Assembly (NCBI RefSeq): GCF_013265555.1
Contig: NZ_CP041345.1
Location: 2,464,581-2,528,580, forward strand
DNA: 64,000 nt
Direction of reading: 5' to 3'
DNA from: Tenuifilum thalassicum
Lineage (GTDB): Bacteria > Bacteroidota > Bacteroidia > Bacteroidales > Tenuifilaceae
Positions within the stretch are counted from its first letter, which is position 1. Every line of letters begins with the position of its first letter. Below the pieces are notes generated by a model. That model worked only from the letters and a program-made list of their open reading frames with translations, did no database searches and was not told the DNA's origin. Shown in pieces: positions 1-64,000 of this stretch. A program made the position numbers and the translations under genes.

Positions 1-45
1 TGTTTTAGCGATTGCTTTATTCAAATTTTAATTAACTTAGCATTG

Positions 46-3030
46 ATGACTAGCAAAAGAAAAAAACTTACTCATCTATCTAAATTATTTTGCTTAAGAG
101 CGATATTGCTCTTGGTATTTATTTGCTTCGTTGTTCAAGGCTATTCTCAGTTCGACCCAGTTTACAAAAGATTTACCGTTAATGACGGTTTAGCAGGCAA
201 TGAAACCTACCACATCTTTCAGGATTCAAAAGGATATATCTGGATTGCCACAAATAATGGGGTAAGTTTATTTGACGGATACAACTTTAAAAATTTTGAT
301 GTACAAACAGGCTTAGTCGATAATATTGTATTTGAGATTTACGAAGATTACAAAGGTCGTATCTGGTTTGTCCCTTTCTCGTGCGAGTTGTGCTACTATG
401 AAAATGGGAAAATACACGTTTACCCGTTTAACTACAAAATTAGGCAACACATGCCTACCAAATCGAGGGGCCCTTTAAAACTTTCATTTTATGTTGACAC
501 CCTTGACAATGTTTACCTTGGAGTAAAGAATTATGGCATAATGCATATTAACCCAGAAGGAATTTTCAAAAAGCTCAACGTAGATGAAGATACAAAGATT
601 ATATTTAACGAAATATCTAGCAATAAGATTTTAATTACAACCAATGAAAAAACAAATAGCAAGGATTTATTAATTCATTCCAACAAACAAAATGTAAAAA
701 TTTCTTTAGAAAACATCATCAAAATAAATACACCAATATACACTTACGCCATAAAAGATACTGATTCAACAATTTACGCATCATTCGAAGGTACACTTGT
801 TTATTTTGAGAACAATCGCCCCAAATGGATTGATAAATCAACATCAAACATCATTTGGCTGAGCAAGGATGACGAATATCTATTTGTTAGCGATTTTAAT
901 GGAGGAATAAAATTCTCCCCCATTTCAAATAAAAATTCCTTTCGACCGAAAAAGATCTTAAAAAACTTTCAAATAACCTCAGTTATTAAAGATACAGAGG
1001 GAGCTTATTGGTTATCGACTTTAAATAACGGAATAATTTACATCCCCGATATACATATTCAAACCATCACCAAAGAAAATGGGATAAGCGACATAAGGGT
1101 TAAAGCTGTTTATGAGAAGGGCGAAAATATTTATTTAGGCTACCAGATGGGATGGGTTGATGTTATCAGAAATGGAAAAATAAGCAAAATAAACCTACTG
1201 AAAAACTCAGGTAACGCATCATTCGTTCGTTCATTTTTAGGCGATGAAAAAAACGATAAGCTTTGGATATGTTCTTTTGGGCATCTGGGTTACTTACAGA
1301 ACGACAAATTCCACGTTATAAAAGACAAAAACACCATTTACCCCAGAAAGATCATCAAAAGCAGAATTGGGAACTATTACTGGGTGGCAACGGCTAACGG
1401 AATTATCAAGGTTGAGAATGATAAAGTGGTTTATGATTCTAGAAACGACGGTTTTTCTGCCATGGCACTCGCAATAGAAGAAGATGACCAAGGGGACATT
1501 TGGTTCCTCACCTACAATGGTTTATGGAAATACGCCAACAAGTTGTATCAGTTTATGGGTGATATTGACCCGCTTCTTGCATACTCAGGCAGTTCGGTAC
1601 TATATAACCCATATAATGAAACACTCTGGATAGGTACTAATGGTGCAGGTATAGTAATACTCGAAAAGAATGGAAAAACAAGCCAAATTTCTAAAAACGA
1701 AGGACTAATATCTAACTCTATAACACAAATAGAATTTAGAAATGGAAGATATTGGGTAGGAACTAGACAGGGCCTCTCAGTTATTACATCACATAAGGAA
1801 GGATTCAAAATACAGAACATAACTAAGTCCGACGGTATTATTAGCAATGACATATCTGCCCTGTACATAACGGACTCTTTAGCCTACATAGGCACCTCGG
1901 AAGGTCTATCTATTATCGATATTAATAAATTTAGCCCCAACACAACCCCCCCAAAGGTATACATCACTTCAATAGAAACGCCCGATAGCGCAAGCAATTT
2001 TGTTCCTGATACGCTTCCCCTAAAATATGACACTAAATATGCGCTTATTTCTTTCAACGGTATTGCATATAAAAACATGGGCCGAATCCCTTACCGATAC
2101 CGTCTGCTAGGCCTGGATAGCAACTGGGTCTATACCTCATCAACCCAATGCTTGTACAGTGTCTTAAAACCAGGCAAGCTAAAATTTGAGGTTCAGGCAC
2201 AGAACTCAAATGGGATTTGGGGCCCCACTAGCTCCATGCTAATTATTGTAAACTCCCCAATCTGGCAAAAAATTTGGTTTATTGCACTTTTCGCCATCAT
2301 ATTCAGCCTATTACTATACCTGGTTTACTACTACAGAATGTCGGAGCTTAAAAAGAGGAACGCCCTTTTAAATAACATCAACCTTTACAAACAGCAATCG
2401 TTAAGACAACAAATGAACCCGCATTTCATTTTCAATACACTGAACTCAATCCAATACTACATTCTAGAAAAAGATACCATAAGCTCGCATAAATACCTGA
2501 CCAAATTTGCAAGGCTAATGAGGTTCACACTTGACAACTCATTACATTCAGCAATCCCCCTTCGTGATGAGCTAGACACATTAAAACTTTACCTAGAACT
2601 TGAAGCCCTTAGGCTTCAAGGTAAATTTACCTACACGATTGATTACGACAATAACGAATCGATACTTGAAGTGAAAATACCAACCCTAATGATACAACCC
2701 TTTGTAGAAAATGCCATTTGGCATGGCATTATGCTAAAACCTGATAAATCGGGACATGTACAAATAAACATTAGGGATATTGGAGATTCAGTGCTTTGCA
2801 CAATTGAAGACGACGGAGTGGGCAGGGAATACGCTAAAAAGATACGAGAGGAGTCCAACAAAAACCATAAATCACGAGGCTTCCAAATAACCCAACAACG
2901 AATCGACCTACTCAACTCCATGTATGGCCAAAAATTTAACATTCGAATTGTCGATCTATACGACAAAAACGGGAAACCAACCGGAACCAAAGTCAGCCTC
3001 AACATTCCAAAGAACTTGGAGAACACATAG
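46..3030 (+). CDS. Two-component sensor histidine kinase with reg_prop beta-propeller, Y_Y_Y and LytS-type kinase domains
   Basis: A signal peptide (residues about 1-35, ending YSQ) is followed by a long periplasmic propeller (about 37-650) made of repeats like DGLAGN and GYIWIATNNG. A Y_Y_Y domain (about 680-740, PYRYRLLGLDSNW) and one membrane helix (about 747-770) come next. The cytoplasmic part is a LytS/His_kinase module with MNPHFIFNTLNS, putative phospho-His H793, followed by an HATPase with N-box QPFVENAIWHG (N889) and G1 box EDDGVGRE. Kinases of this class usually work with a LytTR response regulator; none lies in the window, so a partner may lie upstream. In Bacteroidota the propeller/Y_Y_Y sensors often respond to polysaccharides or envelope signals; the ligand here is unknown. 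The ATG at 46 is preferred over an in-frame TTG at 43. Confidence 0.9.
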   Translation: MTSKRKKLTHLSKLFCLRAILLLVFICFVVQGYSQFDPVYKRFTVNDGLAGNETYHIFQDSKGYIWIATNNGVSLFDGYNFKNFDVQTGLVDNIVFEIYEDYKGRIWFVPFSCELCYYENGKIHVYPFNYKIRQHMPTKSRGPLKLSFYVDTLDNVYLGVKNYGIMHINPEGIFKKLNVDEDTKIIFNEISSNKILITTNEKTNSKDLLIHSNKQNVKISLENIIKINTPIYTYAIKDTDSTIYASFEGTLVYFENNRPKWIDKSTSNIIWLSKDDEYLFVSDFNGGIKFSPISNKNSFRPKKILKNFQITSVIKDTEGAYWLSTLNNGIIYIPDIHIQTITKENGISDIRVKAVYEKGENIYLGYQMGWVDVIRNGKISKINLLKNSGNASFVRSFLGDEKNDKLWICSFGHLGYLQNDKFHVIKDKNTIYPRKIIKSRIGNYYWVATANGIIKVENDKVVYDSRNDGFSAMALAIEEDDQGDIWFLTYNGLWKYANKLYQFMGDIDPLLAYSGSSVLYNPYNETLWIGTNGAGIVILEKNGKTSQISKNEGLISNSITQIEFRNGRYWVGTRQGLSVITSHKEGFKIQNITKSDGIISNDISALYITDSLAYIGTSEGLSIIDINKFSPNTTPPKVYITSIETPDSASNFVPDTLPLKYDTKYALISFNGIAYKNMGRIPYRYRLLGLDSNWVYTSSTQCLYSVLKPGKLKFEVQAQNSNGIWGPTSSMLIIVNSPIWQKIWFIALFAIIFSLLLYLVYYYRMSELKKRNALLNNINLYKQQSLRQQMNPHFIFNTLNSIQYYILEKDTISSHKYLTKFARLMRFTLDNSLHSAIPLRDELDTLKLYLELEALRLQGKFTYTIDYDNNESILEVKIPTLMIQPFVENAIWHGIMLKPDKSGHVQINIRDIGDSVLCTIEDDGVGREYAKKIREESNKNHKSRGFQITQQRIDLLNSMYGQKFNIRIVDLYDKNGKPTGTKVSLNIPKNLENT

Positions 3031-3163
3031 ACTAAACTTCTTTCAGGCCCAAATAACAAAGGCTTTGTTTATTCTAATTTTCTATAGATCGCTCCATTTT
3101 TGTATTCTTTTTCTTTTTAGCACACCTAAACATAGCCAATTCAAACAGTGGCTATATTATTTA

Positions 3164-3171
3164 TAACTTTG
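3164..3171 (+). promoter_or_regulatory. Bacteroidota -7 promoter element (TAACTTTG)
   Basis: This is an exact TAnnTTTG match, 28 bases before the ATG of the nuclease lipoprotein gene. No convincing -33 TTTG was required for the call. It supports the start at 3199, because the longer reading frame opening at 3148 would begin upstream of this promoter. Confidence 0.6.
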
Positions 3172-3198
3172 CGGTTCTCAATTAATGAATTTTTAACT

Positions 3199-4632
3199 AT
3201 GATTCGTAAAGTATTTCTCCTACTCTTAATTAGCCAGAGTATCATTTTATCTTTGTCATGTACAAATCAAGCTAATACGCCTAAGGTTGAAACAAAAGAG
3301 ATTACGAATATCAGTAGCGCTTCTGCAATAGGATTAATAAGCATTTTAGATGATGGTGGCTCAAAAATTAATAGCGCGGGTGTTTGTTGGAATCTTACTG
3401 GCAACCCCTCTACCTCCGATTACAGGACTGTAAACCAAGCAACAGTTGGCGATTTAAAAGTTGACATTTCTGGTTTAAAACCAGGCACAAAATACTTTGT
3501 TAGGGCCTATGCCACCAATCAGGTGGGAACGGCTTATGGGAATACTATCGAGTTTACAACCAAACAGGAGCTACCAAAACTTTCGGACATTAACTTCATT
3601 CTTGTAGATAAGACCGAGGCCCAATGTTCTGCCTCTATTATTAGCGATGGTGAGCAAGAGATCGTATCTAAAGGTTTTTGCTGGAGTAAAAACCAAGAAC
3701 CAACGATTAACGACAACAAGGTTGAAAGTAACGCATCAAGTTCAACATTCACCTGCAGCATTGAGGGGTTAGAACCAGGCACACAATACTACATCAGAGC
3801 TTTCGCTACCAGCAGTTCAGGAACAGCTTATAGCCAGGAACGAACTTTTACCACAAGCGATGCTGGTCCTTCGTTAGTAGACAACGACCACCTCCTCCTT
3901 GGAAATCCAAGTAACGCTACTGCAAACATTGTTGATGCCAACAACTACCTAATGGTAAAAAGCCAATATGTGCTTTCATACAATAACTCAAAGCAAACAG
4001 CCAACTGGGTTGCTTGGCACCTGAACACATCGTGGATGGGAAGTGTACCCAGACAGAATGACTTTAGAGCCGACGAAACCCTACCAGCCGAGTGGTACCA
4101 CGTAACCGAGTCAGACTTTTACTACTCGCAGTACGGCTTCGACCGTGGCCACATGTGTCCCAGTGCCGACCGGACCATAACCATTGAGGACAACTCGGCA
4201 ACATTCTATATGACCAACATGGTGCCCCAATCACCAAATAACAACCAGAAGGTTTGGGCCGACCTGGAGAACTACTGTCGCGATTTGGCAGAATCAGGCT
4301 CTGAACTTTATATCTTTAGCGGCCCTTGGGGCGAGGGTGGTACTAGCAGCAAGGGAACATTCACGGTACTTAAATCAGGGGTGGTTGTACCTGAGCTGGT
4401 TTGGAAGATTGCCCTTGTTATCCCCGACGGGAATAATGACCTTTACCGAATTTCGGAATCCACTCGGGTTATTGCTGTAGTAATACCCAACAATCAGGAG
4501 TGCTCACAAAAGCCTTGGACATCTTACAGGGTAAACGTTGACTCAATAGAGAACCTAACCGGTTACGATTTTTTCACCAACATCCCCACAGAAATACAGG
4601 ATGCCATTGAGGCTAAGGTTGATAATCTTTAA
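3199..4632 (+). CDS. Lipoprotein DNA/RNA non-specific endonuclease (NUC1 family) with two fibronectin-like repeats
   Basis: The product is an exported nuclease predicted to cleave DNA or RNA outside the cytoplasm. The N-terminus MIRKVFLLLLISQ...SLSC is a lipoprotein signal. Two beta-sandwich repeats follow (about 35-125 and 130-220), each carrying G(V/F)CW and a PGT(K/Q)Y(F/Y)(V/I)RA(Y/F)AT signature. The C-terminal half is a NUC1 domain with the catalytic motif DRGH (D315-H318) in GFDRGHMCPSADRT, and the Mg-binding Asn region NMVPQSPNNN. No T9SS C-terminal sorting domain is visible, so lipoprotein anchoring is the likely localisation. The gene stands alone between the sensor kinase and the accessory island. 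A nutritional or extracellular-DNA scavenging role is inference. Confidence 0.88.
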   Translation: MIRKVFLLLLISQSIILSLSCTNQANTPKVETKEITNISSASAIGLISILDDGGSKINSAGVCWNLTGNPSTSDYRTVNQATVGDLKVDISGLKPGTKYFVRAYATNQVGTAYGNTIEFTTKQELPKLSDINFILVDKTEAQCSASIISDGEQEIVSKGFCWSKNQEPTINDNKVESNASSSTFTCSIEGLEPGTQYYIRAFATSSSGTAYSQERTFTTSDAGPSLVDNDHLLLGNPSNATANIVDANNYLMVKSQYVLSYNNSKQTANWVAWHLNTSWMGSVPRQNDFRADETLPAEWYHVTESDFYYSQYGFDRGHMCPSADRTITIEDNSATFYMTNMVPQSPNNNQKVWADLENYCRDLAESGSELYIFSGPWGEGGTSSKGTFTVLKSGVVVPELVWKIALVIPDGNNDLYRISESTRVIAVVIPNNQECSQKPWTSYRVNVDSIENLTGYDFFTNIPTEIQDAIEAKVDNL

Positions 4633-4700
4633 ACTTTGCTCCCCTGCACAAATAAATTCGTAAATATCAAGCAGAGTTTATTTTAACCAGAAATAACGCA

Positions 4701-5067
4701 TTATGATTGACACCTCACCCCCCGGCCCCTCTCCAACACCTGTTCAATGTCATTCAACTCCTCGTTTTTTAATCTCAACACATTAATCCCCATTTCTCCC
4801 ATTATTCTGTCTCTCTGTGCATCATATTCTTTTTGATAATCATGAAAAGTACCATCTAATTCGATCACAAGTTTTTTTTTCAGGACAGTAGAAATCTGCA
4901 ATAAAAAACAAATATCTTCCCTCATACCCATATATAATCGGACGCTGTCTATAAAACTTTAGACCTGCTAATTTTCTATTTCGTAGGAAACCCCAAAGTT
5001 TTTCTTCCTGAGGCGTTTGGTTCTTTCTGAGTTCTCGAGCTTGTTGAATAATATCCTTCTTTTTAAT
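4701..5067 (-). pseudogene. DUF559 (VSR-like endonuclease fold) protein, copy 1, broken
   Basis: This is a degraded copy of the intact DUF559 gene at 10251-10607. Reading the minus strand, KKDIIQQARELRKNQTPQE and LRNRKLAGLKFYRQRPIIYG match that copy closely. The position of its ATG holds ATT here (5065-5067). A run of nine A (about 4872-4880 on the plus strand) adds one base and stops the frame after FYCPEKK; the rest (KLVIELDGTFHDYQKEYDAQ) continues in the next frame. The 3' end runs into a palindromic repeat. DUF559 proteins are small restriction-endonuclease-fold proteins often found beside restriction-modification genes. A dead start codon plus a frameshift makes this a convincing pseudogene. 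Confidence 0.8.
4711..4734. repeat. Partial palindromic element P1
   Basis: This is one arm of the island's palindromic element (CACCTCACCCC ... GGCCCCTCTCC), at the 3' end of the dead DUF559 gene. The second half of the element is missing. Confidence 0.65.
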
Positions 5068-5083
5068 GACGTTTGGTTTTTAT

Positions 5084-5146
5084 CACCTCACCCCGTCCTA
5101 TCGGACACCCCTCTCCTTTATAAGGAGAGGGGCCGGGGGTGAGGTT
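5084..5146. repeat. Palindromic interspersed element P2
   Basis: This is a roughly 63-bp imperfect palindrome. Outer arms are CACCTCACCCC / GGGGTGAGGTT and inner arms are CCCCTCTCCTT / AAGGAGAGGGG. It lies between DUF559 copy 1 and methylase tail A. On the minus strand it stays open as a peptide of the form LTPGPSPxxGEGCPxGRGE, like copies P3 and P4. Confidence 0.8.
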
Positions 5147-5205
5147 CTCTTTCAATATCCTCTCCACCAACTCCTCTATGCGCCTTACCTGCGGCTCGTT
5201 GGTTG
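5143..5205 (-). pseudogene. Restriction-methylase C-terminal tail fragment A
   Basis: The minus strand reads PTNEPQVRRIEELVERILKE, the conserved linker before the C-terminus of Eco57I/TaqI-like restriction-methylases. It then runs straight into palindrome P2. The body of the enzyme is absent. The same peptide recurs in tail B. This is a remnant, not an expressed gene. Confidence 0.65.
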
Positions 5206-5221
5206 GGGCAAACGGTGATTG

Positions 5222-5800
5222 TTATTTCATAAAATTCTCATCATCCCGCCATTTCAATGGATTGTTGATGATGTATTGTCGGATGGCGTTTAATTCATCA
5301 TCATTTCGTACGATGTGTTCATAATAATTGCGTTGCCAAACATGATACACATCCGTATCCTGACGAAACCATTTTGTAACACCAATTTTAAAACCACGAA
5401 CGATGGAACCAATGGAACGGGACGGTGATTGAAATAATTCCGACGTTTGTTGGGGCAAATGTAGGGGCGAATGATTTTGTTGTTGTTGGGGCGAACATTG
5501 TAGGGGCGAATGATTATTCGCCCCTACAATGTTAATGACGATGATTCCGTGAATATGATTGGGCATTATTACAAATTCATCCAATGTTGTATTGGGAAAA
5601 TGTTTTGGTATTTCTAACCAACAATTTTGTGCCACCATCCCCGCATCATTCAACACCATATTACCATCTACCACATTGCCAAACAAACACGTCCGATTTT
5701 GCGTGCAAATGGTGATAAAATACGCCCCCGCCTGCGAATAATCATATCCCCGCAAACGAATGGAATGCCGATGGTGGATATTGGGTTTGTATTTATTCAT
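5222..5800 (-). CDS. REP-associated tyrosine transposase (RAYT, Y1/HUH family)
   Basis: A 192-residue single-strand HUH nuclease of the TnpA_REP family, thought to act on short palindromic (REP) sequences. Visible marks are the N-terminus HHRHSIRLRGYDYSQAGAYF, the HUH motif in MPNHIHGII (about 79-87), and the C-terminal helix YYEHIVRNDDELNAIRQYI with the likely nucleophilic Tyr. Between them an unusual Q/H/S/P-rich stretch (about 94-120, NNHSPLQCSPQQQQ) is encoded by REP-like palindromes inserted in frame (5458-5532). Hairpins of the same GGGGCAAAT/GGGGCGAAT family flank the gene. It starts inside the end of tail B (8-base overlap). It is probably intact, though the insertion may affect activity. 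Confidence 0.85.
   Translation of the reverse strand: MNKYKPNIHHRHSIRLRGYDYSQAGAYFITICTQNRTCLFGNVVDGNMVLNDAGMVAQNCWLEIPKHFPNTTLDEFVIMPNHIHGIIVINIVGANNHSPLQCSPQQQQNHSPLHLPQQTSELFQSPSRSIGSIVRGFKIGVTKWFRQDTDVYHVWQRNYYEHIVRNDDELNAIRQYIINNPLKWRDDENFMK
5495..5532. repeat. REP-like perfect inverted repeat inside the RAYT gene
   Basis: Two perfect 17-base arms (5495-5511 and 5516-5532, core GTAGGGGCGAAT / ATTCGCCCCTAC) sit around a GATT loop. A partial second copy of one arm lies at 5458-5472 in the same gene. This kind of GGGGCGAAT hairpin is what RAYT enzymes are expected to recognise. Confidence 0.85.
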
Positions 5801-6065
5801 TTTTATTCATTGTTGTTTGGGGCAAATTATCATTTGCCCCTACGATTATTTTTATTTCTTCTTCATTTAATCCATACAGCGAATATACCAAATTATCTAT
5901 CTCCCGCTCCCACTTACTCGTATCCGCCTGCGGGTTGGATGCTGAGCTTGCCGAAGCATTTGCCGCCAGTATCTTATCCACCAGCTCCTCGATGCGTTTG
6001 ACCTGCGGCTCGTTGGTGGGGGTTATTTTTTTAATACAGATACTTTTACCCCTTCTTTTTGTCAA
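5793..6065 (-). pseudogene. Restriction-methylase C-terminal tail fragment B (most complete)
   Basis: The open frame of 90 codons carries a full restriction-methylase tail. It reads KITPTNEPQVKRIEELVDKI, then a variable linker, then DTSKWEREIDNLVYSLYGLN and EEEIKIIVG. This matches the extreme C-terminus of Eco57I/type IIG-like enzymes, but no catalytic or target-recognition domain precedes it. The end of the frame overlaps the RAYT start and reads through a GGGGCAAAT hairpin. It may be translated but cannot be functional alone; I treat it as a remnant. Confidence 0.65.
5819..5840. repeat. REP-like hairpin upstream of the RAYT gene
   Basis: Nine-base perfect arms GGGGCAAAT / ATTTGCCCC (5819-5827, 5832-5840) sit around TATC, directly 5' of the RAYT start. 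A matching half-site GGGGCAAAC lies just past its stop near 5206-5214. Hairpins flanking the transposase gene are typical of REP/RAYT units. Confidence 0.75.
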
Positions 6066-6154
6066 TATATCTTATTGTTTTACAAAGACATATATTTTTC
6101 TTTTTTCTCTGGTCAATAAATTTTAATGTTTTTTACCCCTTATTTTGGTCAATA
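6044..6154. repeat. Short direct repeats between gajB and tail B
   Basis: A 24-base word of the form TTTTACCCCTT-TTTT-GTCAATA occurs at 6044-6067 and again at 6131-6154 with few mismatches. A third, shorter GGTCAATAAA lies near 6107. The rest of 6066-6306 is AT-rich and holds no gene I can see. Confidence 0.5.
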
Positions 6155-6306
6155 AAATATTTACGAAATTTCTTTCCTCCCGATGTTTTTATCTTTCCCT
6201 CTTTTACCAACGCGTAAATACATCTTCAGTAACGATAATTAATTGATATTGATTAAGTAATAATTTTATAAAATGTAATTTCGGTTGATTTTTATAAAAT
6301 TATAGT

Positions 6307-8232
6307 TCAACTTTCAGTTAAATCAATCAATTCAAAATAATCAGAGTTAAATGGATTTACATTAATATTGTTATCTTTATATAAAGCCAAACATAATAAA
6401 TGTGTTGGACGAGAAAAAGCTACATGAGTATTTTTAAGGCATATATTTTTCTTTCAGAAATATCATTATTATTCTTTCCATTTAATTCGTTTAAAAAATA
6501 TTCAATACTATTTTTATAATATTTTGTATCCAAGTATAATGTGGCAGTATGTGTTTCTCCCTTTACAGCATGCACAGTATCAATTTGTATTTTTATATCT
6601 ATTCCATTTATTTGAACTGAATAATAATTTCCATTTTTAATTTGTTGCTCAGTATATTCGTTGAGATTATTTTCAGTTAGATAGTTTTTACTACTATTGT
6701 TAATTTGAAACTTTAAATCATTAGTTAAAAAAGAAACCAAATCTTTAGAAAACTTATCAAAGTTATCATTGATTGTTTTAGTATAAGTTTTGTAAATCAA
6801 CTTGTTGAGTTTAATTAGCAGTTCATTATTGATTGATTTAATATGATTAATAAAAGAATTTTCTGAAAATCTTTTATTATTATCTTTTATATCAGAAAGA
6901 TATAATGCTTCAACAATACAACTATAGAATCTGTCCGCAAAAACTTTTAAACTTTCTTTTTTTGATAAATTTATCATTGTATATAAATTAGGAAAATATT
7001 GTTTTTTGCGGGTGCTGCTTCTTTTAAAGTAATCGGGGTAATAGGATTGAATTGACAACCTATTTTCTTTTGGTTTTCCAACCCAACCAATGGTCTTAAT
7101 TGGATTGCCCGTTATTTGTGAAATTTCATATATAGATTTTTCTTCATTATTGAAAAGTGATTTTTACTTATAGTAAGTTCAGCATATTTTTGTAATACAT
7201 TAGATTTCGTATGTTCGTCAAATAATATAATGACAGGTTTTAAATTAACATTGGATTGCCCACTTAAAACTTTGTATTTATTAACTGCAACATTTTTAAT
7301 TATGTCTGCTATAGGTTGAGACACTCTTTTTGAATCTGTTAATTTTAATAATCCATATTTTCTATCATCAGGGTTCCAAGCAGATTCTTCTTCATTATAA
7401 TTCATTATTGCCTGGTTGCTATCGCCAATCCATTGAATAATAACATTATCATTAAAACATTTTTCGATAATTTCTTTCTGGATACTTGATGTATCCTGTG
7501 CTTCATCAATAAAAACATATTTAAAGCGAGAGGAAAAGAATTTTTAACTCAGTAAAATTATTAAGATAAGTTTTAGTAAAGAATAAGCATCATTGTATCT
7601 TAAATAACCACTTTCAAAAATCTCATTATAATGATCTTTAATTGTTTTATAGGTATTACTATTTTCATTCTTTATACCAAAATTTAATTTAATATCATTC
7701 TTATTTAATGAATTAAATTCAACTTTAATATTAGCTACAAATTCAGGGAGTATCATAGTTGCCTTTATTGTTTTTTAGCCAATAGTTATTATCATAAGAG
7801 TTCCTTTTTGAATATATTCTATTTTTAAAAAAATCATCATCAATATACTTTAATCTGTAGCCATATATTTTTAAATACGCCGGTATTGCCAAAAACCTAT
7901 CCACAAAGGATTGAATTGTTCCAAAGAAATTAGGGTGTGTAAAAAGTTTGTCTGCTTTATTACCTAATTGTTTTTATTATATCTATGGCAACATTGGTAT
8001 GAGTTAATACACAAATTCCTCTGTTATTTTCAAAAGGCATTTTTTCTGAAAGCAGGTATATTTTTGCTAACAATGCGGTTGTCTTACCACTACCCGGACA
8101 GGCCTGTAAATGGATGCTTTTATCAATACATTTAATAAAGTTATATCGTTCATTATTAGGGTCTTCAAATGATTCACCATTTGGAAAAAATATTTTTTCA
8201 ACTCTTTTTATGTCATCATCTGTAATTTGCAT
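6307..8232 (-). pseudogene. gajB: gajB-like UvrD/PcrA-family helicase of a Gabija system, frameshifted
   Basis: Read across frames on the minus strand this is a complete superfamily-1 helicase. The N-terminus begins MQITDDDIKRVEKIFFPNGE with Walker A ACPGSGKT. Then come HTNVAIDI, FFGTIQSFVDRFLAIPAYL (motif Ic), Walker B VFIDEAQD, IQWIGDSNQAI (motif III), DTVHAVKGETHTATL (motif V) and HVAFSRPTHLLCLAL (motif VI). I count six single-base frame changes near 7970, 7747, 7572, 7531, 7150 and 6433, several in short A or C runs. It starts three bases after gajA ends, as in Gabija operons where GajB senses nucleotides or DNA ends for GajA. Neighbouring long genes are intact, so decay is more likely than poor sequence, but read errors cannot be excluded. 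Confidence 0.85.
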
Positions 8233-8235
8233 AAC

Positions 8236-10092
8236 CTATTCCGTTACATGCTTTATAGCATCAATAATGTATTTAATACCTTGAATACCTTGGTTTTTGT
8301 TGTAATCATCTTCTATTAAACTTTTGACATTTTCTTTATCATCCAATATTAGTTTTGCAAACCATTGAGCGGTTATTGATTTGGATGCTTGGTTATTATT
8401 TAATGGCTTATAAATATTATATGCCCGTTTATAAATATCAGCTTCATTAAACATTGAGTCATCAGAGTCGCTTAAAATGTTTCTTAACTCGTCATTGTCT
8501 ATCCAATTATCTCTTGTGCATTTTCTTGCTATTTGAATTGCTTTATGCATATAGATATAAAGATTTCCAAGCGCAATGTCAAATTCTAATGTTTTATATG
8601 GTGATGTGAAAACTTTAATATTTCCATCTTGTGAGTTAAACTTGTCTTCAATTTTTTTTCGTTCTTGATTAATATCTTGTCCACTCTTTAAATTTCCATT
8701 CTCATCAATTTTCATATCCAAATCAGTTATGATGGCTACTTTTATAGGCAAAGAAGAACCATTTTTTTGTTTAAAAATATTAGCATATCGCAGTAATGCT
8801 TTGCTTCCAACATTTACGATAGATACACCATATTTATGTAATGGGCGATAAATTATTTCTGCGATAGTTGGAATAATTAAATTTTCGGCATCTCCTTCAA
8901 CAATAATTACCCCCTTAGCAAAAAATAAGTTTGCTTTAGTAGCATCTAAAAATCGTTCCAAAAATTGATAATCACTTTCATTTAAGGCAGTTGAATCTTT
9001 ATCTAATGAAAAAACCTTTCCATCAAAACATAATTTTATATATTCAAGTGGAATACTTGAACCGAGCAAAGTACTATGAGTAGTAAATATATACTGAATA
9101 TTTTCATCTTTTTTATTTAATAGCGATTTTAGAACCCTCAATTGTGCTTGCGGGTGTAAATGTGCCTCAAGTTCCTCCACTAATACAAGCCTCAAGCCAT
9201 AATTATTTTCTCTGCTAAGATGAATTAATTCTGCAGCCATATAAAGTAAATTCAACGTTCCGAGGCCGGCCTTGTTTTCTTCTAATACAAGTTCAAGTTT
9301 GCGTAATATGGATTGTAATTCAGCAGGAATTATTTTTATTTGAGGTTCTCTATTATCTTTATTTTCTAAAAATTCCTTGGTTTGGCTGTTGAAAATGTCT
9401 TTAATTTTTTTGCCTCCAACTTCACCACCTTTAATTTCCAATTCAGCATTTGGTTCAAGTTGGTCTTTTTCAAAAAAATTCAATACAAGATTATTTGCAT
9501 ACCCAAAATATTTCTCTAATGGATGTTTTTCATTGTCTTTTTTTACGAAAATACTATGACTTTTTAATATTTGGTATAATCTTGAACGATAACCAGGTGA
9601 TAATTCCATCTCTGCATCGCGCAATGGTTTAAGATATGTAACCCGTAATAAATCCCTTATATTCCCTTCCAAATACTGTCCTTCTTCATCTATACCGGCT
9701 CTAAGGTTTGTAATAATTCGATTTTCTTTATTTGTTGCTGTAAAACTTACTGTTAATTCTGCTTCATTTTTATCATTAAAATGAAGGTATTCTAAAAATT
9801 GAGCCGCTTCATTCACTGAAAATCCAGAAAAAGTTATTTCAATTTTAAATTCTTTGGCTCTTTCTTTGGTAGTTGGATTTTGATAAAAATCTTCATCATC
9901 TAATCTTATGGAGTCATAAGTTTGAGTACCTAAGCAATATCTTATAGCATCAATAATTGTTGTTTTTCCTGAATCATTAGCGCCTATTAACAAGTTTAGT
10001 TTAGAATTAAAATCTAAATTTAATCCAGCTGCTCCATTTGGATTTTCTCCAATGCTACGAAAATTCCAGATTTTTATATTTTTAAAATACAT
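8236..10092 (-). CDS. gajA: GajA: OLD-family ATPase with TOPRIM nuclease domain (Gabija defence)
   Basis: This is the nuclease subunit of Gabija anti-phage defence. The N-terminal ABC-type ATPase has Walker A GANDSGKT (about 37-44) and Walker B/signature region VLVEELEAHLHPQAQ (about 302-315) followed by FTTHSTLLG. The C-terminal TOPRIM domain shows IIVEGDAE (Glu about 398) and the acidic pair in ITDLDMK (about 455-459). The length of 618 residues fits the family. The ATG at 10092 is chosen over an in-frame TTG at 10110 because AAGGAGGGG lies just upstream. That Shine-Dalgarno sequence is itself the last codons of methylase tail C. The frame is intact although gajB is broken, so the system is probably inactive unless gajB is supplied elsewhere. 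Confidence 0.88.
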   Translation of the reverse strand: MYFKNIKIWNFRSIGENPNGAAGLNLDFNSKLNLLIGANDSGKTTIIDAIRYCLGTQTYDSIRLDDEDFYQNPTTKERAKEFKIEITFSGFSVNEAAQFLEYLHFNDKNEAELTVSFTATNKENRIITNLRAGIDEEGQYLEGNIRDLLRVTYLKPLRDAEMELSPGYRSRLYQILKSHSIFVKKDNEKHPLEKYFGYANNLVLNFFEKDQLEPNAELEIKGGEVGGKKIKDIFNSQTKEFLENKDNREPQIKIIPAELQSILRKLELVLEENKAGLGTLNLLYMAAELIHLSRENNYGLRLVLVEELEAHLHPQAQLRVLKSLLNKKDENIQYIFTTHSTLLGSSIPLEYIKLCFDGKVFSLDKDSTALNESDYQFLERFLDATKANLFFAKGVIIVEGDAENLIIPTIAEIIYRPLHKYGVSIVNVGSKALLRYANIFKQKNGSSLPIKVAIITDLDMKIDENGNLKSGQDINQERKKIEDKFNSQDGNIKVFTSPYKTLEFDIALGNLYIYMHKAIQIARKCTRDNWIDNDELRNILSDSDDSMFNEADIYKRAYNIYKPLNNNQASKSITAQWFAKLILDDKENVKSLIEDDYNKNQGIQGIKYIIDAIKHVTE

Positions 10093-10093
10093 A

Positions 10094-10195
10094 CTATTCC
10101 CCTCCTTCAATTATTTTTATTTCTTCATCATTTAATTCATACAGCGAATATACCCAATTATCTATTTCCCTTTCCCACTTGCTCGTATCCACCTT
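10094..10195 (-). pseudogene. Restriction-methylase C-terminal tail fragment C
   Basis: The minus strand reads VDTSKWEREIDNWVYSLYEL then NDEEIKIIEGGE and a TAG one base before the gajA ATG. Upstream it is continuous in frame with palindrome P3 (LSPGPSPLQGEGCPQGRGK). The final GAAGGAGGGG doubles as the gajA ribosome-binding site. Confidence 0.65.
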
Positions 10196-10253
10196 ACCCC
10201 GTCCTTGCGGACACCCCTCTCCTTGCAAAGGAGAGGGGCCGGGGGAGAGGTTA
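10191..10253. repeat. Palindromic interspersed element P3
   Basis: This is another copy of the P2-type palindrome, with inner arms CCCCTCTCCTTG / CAAAGGAGAGGGG. It sits between DUF559 copy 2 and tail C and overlaps the DUF559 stop. Confidence 0.8.
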
Positions 10254-10607
10254 AATAATTTTTTTGATCTTTTGCAATACATGTTCGATGTTTTTCAACT
10301 CATCATTTCTAATTCGTAAAACTTTTAATCCATGTGATTGAATAATCAAATCTCGCTGTTGGTCATATTCTCTCGTAAAATTATGTATTTCACCATCTAA
10401 TTCTATAACCAACGATTTTTCAGCGCAATAAAAATCGGCTATAAAAAACAAGTATTTACCTTGATAACCGTAAATAATTGGTCTTTGGCGGTAAAATTTT
10501 AAGCCCTCAAATTTTTTATTTCGAAGAACTTCCCACAACTTCATCTCACTGGGAGTTGAGTTTCTTCGTAGTTGTCGAGCTAATATAGTTATATCTGATT
10601 TTTTCAT
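10251..10607 (-). CDS. DUF559 domain protein, copy 2 (VSR/REase-like fold)
   Basis: An intact 118-residue small protein of the DUF559 family: LARQLRRNSTPSEMKLWEVL, then GLKFYRQRPIIYGYQGKYLF, FIADFYCAEKSLVIELDG and QQRDLIIQSHGLKVLRIRN. The FIADFY...LVIELDG block is the (D)-ExK-like core of the VSR/restriction-endonuclease fold, which suggests DNA cleavage or nicking; no activity has been firmly set for the family. It starts at a good ATG and is flanked on both sides by palindromes P3 and P4, between restriction-methylase tails. It is the intact counterpart of the pseudogene at 4701-5067. Confidence 0.8.
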   Translation of the reverse strand: MKKSDITILARQLRRNSTPSEMKLWEVLRNKKFEGLKFYRQRPIIYGYQGKYLFFIADFYCAEKSLVIELDGEIHNFTREYDQQRDLIIQSHGLKVLRIRNDELKNIEHVLQKIKKII

Positions 10608-10620
10608 TTATCCTGTTTTA

Positions 10621-10684
10621 CCACCTCACCCCGTCCTTTCGGACACCCCTCTCCTTTTGTAGGAGAGGGGCCGGGGGTGAGGTT
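10621..10684. repeat. Palindromic interspersed element P4
   Basis: A full copy with outer arms CCACCTCACCCC / GGGGTGAGGT and inner arms ACCCCTCTCCT / AGGAGAGGGG. It lies between the DUF559 start and tail D. Confidence 0.8.
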
Positions 10685-10773
10685 TTATCCCTCAATTATT
10701 CTTATCTCCTCCTCCGTTAAATCATACAACTGGTATACTAACCTGTCTATTTCCCTTTCGCACTCGCTTGTAA
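10685..10773 (-). pseudogene. Restriction-methylase C-terminal tail fragment D
   Basis: The minus strand reads TSECEREIDRLVYQLYDLTE then EEIRIIEG and a stop. This is a fourth version of the same C-terminal helix pair, bounded by P4 and P5. Confidence 0.6.
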
Positions 10774-10837
10774 CCACCTCACCCCGCCCTTGCGGGCACC
10801 CCTCTCCTTGCAAAGGAGAGGTGAAGTAGGTGAGGTT
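10774..10837. repeat. Palindromic interspersed element P5 (diverged)
   Basis: The left half is canonical (CCACCTCACCCCGCCC). The right half has drifted (GAGAGGTGAAGTAGGTGAGG). Confidence 0.75.
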
Positions 10838-10916
10838 TTATCCTTCAAGTATCCCTTTTCTTCCTCAGTTAAGTTATACATTTGACAAGCAATCTCATCT
10901 GTCACTTTCTCAATTA
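10838..10916 (-). pseudogene. Restriction-methylase C-terminal tail fragment E (diverged)
   Basis: The minus strand reads VTDEIACQMYNLTEEEKGYL, a diverged relative of the EID-x-VYxLYxLTEEE tail. The frame runs on into palindrome P5. Confidence 0.45.
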
Positions 10917-10991
10917 TTTCTCCGTGTATCTCTGAGTTTCTCTGTGGTGAGTATTTTTTCACCACAGAGAGCACGGAGGGGCACAGAGACT
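10917..10991. repeat. Inverted repeat of the CTCTGTGGTGA / TCACCACAGAG type
   Basis: The arms CTCTGTGGTGA (10939-10949) and TCACCACAGAG (10959-10969) face each other across a short AT-rich loop. Outer arms CTCCGTG and CACGGAGG are also present, giving an imperfect long hairpin. It separates tails E and F and is a second, unrelated palindrome family in the island. Confidence 0.65.
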
Positions 10992-11095
10992 TTATTTTTC
11001 ACCTTCCACTATCCTCACCTCTTCCGACATTTCATACAACGAATATAATTAATTACCCATTTCCTGCTGCTTGGCTTATCCTATTTTATCTACCT
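10984..11095 (-). pseudogene. Restriction-methylase C-terminal tail fragment F (degenerate)
   Basis: The minus strand reads KQQEMGN-stop-LYSLYEMSEEVRIVEGEK then a stop. It follows the tail pattern but contains an internal TAA. It is the copy nearest to ssrA. Confidence 0.5.
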
Positions 11096-11202
11096 GTACT
11101 TAACTGTCCGTACATTAGCTCTGTTGTGTTTCTATAGCTTTTCCAAATGAAATCGGAGCAATAACTTTGAGTTTTAATGGATTTATTGTAATTACTAAAA
11201 AA

Positions 11203-11239
11203 GAAAAACCGACCTAAAACCAGCGCGTTAGATCGGTTT
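11203..11239 (-). terminator. Rho-independent terminator of ssrA
   Basis: The hairpin AAACCGATCTAA ... TTAGGTCGGTTT on the minus strand is followed by a T-rich run, about 25 bases past the tmRNA 3' end. Confidence 0.7.
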
Positions 11240-11262
11240 GAAAAATTTTGGATTAAATGTTG

Positions 11263-11664
11263 TGGAGCTGGAGGGAATCGAACCCTCGTCCAAACAAGGA
11301 ACCAGCCTGCTTTCTACATGCTTAGCCTTTCTTGGATTGTCGGGATTGGCCAGGTGAAAGGCAACCGAACCAATCCTTAACCTTTAGCTGTTTCATCGGG
11401 GTTTAAAGGTGTCGCCCCGACTATCCCTGTTAGGATGGTGCCCCGTATGCCAGAAAAAACAGGGAGGAATTCCTGGCGGGACATCTCGTCCCCGCGCATC
11501 CTTGGCGCAGGGATTAAGCCTTTAGTTCCTTGAACTATTAGGCAGCGAGAGCGAAGTTATTTTCGCCGTTTATTGGTTTGTGCCTGGGATTTACGAGCCA
11601 GAATCACGACGCTCGGCATGCTTACAAGCCCATTCTACTTGCTGTCAAAACCACGTCAGCCCCC
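11263..11664 (-). ncRNA. ssrA: Transfer-messenger RNA (tmRNA)
   Basis: The 402-nt RNA rescues stalled ribosomes together with SmpB (encoded at 20461). The 5' end reads GGGGCTGACGTGG and pairs with the 3' end CAGCTCC plus discriminator A; the T-arm GGTTCGATTCCCTCC is intact. The CCA end is not encoded. The tag frame is GGC GAA AAT AAC TTC GCT CTC GCT GCC TAA (11567 down to 11538), giving GENNFALAA, close to the GENNYALAA/GETNYALAA tags of Porphyromonas and Bacteroides. A TATATTTG promoter lies upstream and a terminator downstream. Confidence 0.95.
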
Positions 11665-11680
11665 CTGGCTGATTGAAGTG

Positions 11681-11688
11681 CAAATATA
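11681..11688 (-). promoter_or_regulatory. -7 promoter element of ssrA (TATATTTG)
   Basis: An exact TAnnTTTG on the minus strand, 17 bases before the mature tmRNA 5' end. Confidence 0.65.
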
Positions 11689-11731
11689 ACACTTATATTT
11701 TAACGAAAATATGTCTACATAGGTTTCTTTT

Positions 11732-11740
11732 ATACCAATT
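11732..11740. repeat. Left 9-bp target duplication of the IS element
   Basis: ATACCAATT directly abuts the left inverted repeat and is repeated at 13177-13185. Confidence 0.85.
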
Positions 11741-13176
11741 CACTACTATCCGACTAAAATACAATTTTAACATTTAATCATTGTAAATGTCTGATAATCA
11801 GTTATTGTGTTTTTAATTTTAAAAAGCCACCCCTAATCTAAAAAGCTATTTTAAGCTGTAATTCGGAGGATGGTGACCCTCTTTTCTTTAGGTACTCCCG
11901 CTTAGTGCTTCGAAGCAGGTCAAATACATCCAGCAAGCTTATCAGGTGTATTCGGATTAATGAAGCCACCACGGAGAATGCCTTTTTTGTTTGGGCCATC
12001 TTCTGGATTACAGTCATCAACAGCTGAGCGATGAGGGTGCACCAAACCTGGGTGCGGATAGCATTCTCGCTCTCGCCATAGAAATAGTGCAGCTGAAAGT
12101 TCTGCTTCATCTTTTTGAATAGAGTCTCGATTCCCCAGCGCTTTTTGTACAGAAAGGCTATTTCTTCGGCTGTGCTTTCCATGCTATTGGATAGGAACTC
12201 ATAGTAACGGTTCTTCTCATCCTGGTAGCACACCTTTTTCAGCTGGAGCTTTGCCTTTACCCGGGTTTGCCTTTTACCATTCTCGTCCTCAGGAAAGTAC
12301 TCCAGCTCAATGATTTCTTCCTTCAGAACCATGGCCTTGCCCTTGACCCTGCCCTGCTCCCGAAGGGTTTCAACCACCGTGTATACCGCATTCTTCTTTA
12401 GCCTGGTTACAAAGTACACCGAGTTGCTGGTCCAAACAGCAAACTGGTGGTAGTAGTTGTACGCCTTGTCAAAAACCACCATGCTGTGCGAAATGAGGTT
12501 CAGCTCCTTCAGGAAGTTCCTGTCGTGAACCTTGGCCTCGGTAATCTTGATAAACCGTCCAACCGACTGAACCGCATCGATAAGCATGTGCACCTTGAGC
12601 CCGCCTTTCTTCTTCCCATCATTCTTGGGGTTGCGGCCTACACCCTTGAGGATATCGCTGAATAGCCGAATCGTCGTTGAATCTATCAGCAGCACCTCCT
12701 TGAACGTAAGACCCAGGGTTCGGCTGTCCGATAAAAAACTTTGATAATGACGTACCAAGCTAAAATATACATCTTCAAAGAACTTGCTGTCGCGGTTGCG
12801 CATCCCGTCGCAGGCTGTACTTTTGGCTGGGGCTTTTGCAAACCCCAGATGGTTAAGCTTGCCGCCCATGGCCCTTAGCCCCTCACATATTTCGGTCATG
12901 GAGTCACAACGGCTGAATATGCCGAAAAGAACCGTTACAAGTTGCGTTTTCGCCTTGAATGCCTTGTAGTAGTAGTCGGCACTGTGCTTATCTACCAAGC
13001 TTTTGATACTTATTGCATCCAAAAGGCCGATAACTTGTTTGAAAATCGGCTGTCCGACAAATTTAATTTCCTTATTTTTGTCCATGTTGTGGTTTTTTAG
13101 CAAAAACAAACTTACAACATGGGGGTGAAACCTTGGGGGAGTAACCCCCTATTTATTTTTTAGTCGTTCAGTAGTG
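11741..13176 (-). mobile_element. IS4-family insertion sequence, complete (1436 bp)
   Basis: The ends are imperfect inverted repeats. The left begins CACTACTATCCGACTAAAA and the right, inverted, begins CACTACTGAACGACTAAAA. One transposase gene fills the element. A 9-bp direct repeat ATACCAATT flanks it, so this is a simple transposition that has not been rearranged since. Confidence 0.9.
11838..13085 (-). CDS. IS4-family DDE transposase
   Basis: A 415-residue transposase that moves the surrounding element by a DDE mechanism. An N-terminal DUF4372-like region (IFKQVIGLLD...) precedes the catalytic core. The core has LLIDSTTIRL (first Asp, about 134), MVVFDKAYNYY (second Asp, about 205) and the IS4 signature YKKRWGIETLFKKMK (Glu about 318, a Y-2-R-3-E-6-K pattern). 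The ATG at 13085 is preferred to the in-frame TTG at 13109. The frame is intact, so the element may still be active. It has clearly higher GC than the neighbouring intergenic sequence. Confidence 0.9.
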   Translation of the reverse strand: MDKNKEIKFVGQPIFKQVIGLLDAISIKSLVDKHSADYYYKAFKAKTQLVTVLFGIFSRCDSMTEICEGLRAMGGKLNHLGFAKAPAKSTACDGMRNRDSKFFEDVYFSLVRHYQSFLSDSRTLGLTFKEVLLIDSTTIRLFSDILKGVGRNPKNDGKKKGGLKVHMLIDAVQSVGRFIKITEAKVHDRNFLKELNLISHSMVVFDKAYNYYHQFAVWTSNSVYFVTRLKKNAVYTVVETLREQGRVKGKAMVLKEEIIELEYFPEDENGKRQTRVKAKLQLKKVCYQDEKNRYYEFLSNSMESTAEEIAFLYKKRWGIETLFKKMKQNFQLHYFYGESENAIRTQVWCTLIAQLLMTVIQKMAQTKKAFSVVASLIRIHLISLLDVFDLLRSTKREYLKKRGSPSSELQLKIAF

Positions 13177-13185
13177 ATACCAATT
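13177..13185. repeat. Right 9-bp target duplication of the IS element
   Basis: ATACCAATT matches 11732-11740 exactly. Confidence 0.85.
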
Positions 13186-13275
13186 ATACTAAGTCATTGC
13201 TGTAATAGCTATCGGGTGTGATATTAGGATCCCTGCTATAAGTAATCATGGGTTAATACACTATTACCAGTTGTT

Positions 13276-15207
13276 TTACTTTACAGCCACCTCAACCCTA
13301 TAATCATCAATAAGGAACTCTCCCTTGCGCTTATTCCAGAATCCTGTTTTAACCGTAACGTTTTGCGAAATATCAACATTGTGTATCACAACATAAAACG
13401 AAATATCGTTCCATTCATCTGGATTTGATTCGTTTGGAGCTCCTATCTCAAAAAGTTCACGCGACGAACTACCATCGGCATCTACCTCAACAAAATATCT
13501 TAAGTTCTCGTCGGATGTTTTTCTGAACTGACGGAATGAAACTTTAAGTTCCAGAGGTGTTGATGGTAAAGGGGTGTCAAGGGTGTCAGAAATCACCAAA
13601 AAGTTCTTTTTGATTTTGGGAATACGATAGTAGGCCGATTGATTTATTTCGGAGGTCGCAATCCTCTCTACATCATTTGGTTTTTCATTATCGAAATCGT
13701 AATGGATAATTGTGGTAAATCGTTTACCTATGCCATTAAACCTGTTGATATTATGTTCTGCAACCGAAGGGTTCGGAGTTACCTTTTTAAATATGGCCAC
13801 AAAGAAAGGTTTACCAAAAACTCTGACCGGGGTTGCTGAATTGAAAACCTCCATCAGTTCTAGTTCCTGTGAATGAAGTAGAGAATCGAATGAGATATCG
13901 TTAATCTCACAAGAAGCAGCGTCAACCACCAGTAAGTCTCCATCGTTTAGCATTCCCAATTGACGATGCGACTCTACTTTAAAGTTCTTTTCGCCTCCAG
14001 GATTTTTCTCTAAAAAGTAAAAAATTGCCGGATCGGTGTAAAATATCTTATTATCACCTAAGCCATTTTCTTTGATATAATTGGCAGCATCGGACAGGGC
14101 CCAGTCGGTTGACGAAAGCGAAATGGGATAGTTCTGAATGGCAAAGGGGATATGAATGATTGATACAAAACCTAAAACAATTGCACCAATGCGAATAAAG
14201 TTTCTTTTGGAGATAATGAAAAACATTTTTGCAAAAAGATATAGTCCGCGAGTTGCCATAACCGCCATGAATGGAACAATTGCAGCCATGTAACGCGATG
14301 CACCTTGGGAGTTGAACATGCCTAGCCACCAACCTACCGACTGAGCTAGAAAGTAAACCACAAACGGCAGAACAACAAGAACAAACTCTTTTGAATACTC
14401 CTTCCGTTCACGGAAATAAAGCCAAAGACCAGCCACCAAGCCGGTAACAAAGAAAATCTCATTAGGTATTCCAAAGTAGCCCGGACTACGAACAACAAAC
14501 TGGCTCAGGCTGCCACTTCCATAAATATGCTTACTCCAAACCGTAACACCATCGAAAAGCCAGAAGAAGCCCTTGCCCGCAATTGCGCCAATTACACTGT
14601 AAACAAGCAATCCGGTTAGCATCAAGGGTATAAACTTAGCCTTACGCCAGCGTAACATATAAACTGCAAATACCGGGAGAAGGATTAAACCATCGAGACG
14701 GATTAATGGCAAAAACGATAAAAGAATGGCTCCCTCAAGAAATCTATTTTTAAGTAGTAAAAAGGTGGAAAGTATTGCAACAAATGCAAACATTATTTCT
14801 GTTGTTCCACCATAAAAACTCATCATAAAAATGGGAGTGAAACTACATATCACAAGAGCCAAAAGTGGGCTCTTCATATTCAGCTCTTCTGCAACTCTAT
14901 ATGCAAAATATCCAGCAAGTATTCCCAATATCACATTTAGCAGCTGAAGCGATTTAAAGCCTAGCAATGCAAATGGTGCAGCAATTAAAGTGAAAAAAGG
15001 ATTAGCCCAGCTGTTTAAGAAATTCTCGGGGTTGGTAAAAGCCCACCTGGCATAAAGGTAGTGTGTTGCCGAGAACGAACCACCAGAAAAACCTGGACTT
15101 AAAACCAAAAAAGTTAAATTAACAGCTAAAATAGCACCAACTAAAAGGTACATTAAGCGTTTTTCGCTAATCGAGTTTGCCGATTTAATGAAATTATCAA
15201 GGTTCAT
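13276..15207 (-). CDS. Multi-pass membrane protein, GT-C glycosyltransferase-like (mannosyltransferase/ArnT-type fold)
   Basis: A 643-residue protein. Roughly ten hydrophobic helices occupy residues 18-365, and a soluble C-terminal region of about 270 residues follows. The first large loop (SGGSFSATHYLYARWAFTNP) and the following SWANPFFTLIAAPF resemble the first periplasmic loop of GT-C enzymes that use polyprenyl-phosphate sugars. Such proteins transfer sugars to lipids or proteins on the outer face of the inner membrane. The C-terminus (FEIGAPNESNPDEWNDISFY) looks like a beta-sandwich domain. No glycan gene cluster surrounds it, so the acceptor cannot be named. Fold assignment is moderate; an uncharacterised membrane protein is the safe fallback. 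Confidence 0.6.
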   Translation of the reverse strand: MNLDNFIKSANSISEKRLMYLLVGAILAVNLTFLVLSPGFSGGSFSATHYLYARWAFTNPENFLNSWANPFFTLIAAPFALLGFKSLQLLNVILGILAGYFAYRVAEELNMKSPLLALVICSFTPIFMMSFYGGTTEIMFAFVAILSTFLLLKNRFLEGAILLSFLPLIRLDGLILLPVFAVYMLRWRKAKFIPLMLTGLLVYSVIGAIAGKGFFWLFDGVTVWSKHIYGSGSLSQFVVRSPGYFGIPNEIFFVTGLVAGLWLYFRERKEYSKEFVLVVLPFVVYFLAQSVGWWLGMFNSQGASRYMAAIVPFMAVMATRGLYLFAKMFFIISKRNFIRIGAIVLGFVSIIHIPFAIQNYPISLSSTDWALSDAANYIKENGLGDNKIFYTDPAIFYFLEKNPGGEKNFKVESHRQLGMLNDGDLLVVDAASCEINDISFDSLLHSQELELMEVFNSATPVRVFGKPFFVAIFKKVTPNPSVAEHNINRFNGIGKRFTTIIHYDFDNEKPNDVERIATSEINQSAYYRIPKIKKNFLVISDTLDTPLPSTPLELKVSFRQFRKTSDENLRYFVEVDADGSSSRELFEIGAPNESNPDEWNDISFYVVIHNVDISQNVTVKTGFWNKRKGEFLIDDYRVEVAVK

Positions 15208-15317
15208 GATAAAATAGTTAAGTTGCTATTGTTTAAAATCTTGCCATGCAATTAGCAATGATATCAAAACATGATATCACCTCGTAAAAATAACACTAAT
15301 ATTGATACCTATAATAT

Positions 15318-16940
15318 CTACCTAAAAAACTCTGATTTTTTACTAAACTCAGGCTTAAAGTCAGTACCAGCAATAGCATCGCCAACCTCATAAAACAGGA
15401 TAACATCATCTACTAAACCATCGAGATTATCCTTTTCGGGATTGAACTCATCGCATGGTTTGTGGTAGGTGTTTTGCCAGTAGCTATTTATCCGCTCAAG
15501 CGTTTTCTCCTTTCCTAAATCTGATTGATGGGTATACCCTTTAGCAAACATCGAGGGGACTCCTGCTTTAAGGAAAGGGAGTTGGTCGGAACGATAAAAC
15601 ATGCCATTCTCGGGATTTGGGTCGAGATCAATATATCGGTTATGCCTTTTTGCCACCACCTCCAGCAGGCTATCCAGGTTTGAGTGACCATAGCCAGTAA
15701 CAGTTACATCTTTGAAATGGCCAATAAATAGGACCACATCGTAGTTAAAGCAGGCAAGGGCGTTTGAGATATCGAACGGGCAATTTTTGGTGAAATATTC
15801 AGAACCAAACAGGCCCGACTCCTCAGCAGTTGGTGCAAGAAAAACAACGGAACGCTTGGGCTTAATCGCAGAATTTTGATAGAGTTCGGCAATTGACAGC
15901 ATCCACGCCACAGCAGCAGCGTTGTCGGAAGCGCCATTATAGATGGAATCGCCATTAACTGGCTTGCCAACTCCCAAATGATCCCAGTGAGCAGTGTAAA
16001 CAATGAATTCATCGGGATTCTCTGTGCCTTTAATGTATCCTGCAACATTTTTTGATAGCGACCGCTCAACCTTATTCCTTATTTTTAGGTTTAGGCTTGC
16101 ATTTAGGGCTAAGGGCTTAAACTCCTTAGTTATTGCTCTCTGTTTTATCTCGTCGTAATTAAGGCCAACCTCATCAAACAGCTTACGAGCAGCACTTAGC
16201 GTGATCCATCCATTTAGCTTGCATGTAGGATTCTCCAGCTCTTTGCTATCGAGATATAGGATTGGGGAATTGCTTTTACTACCTGCCACAGCCCAAGGAT
16301 AACCAGCAGGCCCATCCTCATGCACAATGACACAACCTAAAGCACCCTGACGCTCAGCCTCTTCGAACTTATAACGCCAGCGCCCATAATAGGTCATGGC
16401 GTAACCTGTAAACATCGATGAATCTTTCAGGTAGTATCCTGGGTCGTTAACCAAAACAACAACAATCTTACCTTTAACATCTAAATCGGCATAATCGTTC
16501 CAACCATACTCGGGAGCATTTATCCCAAAACCGGCAAAGACCAAAGGTGAATTTGTAATAGCTACCTCTTTTTTAACTGTTGGACTCCAAAGGCATATAT
16601 CATCGTCAACCTTAAGAGAAAAATTACTTCCATTTACTTTAAAATCAATTGATGATGGCAGCTCCGATGTTATTGAAACCATTGGTACATCCTGAAAGTA
16701 TGAGCTATCGAACACTGGGTTAAGCCCAATCTCTTTCATTCTTCCAGCAATATATGAGGTTGCCCTCTCCTCTCCAATGGTAAAAGGGGCCCGGCCAAGC
16801 ATGCTATCGGCTGAAATCGTTAAAATATCGCCTTCTAAATTTTTATAGATTTTCTGGGTATCGTACTTGTTCCCTGATTCGTGACTGCAAGCCAGCAAGA
16901 TAAAGAACAAGAGAGCTAAATAGATATTTATCCTTTTCAT
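15318..16940 (-). CDS. M28-family zinc aminopeptidase, lipoprotein, with PA domain
   Basis: An exported metallopeptidase of 540 residues, predicted to trim peptides in the periplasm or at the surface. MKRINIYLALLFFILLAC is a lipoprotein signal, so the ATG at 16940 is taken rather than the frame opening at 16982. A PA-type insert (YADLDVKGKIVVVLVNDPGY) precedes the catalytic core. Zinc ligands and catalysis map to AHWDHLG (about 318), SDNAAAV (Asp about 335), TAEESG (Glu pair about 373), YRSDQLPFL (Asp about 451) and TYHKPCDE (His about 494). All expected residues are present. It is divergent to the S9 peptidase at 17079, with about 140 bases between the start codons. Confidence 0.9.
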   Translation of the reverse strand: MKRINIYLALLFFILLACSHESGNKYDTQKIYKNLEGDILTISADSMLGRAPFTIGEERATSYIAGRMKEIGLNPVFDSSYFQDVPMVSITSELPSSIDFKVNGSNFSLKVDDDICLWSPTVKKEVAITNSPLVFAGFGINAPEYGWNDYADLDVKGKIVVVLVNDPGYYLKDSSMFTGYAMTYYGRWRYKFEEAERQGALGCVIVHEDGPAGYPWAVAGSKSNSPILYLDSKELENPTCKLNGWITLSAARKLFDEVGLNYDEIKQRAITKEFKPLALNASLNLKIRNKVERSLSKNVAGYIKGTENPDEFIVYTAHWDHLGVGKPVNGDSIYNGASDNAAAVAWMLSIAELYQNSAIKPKRSVVFLAPTAEESGLFGSEYFTKNCPFDISNALACFNYDVVLFIGHFKDVTVTGYGHSNLDSLLEVVAKRHNRYIDLDPNPENGMFYRSDQLPFLKAGVPSMFAKGYTHQSDLGKEKTLERINSYWQNTYHKPCDEFNPEKDNLDGLVDDVILFYEVGDAIAGTDFKPEFSKKSEFFR

Positions 16941-17078
16941 TTTAGGTTTTATGTTTAGTTTACAAAAGAGGTTACCATCCATAATTTTGCTAATATAAGC
17001 AGATACTTACTAAAATCATAGTTTTCTATTTTTCGAAACATTAACTTTACAATCTGAAATCACCTAACCATTAGAGCT

Positions 17079-19187
17079 ATGAGAATAAGAACTAATCCAA
17101 TTTATTTTATTGCAATGGCAATAATAGCACTAGGTTCGGGATGCTCAAAAAGCGATGAGAAATCCAAAGAACCATTAAAGATTGACACCTCTTTAACGCA
17201 AGAAGAGAAGGAAAAGGGTTTGCTAACTCCCGAGATCATGTGGAAGTTTGGCCGTATTGGCAACGCAACTATTTCGCCCGATGGCAAAATGCTTGCCTAT
17301 ACAACCACCTACTTCAACCTAAAAGAGGATAGAGGGGTAACCAACCTTTACGTAATTTCAACCGATGGAGGCGAGCCCGTTAAACTTACCGATGAACAGG
17401 GATCGGAATCGAACATTCAGTGGAGTGCCGATGGCAAAACCATTCGTTTCCTCTCATCCAGAAGTGGTAGCAACCAAATTTGGGAGGTAAAAACTGACGG
17501 CACTGGCCTTAAACAGCTCACCAATTTCGAGTTCGATATTAACGGCTTTAACTTTTCACCAGATGGCAGCAAGCTGATTTATGTCAAAGAGGTTAAAATG
17601 GTTGATCAAGCCGAAGATATTCATCCCGACATGCCCAAGGCAAAGGTTCGCATTATCAACGACCTAATGTACCGCCACTGGGACACCTGGGAGGATGGCA
17701 AATTCAACCACCTATTTGTAGCCGATTTTACAGCAAACGGTGTTGAGAACGCAATTGATATAAACGAAGGCGAAAAATGGGATACTCCTATGGCAACTGG
17801 ATACGACATTGAAGAGGTGCAATGGAGCCCCGATGGCAAAAAAATTGTTTACGCATCAAAGAAGTTTTACGGCAAGGAATATGCCATGAGCACCAATTCC
17901 GATATCTACCTATATGATTTAGAAACAAAGGAGACCATAAACCTTACGGAAGACAATAAGGGTTACGATCGTTATCCGCGTTTTTCCCCTGATGGCATGT
18001 ATATCAGCTGGTTGAGCATGGAAACTCCTCTCTACGAATCGGACCAAAAACGATTATTTATTCTGAACACTTCAACAAACGAAAAGAGGTATCTAACAAA
18101 GGGTTTCGACCAGAATGTTGAGTACTACGTTTGGGACAACGAGAGCCGCAACATCTATTTTACCAGCGGAATAAAAGCCACTGAACAGATTTATAAGATT
18201 GATGTTGAGACTGCGGAGATAAAGCAGCTAACAACTGGCGTACACGATTACACAACATGTCAGTTTGCCAATGGCGTTCTAACAGCCAGCCGCATGAGCA
18301 TGAGCATGGCCACAGAGCTATTTCGCATTGATGAGAATACAGGCGAAGCCACTCAGCTAACCTACACCAACAAACATATTTACGATAATATCAAGATGGG
18401 TGAAGTACGTGAGCGCTGGGTAACCACCACCGATGGCAAAAAGATGCTTGTTTGGGTTATTCTTCCTCCCGACTTTGATTCGACAAAAAAATATCCCGCC
18501 CTACTCTACTGCCAAGGTGGGCCACAAAGTGCTGTTAGCCAGTTCTGGAGCTACCGTTGGAACTTCCAAATCATGGCAGCTAATGGCTATGTAGTTGTTG
18601 CGCCTAATCGCCGCGGTTTACCTTCGTTTGGGCAAGAGTGGAATCGTCAAATTTCTGGCGATTACAGCGGCCAAAATATAAAGGACTACTTAAGCGCAAT
18701 TGACGATGTAAAGAAAGAACCATGGGTTAACGAAGATAAGTTAGGTTGTGTAGGTGCTAGCTATGGCGGCTACTCAGTCTTCTATCTTGCAGGTCATCAC
18801 CAAAAACGCTTTAAAGCGTTTATTGCACACTGTGGCATGTATAACCTCGAAGCATTCTACCCACAAACCGAGGAGCTCTTCTTCCCCACCTTCGACCTTG
18901 GTGGCGCCCCATGGGAAACCGACAATAAGGTTGCTCAACGCAGCTATGCAAACTCACCACATAAGTTCGTTAAGAATTGGGACACACCAATAATGATCAT
19001 TGTAGGTGAACACGATTACAGAATTCCGTACACACAAAGCCTCGAGGCCTTTGGGGCAGCACAAATATTAGGTATTCCAAGCAAGTTGCTATTCTTCCCT
19101 AACGAAACACACTTTGTTTCAAAACCACAAGATGCAGTTGTTTGGCAACGTGAATTCTTTGGTTGGTTAGACAAGTGGCTTAAATAG
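17079..19187 (+). CDS. S9-family prolyl oligopeptidase/acylaminoacyl-peptidase-like lipoprotein
   Basis: A serine peptidase of 702 residues with a lipoprotein signal (AIIALGSGC). The N-terminal half is a beta-propeller with TolB-like SPDG repeats (ISPDGKMLAYTT, FSPDGSKLIYV, WSPDGKKIVYA). The C-terminal alpha/beta-hydrolase has the nucleophile in GASYGGY (Ser561), the acid in GEHDYRIPY (Asp646) and the base in NETHFVSKP (His678). This order and spacing fit the DPP-IV/acylaminoacyl-peptidase branch, which removes dipeptides or acylated residues from short peptides. Together with the divergent M28 enzyme it suggests periplasmic peptide use, an inference consistent with the amino-acid genes in the window (arginine deiminase, gcvP). 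Confidence 0.9.
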   Translation: MRIRTNPIYFIAMAIIALGSGCSKSDEKSKEPLKIDTSLTQEEKEKGLLTPEIMWKFGRIGNATISPDGKMLAYTTTYFNLKEDRGVTNLYVISTDGGEPVKLTDEQGSESNIQWSADGKTIRFLSSRSGSNQIWEVKTDGTGLKQLTNFEFDINGFNFSPDGSKLIYVKEVKMVDQAEDIHPDMPKAKVRIINDLMYRHWDTWEDGKFNHLFVADFTANGVENAIDINEGEKWDTPMATGYDIEEVQWSPDGKKIVYASKKFYGKEYAMSTNSDIYLYDLETKETINLTEDNKGYDRYPRFSPDGMYISWLSMETPLYESDQKRLFILNTSTNEKRYLTKGFDQNVEYYVWDNESRNIYFTSGIKATEQIYKIDVETAEIKQLTTGVHDYTTCQFANGVLTASRMSMSMATELFRIDENTGEATQLTYTNKHIYDNIKMGEVRERWVTTTDGKKMLVWVILPPDFDSTKKYPALLYCQGGPQSAVSQFWSYRWNFQIMAANGYVVVAPNRRGLPSFGQEWNRQISGDYSGQNIKDYLSAIDDVKKEPWVNEDKLGCVGASYGGYSVFYLAGHHQKRFKAFIAHCGMYNLEAFYPQTEELFFPTFDLGGAPWETDNKVAQRSYANSPHKFVKNWDTPIMIIVGEHDYRIPYTQSLEAFGAAQILGIPSKLLFFPNETHFVSKPQDAVVWQREFFGWLDKWLK

Positions 19188-19207
19188 CACTAACACAAAC
19201 AATGAAG

Positions 19208-19238
19208 AAAGGGAGTGGAATAGTTTCACTCCCTTTTT
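19208..19238. terminator. Bidirectional terminator between the S9 peptidase gene and miaA
   Basis: The hairpin AAAGGGAGTG / CACTCCCTTT with flanking A and T runs serves converging genes on both strands. Confidence 0.8.
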
Positions 19239-20161
19239 TATGAATTTATCCTATCAAAAATTATTGACATTTTCTCCTCCAGGCTAAGCTCTCCAGGAAT
19301 CCAATTAATGGTAAAACCTTTTCGTTCCATACCCCGGAACCAGGTCATTTGTCGTTTGGCAAACTGTCGAATGGCAATGTAGAGCTTTTCAAACATTTCG
19401 TCATAGGAATATTTCCCTAAAAGGTATTCGGTAATATACTTATACTCAAGTCCGTAATATATCAAATCGTCGGCATTTAGGCCAGAATCTAACAGGGCTT
19501 TCACCTCGTCTATCATTCCAGACTCTAACCTTTGAGCAAGACGCTCACGAATTCGCTTCATTTCGGTGGCACGCTGATATTTAACACCAAAAACAATACT
19601 ATTGATTTCAGGAAAAGGGTTTGGATCAACAGGTTGACGTTTGTAATACTCCTCAATCTCTATGGCCCGAATAGTTCTTTTGCGAGTATCTAAATCGGTT
19701 GTGTTATGTAATTTTTTGTATGACGAAAGAATTTTGGCTAGCTCCTCATCTGTTTTAGACTCCAGCTCACGCCTCAGTTCAGGATTTTCAGGTACAGGTA
19801 GTAATTTGTAACCACGTAGCACGGAATCAACGTAAAGTCCACTCCCTCCACAAAGAATGGGCAATCGATTACGTGATTTTATGTCGTTGTAAGCATCAAT
19901 AAAATGCTGCTGATACTCGAACACGTTAAACTTATATCCAGCATCAACAATGTCGATGAGGTGGTAAGGAATTTCTTGACCATCAACTACATAGTCATCA
20001 AGATCTTTCCCTGTTCCAATTGTCATTCCGCGATAAACCTGTCGAGAGTCAGCGCTTATTATCTCACCGTTTAGCCTTGCTGCAAGATGAGCCGCAAGCT
20101 GGGTTTTACCACTTGCAGTTGGTCCTACTATGGCTATCAAATCATATTTATTCTTACTCAT
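19238..20161 (-). CDS. miaA: tRNA dimethylallyltransferase
   Basis: The enzyme adds an isopentenyl group to A37 of tRNAs reading U-starting codons. The P-loop IVGPTASGKTQLAAHLAARL, ISADSRQVYRGMTIGTGKD, IPYHLIDI and LPILCGGSGLYVDSVL are all hallmark segments, followed by TIRAIEIEE and the C-terminal RQFAKRQMTWFR. The length of 307 residues from the ATG at 20161 is normal. I prefer that start to the ATG at 20179, whose extra six residues do not match the family. The gene is divergent to the small membrane protein gene at 20217 and converges with the S9 peptidase gene. Confidence 0.97.
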   Translation of the reverse strand: MSKNKYDLIAIVGPTASGKTQLAAHLAARLNGEIISADSRQVYRGMTIGTGKDLDDYVVDGQEIPYHLIDIVDAGYKFNVFEYQQHFIDAYNDIKSRNRLPILCGGSGLYVDSVLRGYKLLPVPENPELRRELESKTDEELAKILSSYKKLHNTTDLDTRKRTIRAIEIEEYYKRQPVDPNPFPEINSIVFGVKYQRATEMKRIRERLAQRLESGMIDEVKALLDSGLNADDLIYYGLEYKYITEYLLGKYSYDEMFEKLYIAIRQFAKRQMTWFRGMERKGFTINWIPGELSLEEKMSIIFDRINS

Positions 20162-20190
20162 TAAAAATAGCTTTGGCATGTAAAATTAGC

Positions 20191-20198
20191 TAAATTTG
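20191..20198 (+). promoter_or_regulatory. -7 promoter element (TAAATTTG) for the 20217-smpB operon
   Basis: An exact TAnnTTTG, 18 bases before the ATG at 20217. The very short leader is common in Bacteroidota. Confidence 0.6.
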
Positions 20199-20216
20199 CA
20201 CTCTAATTGGTAATTC

Positions 20217-20474
20217 ATGGTAAAGTTACGTCACCCTGCAAAGAGCAATAGGCTTAACGAGCTGAACAGAATTGTTTGGTTTGGCTTACTATTGCTTATT
20301 TCTGGGACGGCAACTATAATTGTATCAACAAATTTTTTCAACGAATCAATACTAACAACCAAAAATATACTTCCCATATCAATTCTTTTAATTTTACTAG
20401 TATTTTACATTTACATCCTGATAAAATTTATTAGGAATTTCAAAAACAAAGCGAATAACAATGAGCTCGAATAA
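20217..20474 (+). CDS. Small two-helix membrane protein, unknown function
   Basis: I do not recognise the 85-residue product. It has a basic N-terminus ([18 protein letters not shown]) and two hydrophobic helices (about 24-42 and 52-72), then a lysine-rich tail ([16 protein letters not shown]). This suggests a hairpin in the inner membrane with both ends in the cytoplasm. Its last 14 bases overlap smpB, so the two are probably translated together. A promoter sits directly upstream. Confidence 0.7.
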
Positions 20475-20916
20475 TAAAATAGTTATAAAGAACAAAAAGG
20501 CGACCTTTCAGTACGAGATTCTGGAAACCTACACGGCAGGAATCGTGTTAAAAGGAACTGAAATCAAGTCGATACGTATGGGAAAGGCCAGTTTTGTAGA
20601 CTCGTACTGCCATTTTATTGGCGATGAGCTATGGATAAAAGGCCTTCATATAGCGGAGTACGCCTGGGGAACATACAATAATCACGACCCAAAACAGGAG
20701 CGTAAGCTACTACTCACCCGAAAAGAGCTTGAAAAGCTAAAACGCCGATCACAGGAGAAAGGGTTAACCATTATCGCCCTTAAACTTTTTATTAATCAAA
20801 GAGGGTTAGCAAAAGTGGACATTGCACTTGCACGAGGGAAGCAGCTGCACGATAAACGCGAAGACCTTAAGCACAAAGATGCCCGGCGCGAAATGGACCG
20901 GGCAATGAAGCGATAA
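20461..20916 (+). CDS. smpB: SsrA-binding protein SmpB
   Basis: The partner of tmRNA in trans-translation: it binds the tRNA-like domain of ssrA and occupies the decoding site of stalled ribosomes. Family segments are [56 protein letters not shown] and the C-terminal [19 protein letters not shown]. The length of 151 residues is normal. The start overlaps the preceding small membrane protein gene by 14 bases. The ssrA gene it serves is about 9 kb away. Confidence 0.97.
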
Positions 20917-21023
20917 TTTCCTTTCATTGCCAAAAAAGCAATAAACTCTACCTAGTAAAGTTTGCCAACTTGTTTATTTACACTATTTTTGAGTGTTTTG
21001 AAACTTTACAACGTTTTGTATTT

Positions 21024-23819
21024 ATGAAGGGACTGAAACTTGTAGCCATTTATCTTTTTATTATTTTCGGGACTATTCTATCGTGGGGGCAAACCGACAG
21101 CATTAGCACACCACAGAACAACCCTTTAAGGGTAAAAGCCGATTCATTGTTCAAAGCCCATAATTACCCCAAAGCCATACCGTTATACCAAGAGCTACTA
21201 AAACAATTCCCACGCGACGCAGAAATTAAATATCAACTCGGGAAGTGCTACCTTTTTGGGACTCGCAACATGATTCCTGCCGTACAATATCTTAAAGAAG
21301 CCTCCTTAGCTGAAATTGAAACCAAAGTATATTACTACCTTGCCGAAGCATTAAGGTATAGCTACCAGTTTGAAGATGCCATTGATTACTATCGTCGTTA
21401 TGTTGTTAGTGGTGGATCACCCGACATGAATCTGGACGAGATTGAGAGACTTGTAACCTTATGTGAAAATGGAAGTTTTCTTACAAAATACATTTACGCA
21501 CCCACCGTTTATGACAATGAAATATCATCAACCCAAAACTTTTTAAACTACTACATTCCTCTTCTTGAAAGAGGAAGTTTTGTTCCAATACCTGAAAATC
21601 TCCGTACATCAACCGATAAGCAGAGGGGGTACAGAGCCAAAATGTTTTATCCCAAAGAGATCAAACCAGGCGATTACATATACTACTCAAGCTATGGTAA
21701 GTCAACCTCGTGGGGAACTGACATCTTTCGAATCCAACTACTTGAAAACGGGAAGTGGAGTAAGCCAGAGAACTTGGGCGACGTAATCAACTCATCGCTC
21801 GATGAGGAGTATCCTTTTATAATGCCCGATGGCCTCACCCTTTACTTTGCCTCAAAGGGTCATTACGGGATGGGCGGCTACGATATATACAAATCGATAT
21901 ACAACCCCGAAAGCAAGCAATGGAGCACACCTGAAAATCTAGGATTCCCGATCAACTCTCCCTTCGACGACTTTTTATTTATCACTACTGCTAACGACAC
22001 GCTTGCCTGTTTTACCTCAAACCGAAATCATATTTCTGACACATTAAGTGTAATACTTTTAAAAAACGAACCCAACCCAACAAGGCGAACTCCAAAAGAG
22101 TATACTGAACTTATACAAATATCGAAGTTAAAACCTAATGTTGAAAGAGTTGAAAAACAAACGACACCTAAAAAGGGAAAGGACAAACCGCAAAACCAAC
22201 AAAAACCAACCATTCGCCACAAACCTGCTAGTTTCAACTCCGTTGAGAACGACCCAGAATATTCACGGGCGTTAGCAAAAGGATTTGCCGCACAAAAGTT
22301 AGCCGACTCCCTTAAAATAAAACTTGAAGAGCTGCGTTCGCGTTTCGATTATGTAACCACTGCAGAGCAACGTATCAGGCTTGAAAAAAAGGTAACTAAA
22401 GTTGAAGACGATATGCTTGCTGCCCAAAAAGAGGCCGACTTACAGTTTGCCCTCGCAAGCAAGATTGAACAGGAATACCTCACAGGCAAACGAAAACCTA
22501 ACAATAAAAATAATGTTTCATTTGTAGCCGACAATCCCGATTTTATCTATCAAGCACAATTCGCATCTACAGTATTCCGCTCCGACGAAATTAAAAAACT
22601 AGCAGATGCCGAAAAGCTAAGATCTGCCATTAAAAAACTGCGTGAACAAGCTATTGATAAAAGGAATAATTACAACAAATGCCTCGTAGTAAACAACGGG
22701 AACAACACTGCATGCAATGCAATCTATCAGCAATACATATTAACGGCAAAAAGATACTCATCGTTATTTGAGAAATACTTTAGCAAAAAGTATAAGATCT
22801 ACTCCGATTGTATTGAAGTTGCAAGAATTAAAAGCGGCAATACCGATAGCGAAGTTCGCGCCATTATTCGAAAAGCCCAAAACAATTTCAGGACGGCAGA
22901 TGCCATCATAAACAACATATCTGCCGAAGGGAAAAGCGAAAGCATATTTGAAGCATCTCTTCTACGAGACCTAGGTCTCTTCCAGCTTGATTTAGCCTAT
23001 GCAAAAATTTGGCGATTAAAGCTAATGGAGCAAAAGATGTTGAGTAATGTTTTAAAACTTGAAAACGAAATCTTCGGGCATACATCGTACAACCCCGTGG
23101 TAACAAAAGAAAACAATAAGGAAGAAAACATCGAAACCCCAACAAGCCCAAACACACCTCAACTAACAAAAGAGGAAAAACAAGTACTTATAACTCCCAT
23201 CATATCAATCATTGATGAAGTTCCAGCCGATTTTGGAATAACAGATAAAAAAGTTTATACCGATGAAAATCCCATTCCCATTAATCAACCACTACCCAAT
23301 GGCATAATATATCGAATTCAAATTGGTGCATTTAGCAAGCCACAAAACCCAACATTCTTTAAGGGTATGGTTCCAGTATTTGGCATACAAACTGGAAAGA
23401 TAATCAGATATTACATTGGGAATTTAACAAGATATAAAGATGCAGAAAACGCTCTTTCACAGATCAAACAGAAAGGTTTTAAAGATGCTTTTATTGTTGC
23501 ATGGTACAATGGAACACGGGTCACTACCCAACGTGCACAGCAACTCGAAGGGAAAACTTTCAGCACCAATATAAAAAACGACGAAAACCGACTATATATT
23601 GTAGAAGTGGGCAGATACGAAAAGCCGCTCTCCCAAAACGAAATCAATACCATAAGAAATTTGTCGCAGGGGAAAGAACTTTCTCGAAAAACAGACACCA
23701 ACGGACATCTGATTTACTTCATAGGTAACTTTGACAATATCGAAGAGGCAACAAGGGTTAAAGATAATTTAATTGCAAGTGGTCTATTAAAAGCAGTTGT
23801 TGTTGACATAACCCAATAA
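21024..23819 (+). CDS. TPR / PD40 / double SPOR-like envelope protein
   Basis: A secreted protein of 931 residues (signal peptide about 1-22, ending ILSWGQ). TPR repeats follow (about 35-150, AKAIPLYQELLKQFPRDAEI), then PD40 beta-propeller units (about 230-340) with SLDEEYPFIMPDGLTLYFAS and GMGGYDIYKS. A long charged, probably coiled region (about 415-690) comes next. The C-terminus has two SPOR-like units: IIYRIQIGAFSKPQN ... YYIGNLTRYKDAENAL (about 765-830) and RLYIVEVGRYEKPL ... YFIGNFDNIEEATRV (about 860-930). SPOR domains bind denuded peptidoglycan and PD40/TPR parts are protein scaffolds, so a cell-envelope role is likely. The ATG at 21024 gives a proper signal peptide; an earlier start at 20970 does not. 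Confidence 0.8.
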   Translation: MKGLKLVAIYLFIIFGTILSWGQTDSISTPQNNPLRVKADSLFKAHNYPKAIPLYQELLKQFPRDAEIKYQLGKCYLFGTRNMIPAVQYLKEASLAEIETKVYYYLAEALRYSYQFEDAIDYYRRYVVSGGSPDMNLDEIERLVTLCENGSFLTKYIYAPTVYDNEISSTQNFLNYYIPLLERGSFVPIPENLRTSTDKQRGYRAKMFYPKEIKPGDYIYYSSYGKSTSWGTDIFRIQLLENGKWSKPENLGDVINSSLDEEYPFIMPDGLTLYFASKGHYGMGGYDIYKSIYNPESKQWSTPENLGFPINSPFDDFLFITTANDTLACFTSNRNHISDTLSVILLKNEPNPTRRTPKEYTELIQISKLKPNVERVEKQTTPKKGKDKPQNQQKPTIRHKPASFNSVENDPEYSRALAKGFAAQKLADSLKIKLEELRSRFDYVTTAEQRIRLEKKVTKVEDDMLAAQKEADLQFALASKIEQEYLTGKRKPNNKNNVSFVADNPDFIYQAQFASTVFRSDEIKKLADAEKLRSAIKKLREQAIDKRNNYNKCLVVNNGNNTACNAIYQQYILTAKRYSSLFEKYFSKKYKIYSDCIEVARIKSGNTDSEVRAIIRKAQNNFRTADAIINNISAEGKSESIFEASLLRDLGLFQLDLAYAKIWRLKLMEQKMLSNVLKLENEIFGHTSYNPVVTKENNKEENIETPTSPNTPQLTKEEKQVLITPIISIIDEVPADFGITDKKVYTDENPIPINQPLPNGIIYRIQIGAFSKPQNPTFFKGMVPVFGIQTGKIIRYYIGNLTRYKDAENALSQIKQKGFKDAFIVAWYNGTRVTTQRAQQLEGKTFSTNIKNDENRLYIVEVGRYEKPLSQNEINTIRNLSQGKELSRKTDTNGHLIYFIGNFDNIEEATRVKDNLIASGLLKAVVVDITQ

Positions 23820-23854
23820 AATTATTACCTTAGCATGAATTAAAGTTTAGCGTT

Positions 23855-24136
23855 ATGGCTGTAAAAGAAAAGGAGCAGAAAAAGGACAAAACTCTTTCGT
23901 CGATAGGGAAAGAGTATGTGCTTATCCTACACAACGACGACGTAAACACCTTTGACTTTGTAATAGATACACTTGTTGACGTTTGCAATCACAATCCGCA
24001 TCAGGCTGAACAATGTACACTTATTACACACTTCAAGGGCAAATGCGATATTAAGCATGGCTCTTTTGATGAGCTTGAAAGCATGATGCAAGAATTACTA
24101 AGACGTGGTCTAAGCGCAACTTTATCATCTAACTAA
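23855..24136 (+). CDS. clpS: ATP-dependent Clp protease adaptor ClpS
   Basis: A 93-residue adaptor that hands N-degron substrates to ClpA/ClpC for degradation by ClpP. The core YVLILHNDDVNTFDFVIDTL carries the N-degron-binding N-D-D residues; HPHQAEQCTLITHFKGKCDI-like helices follow, here as NHNPHQAEQCTLITHFKGKC. It begins 35 bases after the SPOR protein gene and ends 9 bases before nfeD, so it may share transcripts with both. Confidence 0.93.
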   Translation: MAVKEKEQKKDKTLSSIGKEYVLILHNDDVNTFDFVIDTLVDVCNHNPHQAEQCTLITHFKGKCDIKHGSFDELESMMQELLRRGLSATLSSN

Positions 24137-24145
24137 CCACTAATT

Positions 24146-24610
24146 ATGTTTTGGATAATAACACTCATTCTTCTAGGATTATTTTTACTAATTGTTGAAT
24201 TCCTATTAATTCCAGGCGTCACAGTAGCTGGTATAGGAGGAATGTTGGTAATTGTGTATGCAGTTTACTCTGCATATGTCGATCATGGTACAACTACAGG
24301 ACACATAACTCTAATTTTTACTGCTATTGCATCGATAATTACTATTGCTTTTTCACTTCGAGCAAAAACATGGCGCAGGGTCTCGCTAGATACTAACGTT
24401 GATTCAAAAGTTATTGAAGATTACGATAAAGAAGTAAAACCTGGTGATGAGGGGTTAACCATAAGCCGTTTAGCACCTGCAGGTAAGGCATCCATAAATG
24501 GAAATGTTTATGAGGTATGGGCTCAAGGTGAGCTAGTTGACCCTAAAACTCCTATAACCGTTATAAAAGTTGACACTAATAAAATAATTGTTAAACCTAA
24601 ACAACTATAA
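24146..24610 (+). CDS. NfeD-family membrane protein
   Basis: A 154-residue protein with two or three N-terminal helices (IITLILLGLFLLIVEFLLIP, MLVIVYAVYSAYV, ITLIFTAIASIITIAF). A C-terminal OB-fold (about 95-150, KPGDEGLTISRLAPAGKASI) closes with TPITVIKVDTNKIIVKP. It is the short NfeD form without a ClpP-like protease domain. NfeD proteins are encoded beside flotillin/SPFH proteins and are thought to regulate them. That is the case here: the floA start follows after 3 bases. Confidence 0.88.
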   Translation: MFWIITLILLGLFLLIVEFLLIPGVTVAGIGGMLVIVYAVYSAYVDHGTTTGHITLIFTAIASIITIAFSLRAKTWRRVSLDTNVDSKVIEDYDKEVKPGDEGLTISRLAPAGKASINGNVYEVWAQGELVDPKTPITVIKVDTNKIIVKPKQL

Positions 24611-24613
24611 ACT

Positions 24614-25594
24614 ATGGAAGGAATTGGCGCACTACTTGTTATCATAGCCATTAGCATTGTCGGTCTATGGATAATTTTTTACTTTGTTCCCGTTGGATTG
24701 TGGTTCCAAGCCCTAGTGTCGGGTGTCAGGATATCGCTTGTACAGCTTATCTTTATGCGCTGGCGTAAAGTGCCGCCCCGAATAATTGTACAGGCCATGA
24801 TTGAAGGGACTAAAGCAGGGCTCACACTAAACCGAAATGAGCTTGAGGCTCATTTCCTTGCAGGAGGTAGGGTTTCGAAGGTGGTTCACGCATTGGTATC
24901 GGCCCAAAAGGCAAATATCCCCCTCGATTTCAAAATGGCTACTGCAATTGACCTTGCTGGTCGAGATGTTCTGGAAGCTGTACAGATGTCGGTTAACCCT
25001 AAGGTAATTAACACTCCTCCAGTAACTGCCGTTGCAAAGGATGGTATCCAGCTCATTACTAAGGCTCGTGTAACCGTAAGGGCAAACATCAAGCAGCTGG
25101 TTGGTGGCGCCGGTGAGGAAACTGTTCTTGCTAGGGTTGGTGAAGGTATCGTTACTGGTATTGGTTCATCGCTAAGCCACAAGGAGGTTCTGGAAAACCC
25201 TGATAAAATATCAAAAACAGTTCTCGACAAAGGACTTGATGCTGGAACTGCATTTGAAATTCTATCAATTGACATTGCTGATATCGACATAGGACGTAAC
25301 ATCGGGGCTGTTCTTCAAATGGACCAAGCTAATGCCGATAAGAATATTGCACAAGCTAAAGCAGAGGAACGTAGGGCCATGGCCGTTGCACTTGAGCAAG
25401 AGATGAAAGCTAAAGCACAGGAGGCTCGCGCCAAAGTTATTGAGGCCGAAGCCGAAATCCCCAAAGCCATTGCCGAAGCTTTCCGAAGTGGCAACCTAGG
25501 AATTATGGATTACTACCGCATAAAAAACATCGAAGCCGATACAAATATGCGCGATAACATTGCCAAATCAAGCGATGATAACAAAAAGAAATAA
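24614..25594 (+). CDS. floA: Flotillin-like SPFH protein FloA
   Basis: A membrane-anchored scaffold of functional membrane microdomains, 326 residues. The N-terminal hydrophobic hairpin (about 5-50) is followed by the SPFH core ([56 protein letters not shown]). A coiled Glu/Ala-rich stretch (about 235-295, [20 protein letters not shown]) comes last. All fit the FloA/YqfA family. It forms an operon with nfeD and ends in a strong terminator. Confidence 0.95.
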
Positions 25595-25613
25595 CTTTAT
25601 CGTACTGAATATC

Positions 25614-25644
25614 AAAAGAGAGGGAATTCCCCTCTCTTTTTTTT
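25614..25644 (+). terminator. Terminator of the nfeD-floA operon
   Basis: A nearly perfect hairpin AAAGAGAGGG / CCCTCTCTTT ends in eight T, 20 bases after the floA stop. Confidence 0.85.
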
Positions 25645-25654
25645 CAATAAATAT

Positions 25655-25685
25655 TTTGTACATATTATAGGATTTTATACTTTTG
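25655..25685 (+). promoter_or_regulatory. Promoter of the tRNA-Ser/tRNA-Pro operon
   Basis: TTTG at 25655-25658 (-33) and TACTTTTG at 25678-25685 (-7) are 19 bases apart, the best full-length Bacteroidota promoter in the window. It lies 40 bases before tRNA-Ser. Confidence 0.75.
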
Positions 25686-25725
25686 CGATGCTTTAGACGA
25701 AAGCATGGCTTAGTTAACAAAGCCC

Positions 25726-25816
<91 letters not shown>

Positions 25817-25830
25817 GTGAAAAACATAAT

Positions 25831-25904
25831 CGGGGTGTGGCGCAGTTGGTTAGCGCACCTGCTTTGGGAGCAGGGGGTCGTGCGTTCGAGTCGCACCACC
25901 CCGA
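25831..25904 (+). tRNA. tRNA-Pro (UGG)
   Basis: CGGGGTG pairs with CACCCCG, discriminator A. The anticodon arm is CCTGC-TTTGGGA-GCAGG (UGG). The T-arm is GTGCGTTCGAGTCGCAC. No CCA is encoded. Its 3' half and terminator are the source of the downstream tandem array. Confidence 0.95.
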
Positions 25905-25905
25905 C

Positions 25906-26775
25906 TCGAAGGGAGGCTTTAAAGGCCTCCCTTTTTTTTTACACTACCCTCACAAGTTGGTAGCGCATCCCGACCGGGTCGGGAGGGGCGGGCGTTCGAG
26001 TCGCAACACCCCGACTCGAAGGGAGGCTTTAAAGGCCTCCCTTTTTTTTTACACTACCCTCACAGACTGGTAGCGCATCCCGACTGGAGTCGGGAGGGTC
26101 GTGCGTTCGAGTCGCACCACCCCGACTCGAAGGGAGGCTTTAAAGGCCTCCCTTTTTTTTTACACTACCCTCACAAGTTGGTAGCGCATCCCGACCGGGT
26201 CGGGAGGGGCGGGCGTTCGAGTCGCACCACCCCGACTCGAAGGGAGGCTTTAAAGGCCTCCCTTTTTTTTTACACTACCCTCACAGACTGGTAGCGCATC
26301 CCGACTGGAGTCGGGAGGGGCGGGCGTTCGAGTCGCAACACCCCGACTCGAAGGGAGGCTTTAAAGGCCTCCCTTTTTTTTTTACACTACCCTCACAGAC
26401 TGGTAGCGCATCCCGACTGGAGTCGGGAGGGTCGTGCGTTCGAGTCGCACCACCCCGACTCGAAGGGAGGCTTTAAAGGCCTCCCTTTTTTTTTACACTA
26501 CCCTCACAAGTTGGTAGCGCATCCCGACCGGGTCGGGAGGGGCGGGCGTTCGAGTCGCAACACCCCGACTCGAAGGGAGGCTTTAAAGGCCTCCCTTTTT
26601 TTTTACACTACCCTCACAGACTGGTAGCGCATCCCGACTGGAGTCGGGAGGGGCGGGCGTTCGAGTCGCACCACCCCGACTCGAAGGAAGGCTTTAAAGG
26701 CCTCCCTTTTTTTTTACACTACCCTCACAGACTGGTAGCGCATCCCGACTGGAGTCGGGAGGGGCGGGCGTTCGA
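25906..26775 (+). repeat. Tandem array of tRNA-Pro-derived units, each with a terminator (7 full + 1 truncated)
   Basis: Units start at 25906, 26016, 26127, 26237, 26348, 26460, 26570 and 26681, with spacing of 110-112 bases. Each has the perfect hairpin AAGGGAGGC-TTTAAAG-GCCTCCCTT with a T run, then ACACTACCCTCAC, then a tRNA-like piece. That piece is TGGTAGCGC (D-arm remnant), a strong hairpin TCCCGA...TCGGGA in place of the anticodon arm, then the T-arm GCGTTCGAGTCGCA and the 3' acceptor CACCCCGA. The 5' acceptor strand is missing. Two variants alternate as A B A B B A B B. The last unit stops within the T-loop at 26775. No TAnnTTTG lies inside the units. Array function is unknown. Confidence 0.9.
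25909..25941 (+). terminator. Terminator of the tRNA-Ser/tRNA-Pro operon (copied in every array unit)
   Basis: The perfect hairpin AAGGGAGGC / GCCTCCCTT with a run of about ten T starts 5 bases after the tRNA-Pro 3' end. Copies recur at about 110-base intervals through 26710. Confidence 0.9.
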
Positions 26776-26912
26776 ATTTGAGCAATGCATATTTTTCCCA
26801 ATTTCACGATTATTCATTGTTTTTGCCAGCATAGTATTTCACTGTCAAAGCCATTAGGGTACCAGCCAAAAAGCAGGAAGACACGAAGTTCTGAATAGCT
26901 GAGAATTTGCGA

Positions 26913-27665
26913 CTACTCAATTTTTATTGCAATTCTTCCTGAATAATCTATTCTGTTGAAGAGAATGGGTTTATTAGAAAAATATTCGTCTACCGCTTTT
27001 TTTGACCCAGCCCAGTGTCCATAATCATCAACAATTAAAACGCCATTTTTAGCTAGTAATGGAAACAAATGGATTAATTCATGCTTGGTAGACTCATACC
27101 AATCAGTATCTAACCTCAATATGGCAATTTTAGAAGGCATTGTGTTGGGAATGGTTTCCTCAACTTTCCCTTTAACAAAAACAATATTATTACTGGGGTA
27201 TTTTGTTAAAGCCATATTTTTTTTTACTACAGATAACGAAGCATAGCACAATGAATTATAGTTCTCTTTTTGATTCTTCTTCCATTTGTCAAAAGCACGA
27301 ATGTTTTTATCGGATACTCTATAATCGTTTTCTGTTGGCCGGGGCATTCCCTGAAAGGTATCATAAAGATATATTTTTCGATCAACGACATTTAGGTCAA
27401 GAAGAGTATAAGTAATCAGCATTGCGCTCCCTCCTCTCCAAACACCACATTCAACAAAATCTCCCGGGATATTGGCTTTAATGATATACTCTACCGCTTT
27501 ATACAAAGCATACATTCTATCTTCAGGAGTCATCGTGAATTTTTTACATCTTTCATATATTCTTTTGAACCTTTCGTCTTTATCTCTAACATTGGATACT
27601 TTTGCAATTTGATAACCAAAGATATTTGCTAATTTTTGAATATTTCTTTTGACACTGTGTAGCAT
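26913..27665 (-). CDS. TylF/MycF-family class I methyltransferase
   Basis: A 250-residue SAM-dependent enzyme of the TylF (macrocin O-methyltransferase) family, which methylates hydroxyls on sugars or other small molecules. Visible are the SAM motif DFVECGVWRGGSAMLITYTL, the Mg/acidic region KIYLYDTFQGMPRPTENDYR, LRLDTDWYESTKHELIHLFP and the closing GVLIVDDYGHWAGSKKAVDE. The ATG at 27665 is used; the frame also has a TTG at 27674. It stands alone next to the tRNA-like array, in lower-GC sequence than its neighbours, and has no sugar or antibiotic cluster around it. Horizontal acquisition is possible, and its substrate is unknown. Confidence 0.85.
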   Translation of the reverse strand: MLHSVKRNIQKLANIFGYQIAKVSNVRDKDERFKRIYERCKKFTMTPEDRMYALYKAVEYIIKANIPGDFVECGVWRGGSAMLITYTLLDLNVVDRKIYLYDTFQGMPRPTENDYRVSDKNIRAFDKWKKNQKENYNSLCYASLSVVKKNMALTKYPSNNIVFVKGKVEETIPNTMPSKIAILRLDTDWYESTKHELIHLFPLLAKNGVLIVDDYGHWAGSKKAVDEYFSNKPILFNRIDYSGRIAIKIE

Positions 27666-27948
27666 AGTTAACAATTTAAATCTATACGATTTACATATTG
27701 CAAGTATTAAAAGGTAAATCCCTGTTTTTACCTAACATTTGGGTATTTAAATATTCTAGCCCCCTAATTTACTGGACAAATTTTTGATATATTATTTACT
27801 TTCCTAAAAATTTTTGAAAGTTCACTTCTTACAAAACGGTACAAAGTTCTTCAATAGTCATGATGATTTATTGAATAACCGCACATAACGTTCGTATATC
27901 ACCAATTATTATGTTCCTGCCAATTTGGAATAATAACACCAATTCATT

Positions 27949-28143
27949 TCACCCCTTTTTATGGCTACCATCGCAAAAAGGCTTGTTTTTTGACTTTCCA
28001 CAGGCGCAAAGATAAACCTCGTTAGTACCCTCGGGTACTAAATTTTCGCCTTCTAGGTTTGTGACAAAAAACTTTCCTTCAACCTTTATTGGCCCTTCCT
28101 TTGTCAGCTGCAGTTTAGCAGATATTTTTTTGGGCTGTTCCAT
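27949..28143 (-). CDS. CDGSH iron-sulfur domain protein (64 aa)
   Basis: A small protein with a single CDGSH motif, C-A-C-GKSKNKP-FC-DGSH, which holds a redox-active [2Fe-2S] cluster through three Cys and one His. The N-terminal half (LQLTKEGPIKVEGKFFVTNL) is the usual beta-strand lead-in. It starts three bases after the stop of the larger ferredoxin/CDGSH gene, so both are in one operon. Members of this family take part in iron-sulfur or redox handling; a precise role is not known. Confidence 0.88.
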   Translation of the reverse strand: MEQPKKISAKLQLTKEGPIKVEGKFFVTNLEGENLVPEGTNEVYLCACGKSKNKPFCDGSHKKG

Positions 28144-28146
28144 AAT

Positions 28147-28629
28147 CTATTCCTTATCGGTAAAACCTTTTTTAAAATGGGTTCCATCGCAAAATGGTTG
28201 GCCATTGGAATGGCCGCACCTGCAAATAGAAACCATTTTCATCGATTTAATCTCCTTGCCTTCGGAATCGAGTATCTGAAAATCGCCCGAAACGAGCAAA
28301 GGCCCATTGGGCATCACCTGTATTTTTACAGGCTTAACATCAAATGCCTCAATCTCCTCTGGCGTAAATTCTCTAACACACTTATGCGACTTTTCCTGCC
28401 TATTCTTCTCGGGGTCGTTCCACATGAAAGTCAGAGCATTTGTGGGGCACTCATTAACTATTTCGATTATCCTTTCGGTAGATGCACCGTTCATATTTAC
28501 CCATGGTCGCTTTCGCGGGTTGAACACCGAAAGTAGTTTGGTATAGCAAATCGAGGCATGGACACACTCCCCTGGCCTCCAAAATACAGTAATGTCGTCG
28601 TTTGAGTATTTCCTATTATCGTTTTCCAT
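28147..28629 (-). CDS. Fer4_19 ([4Fe-4S] mono-cluster) plus CDGSH domain protein
   Basis: A 160-residue fusion. The N-terminal Fer4_19/DUF1271 part (about 10-70) has [10 protein letters not shown] and [10 protein letters not shown], supplying Cys ligands for a [4Fe-4S]-type cluster. A strand region ([20 protein letters not shown]) leads to the CDGSH motif [16 protein letters not shown]. The next gene encodes a second CDGSH protein three bases downstream. Both are probably cytoplasmic electron-transfer proteins; substrates are unknown. Confidence 0.88.
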
Positions 28630-28726
28630 ATCTTCAAATTTAACTCATCTAACACTAAAATACAATTTTTTGTTCAACACCCTCCTTTTAAACATTAATT
28701 TAAACATATTTTTATTTTTTCATTCC

Positions 28727-28764
28727 CTACCCCCTTTTTTTAATAGGGGGGGGGTAGTTTTTTT
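28727..28764. terminator. Terminator-like hairpin upstream of glnN
   Basis: CTACCCCC and GGGGGGGGTAG pair around an AT-rich loop and a T run follows. No plus-strand gene lies directly upstream, so a regulatory leader role cannot be excluded. Confidence 0.45.
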
Positions 28765-28775
28765 GATTTTTTTCA

Positions 28776-28783
28776 TATATTTG
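28776..28783 (+). promoter_or_regulatory. -7 promoter element of glnN (TATATTTG)
   Basis: An exact TAnnTTTG, 22 bases before the glnN ATG. Confidence 0.6.
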
Positions 28784-28805
28784 CCCCATATAAAACCATA
28801 CCGCT

Positions 28806-30998
28806 ATGCCAAAATTACGATTTAGAGCCTTTACCGAGGCAACAAACAGGGAGCCTGTTAAAATTGATGAGATAAAAAACGGTTCCCTTTCCAGCGTTTT
28901 TGGAGTAAATGTTTTCGACAGGGCAAAAATGAAGCTCTACCTATCGGAGGAAGCATACGAAAGTTTGATCTCGTCAATCGACGAGGGCAAAAAGATCGAC
29001 CGAAAGATTGCTGGTCATGTGGCATCGGCCATGAAAGCATGGGCCATGGAGCGCGGGGCAACGCACTACACCCACTGGTTTCATCCCCTAAACGGTTCAA
29101 CTGCCGAAAAGCACGATGCCTTCCTCTCGTTGGACGCAAACGGAAAACCCCTTGAAACCTTTAAAGGGGACATGCTTGTACAGCAAGAGCCCGATGCCTC
29201 GAGTTTCCCCAGCGGCGGCATAAGAAACACTTTTGAAGCTCGCGGTTATACCGCCTGGGATCCCACTTCGCCTGCATTCATACTTGATGGAACACTTTGT
29301 ATCCCAACCGTTTTCGTATCTTATACCGGCGAGGCGCTCGATTTCAAAACCCCTCTTCTTAAATCGTTAGCATTCCTAGATAAGGCTGCACTCTCTGTTT
29401 TAGAATACTTCGACAAGGATGCCCGCAAGGTTTACGCAACGCTTGGCTGGGAACAGGAATATTTCCTTATCGACGAATCGCTTTACGATGCTAGACCCGA
29501 TTTGGCCCTATGCGGCAGAACCCTTATGGGACACGCTGCTGCTAAGGATCAGCAACTAGAAGACCACTATTTTGGTTCGATACCTGCTAGAGTTTCTGCC
29601 TATATGAAAGAATTTGAGATAGAAGCACTTAAGTTAGGCATTCCAATTAAAACTCGGCATAACGAGGTAGCCCCCAACCAGTTTGAATGTGCACCTATCT
29701 TTGAGGAGGCTAACCTGGCAGTTGACCACAACCAGCTGATCATGTCGCTCATGGATAGGATAGCTCGAAAACATAAGTTCCGAGTACTCTTTCACGAAAA
29801 ACCATTTAAAGGCATTAATGGTTCAGGGAAACATAACAACTGGTCGATGATGACCGATACTGGTGTAAACCTACTCTCACCTGGCAAAACACCAAAGAAC
29901 AATCTTCAGTTCCTAACCTTTCTTATCAATACGCTAAAAGCGGTTCACGACCACTCAGCGCTATTAATGGGCAGCATCGCCTCTGAATCAAATTCACACC
30001 GACTGGGAGCACACGAAGCCCCACCAGCAATCATGTCGGTTTTCCTTGGCAAAACACTTTCTAATGTATTAAATGAGCTGGAAGAGAGGGTTACTGACCA
30101 AAAGATGACCCCAGACGAAAAAACCGAGCTAAAGCTCGAAATCATTGGCAAAATCCCCGAAATACTTCTTGACAACACCGACAGAAATCGCACATCGCCC
30201 TTTGCCTTCACGGGAAACAGGTTCGAATTCCGTGCCGTAGGCTCCTCGGGTAGTTGCGCCTCCCCCATGATTGTTCTAAATACGGCTGTTGCACAACAGT
30301 TAACCAGGTTTAGGGAGGATGTTGAGAAAATAATTGCTAAAGGCATCAAAAAGGACGAGGCAATCCTGCAATGCCTTAGGAAGGTTATTGTTGAATCTAA
30401 AAAAATTCGATTTGAGGGCAATGGCTATAGCAAGGAATGGATAGATGAAGCCGCTAAACGTGGATTGCCAAACATTAGTAATCCACTCGAAGCTTTCAAA
30501 ACCTTTCTTTGGGACTCCTCATCTAAGCTCCTTACGGGTAACGGAATCCTAACAAAAAGGGAGCTTGAAGCACGTTACGAAATCCGAAACGAGATATTCG
30601 TAAAGAAGGTACAAATTGAGGCCAGAGTTCTTGGCGATTTGGCAATTAATCACATTATACCCACAGCCATTGGATATCAAAACACTTTGATTAGCAACGT
30701 AAAAGGACTGAAAGAACTTTTCCCTGAGAACTGGGAGGAGCTGGCCGACCATCAATATAGCTTAATCAAAGAGATCTCAGATCACATCCATTCAATTAGC
30801 CATCTGGTAAACGAGATGATTGAAAACCGCAAACAGGCAAATCAAATTGAAAACATCGTTCAAAAGGCTAATGCTTACAACGAAAAGGTAAAACCATACA
30901 TTGAAGAAATACGCTACCATATTGATAAACTTGAAATGATAGTTGATGATGAGATGTGGCCACTGCCAAAATACCGCGAGATGCTGTTTATTCGATAA
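28806..30998 (+). CDS. glnN: Glutamine synthetase type III
   Basis: The enzyme makes glutamine from glutamate, ammonia and ATP. At 730 residues it is the long GSIII form typical of Bacteroidota. Features include the N-terminal FGVNVFDRAKMKLYLSEEAY, THYTHWFHPLNGSTAEKHDA, LGWEQEYFLIDESLYDARPD (metal-binding Glu), KTRHNEVAPNQFECAPIFEE (His/Glu), NGSGKHNNWSM and RTSPFAFTGNRFEFRAVGSS. The C-terminal helical region (about 590-730) is the GSIII-specific extension. A promoter sits upstream and a terminator downstream, so the gene is monocistronic. Confidence 0.96.
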   Translation: MPKLRFRAFTEATNREPVKIDEIKNGSLSSVFGVNVFDRAKMKLYLSEEAYESLISSIDEGKKIDRKIAGHVASAMKAWAMERGATHYTHWFHPLNGSTAEKHDAFLSLDANGKPLETFKGDMLVQQEPDASSFPSGGIRNTFEARGYTAWDPTSPAFILDGTLCIPTVFVSYTGEALDFKTPLLKSLAFLDKAALSVLEYFDKDARKVYATLGWEQEYFLIDESLYDARPDLALCGRTLMGHAAAKDQQLEDHYFGSIPARVSAYMKEFEIEALKLGIPIKTRHNEVAPNQFECAPIFEEANLAVDHNQLIMSLMDRIARKHKFRVLFHEKPFKGINGSGKHNNWSMMTDTGVNLLSPGKTPKNNLQFLTFLINTLKAVHDHSALLMGSIASESNSHRLGAHEAPPAIMSVFLGKTLSNVLNELEERVTDQKMTPDEKTELKLEIIGKIPEILLDNTDRNRTSPFAFTGNRFEFRAVGSSGSCASPMIVLNTAVAQQLTRFREDVEKIIAKGIKKDEAILQCLRKVIVESKKIRFEGNGYSKEWIDEAAKRGLPNISNPLEAFKTFLWDSSSKLLTGNGILTKRELEARYEIRNEIFVKKVQIEARVLGDLAINHIIPTAIGYQNTLISNVKGLKELFPENWEELADHQYSLIKEISDHIHSISHLVNEMIENRKQANQIENIVQKANAYNEKVKPYIEEIRYHIDKLEMIVDDEMWPLPKYREMLFIR

Positions 30999-31017
30999 TT
31001 GAAAATCGATCCACATT

Positions 31018-31055
31018 AAACGGCTTAACCATCTGGATTAAGCCGTTTTTTTTTG
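31018..31055 (+). terminator. Terminator of glnN
   Basis: The hairpin ACGGCTTAA / TTAAGCCGT is followed by nine T. Confidence 0.85.
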
Positions 31056-31108
31056 TAGAAAATACAACAATGTGCATTGAGATAATTTGCAATTACTTAT
31101 ATTTACAA

Positions 31109-31116
31109 TAATTTTG
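31109..31116 (+). promoter_or_regulatory. -7 promoter element (TAATTTTG) of the PorE-like gene
   Basis: An exact TAnnTTTG, 38 bases before the ATG at 31154. Confidence 0.6.
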
Positions 31117-31153
31117 TGATTACTAAACACATTTGGTTAACAACACAAGGAAG

Positions 31154-33136
31154 ATGAAGCGACTACTTATATTAACGTCAGGCATTTTATTCCTTTTAGC
31201 TGGAACAATAAGCGCCCAACCAACAAAAAAACTAAAAAGGGCAAATGCGCTATACGAAGCTGGCGGCTATAGCGAAGCCATCAAACTTTATCGTGACGAT
31301 ATAGATAAGATAAGTGACAAAAAGGAGCTATCGCTATACCTTTACAAGGTAGGGAACTGCTTTAGGATGATTGGAGAACCACGTAAGGCTGAACTCTGGT
31401 ATGAGAAAGCCATAAGGAGAGAATGCCCTAACCCAAAGGTGTATTTCTACTATGCCGAAATGCTTAAAATGAACGAGAAGTACGACCTGGCCATTGAACA
31501 ATACCAAAAATATAAGGTACTTGTCCCAAACGATCCTCTAGCTGATGTTGGAATTAAATCCTGTGAGCTAGCAAAACAATGGGTTGCCACCCCTTCGGGC
31601 TATGAAATAACCAATATGAGGCCATTAAATGGCAAGTATAGCGACTTTAGCCCAGCATATGCATCTTCTGACTATAAAATCCTATACTTTACAAGTTCTC
31701 GCGAAGGGAGCACTGGTAAAAAGATAAGCGCAGTAACTGGCGAGTACTTTTCCGACATCTACATTGCAGAACTCGACAACAAGGGTGTATGGAGCAAACC
31801 AAAGCCTTTAGAAGAACCCATTAACTCCGAGTTCGACGATGGCACACCATCACTAACACCTGATGGCAACAACATGTTTTTCACACGCTGCAAGGTGAGC
31901 AAGCGCAACAAATTGGGCTGTCAAATTTTAGCTGCAAAAAACAGCGATCAGGGATGGCTCACGCCTAAAGCTATCGATTTAGCCCCTGATAGTATGATTG
32001 TTGCCCATCCTGCCATATCGGCGGATGGAACTGAGCTTTACTTTGTTAGCAATATCGAAGGAGGCAATGGAGGGCTTGATATTTGGAAGATAACCCGCGA
32101 AGAGGGTTCTGAGCAATGGAGCGCACCCATTCATCTTGGCCCAGAAATCAACACACCTGGAAACGAAATGTTCCCTTATATTCATCCCGACGGAACATTG
32201 TACTTCGCTTCAGATGGTCATCCTGGAATGGGTGGACTCGACATCTTCAAAGCAAAAAAAGGCGAAGATGGTCGCTGGGTGGTAGAAAACATGCGATATC
32301 CAATTAACTCACCAGCCGATGATTTCGGAATTATCTTTGAGAAAGATCGTGAGGCCGGATATTTCTCTTCTCGCAGAACAGGATCTCGTGGTGGCGACGA
32401 CATATACATGTTCTACCTCCCGCCAATCAACTTCAATATGATTGGTGCTGTTGTTGACGACAAAACCCAAACTCCAATTGCTAATGCTACAGTTAAGCTA
32501 ATAGGTAGCGATGGGACCGTGGCAACCATGCAGACAAAAGACGATGGAGCCTTTAAATTCACTCTTATCCCAAACACCGACTATGTAGTAATTGCTTCCA
32601 AAAAGGGATACCTCAACAATAAGGCTAAAGAATCAACCAAAGGGCTAACCAGCAGCAAAGACTTTGATGTTTCAATACCATTAACCTCGACTGCTAAGCC
32701 AATTGAGATTCCAAATATCTTCTACGATTACGATAAATGGGAACTACGTCCTGAATCGAAAGCAGCACTTGACAACCTGGTTCAAATACTCAACGACAAC
32801 CCCAACATCACCATTGAGCTAGCATCGCACACCGATAGCCGTGGTTCACTCGACTACAACTACGAGCTCTCGCAAAAACGTGCACAAGCTGTGGTTAACT
32901 ACCTAATTGAAAATGGCATTGCTCCCGAAAGGCTAAAAGCCAAAGGTTATGCGCAAACACAACCTAAAGTAGTTGATGAGCGAATGGCTGCTCAATACAC
33001 ATTCCTAACCGTAGGTACTAAACTTGATAAGAACTTTATTGATTCGCTCACAGACGAAGAACAAAAGGAAATTGTTCACCAAATAAACCGTCGAACCGAA
33101 TTCAGAGTGCTTAGAGACGACTTTACTGCAAACTAG
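31154..33136 (+). CDS. TPR / PD40 / carboxypeptidase-regulatory / OmpA-family protein, PorE-like
   Basis: A 660-residue exported protein (signal peptide about 1-22, ending TISAQ). In order: TPR repeats (about 25-135), PD40 propeller (about 150-420; SREGSTGKK, SLTPDGNNMFFTR, FYFASDGHPGMGGLDIF-like units), a CNA/carboxypeptidase-regulatory fold (about 430-510, IGAVVDDKTQTPIANATVKL), and a C-terminal OmpA domain. The OmpA domain (about 525-655) has IFYDYDKWELRPESKAALDN and ELASHTDSRGSLDYNYELSQ for peptidoglycan binding. This is the architecture of PorE of the type IX secretion system. A non-lipoprotein signal and many paralogues in Bacteroidota keep me from naming it PorE outright. Confidence 0.85.
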   Translation: MKRLLILTSGILFLLAGTISAQPTKKLKRANALYEAGGYSEAIKLYRDDIDKISDKKELSLYLYKVGNCFRMIGEPRKAELWYEKAIRRECPNPKVYFYYAEMLKMNEKYDLAIEQYQKYKVLVPNDPLADVGIKSCELAKQWVATPSGYEITNMRPLNGKYSDFSPAYASSDYKILYFTSSREGSTGKKISAVTGEYFSDIYIAELDNKGVWSKPKPLEEPINSEFDDGTPSLTPDGNNMFFTRCKVSKRNKLGCQILAAKNSDQGWLTPKAIDLAPDSMIVAHPAISADGTELYFVSNIEGGNGGLDIWKITREEGSEQWSAPIHLGPEINTPGNEMFPYIHPDGTLYFASDGHPGMGGLDIFKAKKGEDGRWVVENMRYPINSPADDFGIIFEKDREAGYFSSRRTGSRGGDDIYMFYLPPINFNMIGAVVDDKTQTPIANATVKLIGSDGTVATMQTKDDGAFKFTLIPNTDYVVIASKKGYLNNKAKESTKGLTSSKDFDVSIPLTSTAKPIEIPNIFYDYDKWELRPESKAALDNLVQILNDNPNITIELASHTDSRGSLDYNYELSQKRAQAVVNYLIENGIAPERLKAKGYAQTQPKVVDERMAAQYTFLTVGTKLDKNFIDSLTDEEQKEIVHQINRRTEFRVLRDDFTAN

Positions 33137-33157
33137 TACAGCAAACATTAAGATATA

Positions 33158-33188
33158 AAAGCCGTAACATATTGTTGCGGCTTTTTTT
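33158..33188 (+). terminator. Terminator after the PorE-like gene
   Basis: AAAGCCG-T-AAC / GTT-G-CGGCTTT with a seven-T tail. The rest of 33189-33405 shows no gene. Confidence 0.8.
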
Positions 33189-33405
33189 AATAATTTAGCT
33201 AATCAGATAAAAACATCAGTTAGATTTCTCAAGTAAATAAATAAACATCACATCATCTTTATCATATTCAACTGGATACTTCGAATATTTGGAATAAATT
33301 TTGCAAGCTACACTATCGGATTGTTATACATTTTATTAGTTTTGTTATTCGATATTTTCAAAATGTAACCTTTGACAAGGTTATTGAGTAAAAGGTTAAT
33401 AATTT

Positions 33406-33768
33406 ATGAATCAAGTTATCACCAAAATACTATTTTCATTTATAGCAATACTCGGCTTCTCACTCAACTCATCTGCACAAAAGTTCTATGAGGTTGAAGA
33501 GGTGAAAGATGCCGAAGTAAAATTCTATTTTGTCGATAATCCTGATGAAGCAGAACTCTGGTTCAGCATAATTTATGAGCCCGAAAAAATTACTAAGCCT
33601 GGAATAATGATGGAGGTTGAGACCCCCAAAGAGGCTGACATTAAGCTTATTTTTGTGGATGATCCAAAAGATGCAGACATAAAGGTTTGGCTTGTAGACA
33701 CTCCCGAAGAGGTTAAATGGATTAACGAGTCAAAAAAGAAATTACTTTCAGTTGGCGGTTTAAAGTGA
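33406..33768 (+). CDS. Small secreted DUF6150-like protein
   Basis: The 120-residue product has a clear signal peptide (about 1-24, ending LNSSAQ). The mature part consists of short beta-strand repeats of the type VYFVDNxxxADLxVY: EVKFYFVDNPDEAELWFSI, IKLIFVDDPKDADIKVWLV. This matches the DUF6150 pattern, whose function is unknown. The mature protein is acidic and probably periplasmic. It ends about 70 bases before purM, which has its own promoter. Confidence 0.7.
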   Translation: MNQVITKILFSFIAILGFSLNSSAQKFYEVEEVKDAEVKFYFVDNPDEAELWFSIIYEPEKITKPGIMMEVETPKEADIKLIFVDDPKDADIKVWLVDTPEEVKWINESKKKLLSVGGLK

Positions 33769-33811
33769 TTTAAAGCAGCAAAATCAAGTTGGCGGGAATG
33801 TAAATATGGGT

Positions 33812-33819
33812 TAACTTTG
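33812..33819 (+). promoter_or_regulatory. -7 promoter element of purM (TAACTTTG)
   Basis: An exact TAnnTTTG with an upstream TTGG near 33789 at the expected distance; 17 bases before the purM ATG. Confidence 0.65.
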
Positions 33820-33836
33820 TATGCAAAACTAAACCC

Positions 33837-35006
33837 ATGAATTCCACATCGCGATACGATCAAAGGGGAGTTTCTGCCTCAAAGGATGATGTACATAACG
33901 CAATCAAGAACCTAGACAAAGGTCTTTTCCCAAAAGCATTCTGCAAAGTTGTTCCCGACTATTTAACCAGCGACCCCGACTACTGCGTGGTTATGCATGC
34001 CGATGGTGCTGGAACAAAATCGTCGCTTGCTTATATATACTGGCGTGAAACTGGCGACATGTCTGTTTGGAAAGGCATAGCCCAAGACGCTATAGTAATG
34101 AACACCGACGACTTGCTTTGTGTAGGTGTAACCGATAACATTTTGCTCTCATCAACCATTGGAAGGAATAAAAACCTAATTCCTGGCGAAGTAATATCTG
34201 CCATCATTGAAGGAACCGAGGAATTTTGCGATACCATGCGAAGCATGGGCGTCAACATAATTCTAACTGGTGGAGAAACTGCCGATGTAGGCGATTTGGT
34301 ACGAACCGTTATTGTTGACTCAACTGTTACTGCCCGAATCAAACGTAAGCAGGTGATTTCAAACTCAAACATTCAAGATGGCGATGTGATAATAGGATTA
34401 GCTTCGTATGGTCAGGCTAAATATGAGAAGGAATACAATGGAGGAATGGGAAGCAATGGGCTAACGTCGGCTCGGCATGATGTTTTTGCCAGCTACCTGG
34501 CCGAAAAATACCCCGAGAGCTTCGACCCCCAGGTACCTGCCGATTTGGTGTATAGCGGGAACCTAAGACTTGATGAGGTTGTTGAAGATACTGGTCTAAC
34601 AGCAGGTAAACTAGTGCTCTCCCCCACCCGAACATACGCACCTGTAATAAAAGAGGTACTCGACAACTACAGACCTGTGATTCATGGCATGGTCCACTGT
34701 TCTGGTGGTGCGCAAACCAAGGTGATGAACTTTGTGAACAACCTACATGTTGTAAAAGACAATTTGCTACCCGTACCCCCTCTCTTTAAAATCATTCAGG
34801 AGCAATCGGGAACCCCCTGGCAGGAAATGTACAAGGTTTTCAACATGGGACATAGATTCGAGATTTATGTTTACCCAGAATATGCCGACGACATAATCGC
34901 CATTGCAAAAGAATTTAATATTGATGCCCAAATTATTGGTTATTGCTCAGAATCAACCACGAACAAGTTAACCATCAAATCACCTTACGGAGTGTTCCAC
35001 TACTAG
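33837..35006 (+). CDS. purM: Phosphoribosylformylglycinamidine cyclo-ligase (AIR synthase)
   Basis: It closes the imidazole ring in purine biosynthesis (FGAM to AIR, using ATP). Segments SRYDQRGVSASKDDVHNAIK, HADGAGTKSSLAYIYW, QDAIVMNTDDLLCVG, LTGGETADVGDLVRTVIVDS and VHCSGGAQTKVMNFVNNLHV are typical. At 389 residues it is the longer form found in Bacteroidota. No other pur gene is adjacent; prfA and pyrF follow on the same strand. Confidence 0.95.
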   Translation: MNSTSRYDQRGVSASKDDVHNAIKNLDKGLFPKAFCKVVPDYLTSDPDYCVVMHADGAGTKSSLAYIYWRETGDMSVWKGIAQDAIVMNTDDLLCVGVTDNILLSSTIGRNKNLIPGEVISAIIEGTEEFCDTMRSMGVNIILTGGETADVGDLVRTVIVDSTVTARIKRKQVISNSNIQDGDVIIGLASYGQAKYEKEYNGGMGSNGLTSARHDVFASYLAEKYPESFDPQVPADLVYSGNLRLDEVVEDTGLTAGKLVLSPTRTYAPVIKEVLDNYRPVIHGMVHCSGGAQTKVMNFVNNLHVVKDNLLPVPPLFKIIQEQSGTPWQEMYKVFNMGHRFEIYVYPEYADDIIAIAKEFNIDAQIIGYCSESTTNKLTIKSPYGVFHY

Positions 35007-35028
35007 CTTTAAACAGATTTTTTTTGAT

Positions 35029-35036
35029 TACCTTTG
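35029..35036 (+). promoter_or_regulatory. -7 promoter element of prfA (TACCTTTG)
   Basis: An exact TAnnTTTG, 19 bases before the prfA ATG. Confidence 0.6.
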
Positions 35037-35054
35037 TGCCAATAATTTTCAGAT

Positions 35055-36146
35055 ATGGCTGACAACACAATTTTAAGAAAGTTAGAGGGAATAAGGCAAA
35101 AGTTCGAGGAGATTGGACAACAGATAACAGATCCGGCAGTTATGGCCGACATGAAAAAATATGTTGCCCTAAACAAAGAGTACAAGCAACTTGAGCCTGT
35201 AGTTGAAGCTTACGAGCACTATAAGAACGTGCTTAGCAATATTGAATCGTCAAAAGAGATATTGGCTACTGAGAAGGACGAAGAGCTGAGGGAGATGGCC
35301 AAACAAGAGCTAGAATCGCTCACCGAAGAGCAGGAAAAACTCGAGGAAGAAATCAAAATTCTTTTACTCCCAGCCGACCCTCAGGATTCCAAGAATGCGG
35401 TTATGGAGATTCGCGCTGGAACAGGAGGCGACGAAGCAAGTATCTTTGCAGGCGACCTGTTCCGTATGTACACCAAGTTTTTTGAAAAAAAGGGCTGGAA
35501 ATACGAGGTAACCAGTTTCTCCGAAGGTACATCAGGTGGCTATAAGGAGATCATAATGAATGTGACAGGCAATGGCGTATATGGAGTTCTGAAATACGAG
35601 TCAGGGGTTCATCGTGTTCAACGTGTTCCCCAAACCGAAACCCAAGGGCGTGTTCACACTTCGGCTGCAACAGTAGCTGTTCTTCCCGAAGCCGATGAGT
35701 TTGACATCGATCTCAAAATGGAGGATATCCGTAAGGATACCTACTGTTCTAGTGGTCCTGGAGGTCAAAGTGTAAACACAACCTATTCAGCTGTTCGTCT
35801 AACCCACATCCCTACTGGTATTGTTGTTCAATGCCAGGATCAAAAGTCGCAAATTAAAAACTTTGAAAAAGCACTTGCTGAGCTTCGTACTCGTATTTAC
35901 AACATGGAGTACCAAAAGTATATCGATGAAATAGCTTCGAAACGTAAAACCATGGTGTCAACCGGCGACCGTTCAGCAAAGATTAGGACCTACAACTACC
36001 CCCAGGGAAGGGTTACCGATCATCGAATAAATCTTACCCTATATAACCTTTCGGCAATAATGGATGGAGACCTACAAGAAATCATCGATAAATTACAACT
36101 TGCCGAAAATGCAGAAAGACTTAAAGCAGCTGCAAACGAAGATTAA
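35055..36146 (+). CDS. prfA: Peptide chain release factor 1
   Basis: It recognises UAA and UAG and triggers peptide release. The GGQ motif lies at residues 236-238 ([20 protein letters not shown]), and [40 protein letters not shown] and [20 protein letters not shown]-like segments (here [20 protein letters not shown]) are diagnostic. The length of 363 residues is normal. pyrF begins 9 bases later. Confidence 0.97.
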
Positions 36147-36155
36147 TACATAGCC

Positions 36156-36989
36156 ATGACAGCCCAAGAACTATTTGAACAGATTAAAAAGAAACGAAGC
36201 TTTTTGTGCGTTGGTCTGGATACCGAACTCACGAAAATACCGGAGCATCTTCTTTCAAAAGAAGATCCTATGTTTGAGTTCAACAAAAAAATCATTGAGG
36301 CTACTCATGACTTGGCCATTGCATATAAGCTAAACTTAGCATTTTATGAGGTGCATGGTGCTTCGGGCTGGATTAGTTTAATGAATACTGTTAAGTATAT
36401 CAGAAAGTATCATCCCGAAATCTTCATTATAGCAGATGCTAAACGAGGCGATATAGCAAACACCGCTCGAATGTATGCCAAAGCATACTTCCGCAGCTTA
36501 AACTGCGATGCTGTTACAGTATCGCCATATCTTGGGCAAGATTCCGTGATGCCTTACCTGGAGTATGACAACAAGTGGACAATCCTACTTGCAATCACAT
36601 CGAACGAGAGTTTCAAAGATTTCCAAACCATTGAAAACAAAGACACGGGCAACAAAGTTTTTGAAGAGGTTGTGTTAAAATCGATGCACTGGGGAAGTGA
36701 TGCTAACATGATGTATGTTGTTGGCGCCACACATCCCGAATACTTTGCTGCAGTTAGGAAGCATGCTCCCAATCACTTTCTGCTAGTTCCTGGAGTTGGG
36801 CAACAAGGCGGAAGCCTTCAAAAAGTTGCTGAAAGCGGCATGACCGATAATTGTGGGCTAATTGTTAACTCATCGCGTGGAATAATCTACGCCGACATTT
36901 CGGGTAACTTTACGGTGGAAGCCCGAAAACGTGCATTTACCTTGCAGCAAGAAATGGAAATACTTCTTAAGCAAAAAGGGTTGATATAG
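36156..36989 (+). CDS. pyrF: Orotidine 5'-phosphate decarboxylase (type 2)
   Basis: The last step of UMP synthesis. It has FLCVGLDTELTKIPEHLL, the catalytic D-A-K-R-G-D in FIIADAKRGDIANTARMYAK, DAVTVSPYLGQDSVMPYLEY and LLVPGVGQQGGSLQKV. The length of 277 residues matches the type 2 form, which lacks the compact E. coli layout. It is tightly linked to prfA on the same strand. Confidence 0.96.
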   Translation: MTAQELFEQIKKKRSFLCVGLDTELTKIPEHLLSKEDPMFEFNKKIIEATHDLAIAYKLNLAFYEVHGASGWISLMNTVKYIRKYHPEIFIIADAKRGDIANTARMYAKAYFRSLNCDAVTVSPYLGQDSVMPYLEYDNKWTILLAITSNESFKDFQTIENKDTGNKVFEEVVLKSMHWGSDANMMYVVGATHPEYFAAVRKHAPNHFLLVPGVGQQGGSLQKVAESGMTDNCGLIVNSSRGIIYADISGNFTVEARKRAFTLQQEMEILLKQKGLI

Positions 36990-36997
36990 TCGAGTTT

Positions 36998-38116
36998 TTA
37001 CCTCGCAACCACTTTTTGTCCAAACCATTTCCAAAAATTACGATGAAATATTTCGCCAGCTTGGCCCGAGTACATATCACGATAAGTTAACCGTGATGGG
37101 TGATTAGGTATAAACCTCAAAAAGTCATCTTTACTGTAAAGCAGAATTGGCTCTGGATGAAACTGAACGCCAATAACATTTGGGTACTTATTATGGGCAA
37201 TAGCCTCAACCACTTTACCATCCATTGACCTTGCAACCACTTTTAACCCCCTTCCCATTTCTCCAACACACTGATGATGGCTGCTAAGCACCCATGGTTT
37301 ACCCTGGCAAAATGATTTCAAGGGTTCATCAACAATATCAATCTGATGGAAATTACCCCATGTTAACTTATCATCGATAGCATAGTTAGAGTTATAGTTC
37401 CGATGCAGCTCGTTGCTTTGCATCAAAAGAGCATCTTCTACATTACTAACTCCATATAGCTCGGTAGGTATGTCTTGAATCAAAGTTCCGCCAGCTGCAA
37501 CATTCATTGTTTGCATTCCTAAACAGATACCCAGAACGGGTAAATTTGGTTTAGACTCGAGCATGGGTAAAAATAGAGTATCATTTTTCCCACCAATAAG
37601 ATGAAACATAAACGAAATCTCAAAATAGTGTCTTACTGGGTCTGTTATATTAGTGAGCAGCGATGTTTTTTCATTATATATCGAAGGTGGAATATCTGGT
37701 CCACCAGTAAATATGATTCCATCGGCAACACTAACCAGTTTAGCAAAAGTTCCCGAGCAATCGTTCACGCTAAAAATATTATCCTCCGATATTTTATCAT
37801 CAACTGGGAGCAACTTAAAGTTTACTAGTCCATTGCGTTTTATATATTCAAGAGAGTTGGCATAGTCGTACTTTTCACCAGTATGATAAACTCCAACTAC
37901 CTTAACCTTAGAGGGTAATGGCAAAATTTGATTTGACATCAAGTAGTTGAATGTTTGTATGTTATTTTGCGTAGGATGCAATAACAAAAGGACTTTTTCC
38001 TTTCTACCAATATCATTAACCTTGATTATAATGTTATTGCCTCCCTTCTTACATGAAAGGAGACCTACTGCAATTAGCAGGTAAAAGGTGTACCAAATCC
38101 AAGTGAACTTTTTCAT
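36998..38116 (-). CDS. Lipoprotein with class I glutamine amidotransferase-like (peptidase C26) domain
   Basis: A 372-residue exported protein with lipoprotein signal YLLIAVGLLSC. A variable N-terminal domain (about 25-130) leads to a C26/GATase1 domain: GIIFTGGPDIPPSIY, nucleophile Cys in LPVLGICLGMQTMNVAAGG, and the His-Pro-Glu of VIGVQFHPEP. The catalytic triad appears complete. The family includes gamma-glutamyl-GABA hydrolase, but a periplasmic lipoprotein form is unusual and the substrate is unknown. It starts 13 bases after the M28-barrel gene, so the two are likely co-transcribed and may work on related peptides (inference). The ATG at 38116 is chosen for the signal peptide. Confidence 0.82.
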   Translation of the reverse strand: MKKFTWIWYTFYLLIAVGLLSCKKGGNNIIIKVNDIGRKEKVLLLLHPTQNNIQTFNYLMSNQILPLPSKVKVVGVYHTGEKYDYANSLEYIKRNGLVNFKLLPVDDKISEDNIFSVNDCSGTFAKLVSVADGIIFTGGPDIPPSIYNEKTSLLTNITDPVRHYFEISFMFHLIGGKNDTLFLPMLESKPNLPVLGICLGMQTMNVAAGGTLIQDIPTELYGVSNVEDALLMQSNELHRNYNSNYAIDDKLTWGNFHQIDIVDEPLKSFCQGKPWVLSSHHQCVGEMGRGLKVVARSMDGKVVEAIAHNKYPNVIGVQFHPEPILLYSKDDFLRFIPNHPSRLTYRDMYSGQAGEIFHRNFWKWFGQKVVAR

Positions 38117-38129
38117 ATCTATATGTTTA

Positions 38130-39578
38130 CTAGAAGTTAACCCCAATGCTAAATATGAAATAATTAGGATTAGCTGCTACGTTCCTGTCAATTGAACTTA
38201 ACGCCGAATAGCGAACCATTTGGATGTTAGCATTCATGATACTAAAACCTAGGCCGAACTGCAAACCATAGCAGTGATCCTTGAAGTTTGCTGAACTATA
38301 AGTTCCATCACCCACCTTTGTCGATAAGCGATAAGAGTAATTACCACCCCAAATCAAAAATAGATTTGGGAATAGCTGGCTATCCGATCTACCATTAAGA
38401 TAATAAAGCATGCTTACTGGAACAAATATATCATGGGTCCGGAATTTACCATAGGTGTGTGTAGTGGAATAGTTTAGATACTTCGCTTCTACCTGGAGAT
38501 CAAACGACCGCGACAGTCGAAACTGCGTGTAAAGCCCTATGTCAAAAGCAAATCCAACTTTCGATTGATAGAACTCATCATCGTAAAGATGGAACGCCCT
38601 ACCCGCACCAAAACTAATACCCGTAACAAACGTATTTTTATCAGCAGTAGCTTTTGCAAACTTGTTTTCTGGTTTTAAGGATTCTAAATTGGATAGTTTA
38701 ACAGTGACATCGGAAACAAATGATGCAATTTTAGCCATTCCCATATAATCTAGCCTATTAGCGTCATCGGTAGGTTGATGGTAGGGTGAAACAGTGGAGG
38801 TAAAAACATGAACCGAGGGGACACCCGCGTTGCCAAATGGCCCAGTATCGGTCTGAGGTTCAATTCTACTACCGGTCTTCTTTATTTTAATATCATGCAT
38901 GCTGGCCAGCTGATAAAAAAATTCATCGCCTTCACTTAAGGTTTCATTACCAACCAGATCAACACCGCCATACTTTCCAAGCATTCCAACCATATCGAGG
39001 CTAAACATAAACTTAACCTGTTTAATGGGAATAACGTTATTCTTTACCATATAGCTTGAACCGATTAGTCCAGCCTCTTCGCCATCGAAGGCCACAAGTA
39101 TTACAGAGCGCTTTAGCTTATCTCTATTTTGAACTAGCCAACGCCCAATTTCTATTATTGATGCTACACCCGAGGCGTTATCGTCGGCTCCATTGTAAAC
39201 GATGGTATCAGAACCCTCAATCATATATCCCAAATGGTCGTAGTGCGCACCAAGCACAATATATTCGTTTTTTAGAAGAGAATCGGATCCTTCAACCCAC
39301 CCAATAATGTTAGCCCCTTCGGTTTTTATCATCATTCCGGTTTTTATGAAAGGATGGATATACTTGCCTTCCCATGGCTTAAGGCCTGCCGACTCAAACT
39401 GTCTTGTGATGTATTCAGCAGCCATACGGCCACCTCTCATGCCAAATCCACGCCCCATCAGCGAATCGGATGCCAGTAAATAAACATGCTTTTTAAGCAT
39501 TAAAGAATCTACATTTTGCGCCACTACATTTGCAAAACATAACATACATGCAAGTAACAAAAGGCTAAAATTCTTCAT
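38130..39578 (-). CDS. M28-family metallopeptidase fused to a C-terminal outer-membrane beta-barrel-like domain
   Basis: A 482-residue secreted protein (signal peptide about 1-20, ending NVVAQ). The M28 core has all zinc/catalytic stretches: LGAHYDHLG (about 110), YNGADDNASGVASI (Asp about 130), AFDGEEAGLIGSSY (Glu pair), SLDMVGMLG, DTGPFGNAGVPSVHVFTS and PYHQPTDDANRLDY (His). From about residue 315 the sequence changes to alternating strands (GISFGAGRAFHLYDDE, FRLSRSFDLQVEAKYLNYST, LFLIWGGNYSYRLSTKV) and ends in FIFSIGVNF, a typical terminal beta-signal with Phe. This tail resembles PorT/OMP_b-brl barrels. The fusion would place a peptidase at the outer membrane. An M28 enzyme with a non-barrel tail remains possible. 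Confidence 0.8.
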   Translation of the reverse strand: MKNFSLLLLACMLCFANVVAQNVDSLMLKKHVYLLASDSLMGRGFGMRGGRMAAEYITRQFESAGLKPWEGKYIHPFIKTGMMIKTEGANIIGWVEGSDSLLKNEYIVLGAHYDHLGYMIEGSDTIVYNGADDNASGVASIIEIGRWLVQNRDKLKRSVILVAFDGEEAGLIGSSYMVKNNVIPIKQVKFMFSLDMVGMLGKYGGVDLVGNETLSEGDEFFYQLASMHDIKIKKTGSRIEPQTDTGPFGNAGVPSVHVFTSTVSPYHQPTDDANRLDYMGMAKIASFVSDVTVKLSNLESLKPENKFAKATADKNTFVTGISFGAGRAFHLYDDEFYQSKVGFAFDIGLYTQFRLSRSFDLQVEAKYLNYSTTHTYGKFRTHDIFVPVSMLYYLNGRSDSQLFPNLFLIWGGNYSYRLSTKVGDGTYSSANFKDHCYGLQFGLGFSIMNANIQMVRYSALSSIDRNVAANPNYFIFSIGVNF

Positions 39579-40072
39579 AAAAGTTTTAAGATTAATCAGT
39601 CCGATAGTTTGTAACCATTTTTGTAATGTAATGTTACGAAAAATATCAACACAAAAATCAAACAGAACAAAAAAAGGAGTCAGTATTACAGACTCCTAGT
39701 CGGGGGGGCATAAGCACCCAAATGTTTGTTTCCCTGCAGATTTTGTTATACATCTATTATTATAATACCTATATAATAGTTTACACAAAATTTTACTATC
39801 AATAAATGAGCAATTCATTCTTACACACAGAATTAAAGCAATTAAGATTATATCATTGATATTCTAAATTTCATCAAACTCTAATGAGATAAAAAAGTTT
39901 TTTTTTAATAAGACAAATGTGTCAGGTTTTAGTTTTCATTCAACAATTTAAACTGAGGCCATAAAACATATTACTAACATAATTCTATGATTTCCCTAAT
40001 ATCAAAAATTAATTAATGCAATGCTCAACTGCACAATTTTAAAGCCATACTTCTATGCCTCCTATGCGTAAC
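39579..40072. other. Gene-free interval
   Basis: This AT-rich stretch of 494 bases holds no convincing coding frame. It contains one terminator (39672-39700, minus strand), a G-run next to it, and nothing else I can support. Confidence 0.6.
39672..39700 (-). terminator. Terminator hairpin on the minus strand
   Basis: AGGAGTCTGTAATACTGACTCC followed by seven T when read on the minus strand (positions 39671-39700). It may end transcripts coming from the hypothetical gene at 40073-40624. Confidence 0.7.
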
Positions 40073-40624
40073 TTAATGCTCCCCCATCAATTCATGGTTT
40101 AATATTGAACTTTTGCCTACTAACTGAATGGTTTGCAATTTGCCATTAGGAAGGAGATTATAAAAAACTGTCAAAAAAACTGCCCATAAGTCTTCATTCT
40201 TATAATTCTTATCGAACATTTCCAAAAGCAAGAAATTAGCTTTATTTTCGAAAAACGCACTCATTATTGTTCCTTTTCCATAATTTTTGAAAGACTCTTC
40301 TGGAAAAGCCTTAAATAAGACACAATTTCTCAAACTATCCAAATCCTCAAACTTTACAACACAAAAAAGTAAAGTATTGAATTTCTTATCTGAACTTGTA
40401 TCTAAGGAATTGTATGCTCTTAATTCAAGAGTATGGTTTTTATCATTTTTGATTGAAAGCCAAATTAAATAGATATCACTTTGTATTGAGTCGATATAAT
40501 TTACACCATTTTTCAGGTATGGATGTCCGGTAAAATAGAGTTCAGTAACCCGGAATGAATCAAAAACGAAGCTATCATTCTGAGAAAAAGCAACCTGATA
40601 CAAAGACAGGTGGATAATAACCAT
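40073..40624 (-). CDS. Hypothetical secreted protein
   Basis: I do not recognise the 183-residue product. From the ATG at 40624 it opens with a short signal-like stretch (MVIIHLSLYQVAFSQ). The mature part is rich in Asp, Asn, Phe and Leu (FDSFRVTELYFTGHPYL, YLIWLSIKNDKNHTLELRAY) and ends in QLVGKSSILNHELMGEH. An upstream in-frame TTG at 40702 would add a very basic, Phe-rich leader and is less likely. It is low-GC and isolated between tRNA-Pro and a long gap, so it may be recently acquired. Confidence 0.55.
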   Translation of the reverse strand: MVIIHLSLYQVAFSQNDSFVFDSFRVTELYFTGHPYLKNGVNYIDSIQSDIYLIWLSIKNDKNHTLELRAYNSLDTSSDKKFNTLLFCVVKFEDLDSLRNCVLFKAFPEESFKNYGKGTIMSAFFENKANFLLLEMFDKNYKNEDLWAVFLTVFYNLLPNGKLQTIQLVGKSSILNHELMGEH

Positions 40625-40784
40625 AATAATTAAATTCCTCACTTTTATACATTTAAACGATTTATATAAAATTATAAAAAATTTAAAAAAACATTTTAAC
40701 AAAACAAAGAAAAATGCAAAGTATTAAAATTAAAGTTAGCAAGTTTAGCCATGCGTTCAGAATCTGCAGTCATTATTGTCAAAT

Positions 40785-40813
40785 AAAAAAGGGTGGCCTT
40801 AGATGACCACCCT
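40785..40813 (-). terminator. Terminator of tRNA-Pro(CGG)
   Basis: The minus-strand hairpin AGGGTGGTC / GGCCACCCT is followed by six T, ten bases past the tRNA 3' end. Confidence 0.8.
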
Positions 40814-40822
40814 AGATTTACG

Positions 40823-40896
40823 TCGGGGTGGGGAGACTCGAACTCCCGGCCTCTACGTCCCGAACGTAGCGCGCTAGCCAACTGCGCCACACCCCG
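40823..40896 (-). tRNA. tRNA-Pro (CGG)
   Basis: CGGGGTG / CACCCCG acceptor with discriminator A. The anticodon arm is CTACG-TTCGGGA-CGTAG (CGG) and the T-arm is GGGAGTTCGAGTCTCCC. It is a second proline isoacceptor, related to tRNA-Pro(UGG) at 25831. Confidence 0.94.
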
Positions 40897-40994
40897 TTTG
40901 TGCATGCAAAAATATCACTTTTTCCGTTTGCCTTCACCTAAACCCATATTTATTTTTTTTATAACTTGTGTATCAAACAAGTAAAGCACAAACA

Positions 40995-42266
40995 ATGGAA
41001 GAGTCGTTGCTGCATTTTATATGGCGCTACCAACACTTCACTCTTAATGGGCTAAAAACCCATGATGGTGAAACCATTGAAATTGTTGACCCAGGATTTC
41101 ATAATACAAACTCGGGCCCAGATTTTACTAATGCAAAAATTCGAATTGGCAACACCATTTGGGCCGGCAATGTGGAGATTCACATCAAGTCATCGGATTG
41201 GTTTCGTCACAACCACCACACCGATCCTGCTTACAACAATGTTATTCTACACGTAGTCGTTGAAAACGACAAAATTGCAGAAACTTCAAAAGGGGAAAAA
41301 ATTCAGACTTTAGCCATACCCTACCCAAAAGAACTTTCAAAAAACTTTGATTCTTTAATAAATTCAAAACGCTGGTTACCATGTTCAGAAAAGATAAAAA
41401 ACATTGATAGCTTACTTATTAGTTCAACTATCGACAGAATGCTAGCCGAAAGGCTGGAGGATAAAACTAAACGCATTGACGAATCCATCAATCAATGCCA
41501 CGGTAGTTGGGAGGAAGCTTTTTACCAAGAGTTTGCACGCTCCTTTGGTCTTAAAAATAACGCTATGCCCTTTCAGCTCTTAGCAAAAATCACCCCATTA
41601 AAAGTTCTTGCCAAGCATAAGAATAGCATATTTCAGATCGAAGCCCTTCTTTTGGGACAATCGGGTCTTCTCAAGGAAGCCAAATCAGATGAATATGTAG
41701 ATGCCCTTAAAAAGGAGTATACCTTTCTAAGAAAAAAGTTTAACCTTTCTCCCATTGAGGGAAGCCTGTGGAAATTTCTCCGTCAGCGCCCAGCCTCATT
41801 CCCTACTATAAGAATTGCACTATTAGCAAAGCTTATTCATTGCTCATCAGGACTTTTTGCGCAGCTCATGGAGGTAGGTTCACTAAAAGACATTGAAAAA
41901 CTCTTAAAGGTTGACGTTTCCGATTACTGGCAAACGCATTACATTTTTGGAGAAAAATCTATAACAAAACCAAAGCATCTTGGAAGTGAAGCTATTAAAA
42001 CCATAACCATCAACTCAATTATTCCCTTCATGTTTGCCTATGGTCGAAAAAGATCCATGCAAAACCTGGAGCAAAAAGCACTAGAACTTTTACAAGCCCT
42101 GCCAGCAGAAAACAACTCAATTATTAAAAACTTTTCCACACTAGACATAAAAGCAAGCAATGCATACGAATCCCAAGCACTCATTCACCTTAAAAATCAC
42201 TATTGCGATACTCGAAAATGCATTTATTGTCCAGTAGGTGTTAGGATTTTAGGAAAACTACCTTAA
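40995..42266 (+). CDS. DUF2851 family protein
   Basis: A 423-residue cytoplasmic protein of the DUF2851 family, common in Bacteroidota but of unknown function. The N-terminus is highly characteristic: MEESLLHFIWRYQHFTLNGL, then DPGFHNTNSGPDFTNAKIRI, WAGNVEIHIKSSDW and AYNNVILHVVVEND. The G-P-D-F and E-x-H-x residues suggest an enzyme-like core related to nucleases, but this is a guess. The C-terminal Cys cluster (CDTRKCIYCPVGVRIL) may bind metal. The ATG at 40995 fits the family start better than the upstream GTG. Confidence 0.85.
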   Translation: MEESLLHFIWRYQHFTLNGLKTHDGETIEIVDPGFHNTNSGPDFTNAKIRIGNTIWAGNVEIHIKSSDWFRHNHHTDPAYNNVILHVVVENDKIAETSKGEKIQTLAIPYPKELSKNFDSLINSKRWLPCSEKIKNIDSLLISSTIDRMLAERLEDKTKRIDESINQCHGSWEEAFYQEFARSFGLKNNAMPFQLLAKITPLKVLAKHKNSIFQIEALLLGQSGLLKEAKSDEYVDALKKEYTFLRKKFNLSPIEGSLWKFLRQRPASFPTIRIALLAKLIHCSSGLFAQLMEVGSLKDIEKLLKVDVSDYWQTHYIFGEKSITKPKHLGSEAIKTITINSIIPFMFAYGRKRSMQNLEQKALELLQALPAENNSIIKNFSTLDIKASNAYESQALIHLKNHYCDTRKCIYCPVGVRILGKLP

Positions 42267-42292
42267 TTTTATCGCAACTTTTTTTAGTAACT

Positions 42293-43297
42293 ATGGACCA
42301 CAAAGGGAAACATTCTTTAATCTTCGCCATATCAATTCTCATCCTAATAATCTCAATTGGCATATTTGGTTACACACAAATAGAGGGATATACTTTTGTA
42401 GAGGCCCTATACATGACCATAATAACCATAGGGACTGTTGGTTTTAAAGAAGTACATCCGCTTTCCACCGAGGGAATGCTATTTACTACCATTCTTATTG
42501 TAATTAGTATTGGGTTTTTTGCATATGGAGCATCGTTTTTAGCACGATATTTCTCCGACAGGATTTTAGCTCGTTACTCAAATAAGTACATCATGGAAAA
42601 ACAAATTGCAAAGCTCAGAAATCATGTAATAGTTGTAGGATATGGCCGTAACGGTTCTCAAGCAGTTGATGAACTCATAGCCCATAACATACCTGTAGTT
42701 GTAATTGAAAACAGGCCTAAAGTGATTGAGTATATCAAGGAAAACCCAAAGATTTTATATGTTGATGGCGATGCAACCGACGACAACACGTTAAGGCGTG
42801 CTGGTGTTAACCATGCAAAGGCACTAATAACGGCCCTAGCAAATGATGCCGACAACCTATTTGTTGTAATCACGGCAAGGGAAATGAACTCAGACCTCTT
42901 AATAATTAGTCGTGCATCGGCAATTGCAAACGACAAAAAACTAAAGCTAGCAGGAGCCGACAACGTGATTCTTCCTGACAAAGTTGGTGGACAAAAAATG
43001 GCCAAACTTGTAATCCAACCCGACATCTTAGAATTTGTTGAAAACATAATGCTTAAACGAACTGGGGAGGTAAGCCTTTTCGAAATCTCTTGTGAATCGA
43101 TGAAAAGCACATGTGGAAAAACCATTCAAGAGCTTGGAATACGAGAAAAAACTGGCGCCAACATTCTTGGTGCTAAAACTTCGTTTGGCGAGTATATTCT
43201 TAACCCACCACCCAATTACGAGCTCACTCCCGACACCATGCTCTTCGTACTTGGGACCAATGAGCAGATTGAAAACTTAAAAAAAATACTATCATAA
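42293..43297 (+). CDS. Two-helix potassium channel with RCK (TrkA-N/TrkA-C) domains
   Basis: A 334-residue K+ channel subunit (tetrameric in the family) that would open or close with nucleotide or ion binding. Two membrane helices (about 8-28 and 60-85) flank the pore loop with filter TIGTVGF (about 46-52). A TrkA-N Rossmann domain follows (VIVVGYGRNGSQAVDELIAH, about 107-225), then TrkA-C (about 245-330). The filter departs from the usual TVGYG. The stop overlaps the start of the next gene (TAATG). Confidence 0.9.
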   Translation: MDHKGKHSLIFAISILILIISIGIFGYTQIEGYTFVEALYMTIITIGTVGFKEVHPLSTEGMLFTTILIVISIGFFAYGASFLARYFSDRILARYSNKYIMEKQIAKLRNHVIVVGYGRNGSQAVDELIAHNIPVVVIENRPKVIEYIKENPKILYVDGDATDDNTLRRAGVNHAKALITALANDADNLFVVITAREMNSDLLIISRASAIANDKKLKLAGADNVILPDKVGGQKMAKLVIQPDILEFVENIMLKRTGEVSLFEISCESMKSTCGKTIQELGIREKTGANILGAKTSFGEYILNPPPNYELTPDTMLFVLGTNEQIENLKKILS

Positions 43298-44175
43298 TGA
43301 AAGTTTTAGTTACAGGTGCAAACGGAATTATAGGTAAAAACGTAGCCAAAGCACTTACAAAAATATCCGGCATCGAAGTTTATGCAACTTCGTTAAAAAA
43401 GTTAAGTATTGATATCGCAACAACATTCACTTCAAATCTTCTTATTGCTGATGTCAACCTTATGATTGATGAAATACACCCCGATGTTGTTGTTCACTGC
43501 GCAGCCGTCTCAAGCCCCGATGCTTGTGAGGTAGATAGATATGCATGCCACAGATTAAATGTTGAACTTACAAAACGGTTGCTTTCGGCTTGTATCGACT
43601 ACAACGCTCATCTGGTATTTTTATCTACCGATTTTGTATTTGATGGGGAAAAAGGAAACTACTCTGAGGAAGATACAACCAACCCAATTAACTATTACGG
43701 GGAGTCAAAACTTGAAGCAGAAAAAATTATTTGTCGCTCCACAGAGAATCATACAATTGTAAGAACATCCCTTGTTTATGGTTACGAAACCAAACTATCA
43801 AGGCCAAATATTGTTAGTAGAGTTATTGACAACCTTCAAAGGGGAAAACCTTATAAAGTTCCTACCGATCAAATAAGAAAACCAACCTACGTAGGTGACT
43901 TGGCTGATGCTATTGGACAAATATGCATAAACAAGCCCAAAGGAATATTTCACATTTCAGGCGATGAAGAAACTACAGTTTCAAACTTTGCTAGAAAGAT
44001 TGCAAAAGCATTACAATTAGACGAATCGTTAATACAGGAAACCACATCAAGCCAGATTGCCCAAGCTGCCCCCCGACCACTTAACACAACCCTTAATATC
44101 GAAAAAATAAAGTCGACTATTAACTATTCCCCGAAATCTATTGATTTGGCTCTTAGTGAGATGTTTAAGAAATAA
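43297..44175 (+). CDS. RmlD-like NAD(P)-dependent sugar reductase/epimerase (extended SDR)
   Basis: A 292-residue extended SDR resembling dTDP-4-dehydrorhamnose reductase. It has the dinucleotide-binding MKVLVTGANGIIGKNVAKAL, HCAAVSSPDACEVD, STDFVFDGEKGNYSEED and the catalytic Tyr/Lys in NYYGESKLEAEKII (about 149-153). IRKPTYVGDLADAIGQI and GIFHISGDEETTVS are typical of the substrate half. The start overlaps the channel gene by one base, so translation is coupled. The absence of rmlABC beside it makes a true rhamnose role uncertain; a methionine adenosyltransferase-beta-like or other reductase is an alternative. Confidence 0.75.
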   Translation: MKVLVTGANGIIGKNVAKALTKISGIEVYATSLKKLSIDIATTFTSNLLIADVNLMIDEIHPDVVVHCAAVSSPDACEVDRYACHRLNVELTKRLLSACIDYNAHLVFLSTDFVFDGEKGNYSEEDTTNPINYYGESKLEAEKIICRSTENHTIVRTSLVYGYETKLSRPNIVSRVIDNLQRGKPYKVPTDQIRKPTYVGDLADAIGQICINKPKGIFHISGDEETTVSNFARKIAKALQLDESLIQETTSSQIAQAAPRPLNTTLNIEKIKSTINYSPKSIDLALSEMFKK

Positions 44176-44293
44176 AAGTTATTACCAACCAAAAACCACC
44201 TTAAAGACTGATTTTTAAACAGATATATTACACATCTATAAAATCCTGTTGGAAAAATATTAGGGCTATATAATGTATTTTAAAAAAAGGTAT

Positions 44294-44301
44294 TATCTTT
44301 G
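44294..44301 (+). promoter_or_regulatory. -7 promoter element of rpsO (TATCTTTG)
   Basis: An exact TAnnTTTG, 45 bases before the rpsO ATG. Confidence 0.65.
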
Positions 44302-44345
44302 CACCTCAAATTAAGTAGTTAATCTACCCACTAATTATCAGCGTT

Positions 44346-44618
44346 ATGAATTATTTGACGGCCGAACAAAAAAAAGAGATTTTTGAGAAGTACGGGAAGT
44401 CCAATACCGATACTGGTTCACCAGAAAGCCAGATCGCGCTATTCTCCTACCGTATCAACCATTTAACAGAGCATTTGAAAGTACATCGCAAGGATTATGG
44501 GACACAACGCGCTCTGTTGAAGTTGGTGGGTAAACGCAGGAGATTATTGGATTACCTAAAAGACAACGATATTGAAAGATATCGAAAGATTATTAAGGAA
44601 TTAAATCTGAGAAAGTAA
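44346..44618 (+). CDS. rpsO: 30S ribosomal protein S15
   Basis: It binds 16S rRNA in the central domain early in 30S assembly. The 90-residue sequence has [18 protein letters not shown]-type core (here [20 protein letters not shown]), [20 protein letters not shown] and [21 protein letters not shown] terminator separates it from pnp, the conserved neighbour that in other bacteria is part of one operon. Confidence 0.98.
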
Positions 44619-44625
44619 AAAAATC

Positions 44626-44656
44626 AAAAGGCAATTCTTGAAATTGCCTTTTTTTA
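44626..44656 (+). terminator. Terminator between rpsO and pnp
   Basis: AAAAGGCAATT / AATTGCCTTTTTTT. It implies that pnp is transcribed partly or wholly from its own promoter. Confidence 0.8.
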
Positions 44657-44746
44657 ATCTTATATTTTGAAACCTCCGAAGGTTTTTATTCCTTTGGAGT
44701 TTAATTATTTAACACCAACACAAATCATTTACATTAAACACAAAGT

Positions 44747-46873
44747 ATGTACAACGCAGTAAAAAAAACAATCGAACTTGGCGATGGTCGTACAATTACC
44801 ATTGAGACTGGCAAGTTAGCCAAGCAGGCCCATGGTTCGGTTGTTCTGACAATGGGTAAAACCATGCTTCTCGCTACAGTTGTAAGCGCTCAGGAAGCAA
44901 AAGAAGATGTTGATTTCATGCCACTTAGCGTGGAATACAAAGAGAAATTTGCAGCCAGTGGCCGATTCCCTGGAGGATTCCTCAAACGTGAATCGAGGCC
45001 ATCGGACTACGAAATTCTTGTAGCCCGTTTGGTTGATAGAGCTTTACGCCCACTTTTCCCCGATGATTATCATGCTGAAACATTTGTAACAATCAACCTA
45101 ATTTCAGCGGAAAAGGAAATAATGCCCGACGCTCTTGCGGGATTAGCCGCCTCAGCGGCACTCGCCGTTTCTGACATTCCCTTCAACGGGCCAATTTCGG
45201 AGGTTAGAGTAGCACGAATTGATGGGCAGCTAAAAATCAACCCTACATTCGAGGAGGTTGAGCGTGCCGACATCGACATGATAGTTGGCGCAACCTACGA
45301 CAATATACTTATGGTTGAAGGCGAACTCAAGGAGGTTTCAGAAGCCGAGATGCTTGAAGCAATCAAGTTTGCTCACGAAGCCATCAAGCCAATGTGCTTG
45401 GCTCAAATGGAACTTGCAAAGGAACTAGGTGTTGAAAAGCGCACTTATTGCCACGAAACTAACGACGAAGAACTCAAGGAAAAGGTTCACGAGTTTTGTT
45501 ATGACAAAGTTTACCAGGTAGCAAAATCTATGCTTCCTAAGCATGAGCGCTCGGCTGCATTCGAGGCCATTAAACAGGAATTTCTTGAAACATTACCCGA
45601 AGAAGAGCGCGAAGCTAAACAGGCGATGGTTAACCGCTACTACCATGAGGTTGAGAAAAAAGCGATGCGCAACATGATTCTTAACGAAGGTGTTCGCCTC
45701 GACGGACGAAAAACCAATGAGATAAGGCCTATTTGGTGCGAGGTTGATTACCTACCTATGGCGCACGGCTCAGCAATATTCACTCGCGGTGAGACACAGT
45801 CATTAACCACTGTCACACTAGGAACAAAGCTCGATGAGAAAATCATTGACGAGGTTCTAATGCAGGGCACAGAGAAATTCACCCTACACTACAACTTCCC
45901 TCCATTCTCAACTGGTGATGCTCGCCCATCACGGGGCGTGAGCCGAAGAGAAATTGGACACGGAAATCTGGCCCATCGCGCATTAAAAAACATGATACCC
46001 GAGGAACCAGAAAACCCATACGCTATCCGTGTTGTTAGCGATATTCTTGAATCAAATGGCTCATCCTCCATGGCAACCGTTTGCGCTGGCACACTTGCGC
46101 TCATGGACGCAGGGGTTAAAATAAAAAAACCAGTTTCTGGTATTGCAATGGGTCTTATTACCGAAAAGGGTTCAGATCGCTATGCCATTCTTTCAGACAT
46201 TCTAGGTGACGAAGACCACCTTGGCGACATGGACTTTAAGGTAACGGGAACCCGTGATGGTATAACAGCCACCCAAATGGACATTAAGGTTGATGGGCTA
46301 TCGTACGAGGTGTTAGCAAAAGCCTTACAGCAAGCTCACGAAGGTCGCATGCATATCCTTAATGTGATGCTGGAGACCATTTCTGAACCTCGCCCCGACT
46401 TCAAACCTCATGCACCACGAATCGAGCAGTTCAACATACCTCGCGAAAGCATTGGTGCAGTTATTGGTCCTGGTGGTAAAATCATCCAGGAAATCCAACG
46501 TGAAACACAAGCAACGATCACAATTGAAGAGATTAACGACCATGGCATCGTAAGCGTCTTTGCCGACAGCGCTGAAAGCAGAGATGCTGCCGTTAAGTGG
46601 ATTAAAGGAATTGTTGCCGTGCCAGAAGTTGGAGAGGTATACAAGGGTAAAGTAAAATCAATCATGCCATTCGGTGCGTTTATTGAGATACTCCCGGGCA
46701 AAGATGGGCTACTTCACATCTCTGAAATTGAATGGCGCCGACTTGAAAAAGTTGAGGACGTACTTAAAGAGGGCGACATTGTAGAGGTTAAACTCATTGA
46801 GATTGATAAAAAAACTGGAAAGCTAAAACTTTCAAGAAAAGTACTTCTACCCAAACCAGAGAAGAGAAGATAG
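44747..46873 (+). CDS. pnp: Polyribonucleotide nucleotidyltransferase (PNPase)
   Basis: A 3'-5' phosphorolytic exoribonuclease, 708 residues, with two RNase PH cores, KH and S1 domains. N-terminal core: [40 protein letters not shown]. Second core: [56 protein letters not shown] and the Mg-binding [41 protein letters not shown] (about 567-586). S1: [20 protein letters not shown] (about 630-700). All core residues are present. It pairs with rpsO as usual. Confidence 0.98.
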
Positions 46874-46904
46874 AGTTTTTCATATTTTCTTCATAAAGCG
46901 ATTA

Positions 46905-46938
46905 AATAGGCGTCTGCATACAGATGCCTATTTTTATT
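46905..46938 (+). terminator. Terminator of pnp
   Basis: AATAGGCGTCTG / CAGATGCCTATT with a T-rich tail. Confidence 0.75.
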
Positions 46939-46991
46939 TTTCACATTCTAAGATTTTTTCATAAATTATGCACAATGCACAAATTTTATTG

Positions 46992-46999
46992 TATTTTTG
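46992..46999 (+). promoter_or_regulatory. -7 promoter element of the prolyl oligopeptidase gene (TATTTTTG)
   Basis: An exact TAnnTTTG, 28 bases before the ATG at 47028. Confidence 0.6.
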
Positions 47000-47027
47000 T
47001 TTTAGTATTCCCATAAAATGAACAAAT

Positions 47028-49142
47028 ATGAAAAAGATTTACATATTCTTGCTATCCACAACTCCACTACTAGCCATGATGTCGTGCAAAACTGCTAATG
47101 TAGATTATCCAAAAACCAAAAAGGTTGATGTTGTTGATGAATACTTCGGAGTAAAAGTACCCGATCCGTATCGTTGGCTAGAAGACGACAAGTCGCCAGA
47201 AGTGGCAGAATGGGTTAAGCAACAGAATGAGGTAACCTTCAAATACCTCAACGCCATACCATTTCGGAATAAAATAAAACAAAGGCTAACCGAAATTTGG
47301 AACTACACCTCAATGGGAACCCCTTTTAAGGCTGGTGGCAGATACTTCTTCTTTAAAAAGGAAGGTCTTCAGAATCAGAGTGTACTCTACATGATGGAAG
47401 ACCTCAACTCTGAACCCAAAGTAATACTCGACCCCAACACATTTAGCGAAGACGGAACAGTTGCCCTATCTAACGTTAGCGTCTCAAGAGATGGCAAGTA
47501 CTTGGCATATGCCATAAACGATGGAGGTTCCGACTGGCAAAAGATAAAGGTAATGGAGCTTCCAAGTGGTAAAATTCTGCCCGACGAAATCAGCTGGGTG
47601 AAATTCTCATCTATTGCATGGAAAAAGAATGGCTTTTACTATAGCCGTTACGATGAACCTAAAGAGGGTTCAGAACTTTCAAATATCAACAAAAACCACA
47701 AAGTATACTACCACAAAGTTGGAACACCAGTTGAGTCCGATAAACTTATTTTCTCAAATAGCCAATACCCACTTAGAAATTACTCGGCACAAACCACCGA
47801 AGATGAAAAATATTTAATCATCTACGAATCGGAATCAACTTATGGCAATTCACTATACATCAAGAATTTACAAGACCCTAAGGCAAACTTCTCTAAAATC
47901 ACAACAGGATTTGAATATGAGTATAATGTGATTGATCATATTGATGACAACCTGATTGTTCTCACAAACTATAAAGCCCCAAAATATAAGTTGATTAAGA
48001 TTAACGTAAACAGCATGGACATTGGGAACTGGCGCGATATCCTACCAGAAAGGAAAGACGTGCTTAGGGGATGTGCAATAGTAGGTAATAAGATATTAGC
48101 CAATTATATTGTTGATGCAAAAAGTCAAGCAGAGGTTTACGATTTAAATGGAAACAACGTATCGGACATTGAGCTTCCTTCTATTGGAACAATCTCATCA
48201 ATAAGTGGAGAGCTAAATGATTCGATTGCATTCTACTCATTCTCATCTTTTACTGTACCTCCCATCATTGTTAAATATAACGTAAACACCAACACTTCCG
48301 AAGAGTTTTTCAGACCAGAAATCAACTTCAACTTTGACGAATACGAAACCAAACAGGTTTTTTATACTAGCAAAGATGGAACACTAGTTCCTATGTTTAT
48401 AGTCCACAAAAAAGGCATAGAGCTCGACGGGAATAACCCCACCCTACTTTATGGCTATGGAGGATTTAATATTAGCCTACTCCCTTATTTCAGCACTACA
48501 CGCTTATTCTGGCTAGAACAAGGAGGCATATTTGCAGTAGCGAACATCCGTGGTGGAGGCGAATACGGAGAAAACTGGTATAGAGCTGGGACTAAACTAA
48601 ACAAACAAAACGTTTTTGACGACTTCATTGCTGCAGCAGAATACCTTATTAAGGAAAAGTACACTTCACCTAAAAAATTAGCTATTCAAGGTGGCTCAAA
48701 TGGAGGCTTACTAATAGGTGCCGTTACAAATCAACGTCCCGACCTATTTAAAGTAGCCATCCCTCAAGTTGGTGTGATGGATATGCTAAGGTATCATAAA
48801 TTCACCATCGGATGGGCATGGGCAAATGATTACGGTACAAGCAACGACTCCATTCAATTCCTCAACCTATACAACTATTCGCCATTACACAACATCAAAC
48901 CTAAAACAAATTATCCTGCTATACTTGTTACAACTGCCGACCATGACGATAGAGTTGTTCCGGCTCACTCATTCAAATACATTGCAACCATGCAGGAAAA
49001 AAACCCAAGGCCAAAAAACCCTGCACTTATAAGAATTCAAACAAGAGCCGGTCATGGTGCTGGAACACCTACTAGCATTCAGATTGATGAATACACCGAC
49101 ATTTACGCATTCATCATGTACAACATGGACATGAAATACTAA
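47028..49142 (+). CDS. Prolyl oligopeptidase (S9A), lipoprotein
   Basis: A serine peptidase of 704 residues that cleaves after proline in short peptides. Signal and lipobox: STTPLLAMMSC. The N-terminal DPYRWLEDDKSPEVAEWVKQ is the classic S9A opening, a seven-bladed propeller follows, and the hydrolase domain carries GGSNGG (Ser557), DHDDRVVPAHS (Asp640/641) and RAGHGAG (His676). YGYGGFNISLLPYFSTTRLF is conserved. Lipoprotein anchoring suggests it works in the periplasm or at the outer membrane together with the other exported peptidases in this window. Confidence 0.95.
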   Translation: MKKIYIFLLSTTPLLAMMSCKTANVDYPKTKKVDVVDEYFGVKVPDPYRWLEDDKSPEVAEWVKQQNEVTFKYLNAIPFRNKIKQRLTEIWNYTSMGTPFKAGGRYFFFKKEGLQNQSVLYMMEDLNSEPKVILDPNTFSEDGTVALSNVSVSRDGKYLAYAINDGGSDWQKIKVMELPSGKILPDEISWVKFSSIAWKKNGFYYSRYDEPKEGSELSNINKNHKVYYHKVGTPVESDKLIFSNSQYPLRNYSAQTTEDEKYLIIYESESTYGNSLYIKNLQDPKANFSKITTGFEYEYNVIDHIDDNLIVLTNYKAPKYKLIKINVNSMDIGNWRDILPERKDVLRGCAIVGNKILANYIVDAKSQAEVYDLNGNNVSDIELPSIGTISSISGELNDSIAFYSFSSFTVPPIIVKYNVNTNTSEEFFRPEINFNFDEYETKQVFYTSKDGTLVPMFIVHKKGIELDGNNPTLLYGYGGFNISLLPYFSTTRLFWLEQGGIFAVANIRGGGEYGENWYRAGTKLNKQNVFDDFIAAAEYLIKEKYTSPKKLAIQGGSNGGLLIGAVTNQRPDLFKVAIPQVGVMDMLRYHKFTIGWAWANDYGTSNDSIQFLNLYNYSPLHNIKPKTNYPAILVTTADHDDRVVPAHSFKYIATMQEKNPRPKNPALIRIQTRAGHGAGTPTSIQIDEYTDIYAFIMYNMDMKY

Positions 49143-49162
49143 CCAAATAATTTTCTCAAGTG

Positions 49163-49197
49163 AAGAGGTTGAGCTTACGCTTAGCCTCTTTTTCTTA
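49163..49197 (+). terminator. Terminator of the prolyl oligopeptidase gene
   Basis: AAGAGGTTGAGC / GCTTAGCCTCTT with a T-rich tail. Confidence 0.75.
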
Positions 49198-49237
49198 TTT
49201 TCTAAAAAAACTATCTTAGCAGCAAAACAAAGTTTTT

Positions 49238-49867
49238 ATGCGTTATCTTGTAATTGAGGGAAATATAGGAGCAGGCAAAACAACCCTTGCCAAGATGCTT
49301 GCCAAAGACCTAAATGCAAAACTTATTCTAGAACAATTTGCCGACAATCCTTTTCTTCCTAAATTCTACAAAAACCCTGAACGGTATAGTTTCCCTCTCG
49401 AACTATCATTTCTTGCTGAACGATACACCCAGCTAAACACCGAATTAAGATCGGCCTCCCTATTTCATTCCTTAACAATTGCCGACTATTATTTTATGAA
49501 GTCGTTAATCTTTGCGCAAAACACCTTGTCGGGTGATGAGCTAAATCTCTACAAACAGCTATTCTCAATTATTTACAATTCACTACCCAAACCCGACTTG
49601 TACGTTTACCTCCACTTACCAGTTGAAAGACTTCTAAAAAACATAAAAAAAAGGGGGCGCGATTTTGAACAGGACATATCTCCAGACTATTTAAACCAGC
49701 TCACCCAAGGGTATTTTGATTTTTTCAAACAACATCCAGAATATACATTTTTAGTAATAGACACCTCAAATATTGACTTCGTGGAACATAAAAATGATTA
49801 TGATAAACTAAAATCAGCTATTTTTGACGAATCGTACAATAAAGGTGTTAACCTTATCAGATTATAA
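49238..49867 (+). CDS. Deoxynucleoside kinase
   Basis: A 209-residue kinase of the dNK/dGK/dAK family that phosphorylates deoxynucleosides for salvage. P-loop YLVIEGNIGAGKTTLAKML (about 3-21), LEQFADNPFLPKFYKNPERY, AERYTQLNTE, DYYFMKSLIFA and the ERLLKNIKKRGRDFEQDI LID region are all in place. Substrate choice (dA/dG versus dC/dT) cannot be read safely from the sequence. Confidence 0.93.
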   Translation: MRYLVIEGNIGAGKTTLAKMLAKDLNAKLILEQFADNPFLPKFYKNPERYSFPLELSFLAERYTQLNTELRSASLFHSLTIADYYFMKSLIFAQNTLSGDELNLYKQLFSIIYNSLPKPDLYVYLHLPVERLLKNIKKRGRDFEQDISPDYLNQLTQGYFDFFKQHPEYTFLVIDTSNIDFVEHKNDYDKLKSAIFDESYNKGVNLIRL

Positions 49868-49982
49868 TGTAAACGATTATTTTAGTTACATCTATTTGAT
49901 TTTTGAATTATTAGTAGTATGTTTGTCTTTACTTTTAAGGCTTACATATTAAGCAGAATTAATAACTAACCAACTTCAAAAT

Positions 49983-51683
49983 ATGAAAATGAAAGGTTTA
50001 AAACTATCGATTATTGCTTTAGCCGGACTGTTACTTGCCGGCTGTGGCGGGGTTGAAAAAATGAAAGAATTACCAGAAGGTTTTTCTCTAAAAGTTACCC
50101 CAAATCCTGTTGAAGTACATGCAAACAAGGTTAAAGCCACTTTTGAGGGAACAATTCCTCCAAAGTATTTTAACAAAAAAGCGATTGTTGAAATCACTCC
50201 TGTAGTTGTTTACGAAGGTGGCGAACTCCCACTAGAACCTAAAGTTCTTCAAGGTGAAGACGTTCAAGCCAACAACCAAGTAATTAACTACGAAGCAGGT
50301 GGTAGCTGGAAGCACGAGGTTGAATTTGATTACAAAGATGAAATGTTCAAGTCTGAAATTGAACTTCGCTTTGAAATCACTTACAAAGACAAGAAGATTC
50401 CTTTCGATGCTCCTCAAAAGGTTGGTATTGGAACCATGGCAACTTACAAATTAGTTGACCTTGATCCAAAACCTGTTATGATGAGCGACAAATTCCAACG
50501 CATCATCCCTGAAGAAAAGGAAGCTCAAATCAACTTTGTTATTCAAAAGGCTGACATCCGTAAATCGGAGCTTACAAAAGAAGAAATCAAAATGTTAAAT
50601 GATTTCCTTGTTGAAGCCGCTAAAACTAAGAACAAAGAGATTAAAGAGCTTAAGATTTCGGCTTACGCTTCTCCAGATGGTCCTGAAAAGCTAAACGACA
50701 AGCTATCACAAGATCGTGGTAAGAACACCAACAAGTACTTAGAAAAAGTATTCAAGAAAGCTAAAGTTGAAGGTGTAGAAGCAAACTTAGAGTTTACCGC
50801 TGAAGACTGGGATGGTTTCCAAAAAGCAGTTCAAGCTTCTGACATTGAAGATAAAGAGCTTATCATTCGCGTTCTATCAATGTACTCAGACCCTGAAGTA
50901 CGTGAAAAAGAGATCAAGAATCTTTCAAAAGTTTACAAAGTATTAGCAGAGAAGATTCTTCCAGAACTTCGTCGTGCTCGCATGATTGCTAAGGTTGATG
51001 TTATTGGTTATTCCGACGACACACTTCGTTACATGGTTGAGAACAACGCATACGACAGCCTAAACGTTGAGGAAATGCTTTACGCTGCAACACTTGTTGA
51101 TGATGTAAACAAGAAAATTGAAGTTTACAAGAAAGCAGGTGAAATGTTCAACTGCCCACGTGGTTATAACAATGCTGCTTACTACTACATCCTTAACAAA
51201 GATGTTGCAAACGCAAAAGCTATGCTTGATAAGATTCCTGCCGATAAGAAGTTTGCTGCTGTTACCAACAACCGTGGCTGCGTAGCTTTAATGGAAGGTA
51301 ATTTTGATGAAGCAGAGAAACTATTTGCTGATGCTGCCGATGCAGGTGCTGCTGCTAAATACAACCTTGGAATTATAGCAATTCTTAAAGGTCAATATCC
51401 TGCAGCTGCTGAATACCTTGCTGGTTCTGACTCATTCAACCAAGGCCTAGCAATGTTAATGGCTGGTAAAATTGAAGCTGCTAAGAATACATTCAACAAG
51501 GTAGAAACTGCTAAAGCATACTATGGCCGCGCTATTATTGGTGCTCGTCTATCAGAAGAGGCAACCGTACTCGATAACCTACGTACAGCCTTTGGTAAAG
51601 ACGCTTCACTAAAAGAGCGTGCTAAGAAAGATGTTGAATTCCGCAACTACTTTGAAAACGAAGCTTTCAAGGCTCTATTCTAA
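49983..51683 (+). CDS. TPR-containing lipoprotein with OmpA-like central region
   Basis: A 566-residue exported lipoprotein (LAGLLLAGCGG). The N-terminal part (about 25-160) is beta-rich (FSLKVTPNPVEVHANKVKAT). The middle (about 195-345) resembles an OmpA-type fold (ELKISAYASPDGPEKLNDKL, SQDRGKNTNKYLEKVFKKAK). The C-terminus has TPR repeats (about 400-545, NNRGCVALMEGNFDEAEKLF). The gene uses a narrower codon set (many GCT, GAA, AAG) than its neighbours, which suggests high expression. I recognise the domain types but not a named family. Role: probably an abundant envelope scaffold. Confidence 0.75.
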   Translation: MKMKGLKLSIIALAGLLLAGCGGVEKMKELPEGFSLKVTPNPVEVHANKVKATFEGTIPPKYFNKKAIVEITPVVVYEGGELPLEPKVLQGEDVQANNQVINYEAGGSWKHEVEFDYKDEMFKSEIELRFEITYKDKKIPFDAPQKVGIGTMATYKLVDLDPKPVMMSDKFQRIIPEEKEAQINFVIQKADIRKSELTKEEIKMLNDFLVEAAKTKNKEIKELKISAYASPDGPEKLNDKLSQDRGKNTNKYLEKVFKKAKVEGVEANLEFTAEDWDGFQKAVQASDIEDKELIIRVLSMYSDPEVREKEIKNLSKVYKVLAEKILPELRRARMIAKVDVIGYSDDTLRYMVENNAYDSLNVEEMLYAATLVDDVNKKIEVYKKAGEMFNCPRGYNNAAYYYILNKDVANAKAMLDKIPADKKFAAVTNNRGCVALMEGNFDEAEKLFADAADAGAAAKYNLGIIAILKGQYPAAAEYLAGSDSFNQGLAMLMAGKIEAAKNTFNKVETAKAYYGRAIIGARLSEEATVLDNLRTAFGKDASLKERAKKDVEFRNYFENEAFKALF

Positions 51684-51699
51684 AAAAGATATTTAACAC

Positions 51700-51733
51700 A
51701 AAAAGGGGCTGCAGTTTTAGCAGCCCTTTTTTT
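51700..51733 (+). terminator. Terminator of the TPR lipoprotein gene
   Basis: AAAAGGGGCTGC / GCAGCCCTTTTTTT; it converges with the TrmH-family gene. Confidence 0.85.
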
Positions 51734-51753
51734 ATCAACAAACTCATTCTAAA

Positions 51754-52299
51754 TTAACACATATCGCATAATTTCAAACATAAATCCCATAAAACAATAC
51801 CAGCAGAAACCGAAATATTGAAAGAGTGTTTTGTGCCAAATTGAGGAATTTCTATACATAAATCGGACTCATCAACCACATTTTGTGCAACCCCTTTAAC
51901 CTCATTTCCAAAAACTAAAGCATATTTTTTATCGTTTTCAGGCTGAAACTTATTTAGTAGAATCGCCTGCTCTGCTTGTTCAATAGAAACTACGACAAAT
52001 CCTTCACTCTTAAGACGAGCTATCACATCAATTGTATCAGCAGCGTACTCCCAATCAACCGACTTCTCAGCTCCAAGCGCTGAGCGATGAATCTCTGGAT
52101 GCGGTGGTTTCCCCGTTATACCACATAGATATATTTTTTCAACGAGAAAAGCATCAGATGTTCGAAACACTGACCCCACGTTGTTCAAACTCCTAACATT
52201 ATCTAATACAACAACAACTGGATTTTTAGACGCAGCCTTATATTCTGCAACTGTTTTTCGCCCTAGCTCCTCATTTAAAAGTTTTCGATTTTTAACCAT
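51754..52299 (-). CDS. SpoU/TrmH-family RNA 2'-O-methyltransferase
   Basis: A 181-residue knotted SPOUT methyltransferase acting on tRNA or rRNA ribose. It has motif 1 VLDNVRSLNNVGSVFRTSDA, motif 2 YALVFGNEVKGVAQNVVDES and motif 3 CIEIPQFGTKHSFNISVSAG, the three SPOUT signatures. It lacks the N-terminal RNA-binding domain of RlmB-type enzymes. The target nucleotide is not predictable from sequence alone. Confidence 0.92.
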   Translation of the reverse strand: MVKNRKLLNEELGRKTVAEYKAASKNPVVVVLDNVRSLNNVGSVFRTSDAFLVEKIYLCGITGKPPHPEIHRSALGAEKSVDWEYAADTIDVIARLKSEGFVVVSIEQAEQAILLNKFQPENDKKYALVFGNEVKGVAQNVVDESDLCIEIPQFGTKHSFNISVSAGIVLWDLCLKLCDMC

Positions 52300-52374
52300 T
52301 TGTGTAAATTATTTAACAAAGATAATTAATCCTTTTTTTGTAATTTAGTTGCACAAAACAAAGATACTATTCCT

Positions 52375-53562
52375 ATGAATTTACACGAATATCAATCGAA
52401 AGAAATACTAAGGCAGGCAGGAGTTCCTGTTCCCGCTGGCCTAGTTGCCTTTACAAAAGAAGAAGCAGTTAAAGCAGCCCAAGAAATTATAAATATCACA
52501 GGTACCGATACGATTGCCGTAAAAGCCCAAATACACGCAGGAGGCCGAGGCAAGGGAGGTGGTGTAAAGATTGCAAAATCAATTGAAGAGGTTGAAACTT
52601 ATGCTAGCAATATACTAGGGATGAACCTTGTTACCCACCAGACAGGCCCTCAAGGGAAGTTAGTAAGAAAAGTACTAATTGAACAAGGCATATACCAGCC
52701 TGGTCCTTCAGAAATAAAGGAGTTTTACCTAAGCATCCTGTTAAATAGGTCTACAGGTAGGCCAATGATTGTATATTCTCCCCAAGGCGGAATGGATATT
52801 GAAGCGGTTGCAGCGGAGACACCTGAGCTAATATTCAAGGAAGAAATACACCCAATAGGAATTCAACCATTCCAGGCAAGAAGAGTAGCCTTTAATCTTG
52901 GGTTAACAGGCAAGGCTTACCAGCAAATGGTGAAATTCGTCATGTCGCTTTATAACGCTTATATCAAAAACGACCTCTCGCTACTTGAGATTAACCCTGT
53001 TGTTAAAACTTCGAACGACGAAATAATGGCTGCTGATGCAAAATGCAGCATCGACGACAATGCTTTATTCCGTCATCCTGACCTAGCTGAATATCGCGAT
53101 GTTTACGAGGAAGATCCTGCAGAAGTAGAGGCAGGAGAGCATAACCTCAACTTTGTGAAGCTTGATGGGAATGTGGGCTGTATGGTTAACGGAGCAGGTT
53201 TAGCAATGGCCACAATGGATATCATAAAATTATCGGGAGGAGATCCAGCAAACTTCCTAGATGTTGGAGGTGGAGCCAATGCAAAAACCGTTGCCGCAGG
53301 TTTCAGAATAATACTAAAAGATCCTAACGTTAAAGCCATACTTATCAATATCTTTGGGGGCATAGTACGCTGCGACAGGGTTGCACAGGGTGTAGTGGAT
53401 GCCTACAAAGAGATAGGTAATATTCCTGTTCCTGTTATTGTTAGGCTACAGGGGACAAATGCATTAGAAGGGAAAAAATTGATTGATGAATCGGGTCTTA
53501 AAGTTTATAGTGCAATTACACTCCAAGAAGCTGCTGATCTGGTAAAAAAGATGGTGAACTAA
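52375..53562 (+). CDS. sucC: Succinyl-CoA synthetase (ADP-forming) beta subunit
   Basis: It binds ATP/ADP and succinate in the TCA cycle step succinyl-CoA to succinate. [20 protein letters not shown], the ATP-grasp [40 protein letters not shown] and [39 protein letters not shown] are diagnostic. The length of 395 residues is normal. sucD is not in the window: the next gene is a small membrane protein on the other strand. Separate sucC and sucD loci occur in other Bacteroidota. Confidence 0.96.
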
Positions 53563-53564
53563 TA

Positions 53565-53600
53565 AAAAAGGAAACGGGGTTTTAAACCCCGTTTCCTTTT
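53565..53600. terminator. Strong bidirectional terminator after sucC
   Basis: A perfect hairpin GGAAACGGGGT / ACCCCGTTTCC has flanking A and T runs; it serves sucC and the converging DUF2892 gene. Confidence 0.88.
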
Positions 53601-53790
53601 ATTCTTTCTTTGAACATTTAGTAGATATTCCAAAAATACTATACAGCCCGCAGAACCTAGTGAGTCCTGTAATAAGTGGGATTAATGCTAGCAATCCCCA
53701 CCAAGAGTGGTAGTAGATTCCTGCAACTGCAATGGTTATGGCAAGAATAATTCTTACCACCATGTCAAATTTTCCAACATTTTTCTTCAT
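53599..53790 (-). CDS. DUF2892 (YgaP-like) small membrane protein
   Basis: A 63-residue membrane protein: MKKNVGKFDMVVRIILAITI, then a second hydrophobic helix GLLALIPLITGLTRFCGLYS and a CxxxxxF tail (FGISTKCSKKE). This is the DUF2892 pattern also found as the membrane anchor of YgaP rhodanese. Here no rhodanese domain is attached. Function unknown. Promoter and neighbours give no further clue. Confidence 0.8.
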   Translation of the reverse strand: MKKNVGKFDMVVRIILAITIAVAGIYYHSWWGLLALIPLITGLTRFCGLYSIFGISTKCSKKE

Positions 53791-53846
53791 AACTTTTGGT
53801 TTTAGGAATACTACTTAAACGTTTAACTAGAAAAATTGTTTAATGT

Positions 53847-55109
53847 CTACCACTTCAAAGGTTTGCGTTTAAAAGGCATGGTCATACATCTAGCACCGCC
53901 CCCCCCGCGAGGCAGCTCACTTCCGTCCAGTGCAACAACATATTTACTATATGAGTTTACATCAACCTTTCCGGAAACAATATCCTTAGCCTTTAGGATC
54001 TCAAAACCATTTCTGTTCATTTCATCGAGGGTATTAATATTTCGGCCATAGCCTATAACCTTTCCAGGACCTATGGCTACAAAGTTAGCTCCGCTATGCC
54101 ATTGTTCCCTTTCTTGAATCCATCGATCTTTGCTCCCTCCGCAAAAAACTGGTTTTAAATCAATCCCCAACGATTTAAGAGCAACAAGCAGGTTATCAAC
54201 TGTTTTAATCTCCTTTACCACACCATTATCAATGGTAATCTGAACGGTTTGATACCTATTTGGTTGTAGAATAATTGGTTCATAAACCATACATTTATCA
54301 TAATCGAGCATGGTGAAAACCATATCGAGATGGATAAACGATTCAGGTTTGTGAGGTAGTTCTTGAACCAAGATGTGTCGTCTTTTCTTTTCGTTGCGAG
54401 CCAGGAAACGGTTTAATATAAAATCAATACCATGAGTATTCGTTCTTGTACCGTTTCCAACAAGAAGAATATCATCACGAACAACAAGCACATCACCTCC
54501 TTCAATAGTAATATCGCTTGGGTTGCTAAAGGTAGTTGGATTGATAGTATGCGTATTAAAAACGCCAGAGCGTGAAAATATTGCTTCCATTATTATACTT
54601 TCCCTATCCCTTACCGCATTTGCCATTTTACCAATTAGCACATCTTCACCAATAGCTATAGAGGCATCGCGAGTAAAGTAAAAGTTATATAAAGGGCGTA
54701 GGGAAAAGCGCTCCTTGCTTAAGAAATTAGTCAACGTGTTTCGAACAATTGGCACCCCCTCAATAAGCAACCTGGAAAGTTCCTTGGGTTGATAATCAAG
54801 AAGATTATCGTATAGCGACATGGCATTTTCATGCCTACATATCTTTTCAATTAGGTACTCTTTATTTTCCTCGTCTTCCAATACTTTTTCAAGCAAGTCA
54901 GCAACTTGGTAAACCTTTGCAACTTTTGAGAGTACCCCACTAAGCTGTGAGTATTCCTTCCTAGCCACATTCAGGTTAAGGATATCGCTATACAAGGCTC
55001 TTTGAGCATTCTCTGGTGTCATATTTTCAACCTCGGCACCAGGTGTATGAAGTATTACTCCTTCAAGTTCACCTATCTCGGAAAATACACTAACATCAAC
55101 TTTTCCCAT
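53847..55109 (-). CDS. arcA: Arginine deiminase
   Basis: It converts arginine to citrulline and ammonia, the first step of the arginine deiminase pathway. Family blocks are SEIGELEGVILHTPGAEVEN, LYNFYFTRDASIAIGEDVLI, TIEGGDVLVVRDDILLVGNG, ESFIHLDMVFTMLDYDKCMV and the catalytic Cys (about 407) in GGGGARCMTMPFKR. The length of 420 residues is normal. arcB and arcC are not next to it, so the complete pathway cannot be shown from this window. A citrullinating protein deiminase is excluded by the length and motifs. Confidence 0.95.
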   Translation of the reverse strand: MGKVDVSVFSEIGELEGVILHTPGAEVENMTPENAQRALYSDILNLNVARKEYSQLSGVLSKVAKVYQVADLLEKVLEDEENKEYLIEKICRHENAMSLYDNLLDYQPKELSRLLIEGVPIVRNTLTNFLSKERFSLRPLYNFYFTRDASIAIGEDVLIGKMANAVRDRESIIMEAIFSRSGVFNTHTINPTTFSNPSDITIEGGDVLVVRDDILLVGNGTRTNTHGIDFILNRFLARNEKKRRHILVQELPHKPESFIHLDMVFTMLDYDKCMVYEPIILQPNRYQTVQITIDNGVVKEIKTVDNLLVALKSLGIDLKPVFCGGSKDRWIQEREQWHSGANFVAIGPGKVIGYGRNINTLDEMNRNGFEILKAKDIVSGKVDVNSYSKYVVALDGSELPRGGGGARCMTMPFKRKPLKW

Positions 55110-55180
55110 ACTGATAATGTTTTTCGCAAAGTTAATTCTTATTGTTTAAACCCTAAATGTGTTAAGCAACATAAACCTAC

Positions 55181-55212
55181 AAAAAAAAAGCACCTTGGAA
55201 ATCCAAGGTGCC
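55181..55212 (-). terminator. Terminator of gcvP
   Basis: GCACCTTGG / CCAAGGTGC with a nine-T tail on the minus strand, 20 bases past the gcvP stop. Confidence 0.88.
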
Positions 55213-55231
55213 TCAGTAGTAAAATCATATT

Positions 55232-58099
55232 TTACATGTATTCCTCAATTGGAGCACATGTACAAACGAGGTTTCTGTCGCCATAGCCTGCATCAATCTT
55301 GCTAACAAATGGCCAAAACTTATTCTGAGCCACCCAAGGTAGTGGGAATGCAGCCTGTTGACGTGTATATGGGTGGTTCCACTCATCGGCTGCTGCCTCA
55401 GTAGCAGTATGCGGAGCATTAGCAATTAGATTATCGGCCTTATCGGCTTTTCCATTCTTTATGTCCTCAAGTTCCTGCTTTATGGCAATCATCATCTCCA
55501 CAAACCTGTCAAGTTCCTGTTTTGATTCGCTCTCGGTTGGTTCAACCATTAAGCTTTCATGAACAGGGAACGAAACGGTAGGAGCATGGTAACCGTAATC
55601 CATCATTCTGCGACCAACATCGCTTGTATCTACCCCATAAGTCAACTTAAAATGATGACAATCTAATATCATTTCGTGAGCAACTCTTCCTGTTTCGCCT
55701 GTATAAAGGATTTTGTAATGATCCTTTAACCTTGCAGCCAGGTAATTGGCATTAAGGATAGCCATTTTGGTGGCTTGGGTTAGCCCTTCGGCACCAAGCA
55801 TTAATATGTATGCATAAGAAATTACTACGATACTTGCGCTACCATAAGGTGCAGCAGCAACAGCAGAAATTGCTTTGTCGCCACCAGTTTTAACAACTGG
55901 ATGTGATGGCAGAAATGGAGTAAGATGCTCAGCAACAGCAATTGGTCCTACACCTGGGCCACCACCACCATGAGGGATAGCAAATGTTTTATGAAGATTT
56001 AAGTGGCACACATCGGCGCCTATCTCACCTGGGCTAGTAAGCCCAACCTGTGCGTTCATATTTGCACCATCCATGTAAACCAAGCCACCATTCTGATGAA
56101 CGATGTCAATCATCTCCTTAATTTTGCTTTCAAATACACCATGTGTAGATGGATAGGTAACCATGAACGCAGATAGATTCTCTCTATGTTGCTCAGCTTT
56201 AGCTTTTAGGTCATCAACATCAATATTTCCTTTATCATCACACTTCACCACAACCACCTTCATTCCAGCCATTGCGGAACTTGCAGGGTTTGTACCATGA
56301 GCAGACGAAGGGATAAGAACCACATTACGGTGTCCTTCGCCTCTACTAATATGATACTGACGAATAACCATTAAACCAGTATATTCTCCTGCTGCACCAG
56401 AGTTGGGCTGCAAGGTTACGGAATGAAGTCCTGTTATTTCTGCTAAATATTGTTCCATTTCACGAATAACCTGCAAGTAACCCTCAGCTTGATCGGAGGG
56501 TACAAATGGATGCAAGCCATTCCACTCTGGCCAACTTAGAGGAAACATGGTAGTTGCAGGATTAAGCTTCATGGTGCAACTACCCAAGGATATCATACTG
56601 TGGTTTAGGGCAATATCGCGACGTTCTAGCTTCTTTATATAACGCATCATTTCAGTTTCTGAATGGAAACTGTTGAATACCTTATCGGTTAAGAATGGCG
56701 ACTTACGTTGGAGCCCTTCGGGAATACTGTTAACCTCTTTAATTTCGGTTATCTTGTTGAACTGTTTTCCTGTTGATTCTGCAAAAACAGATAAAAGATT
56801 ATTAATATCGTTTATACTAGTGGTTTCGTCAAAACTAATACCAATAGTACCATTTGATTTATAGTTGAGGTTTATTTGGTGAGTTAGAGCGTTCTTCCTA
56901 ATATCCTCAACGGTAACACCTGAAGGAAGTTCAACTTCAAGTGTATCAAAAATGTTCTTAACATTTTGTTTGTACCCCAACTTATCAAGTTCCTCAGCAA
57001 CTAAAACGGCAATACTATGAACATAAGATGCAATACGTTTAATTCCTTTAGGACCATGATAAACTGCATACATCCCTGCCATAGTTGCTAACAGAGCTTG
57101 AGCTGTACAAATATTAGAAGTGGCACGTTCACGTTTAATGTGCTGCTCACGGGTTTGTAGAGCCATTCTTAACGCTTTATTCCCATGTCTATCAACTGAA
57201 ACACCAATTATTCGGCCAGGCATGTTACGCTTATATTCATCCTTACATGCAAAATAAGCAGCATGAGGGCCACCAAATCCCATAGGGATTCCAAATCGTT
57301 GGGTAGAGCCCGCTGCAATATCGGCACCCCATTCACCTGGAGGTGTTATCAATGCTAGACTTAAAATATCGGCAACAGCTGTAACCAACGCACCTGCCTC
57401 GTGAGCCTTTGCTGCAAAAGCAGAATAATCACGAATATTACCTTTCCCTGAAGGATACTGAACAATTACACCAAATTCCTTTCCCTTGAACTCATACTCG
57501 CTATAGCAACCAGTAACCACTTCAATTCCCAGTGGAGCGGAACGTGTTTTAATCACATCTAAAGTCTGAGGGAATATATCTTGGTCAACAAAAAGCACAT
57601 TATGCCCTTCCTTCACAGCAGTACGAGAACGCTGGTTAAACATCATAATCATAGCCTCAGCTGCAGCGGTTGCTTCATCAAGCAACGAAGCATTGGCAAT
57701 TGGCAAGCCAGTTAGCTCAATTACCATAGTTTGGAAGTTAAGAAGCGCTTCTAAACGCCCCTGGCTAATCTCGGCCTGATAAGGAGTATAAGAGGTGTAC
57801 CAGCTAGGATTCTCAAGGATATTTCGTAGTATAACCGAAGGTGTAGCAGTACCATAATACCCCATTCCAATAAAGCTCTTATAGAACTTATTCTTTGACG
57901 ATACTTTTCGGATATGATTAAGGAACTCATACTCCGACATTGGTTCTGGCAAGTTCAGAGGCTTTTTCAAACGGATGTTGGTTGGCACTGTCTGATCAAT
58001 CAGCTCATCAAGCGATGAAACGCCTACAACCTTAAGCATCTCATCAATCTCATGATCGCGAGGACCATTATGACGTGATATAAATTTATCGGTTTGCAT
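55232..58099 (-). CDS. gcvP: Glycine dehydrogenase (decarboxylating), P protein of the glycine cleavage system
   Basis: PLP enzyme that decarboxylates glycine and loads the aminomethyl group on GcvH. A single polypeptide of 955 residues, so the fused (not split GcvPA/PB) form. Recognisable parts are FISRHNGPRDHEIDEMLKVV, SFIGMGYYGTATPSVILRNI, the second-half LGSCTMKLNPATTMFPLSWP and the PLP Lys (about 703) in HLNLHKTFAIPHGGGGPGVG. gcvT and gcvH are not in the window. No glycine riboswitch was recognised upstream. Confidence 0.97.
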   Translation of the reverse strand: MQTDKFISRHNGPRDHEIDEMLKVVGVSSLDELIDQTVPTNIRLKKPLNLPEPMSEYEFLNHIRKVSSKNKFYKSFIGMGYYGTATPSVILRNILENPSWYTSYTPYQAEISQGRLEALLNFQTMVIELTGLPIANASLLDEATAAAEAMIMMFNQRSRTAVKEGHNVLFVDQDIFPQTLDVIKTRSAPLGIEVVTGCYSEYEFKGKEFGVIVQYPSGKGNIRDYSAFAAKAHEAGALVTAVADILSLALITPPGEWGADIAAGSTQRFGIPMGFGGPHAAYFACKDEYKRNMPGRIIGVSVDRHGNKALRMALQTREQHIKRERATSNICTAQALLATMAGMYAVYHGPKGIKRIASYVHSIAVLVAEELDKLGYKQNVKNIFDTLEVELPSGVTVEDIRKNALTHQINLNYKSNGTIGISFDETTSINDINNLLSVFAESTGKQFNKITEIKEVNSIPEGLQRKSPFLTDKVFNSFHSETEMMRYIKKLERRDIALNHSMISLGSCTMKLNPATTMFPLSWPEWNGLHPFVPSDQAEGYLQVIREMEQYLAEITGLHSVTLQPNSGAAGEYTGLMVIRQYHISRGEGHRNVVLIPSSAHGTNPASSAMAGMKVVVVKCDDKGNIDVDDLKAKAEQHRENLSAFMVTYPSTHGVFESKIKEMIDIVHQNGGLVYMDGANMNAQVGLTSPGEIGADVCHLNLHKTFAIPHGGGGPGVGPIAVAEHLTPFLPSHPVVKTGGDKAISAVAAAPYGSASIVVISYAYILMLGAEGLTQATKMAILNANYLAARLKDHYKILYTGETGRVAHEMILDCHHFKLTYGVDTSDVGRRMMDYGYHAPTVSFPVHESLMVEPTESESKQELDRFVEMMIAIKQELEDIKNGKADKADNLIANAPHTATEAAADEWNHPYTRQQAAFPLPWVAQNKFWPFVSKIDAGYGDRNLVCTCAPIEEYM

Positions 58100-58199
58100 G
58101 ATATTGTTTTTGGTTAAAGTTTAGCAGCAAATTTATTATTTTGACCCATTGGTTATCACTAAACAATCTAAATAAACATATGTTTTACAACACCATGAA

Positions 58200-58838
58200 T
58201 TAAATTAGGAATGGATTAGCTTTTTTCTCTTGTCCAATGGTAGTTCTAACACCATGACCAGGCAACACCTCAACCTCGTCGGGCAAAACAAGCAGCCGCT
58301 CATTAATGCTTTTAATTAGTGTTTCGTAGTCTCCACCTTCGAGATCGGTTCTACCAACCGACATGTTAAATAAAGTATCGCCAGTAAGGATAAATTTTTC
58401 ATTCTCGGCGAACAAGCATACACCTCCTCTTGAATGTCCAGGAGTATGAATAACACGTAAAGTACTATCTCCTATAGTTATTATATCGTCATGCTCATAA
58501 AACTCATCAAGGTTAGGCTCATCTTGAAACTGAAGACCAAACATCAAGGCGTGTGTTGTAGCAGCCTTTACCAGATACACATCGTCGGGATGAGCATACC
58601 ACTTCACATTGAATATTTTTTTTAACGATTCCACCCCGAAAATATGATCGATATGGCAATGGGTGTTAACCAATCGGCTAACTTTTAAACCTTTCTCATT
58701 TACAAACTCAACCAAAGCCTTTACCTCGTCCTCGGTATTGCAACCCGGATCAACAATTAACGCCTCACCTTCATTTTGGTATACTATATAAGTATTCTCC
58801 TGAAAAGGGTTAAAAACGAACTTTTGAACTTGTATCAT
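58200..58838 (-). CDS. Metallo-beta-lactamase-fold hydrolase, glyoxalase II-like
   Basis: A 212-residue MBL-fold enzyme. Metal-binding motifs are LVNTHCHIDHIFGVESL (HxHxDH, about 58-64), IHTPGHSRGGVCLF (His about 134), LTGDTLF (Asp about 153) and LPGHGVRTTI (His about 196). This order fits the YcbL/glyoxalase II-like group that hydrolyses thioesters. True GloB has a C-terminal glutathione-binding domain, which is absent here. pcm lies 8 bases upstream on the same strand, and the two are probably co-transcribed. Confidence 0.88.
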   Translation of the reverse strand: MIQVQKFVFNPFQENTYIVYQNEGEALIVDPGCNTEDEVKALVEFVNEKGLKVSRLVNTHCHIDHIFGVESLKKIFNVKWYAHPDDVYLVKAATTHALMFGLQFQDEPNLDEFYEHDDIITIGDSTLRVIHTPGHSRGGVCLFAENEKFILTGDTLFNMSVGRTDLEGGDYETLIKSINERLLVLPDEVEVLPGHGVRTTIGQEKKANPFLI

Positions 58839-58846
58839 AATACTAC

Positions 58847-59497
58847 TTATTTGGCTTTACCTTTTAACAATGGTACAAAAACAAATTTTCCATGCGACGA
58901 CTTTTTAATGGAACCATCGGGCAACTTTTCAATAAGCAACATGGTTTGTGCAGACTCATCGCCAACAGGAATCACCATTCGTCCACCTAATGCTAGCTGT
59001 TCTACCAATGATTCTGGAATTTCCGAGGCGCCAGCTGTAACTATAATCCTATCAAAAGGGCTAAATGGAGGCAATCCTTTATAGCCATCACCATAATAAC
59101 AGTTAGGACGATACCCCATCTCCTCTAGCAAAGCTTTGGCCGATAAAAAAAGATCCCGATGACGCTCTATTGTATATAACCGTGCTCCCAGTTCCATTAG
59201 AATGGCCGCCTGATACCCCGAACCCGTTCCCACTTCTAACACTTTTTGCATTGGACTAACCTGCAGAAGCTGGGTTTGAAATGCAACAGTAAAGGGTTGC
59301 GAAATGGTTTGACCCGATCCGATTGGAAATGCCTGATCTTTATATGCAAAATTCAAAAAACCGCTATCCATAAAAAAGTGTCGGGGTACATTTAGTAGCG
59401 CATTCAAAACATTATTATCTGCAATTCCCTTGGATGCAACCTCCTCAACGAGCTTCCGCCTTAAACCTTTATGTCGTAAATTATCTTCTAAAATCAT
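58847..59497 (-). CDS. pcm: Protein-L-isoaspartate O-methyltransferase
   Basis: It methylates isoaspartyl residues in damaged proteins to start their repair. The N-terminus MILEDNLRHKGLRRKLVEEV, VPRHFFMDSGFLNFAYKDQA, GSGQTISQPFTVAFQTQLLQ, the SAM motif VLEVGTGSGYQAAILMELGA and FDRIIVTAGASEIPESL are all family features. The ATG at 59497 gives 216 residues and is preferred over an upstream in-frame TTG at 59533. Confidence 0.95.
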   Translation of the reverse strand: MILEDNLRHKGLRRKLVEEVASKGIADNNVLNALLNVPRHFFMDSGFLNFAYKDQAFPIGSGQTISQPFTVAFQTQLLQVSPMQKVLEVGTGSGYQAAILMELGARLYTIERHRDLFLSAKALLEEMGYRPNCYYGDGYKGLPPFSPFDRIIVTAGASEIPESLVEQLALGGRMVIPVGDESAQTMLLIEKLPDGSIKKSSHGKFVFVPLLKGKAK

Positions 59498-59674
59498 ATT
59501 TCTGGTAAATAATGGGAACACAAATTTAACCAAACTTCAGAGATTATACCCATTATCAATCTATATAATGAGTTGAACTCCTTCTTATGTTATTAAAAGG
59601 TTGATAAGTTTTGGAACAAATAATTCTGTATGAAACATAAGTAGTTTATTATTGCAGATAAATAGCCTTTAAAA

Positions 59675-60469
59675 ATGAAAACTTGCCTTATCACTAATAA
59701 TTCAGAAATCGACAAACACACCAAAAACTACCAATTTGACAAAATAATCACTATAGACCAATTGCACCCAGAACGGTTTTTTATCGATTTAAACGATAGG
59801 TCAGATCTAACTGATGCTCTTAAATGTTCCGACCTTGCATATATTGATATAAATACAAATGCTTATCATGTAATTCTTAGCGCGTTAAAAAACGGAGTTA
59901 ACGTGCTCTCACCTAATCTTTTAGAACTAAATTATAAGCAAATAATGGAACTAGATGCAGTTTCGCATGAAATAAGCGTTGAGTTTGGCATTCCATACTT
60001 TACATTTCCCAATATTGACACAAATAAAATTCCAGCATTTATTGAAAGCCAAAGAAAATACTCTGATGAGCTAACTCTTGAAACGTTCAAACATTACATC
60101 GATAACGACCTTGTAATCCCCCTTACATTTATTAAATCGGAGATCAGAAAGGTAAAAGCCTACCTTTTACCGCCAACAGGGAACAAATTTAAATCGATAA
60201 AGTTAGTAACCGATTTTTTCGATGACTCTCTTCTCATACACACCATGCAAGCCTCCAACAAATCAAGCTATACAATACAATTAGAAACCAAGGAAAAAGA
60301 AGAAACAATAAAGTTTGAAAAAACTGAAATATATTCCAATACCTCTGATGTAAAAGAACATATTGAGTTTTTTTTAAGTAGAAGAAAGATGATATACTCC
60401 TCGGAAACATTGAAAAGGGTTAAGCAGGTATCAGAAACGATTTCAAAAAAGTTTGAACTCTTACAATAA
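59675..60469 (+). CDS. Degenerate Gfo/Idh/MocA-like protein, function unknown
   Basis: The 264-residue product resembles part of the Gfo/Idh/MocA oxidoreductase fold: LKCSDLAYIDINTNAYHVIL and SALKNGVNVLSPNLLELNYK align with the family's TPNxxH and GKHVLxEKPL region. It lacks both the N-terminal GxGxxG and the catalytic Lys of the EKP motif (here SPN), so it is probably not a working dehydrogenase. The C-terminal half (KVKAYLLPPTGNKFKSIKLV) is unlike the classic Gfo/Idh domain. It precedes the sugar-phosphate transferase gene and may belong to a surface glycan operon. Low GC. Confidence 0.5.
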   Translation: MKTCLITNNSEIDKHTKNYQFDKIITIDQLHPERFFIDLNDRSDLTDALKCSDLAYIDINTNAYHVILSALKNGVNVLSPNLLELNYKQIMELDAVSHEISVEFGIPYFTFPNIDTNKIPAFIESQRKYSDELTLETFKHYIDNDLVIPLTFIKSEIRKVKAYLLPPTGNKFKSIKLVTDFFDDSLLIHTMQASNKSSYTIQLETKEKEETIKFEKTEIYSNTSDVKEHIEFFLSRRKMIYSSETLKRVKQVSETISKKFELLQ

Positions 60470-60517
60470 TTATTATTCTTTGTAGTTAGTATAATTAACC
60501 CCCAAATAGATTTTAAC

Positions 60518-61924
60518 TTGAATAAGAGGTTACAGTCGCTTCGGTATATGTTGTTTGATATTCTAGGCAGTGCAACTGCTTGGACTTTATTCAATATTTA
60601 CAGGAAACAAATAATTGAATCAAGGCTTTTTGGTATTGATCTTCGGTTTGAACCTGATACAAAATTCGTTTTAGGGTTAATTTTTTTTACTGCGTTCTGG
60701 ATTGCCATGTTTGGACTAGTTGGGTTATACCACGACCCATTCAGAAAATCAAGATTAAGAGAGCTAGGAACATCAATAACCATTACAACATTCGGCACAA
60801 TAATTCTTTTCTTCGTATTGCTTATTGACGATTACATAGTATCGTATAAAAACTATTACGAGGCATTAGGGGTAATGTTTTTACTAGTTTTTATTCTCAC
60901 CTACATCCCAAGGCTTATACTAACAACAAAAACAATTGGAAAGATTCACAATAGAAAAATTGGTTTTCCTACACTTATTATAGGGAGCGGGAATAAGGCA
61001 GTAAACACCTATAATGAGATAAAAGCAGAGAAAATATCACAAGGATTTAATGTTGTTGGATTTATTGATCTTCCAAATGGAATTCGTGCCGACTCGAAAC
61101 TTATACTAGGTGAAATAAACGACATACCCGAGGTTATAAGAAAACATGAAATAGAAGAGGTTATTCTTGCACTAGACGATGAAAGCCCTCAAACAATTAC
61201 AAAAGTAATTAACCAACTTGCACCAATAAATGTAAATGTTAAAGCAGTACCTGGCATGAACGACATACTGCTTGGAAAAGTAAAGCTAAACAGGATTATA
61301 GGTACTGCACTTGAAGATGTTTCATTTGATTTAATGCCAGCATGGCAGGCTAATATTAAAGAACTACTCGATTACTCGTTAGCCATAATAGGGATAGTAA
61401 TTTCATCGCCGATAGCACTTGTGCTTGCAGCTATAATAAAGCTTACCTCAAAAGGCCCCATAATATACAAGCAAGAGAGGATTGGTCAGTTTGGAAAACC
61501 ATTCATGATATATAAGTTTCGAAGCATGTATGTTAATGCTGAAGAGAATGGGCCAGCTCTTTCAAGCCAAACAGATACTAGAATTACTGCAATAGGTAGG
61601 TTCATGCGCAAAACTAGGCTCGACGAAATTCCTAACTTTTTTAACGTCCTCAAGGGTGAGATGTCGATTGTTGGTCCTCGCCCAGAAAGGCAATACTATA
61701 TCGATCAGATTGTTAAGGTAGCCCCACAATACCTACTTCTTCAAAAGGTAAAACCCGGAATCACCTCATGGGGGCAAGTAAAATACGGATATGCCGAAAA
61801 CATTGAGCAAATGGTTGAACGACTAAAGTATGACCTAATCTATTTAGAAAACATGTCGCTTTATATCGATTTTAAAATAATGATTTATACCATTCTTACC
61901 ATTTTCAAAGGTAAAGGGGTTTAA
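60518..61924 (+). CDS. Polyprenyl-phosphate sugar-1-phosphate transferase (exopolysaccharide/lipid carrier initiating enzyme)
   Basis: A 468-residue WbaP/WcaJ-like enzyme that loads a hexose-phosphate onto undecaprenyl phosphate to begin surface glycan synthesis. Four N-terminal helices (about 12-130) are followed by a CoA-binding-like Rossmann domain (about 145-260, FPTLIIGSGNKAVNTYNEIK). A membrane hairpin and the C-terminal catalytic domain come last: IIKLTSKGPIIYKQERIGQF, YKFRSMYVNAEENGPALSSQ, TRLDEIPNFFNVLKGEMSIV and GPRPERQYYIDQ. I start at TTG 60518 because MNKRLQSLRYMLFDILGSAT fits the family. The 3' end overlaps thpR on the opposite strand by 4 bases. Confidence 0.9.
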   Translation: MNKRLQSLRYMLFDILGSATAWTLFNIYRKQIIESRLFGIDLRFEPDTKFVLGLIFFTAFWIAMFGLVGLYHDPFRKSRLRELGTSITITTFGTIILFFVLLIDDYIVSYKNYYEALGVMFLLVFILTYIPRLILTTKTIGKIHNRKIGFPTLIIGSGNKAVNTYNEIKAEKISQGFNVVGFIDLPNGIRADSKLILGEINDIPEVIRKHEIEEVILALDDESPQTITKVINQLAPINVNVKAVPGMNDILLGKVKLNRIIGTALEDVSFDLMPAWQANIKELLDYSLAIIGIVISSPIALVLAAIIKLTSKGPIIYKQERIGQFGKPFMIYKFRSMYVNAEENGPALSSQTDTRITAIGRFMRKTRLDEIPNFFNVLKGEMSIVGPRPERQYYIDQIVKVAPQYLLLQKVKPGITSWGQVKYGYAENIEQMVERLKYDLIYLENMSLYIDFKIMIYTILTIFKGKGV

Positions 61925-62487
61925 GCATTGCTTAAATCAAATCTTTCAAGCTCTCTGTATTCTGGCCCCTCCGGTCTAAGTACACTTTCATAAAACACCA
62001 CACTACTAACCCTAATTTCCTGAAAAACTTCACCCTTGTACTCTTTGATCTCTTGTTTCAATTTCTCATAATTATGCAGAAACTTAACTCTGCCAAGGGT
62101 TAAATGAGGGTTGAAGTTTGGCTTATCGTCTGAAAATCCAAACTCCAATAAGGCATCATCGATTTCATCTTTTAGCACCTTTAGCTCCTCAGGGAAATCT
62201 ACACCTACCCAAATAACTTTTGGCATAGGACGACCAAATGCTCCTAATCCTTTTAACGTTAAAAAAAAAGCACTGCAATTCATTAAACGCTTTCTAAGTT
62301 TCTGACTGATATCAGGTAATACATCTATCCTGGTGTCGCCCAAAAAAAAGAGTGTTAGGTGCATTATTTCAGGTTTTACCCACTTAATTTTATCGAGGCT
62401 ATGAGATACCTTTAGCCTATCCATCAGAGAAACAACCTTTTGGTTGGGAATTACATCAACAGCAATAAAAGTTCTTTTCTTTTCCAT
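61921..62487 (-). CDS. thpR: RNA 2',3'-cyclic phosphodiesterase (2H family)
   Basis: A 188-residue 2H phosphoesterase, formerly called 2'-5' RNA ligase. The two catalytic HxTL motifs are MHLTLFFLGD (about 43-46) and NPHLTLGRVK (about 125-128). The N-terminus RTFIAVDVIPNQ and LKGLGAFGRPMPKVIWVGV are typical. In other bacteria it hydrolyses cyclic phosphate RNA ends and may join tRNA halves in vitro. It is divergent to elbB. Confidence 0.92.
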   Translation of the reverse strand: MEKKRTFIAVDVIPNQKVVSLMDRLKVSHSLDKIKWVKPEIMHLTLFFLGDTRIDVLPDISQKLRKRLMNCSAFFLTLKGLGAFGRPMPKVIWVGVDFPEELKVLKDEIDDALLEFGFSDDKPNFNPHLTLGRVKFLHNYEKLKQEIKEYKGEVFQEIRVSSVVFYESVLRPEGPEYRELERFDLSNA

Positions 62488-62555
62488 GCAATAGGGTATT
62501 GTTTAGATTAAAAATTAAGATTATATTGTTTGGCAAATTTAAAACGTTTGCGAAA

Positions 62556-63212
62556 ATGGGTGCTAATAAAAAATTTGCCGTAATACTTTCAGGATGTGGC
62601 GTGTTCGATGGTGCCGAAATCCACGAATCGGTCATGACCCTTTATGCCATTGCAAAGTATGGTGCTTCGTACGAAATTTTCGCTCCCGACATGGAACAGC
62701 ACCACGTTATCAATCATCTTGATGGTAGCGAAATGAAAGAAAAAAGGAATGTGCTTATTGAAGCGGCACGAATTGCGCGTGGAAAAATCAAACCCTTAAA
62801 TGAATTCAACCCGGAATTTTTTGATGGGCTAATCCTCCCAGGCGGATTTGGAGTTGCCAAAAACCTTTGCACTTGGGCTTTTGATGGTCCAAATTGCACC
62901 ATACACCCTCAAGTTGAAAGTGTCATTAAAAAGATGCATAAGCTAAAAAAGCCAATTGGAGCTCTTTGTATCTCTCCAGTTTTACTAGCAAAAGTGCTTG
63001 GTAATGTTACTGTTACCATTGGTAAAGATGTTTCCACAGCACAAGCAATTGAGTCGCTAGGCGCAAAACACCAAAGCACAGGGCATGCTCAAGTGGTGGT
63101 TGATGAAAAAAACATGCTATTCACAACTCCCTGCTACATGCTTGACGCAACAATAGTTGATATTGCCGAAGGTGCCAAAGCAATCGTTTCTGAAATGCTC
63201 AAATGGATTTAA
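62556..63212 (+). CDS. elbB: Isoprenoid biosynthesis glyoxalase ElbB (DJ-1/PfpI family)
   Basis: A 218-residue DJ-1/PfpI-superfamily protein. KKFAVILSGCGVFDGAEIHE, YEIFAPDMEQHHVINHLDGS, DGLILPGGFGVAKNLCTWAF and the nucleophile-elbow PIGALCISPVLLAKVLGN (Cys about 134) identify ElbB. E. coli ElbB has glyoxalase activity; its true role is not settled. The ATG at 62556 is chosen; an earlier in-frame start at 62499 would add an unrelated basic leader. Confidence 0.92.
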   Translation: MGANKKFAVILSGCGVFDGAEIHESVMTLYAIAKYGASYEIFAPDMEQHHVINHLDGSEMKEKRNVLIEAARIARGKIKPLNEFNPEFFDGLILPGGFGVAKNLCTWAFDGPNCTIHPQVESVIKKMHKLKKPIGALCISPVLLAKVLGNVTVTIGKDVSTAQAIESLGAKHQSTGHAQVVVDEKNMLFTTPCYMLDATIVDIAEGAKAIVSEMLKWI

Positions 63213-63213
63213 G

Positions 63214-63690
63214 GTGAAAACATTCAAAACCTTAATCGCATTCGCTCTAATTCTCTTGGGTACTCAAGGGTGCATAGACAAATGTGGGAAAGATTGCATT
63301 ACGCCCCCACAGCCTATTTGGTTAAAAATTGTGGATAGTTCAAATGGAAGTAATCTAATTTCTGAAGAATATTTCCATAGAGATTCCATTAAAGTTTTTT
63401 ATTTTGAAAATGAGCAAAAACAGTTTGCTAACATAAAGTTTGTTGGGAATTTTAGAGTAAACGATATTATTGAAACTAACATCACCTTGCATCTTCCTAC
63501 CGATAAACTTAACACAGCATACCTTTATCTAAACCAATACGACATTGATACCATAACATTTAGGACAACTAAAAGCAGTGATGATTGCTGTACATCCTAC
63601 CCTCTCGATTCCATTTCAATTAATGGGAAGCCCGTTGATGTTGACCCTGTAGATTTCTCATTCCTAATCAAAAAGGAGGTTTTAAAGTAA
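63214..63690 (+). CDS. Small lipoprotein, unknown function
   Basis: A 159-residue product starting at GTG 63214, two bases after the elbB stop. KTFKTLIAFALILLGTQGC is a clear lipoprotein signal, followed by a Cys-rich segment (CIDKCGKDCITPP). The rest is a beta-rich fold (PIWLKIVDSSNGSNLISEEY, TAYLYLNQYDIDTITFRTTK, SSDDCCTSYPLDS). The family is not recognised. Coupling to elbB may be only positional. It ends over the DUF4294 gene on the other strand. Confidence 0.7.
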   Translation: MKTFKTLIAFALILLGTQGCIDKCGKDCITPPQPIWLKIVDSSNGSNLISEEYFHRDSIKVFYFENEQKQFANIKFVGNFRVNDIIETNITLHLPTDKLNTAYLYLNQYDIDTITFRTTKSSDDCCTSYPLDSISINGKPVDVDPVDFSFLIKKEVLK

Positions 63691-64000
63691 TCCTTCCTCA
63701 TAAAGAAATATTAGCTCATTAAGTATTTTATCCTCACCATCTGGGTCGAACTTAGTTTTAAGGTTCGACCCAAATATTCTGGCAACACCTTGCCAAAAGG
63801 CTGCTGAGAAACCACCTTTCAACTCTTTTACAAGCTCGTAGGATGTCCTACCCGTTTCTCGGTCGATTAGTTTTATAAGCATTTTCCCTTGCGAAATAGT
63901 AAGCTTTCGTAGGTCCTTTTCAAATTGCTCTCGTAGCTCCTTCTCGGCTTGGTTAATATACTCCTTTCTCTCTTTCTCTGTTTTTAAAGTTTTCAGATGC
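63682..64000 (-). CDS. DUF4294 domain protein, 5' end outside the window
   Basis: The C-terminal 105 residues of a gene reading in from the right edge. KERKEYINQAEKELREQFEK leads into DLRKLTISQGKMLIKLIDRE, TGRTSYELVKELKGGFSAAF and WQGVARIFGSNLK. This pattern is the DUF4294 family of Bacteroidota, a secreted or envelope protein of unknown function. The frame stays open to position 64000, so the gene is partial; an ATG at 63882 is internal and not the start. Confidence 0.8.
   Translation of the reverse strand, partial: HLKTLKTEKERKEYINQAEKELREQFEKDLRKLTISQGKMLIKLIDRETGRTSYELVKELKGGFSAAFWQGVARIFGSNLKTKFDPDGEDKILNELIFLYEEGLL

Follow-up and report, generated by a model that had tools for sequence, protein, structure and literature searches.

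The tyrT distal repeats (rtT) of Escherichia coli are tandem units of 178 bp behind a tRNA gene, and each carries the 3′ end of the tRNA. tRNA 3′ ends are also common attachment (att) sites, with core sites that are inverted repeats around the anticodon loop, and integrative elements that target tRNA genes leave copies of tRNA 3′ ends. REP elements, with their RAYT transposases, are short GC-rich palindromes found in many copies. SegB, encoded in the tRNA clusters of phages T4/T6, is a free-standing GIY-YIG homing endonuclease (PMC13096335, PMC2988022). According to one report, the enzyme of phage T6, encoded beside tRNA genes, drives recombination-dependent tandem tRNA-segB amplification (PMC13096335). 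Here we describe a tandem array behind tRNA-Pro(tgg) in a stretch of 64,000 nucleotides of Tenuifilum thalassicum (NZ_CP041345.1, positions 2,464,581 to 2,528,580; hereafter the window). Our best explanation, to which we give a probability of about 45%, is that the array is a nuclease-less member of a tRNA-anchored family, in which a GIY-YIG nuclease would break tRNA genes at the anticodon arm and drive tandem amplification.

The array and its surroundings are listed in Table 1. TRF reported a period of 111 with 8.1 copies and 94% matches at 25875-26775, and the unit starts gave spacings of 110-112, which confirmed the tandem array behind tRNA-Pro(UGG) of a preliminary description made from the sequence. 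That account counted eight units; eight are present, but only seven are complete. What the complete units retain of tRNA-Pro is the D-arm’s 3′ end (GGTAGCGCA), the T-arm region and the 3′ acceptor strand, together with its terminator. A perfect terminator had been ascribed to every unit, and this was true of units 1-6, while unit 7 has one mismatch and unit 8 has no terminator. The anticodon arm is replaced by TCCCGAC-CGG-GTCGGGA or TCCCGACT-GG-AGTCGGGA, with a perfect stem in all eight units that is 7-8 bp long and not 6 bp as first given. CCCGA..TCGGG palindromes occurred eight times in the window compared to a mean of 0.15 expected from 100 shuffles. The identity of unit 1 with unit 6 and of unit 2 with unit 5 agrees with the recent expansion or homogenisation suggested earlier. 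The T-stem, read by eye from the unit sequences, was fully paired in units 2 and 5 only.

Table 1. Positions of the tRNA operon, its terminator and the eight repeat units in the window.
Feature	Position	Strand	Evidence or remark
Promoter-like -7 box of the tRNA operon, TACTTTTG	25678..25685	+	Only motif match in 25601-25726
tRNA-Ser(gct), intact	25726..25816	+	ARAGORN, Rfam
tRNA-Pro(tgg), intact, source of the units	25831..25905	+	ARAGORN, Rfam
Intrinsic terminator of the operon, with copies in units 1-7	25909..25940	+	Sequence, folding
Unit 1	25941..26050	+	Palindrome TCCCGAC-CGG-GTCGGGA 25968-25984; identical to unit 6
Unit 2	26051..26161	+	Palindrome TCCCGACT-GG-AGTCGGGA 26078-26095; identical to unit 5
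Unit 3	26162..26271	+	Palindrome core 26190-26204
Unit 4	26272..26383	+	Palindrome core 26300-26315
Unit 5	26384..26494	+	Palindrome core 26412-26427; identical to unit 2
Unit 6	26495..26604	+	Palindrome core 26523-26537; identical to unit 1
Unit 7	26605..26715	+	Palindrome core 26633-26648; one mismatch in terminator
Unit 8, truncated after GTTCGA	26716..26775	+	Palindrome core 26744-26759

None of the units was called as a tRNA by ARAGORN. In the Rfam covariance search only the two tRNAs reached the gathering score and the matches within units were weak, far below threshold, which agrees with the earlier remark that the units were not recognised as a described element. RF04351 (plastid psbl-rps4 3′UTR) scored 52 bits against a threshold of 68 at 25761-25814 on the minus strand, antisense to tRNA-Ser; this model seems to contain a piece of tRNA-Ser. 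A third Pro tRNA, Pro(cgg), is found at 40822-40896 on the minus strand of the window; its terminator is normal and no units follow.

Next to other tRNA genes of the same genome, a whole-genome search with one unit found two more arrays and a palindrome search another two. These were at tRNA-Pro(ggg) (two units), tRNA-Val(tac) (one unit upstream and two downstream), tRNA-Ala(ggc) (two units) and a tRNA with a CAU anticodon (two units). At the five loci the unit flanks were those of the local tRNA and the anticodon arm was TCCCGA..TCGGGA, with centre letters often resembling the anticodon loop of the tRNA concerned (TTAC at Val, AGGCAA at Ala, TGG at Pro). At a sixth locus, that of tRNA-Met, the palindrome is TCAGGC-CAA-GCCTGA and two GIY-YIG genes are present, one of them interrupted by an in-frame stop. 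No GIY-YIG match was found within the window’s range of the genome; four small GIY-YIG genes sit elsewhere in it. Near genome position 2697557 (L164), a small GIY-YIG gene lies away from tRNAs, within dispersed TGTCATGCTGAGCTTG..CTCGGGATGACA repeats. Behind the Pro(ggg) array (L042:1300-1880) there is a gene for a PF13366 PD-(D/E)XK nuclease of the GxxExxY type among short ATTCGTG-rich repeats.

The palindrome in a tRNA context was detected in 41 of 296 Bacteroidota genomes, an even draw across the window’s phylum, compared to 2 for the reversed control. Thus the array is not unique to one strain; confinement to one strain, with no transcripts, had been named in the preliminary description as a sign of chance duplication. 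A scan of species genomes for the same motif gave at least 118 stretches, 80 of which were analysed. By title, 67 of the 80 loci were Bacteroidota or subgroups and the remaining ones included Ignavibacteria, Acidobacteria, Calditrichaceae, Marinimicrobia, Kiritimatiellae, Patescibacteria and others. Judged by these sequences, the window array belongs to a family of tRNA-anchored repeats that is widespread in Bacteroidota. We found no published description of such repeats in the open-licence PMC literature, so their novelty is unproven.

As reconstructed from the loci, the complete form of the family consists of an intact tRNA, a terminator, a small GIY-YIG gene, a D-arm end, the palindrome, the tRNA 3′ half and a terminator, often in tandem. 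A mirror form, reconstructed in the same way, is located upstream of a tRNA and has the 5′ half as far as the palindrome. Geometry was scored for 135 palindromes in the 80 loci, of which 100 were within 1.5 kb of a same-strand tRNA and 35 were left unclassed. Units with only a 3′ half were downstream of the tRNA in 44 cases, between tRNAs in 3 and upstream in none; those with only a 5′ half were upstream in 21 cases, downstream in 5 and between tRNAs in 3. By the threshold used, nine palindromes had both tRNA halves and 15 had neither. Both the 3′-half and the 5′-half units end at the palindrome in the anticodon arm, as would be expected if the DNA breaks there. At L240 (G273), TCCCGA-ATTTA-TCGGGA followed by CAAGCT lies within the T-arm/acceptor portion of a half-tRNA and looks like an insertion there; ARAGORN also calls intact tRNAs in tandem, Asp and Gly, at this locus.

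Half-tRNAs were also searched for without the palindrome, as extra copies of the last 28 nt of the intact tRNA, at the loci of our own genome, of congeners, of the nuclease search and of tRNA-Arg. Of the 74 copies, several of which share an array and are not independent (28 loci come nearer to independence), 69 had a perfect stem of 6 bp or longer directly upstream, compared to 217 of 5600 shuffled 36-mers. The 74 copies remained from 76 rows after a chance match 3 kb off (L043) and an intact copy of the tRNA next to an assembly gap (L229) were dropped; the five palindrome-less copies were retained. In the 28 loci the outer six stem letters were TCCCGA (18), TCCCGC (4), TTCCGA (2), and CCACGC, TCCGTC, TCCGCC and CCCCGA (1 each). 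Stem pairs were changed at all six outer positions, and since these stems were sought as Watson-Crick pairs only, this result shows changing letters and says nothing on wobble. In the TCCCGA palindromes, where the pattern fixes the first six pairs and only the inner pairs are informative, the seventh pair was Watson-Crick in 144 of 157 and G-U in 2, compared to a maximum of 92 Watson-Crick in 10,000 shuffles. The scarcity of G-U at this pair points to pairing that acts in DNA rather than RNA, or to young palindromes. DNA folding of two units and of the tRNA arm gave similar energies.

A small GIY-YIG frame was present in 49 of the 80 palindrome-scan loci, mostly a few hundred bases from a palindrome, and absent in 31. 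At L116, counted among the 49, the frame is 4 kb away on the other strand. Next, the Val-linked nuclease alone was searched against 119 genomes of the window’s class, and 26 genomes, our own included, had a match. Of the 26 non-own loci scored (L259-L283 and L285, from 25 genomes), 21 had a complete same-strand tRNA ending at most 300 bp upstream; L271 and L285 are near-copies in one genome. The distance was 18-137 bp, and 18-68 bp in 19 of the 21. No such tRNA was found within the stretch examined at L263, L267, L271, L278 and L279; L263 and L279 begin near a contig end. Behind the nuclease, several of the nuclease-only loci carry a palindrome-bearing half-tRNA. Overall, 66 of 103 domains were scored as tRNA-adjacent, at least three of them (L062, L086, L088) on ARAGORN calls that are palindrome units. 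Five tandem GIY-YIG genes were seen at 450-bp spacing in G236:C1:120132-122135, and five at 315-bp spacing in G294:C1:2945594-2947066.

Pfam detected the GIY-YIG domain (PF01541) in both nucleases scanned, alone and with no DNA-binding module, in proteins of about 85 residues. Most copies look active, as the catalytic Y, Y, G, R and E columns were conserved in 72-75 of 75 nucleases. In the PDB the matches were UvrC, at E=0.07, and a designed protein. A phage origin was considered as well, but when 50,697 phage records were searched by tblastn with one Arg-linked nuclease, nothing matched at E≤1e-3.

The nuclease tree was made with 75 nucleases, one row per locus, 59 of them with a tRNA label, and 84 columns; 32 of its 72 inner branches are open. 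L163 and L284, which repeat included loci, and domains under 60 bits were omitted. The tRNA labels needed 17 changes on this tree compared to a shuffled mean of 29.6, and 0 of 200 shuffles were as low. Val, Ala, Met and Arg labels clustered (as low in 0 to 1 of 500 shuffles), Lys labels clustered less (9 of 500), and Pro and Ile labels showed no clustering. Host families were mixed within the tRNA groups. Descent at each locus could account for part of the clustering by tRNA.

Turnover was seen between relatives. A sample of one tRNA-Arg locus each from 30 of 40 genomes of one genus contained five loci with nuclease and units, three with a nuclease and no detected unit, four with units only and 18 with neither; one locus scored as empty, L310, has just 93 nt to judge. 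Some genomes have several such tRNA clusters and the 30 loci are not all one site. The flank of L293 resumes behind the last unit when compared to the empty L294 (69.6% over 493 bp), and flanks also aligned between L290 and L304 (80.0% over 1318 bp) and between L288 and L315 (79.9% over 269 bp), which supports the same site for these pairs. tRNA-Arg loci of one genus therefore exist both filled and empty. In the window’s genus, the Pro(tgg) array has eight units here, five in G296, at least three in G301 (assembly gap), one in G298 and at least one at the contig end in G299. No units were found in G303 or in the 225 nt examined of G297. The stem was CCCGCC in G296, G301 and G299 and CCACGCC in G298.

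The tRNA-anchored family, its GIY-YIG link, the clustering of nucleases by tRNA, the filled and empty congeners and an inverted repeat with changing letters, each apparent in the sequences compared, are what our best explanation is built on. A GIY-YIG nuclease would cut the tRNA gene at the anticodon arm, and repair would copy whichever tRNA half borders the break. The copies would survive only once the arm had become a palindrome resistant to recutting. Unequal recombination would then lengthen or shorten the array and may drop the nuclease gene, so that nuclease-free passive DNA would remain, as in the window array. Since this array does not have a nuclease gene of its own, we regard it as no more than a nuclease-less derivative of this family; no host function is demonstrable for it. 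It is possible, and we suggest this more tentatively, that the family represents phylum-wide minimal mobile elements on tRNA genes, with single-domain tRNA-specialised GIY-YIG nucleases, palindromes proof against recutting and nuclease-free tandem derivatives.

Several observations count against the nuclease model. One is that no GIY-YIG gene adjoins the window array. The 31 palindrome loci with no GIY-YIG frame, the absence of a recognised DNA-binding module from the two nucleases scanned, and the Pro- and Ile-linked nucleases that do not group on the tree also weigh against it. Another is that the intact tRNA, the presumed target, adjoins the nuclease gene. Donor alleles are reported to be typically cut inefficiently (PMC13096335), and similar behaviour here would ease this last objection.

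Another possible explanation is passive slippage or unequal recombination beside tRNA genes, where the nuclease genes hitch-hike and the palindromes come from a dispersed repeat. Identical and near-identical units would be produced in this way, and exchange between arrays within a genome fits it too; in G296, unit sequence is common to both Pro arrays at 82-84% over 509-623 bp. TCCCGA palindromes away from the motif exceeded the control in 14 of 15 other genomes, which fits a dispersed repeat and counts against the nuclease model. The genome-level link between motif and GIY-YIG genes was weak and likewise counts against that model. The median number of GIY-YIG matches per genome was 6.5 with the motif and 5.5 without it (one-sided P 0.08), and at least three matches were found in 37 of 40 genomes with the motif compared to 28 of 40 without it (P 0.02). 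However, in our own genome 17 of 42 forward CCCGA..TCGGG matches are in the five arrays, and the other 25 are no excess over the reversed control (23). Passive duplication also leaves unexplained why 69 of 74 half copies have a palindrome at the same arm and why the nuclease lineages cluster by tRNA. We therefore consider it unlikely, though it is the most serious of the alternatives.

The palindrome could instead be the working site itself, either for a structure-specific GIY-YIG or other protein acting on an extruded hairpin or as a recombination or insertion end, with the tRNA as a mere anchor. The pairing is kept while the letters change, and the spacer ranges from 2 to 10, which would be odd for a linear dimer site. 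At L268 and L276 the palindrome lies within the anticodon loop or directly behind it and looks like an insertion, and at L240 it is in the T-arm region. On the other hand, it is the anticodon arm that the palindromes occupy, and which half is copied mostly goes with the side of the tRNA, suggesting that the tRNA arm is the breakpoint, and no enzyme is known here that acts on palindromes. This makes the palindrome doubtful as the primary site.

Expression of the units as tRNA-like decoy or small RNAs, the decoy having been one suggestion of the preliminary description, is very unlikely. TAnnTTTG is the -7 consensus of Bacteroidota promoters, and TACTTTTG is what we take, by this consensus, to be the -7 box of the tRNA operon. 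TTTG is absent from both strands of the window array, in accord with the earlier statement that the units contain no promoter, as far as this Bacteroidota-type motif is concerned. The array sits behind the terminator of tRNA-Pro and then further terminators in series, and probably little RNA is made from it beyond the first ones. The perfect hairpins and terminators would suit an RNA, and upstream arrays between a likely promoter and the tRNA, such as that of L237, may be transcribed. However, G-U at the seventh stem pair is limited to the two cases given above, the T-stem has decayed in most window units, and the units are not in Rfam. Moreover, a T-run of five or more T is absent behind 14 of 47 3′-half-only and 23 of 29 5′-half-only units at loci outside the window, suggesting that terminators are not the feature kept. 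An RNA function of the units thus appears unlikely. In L237:1-2001 (G132), five 90-bp units are located upstream of tRNA-Asp and downstream of the likely promoter, and may be co-transcribed with the tRNA. A role as a terminator battery or insulator was also considered and is disfavoured by the missing T-runs.

Tandem remnants of integrase attachment sites at the tRNA gene, another earlier suggestion, would suit the position of att sites at tRNA 3′ ends and their inverted-repeat cores at the anticodon loop, but integrases were not found at the array ends in our genome. The nearest of four tyrosine recombinase matches in our genome is about 39 kb from any array, and upstream 5′-half units are unexpected from att duplication. 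An att origin is therefore largely refuted in this genome and is highly improbable. Least probable of all is a REP origin with dispersal by a RAYT (Y1) transposase, which would match the short palindromes and their many copies in other genomes but is disfavoured here by the lack of any Y1_Tnp match in our genome, when 5 of 14 control genomes were positive, and by the lack of palindrome excess outside its arrays.

If the nuclease model is true, a class of small Bacteroidota GIY-YIG genes would be parts of a tRNA-anchored selfish element and the half-tRNA repeats would be its footprint. The SegB principle of a homing nuclease and tandem amplification beside tRNAs would then extend from phages to bacterial chromosomes, and the family would illustrate how DNA disrupting an essential gene family can be tolerated. 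The model predicts cleavage of the cognate tRNA gene, immunity of the palindrome copies and nuclease-dependent array length. Half-tRNA palindrome repeats look like a little-noticed kind of selfish DNA.

Like rtT, the units here form tandem repeats behind a tRNA gene and carry the tRNA’s 3′ end, but rtT has longer units and a shorter tRNA piece and is not known to have an anticodon palindrome or a nuclease. REP elements share the short GC-rich palindromes in many copies; in contrast, our genome has no Y1 transposase and the palindromes are tied to tRNA copies. Integrative elements that target tRNA genes also give copies of tRNA 3′ ends, whereas here no integrase is near the arrays of our genome and mirror units with 5′ halves exist. 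The likeness to SegB is in the GIY-YIG gene beside tRNA genes and the tRNA-plus-nuclease segment in tandem (PMC13096335, PMC2988022). Unlike SegB, the family is chromosomal in bacteria and not of phage, its nuclease has about 85 residues with no DNA-binding domain recognised, and it includes half-tRNA copies with an anticodon-arm palindrome and nuclease-free arrays. The window array, which has no nuclease gene of its own, is not SegB-like in that respect. The nuclease-bearing arrays appear to share with a SegB-like system the catalytic domain, the tRNA beside the gene and the filled and empty alleles, and by this analogy we propose that they may work as a SegB-type homing system in which the nuclease would cleave the tRNA gene.
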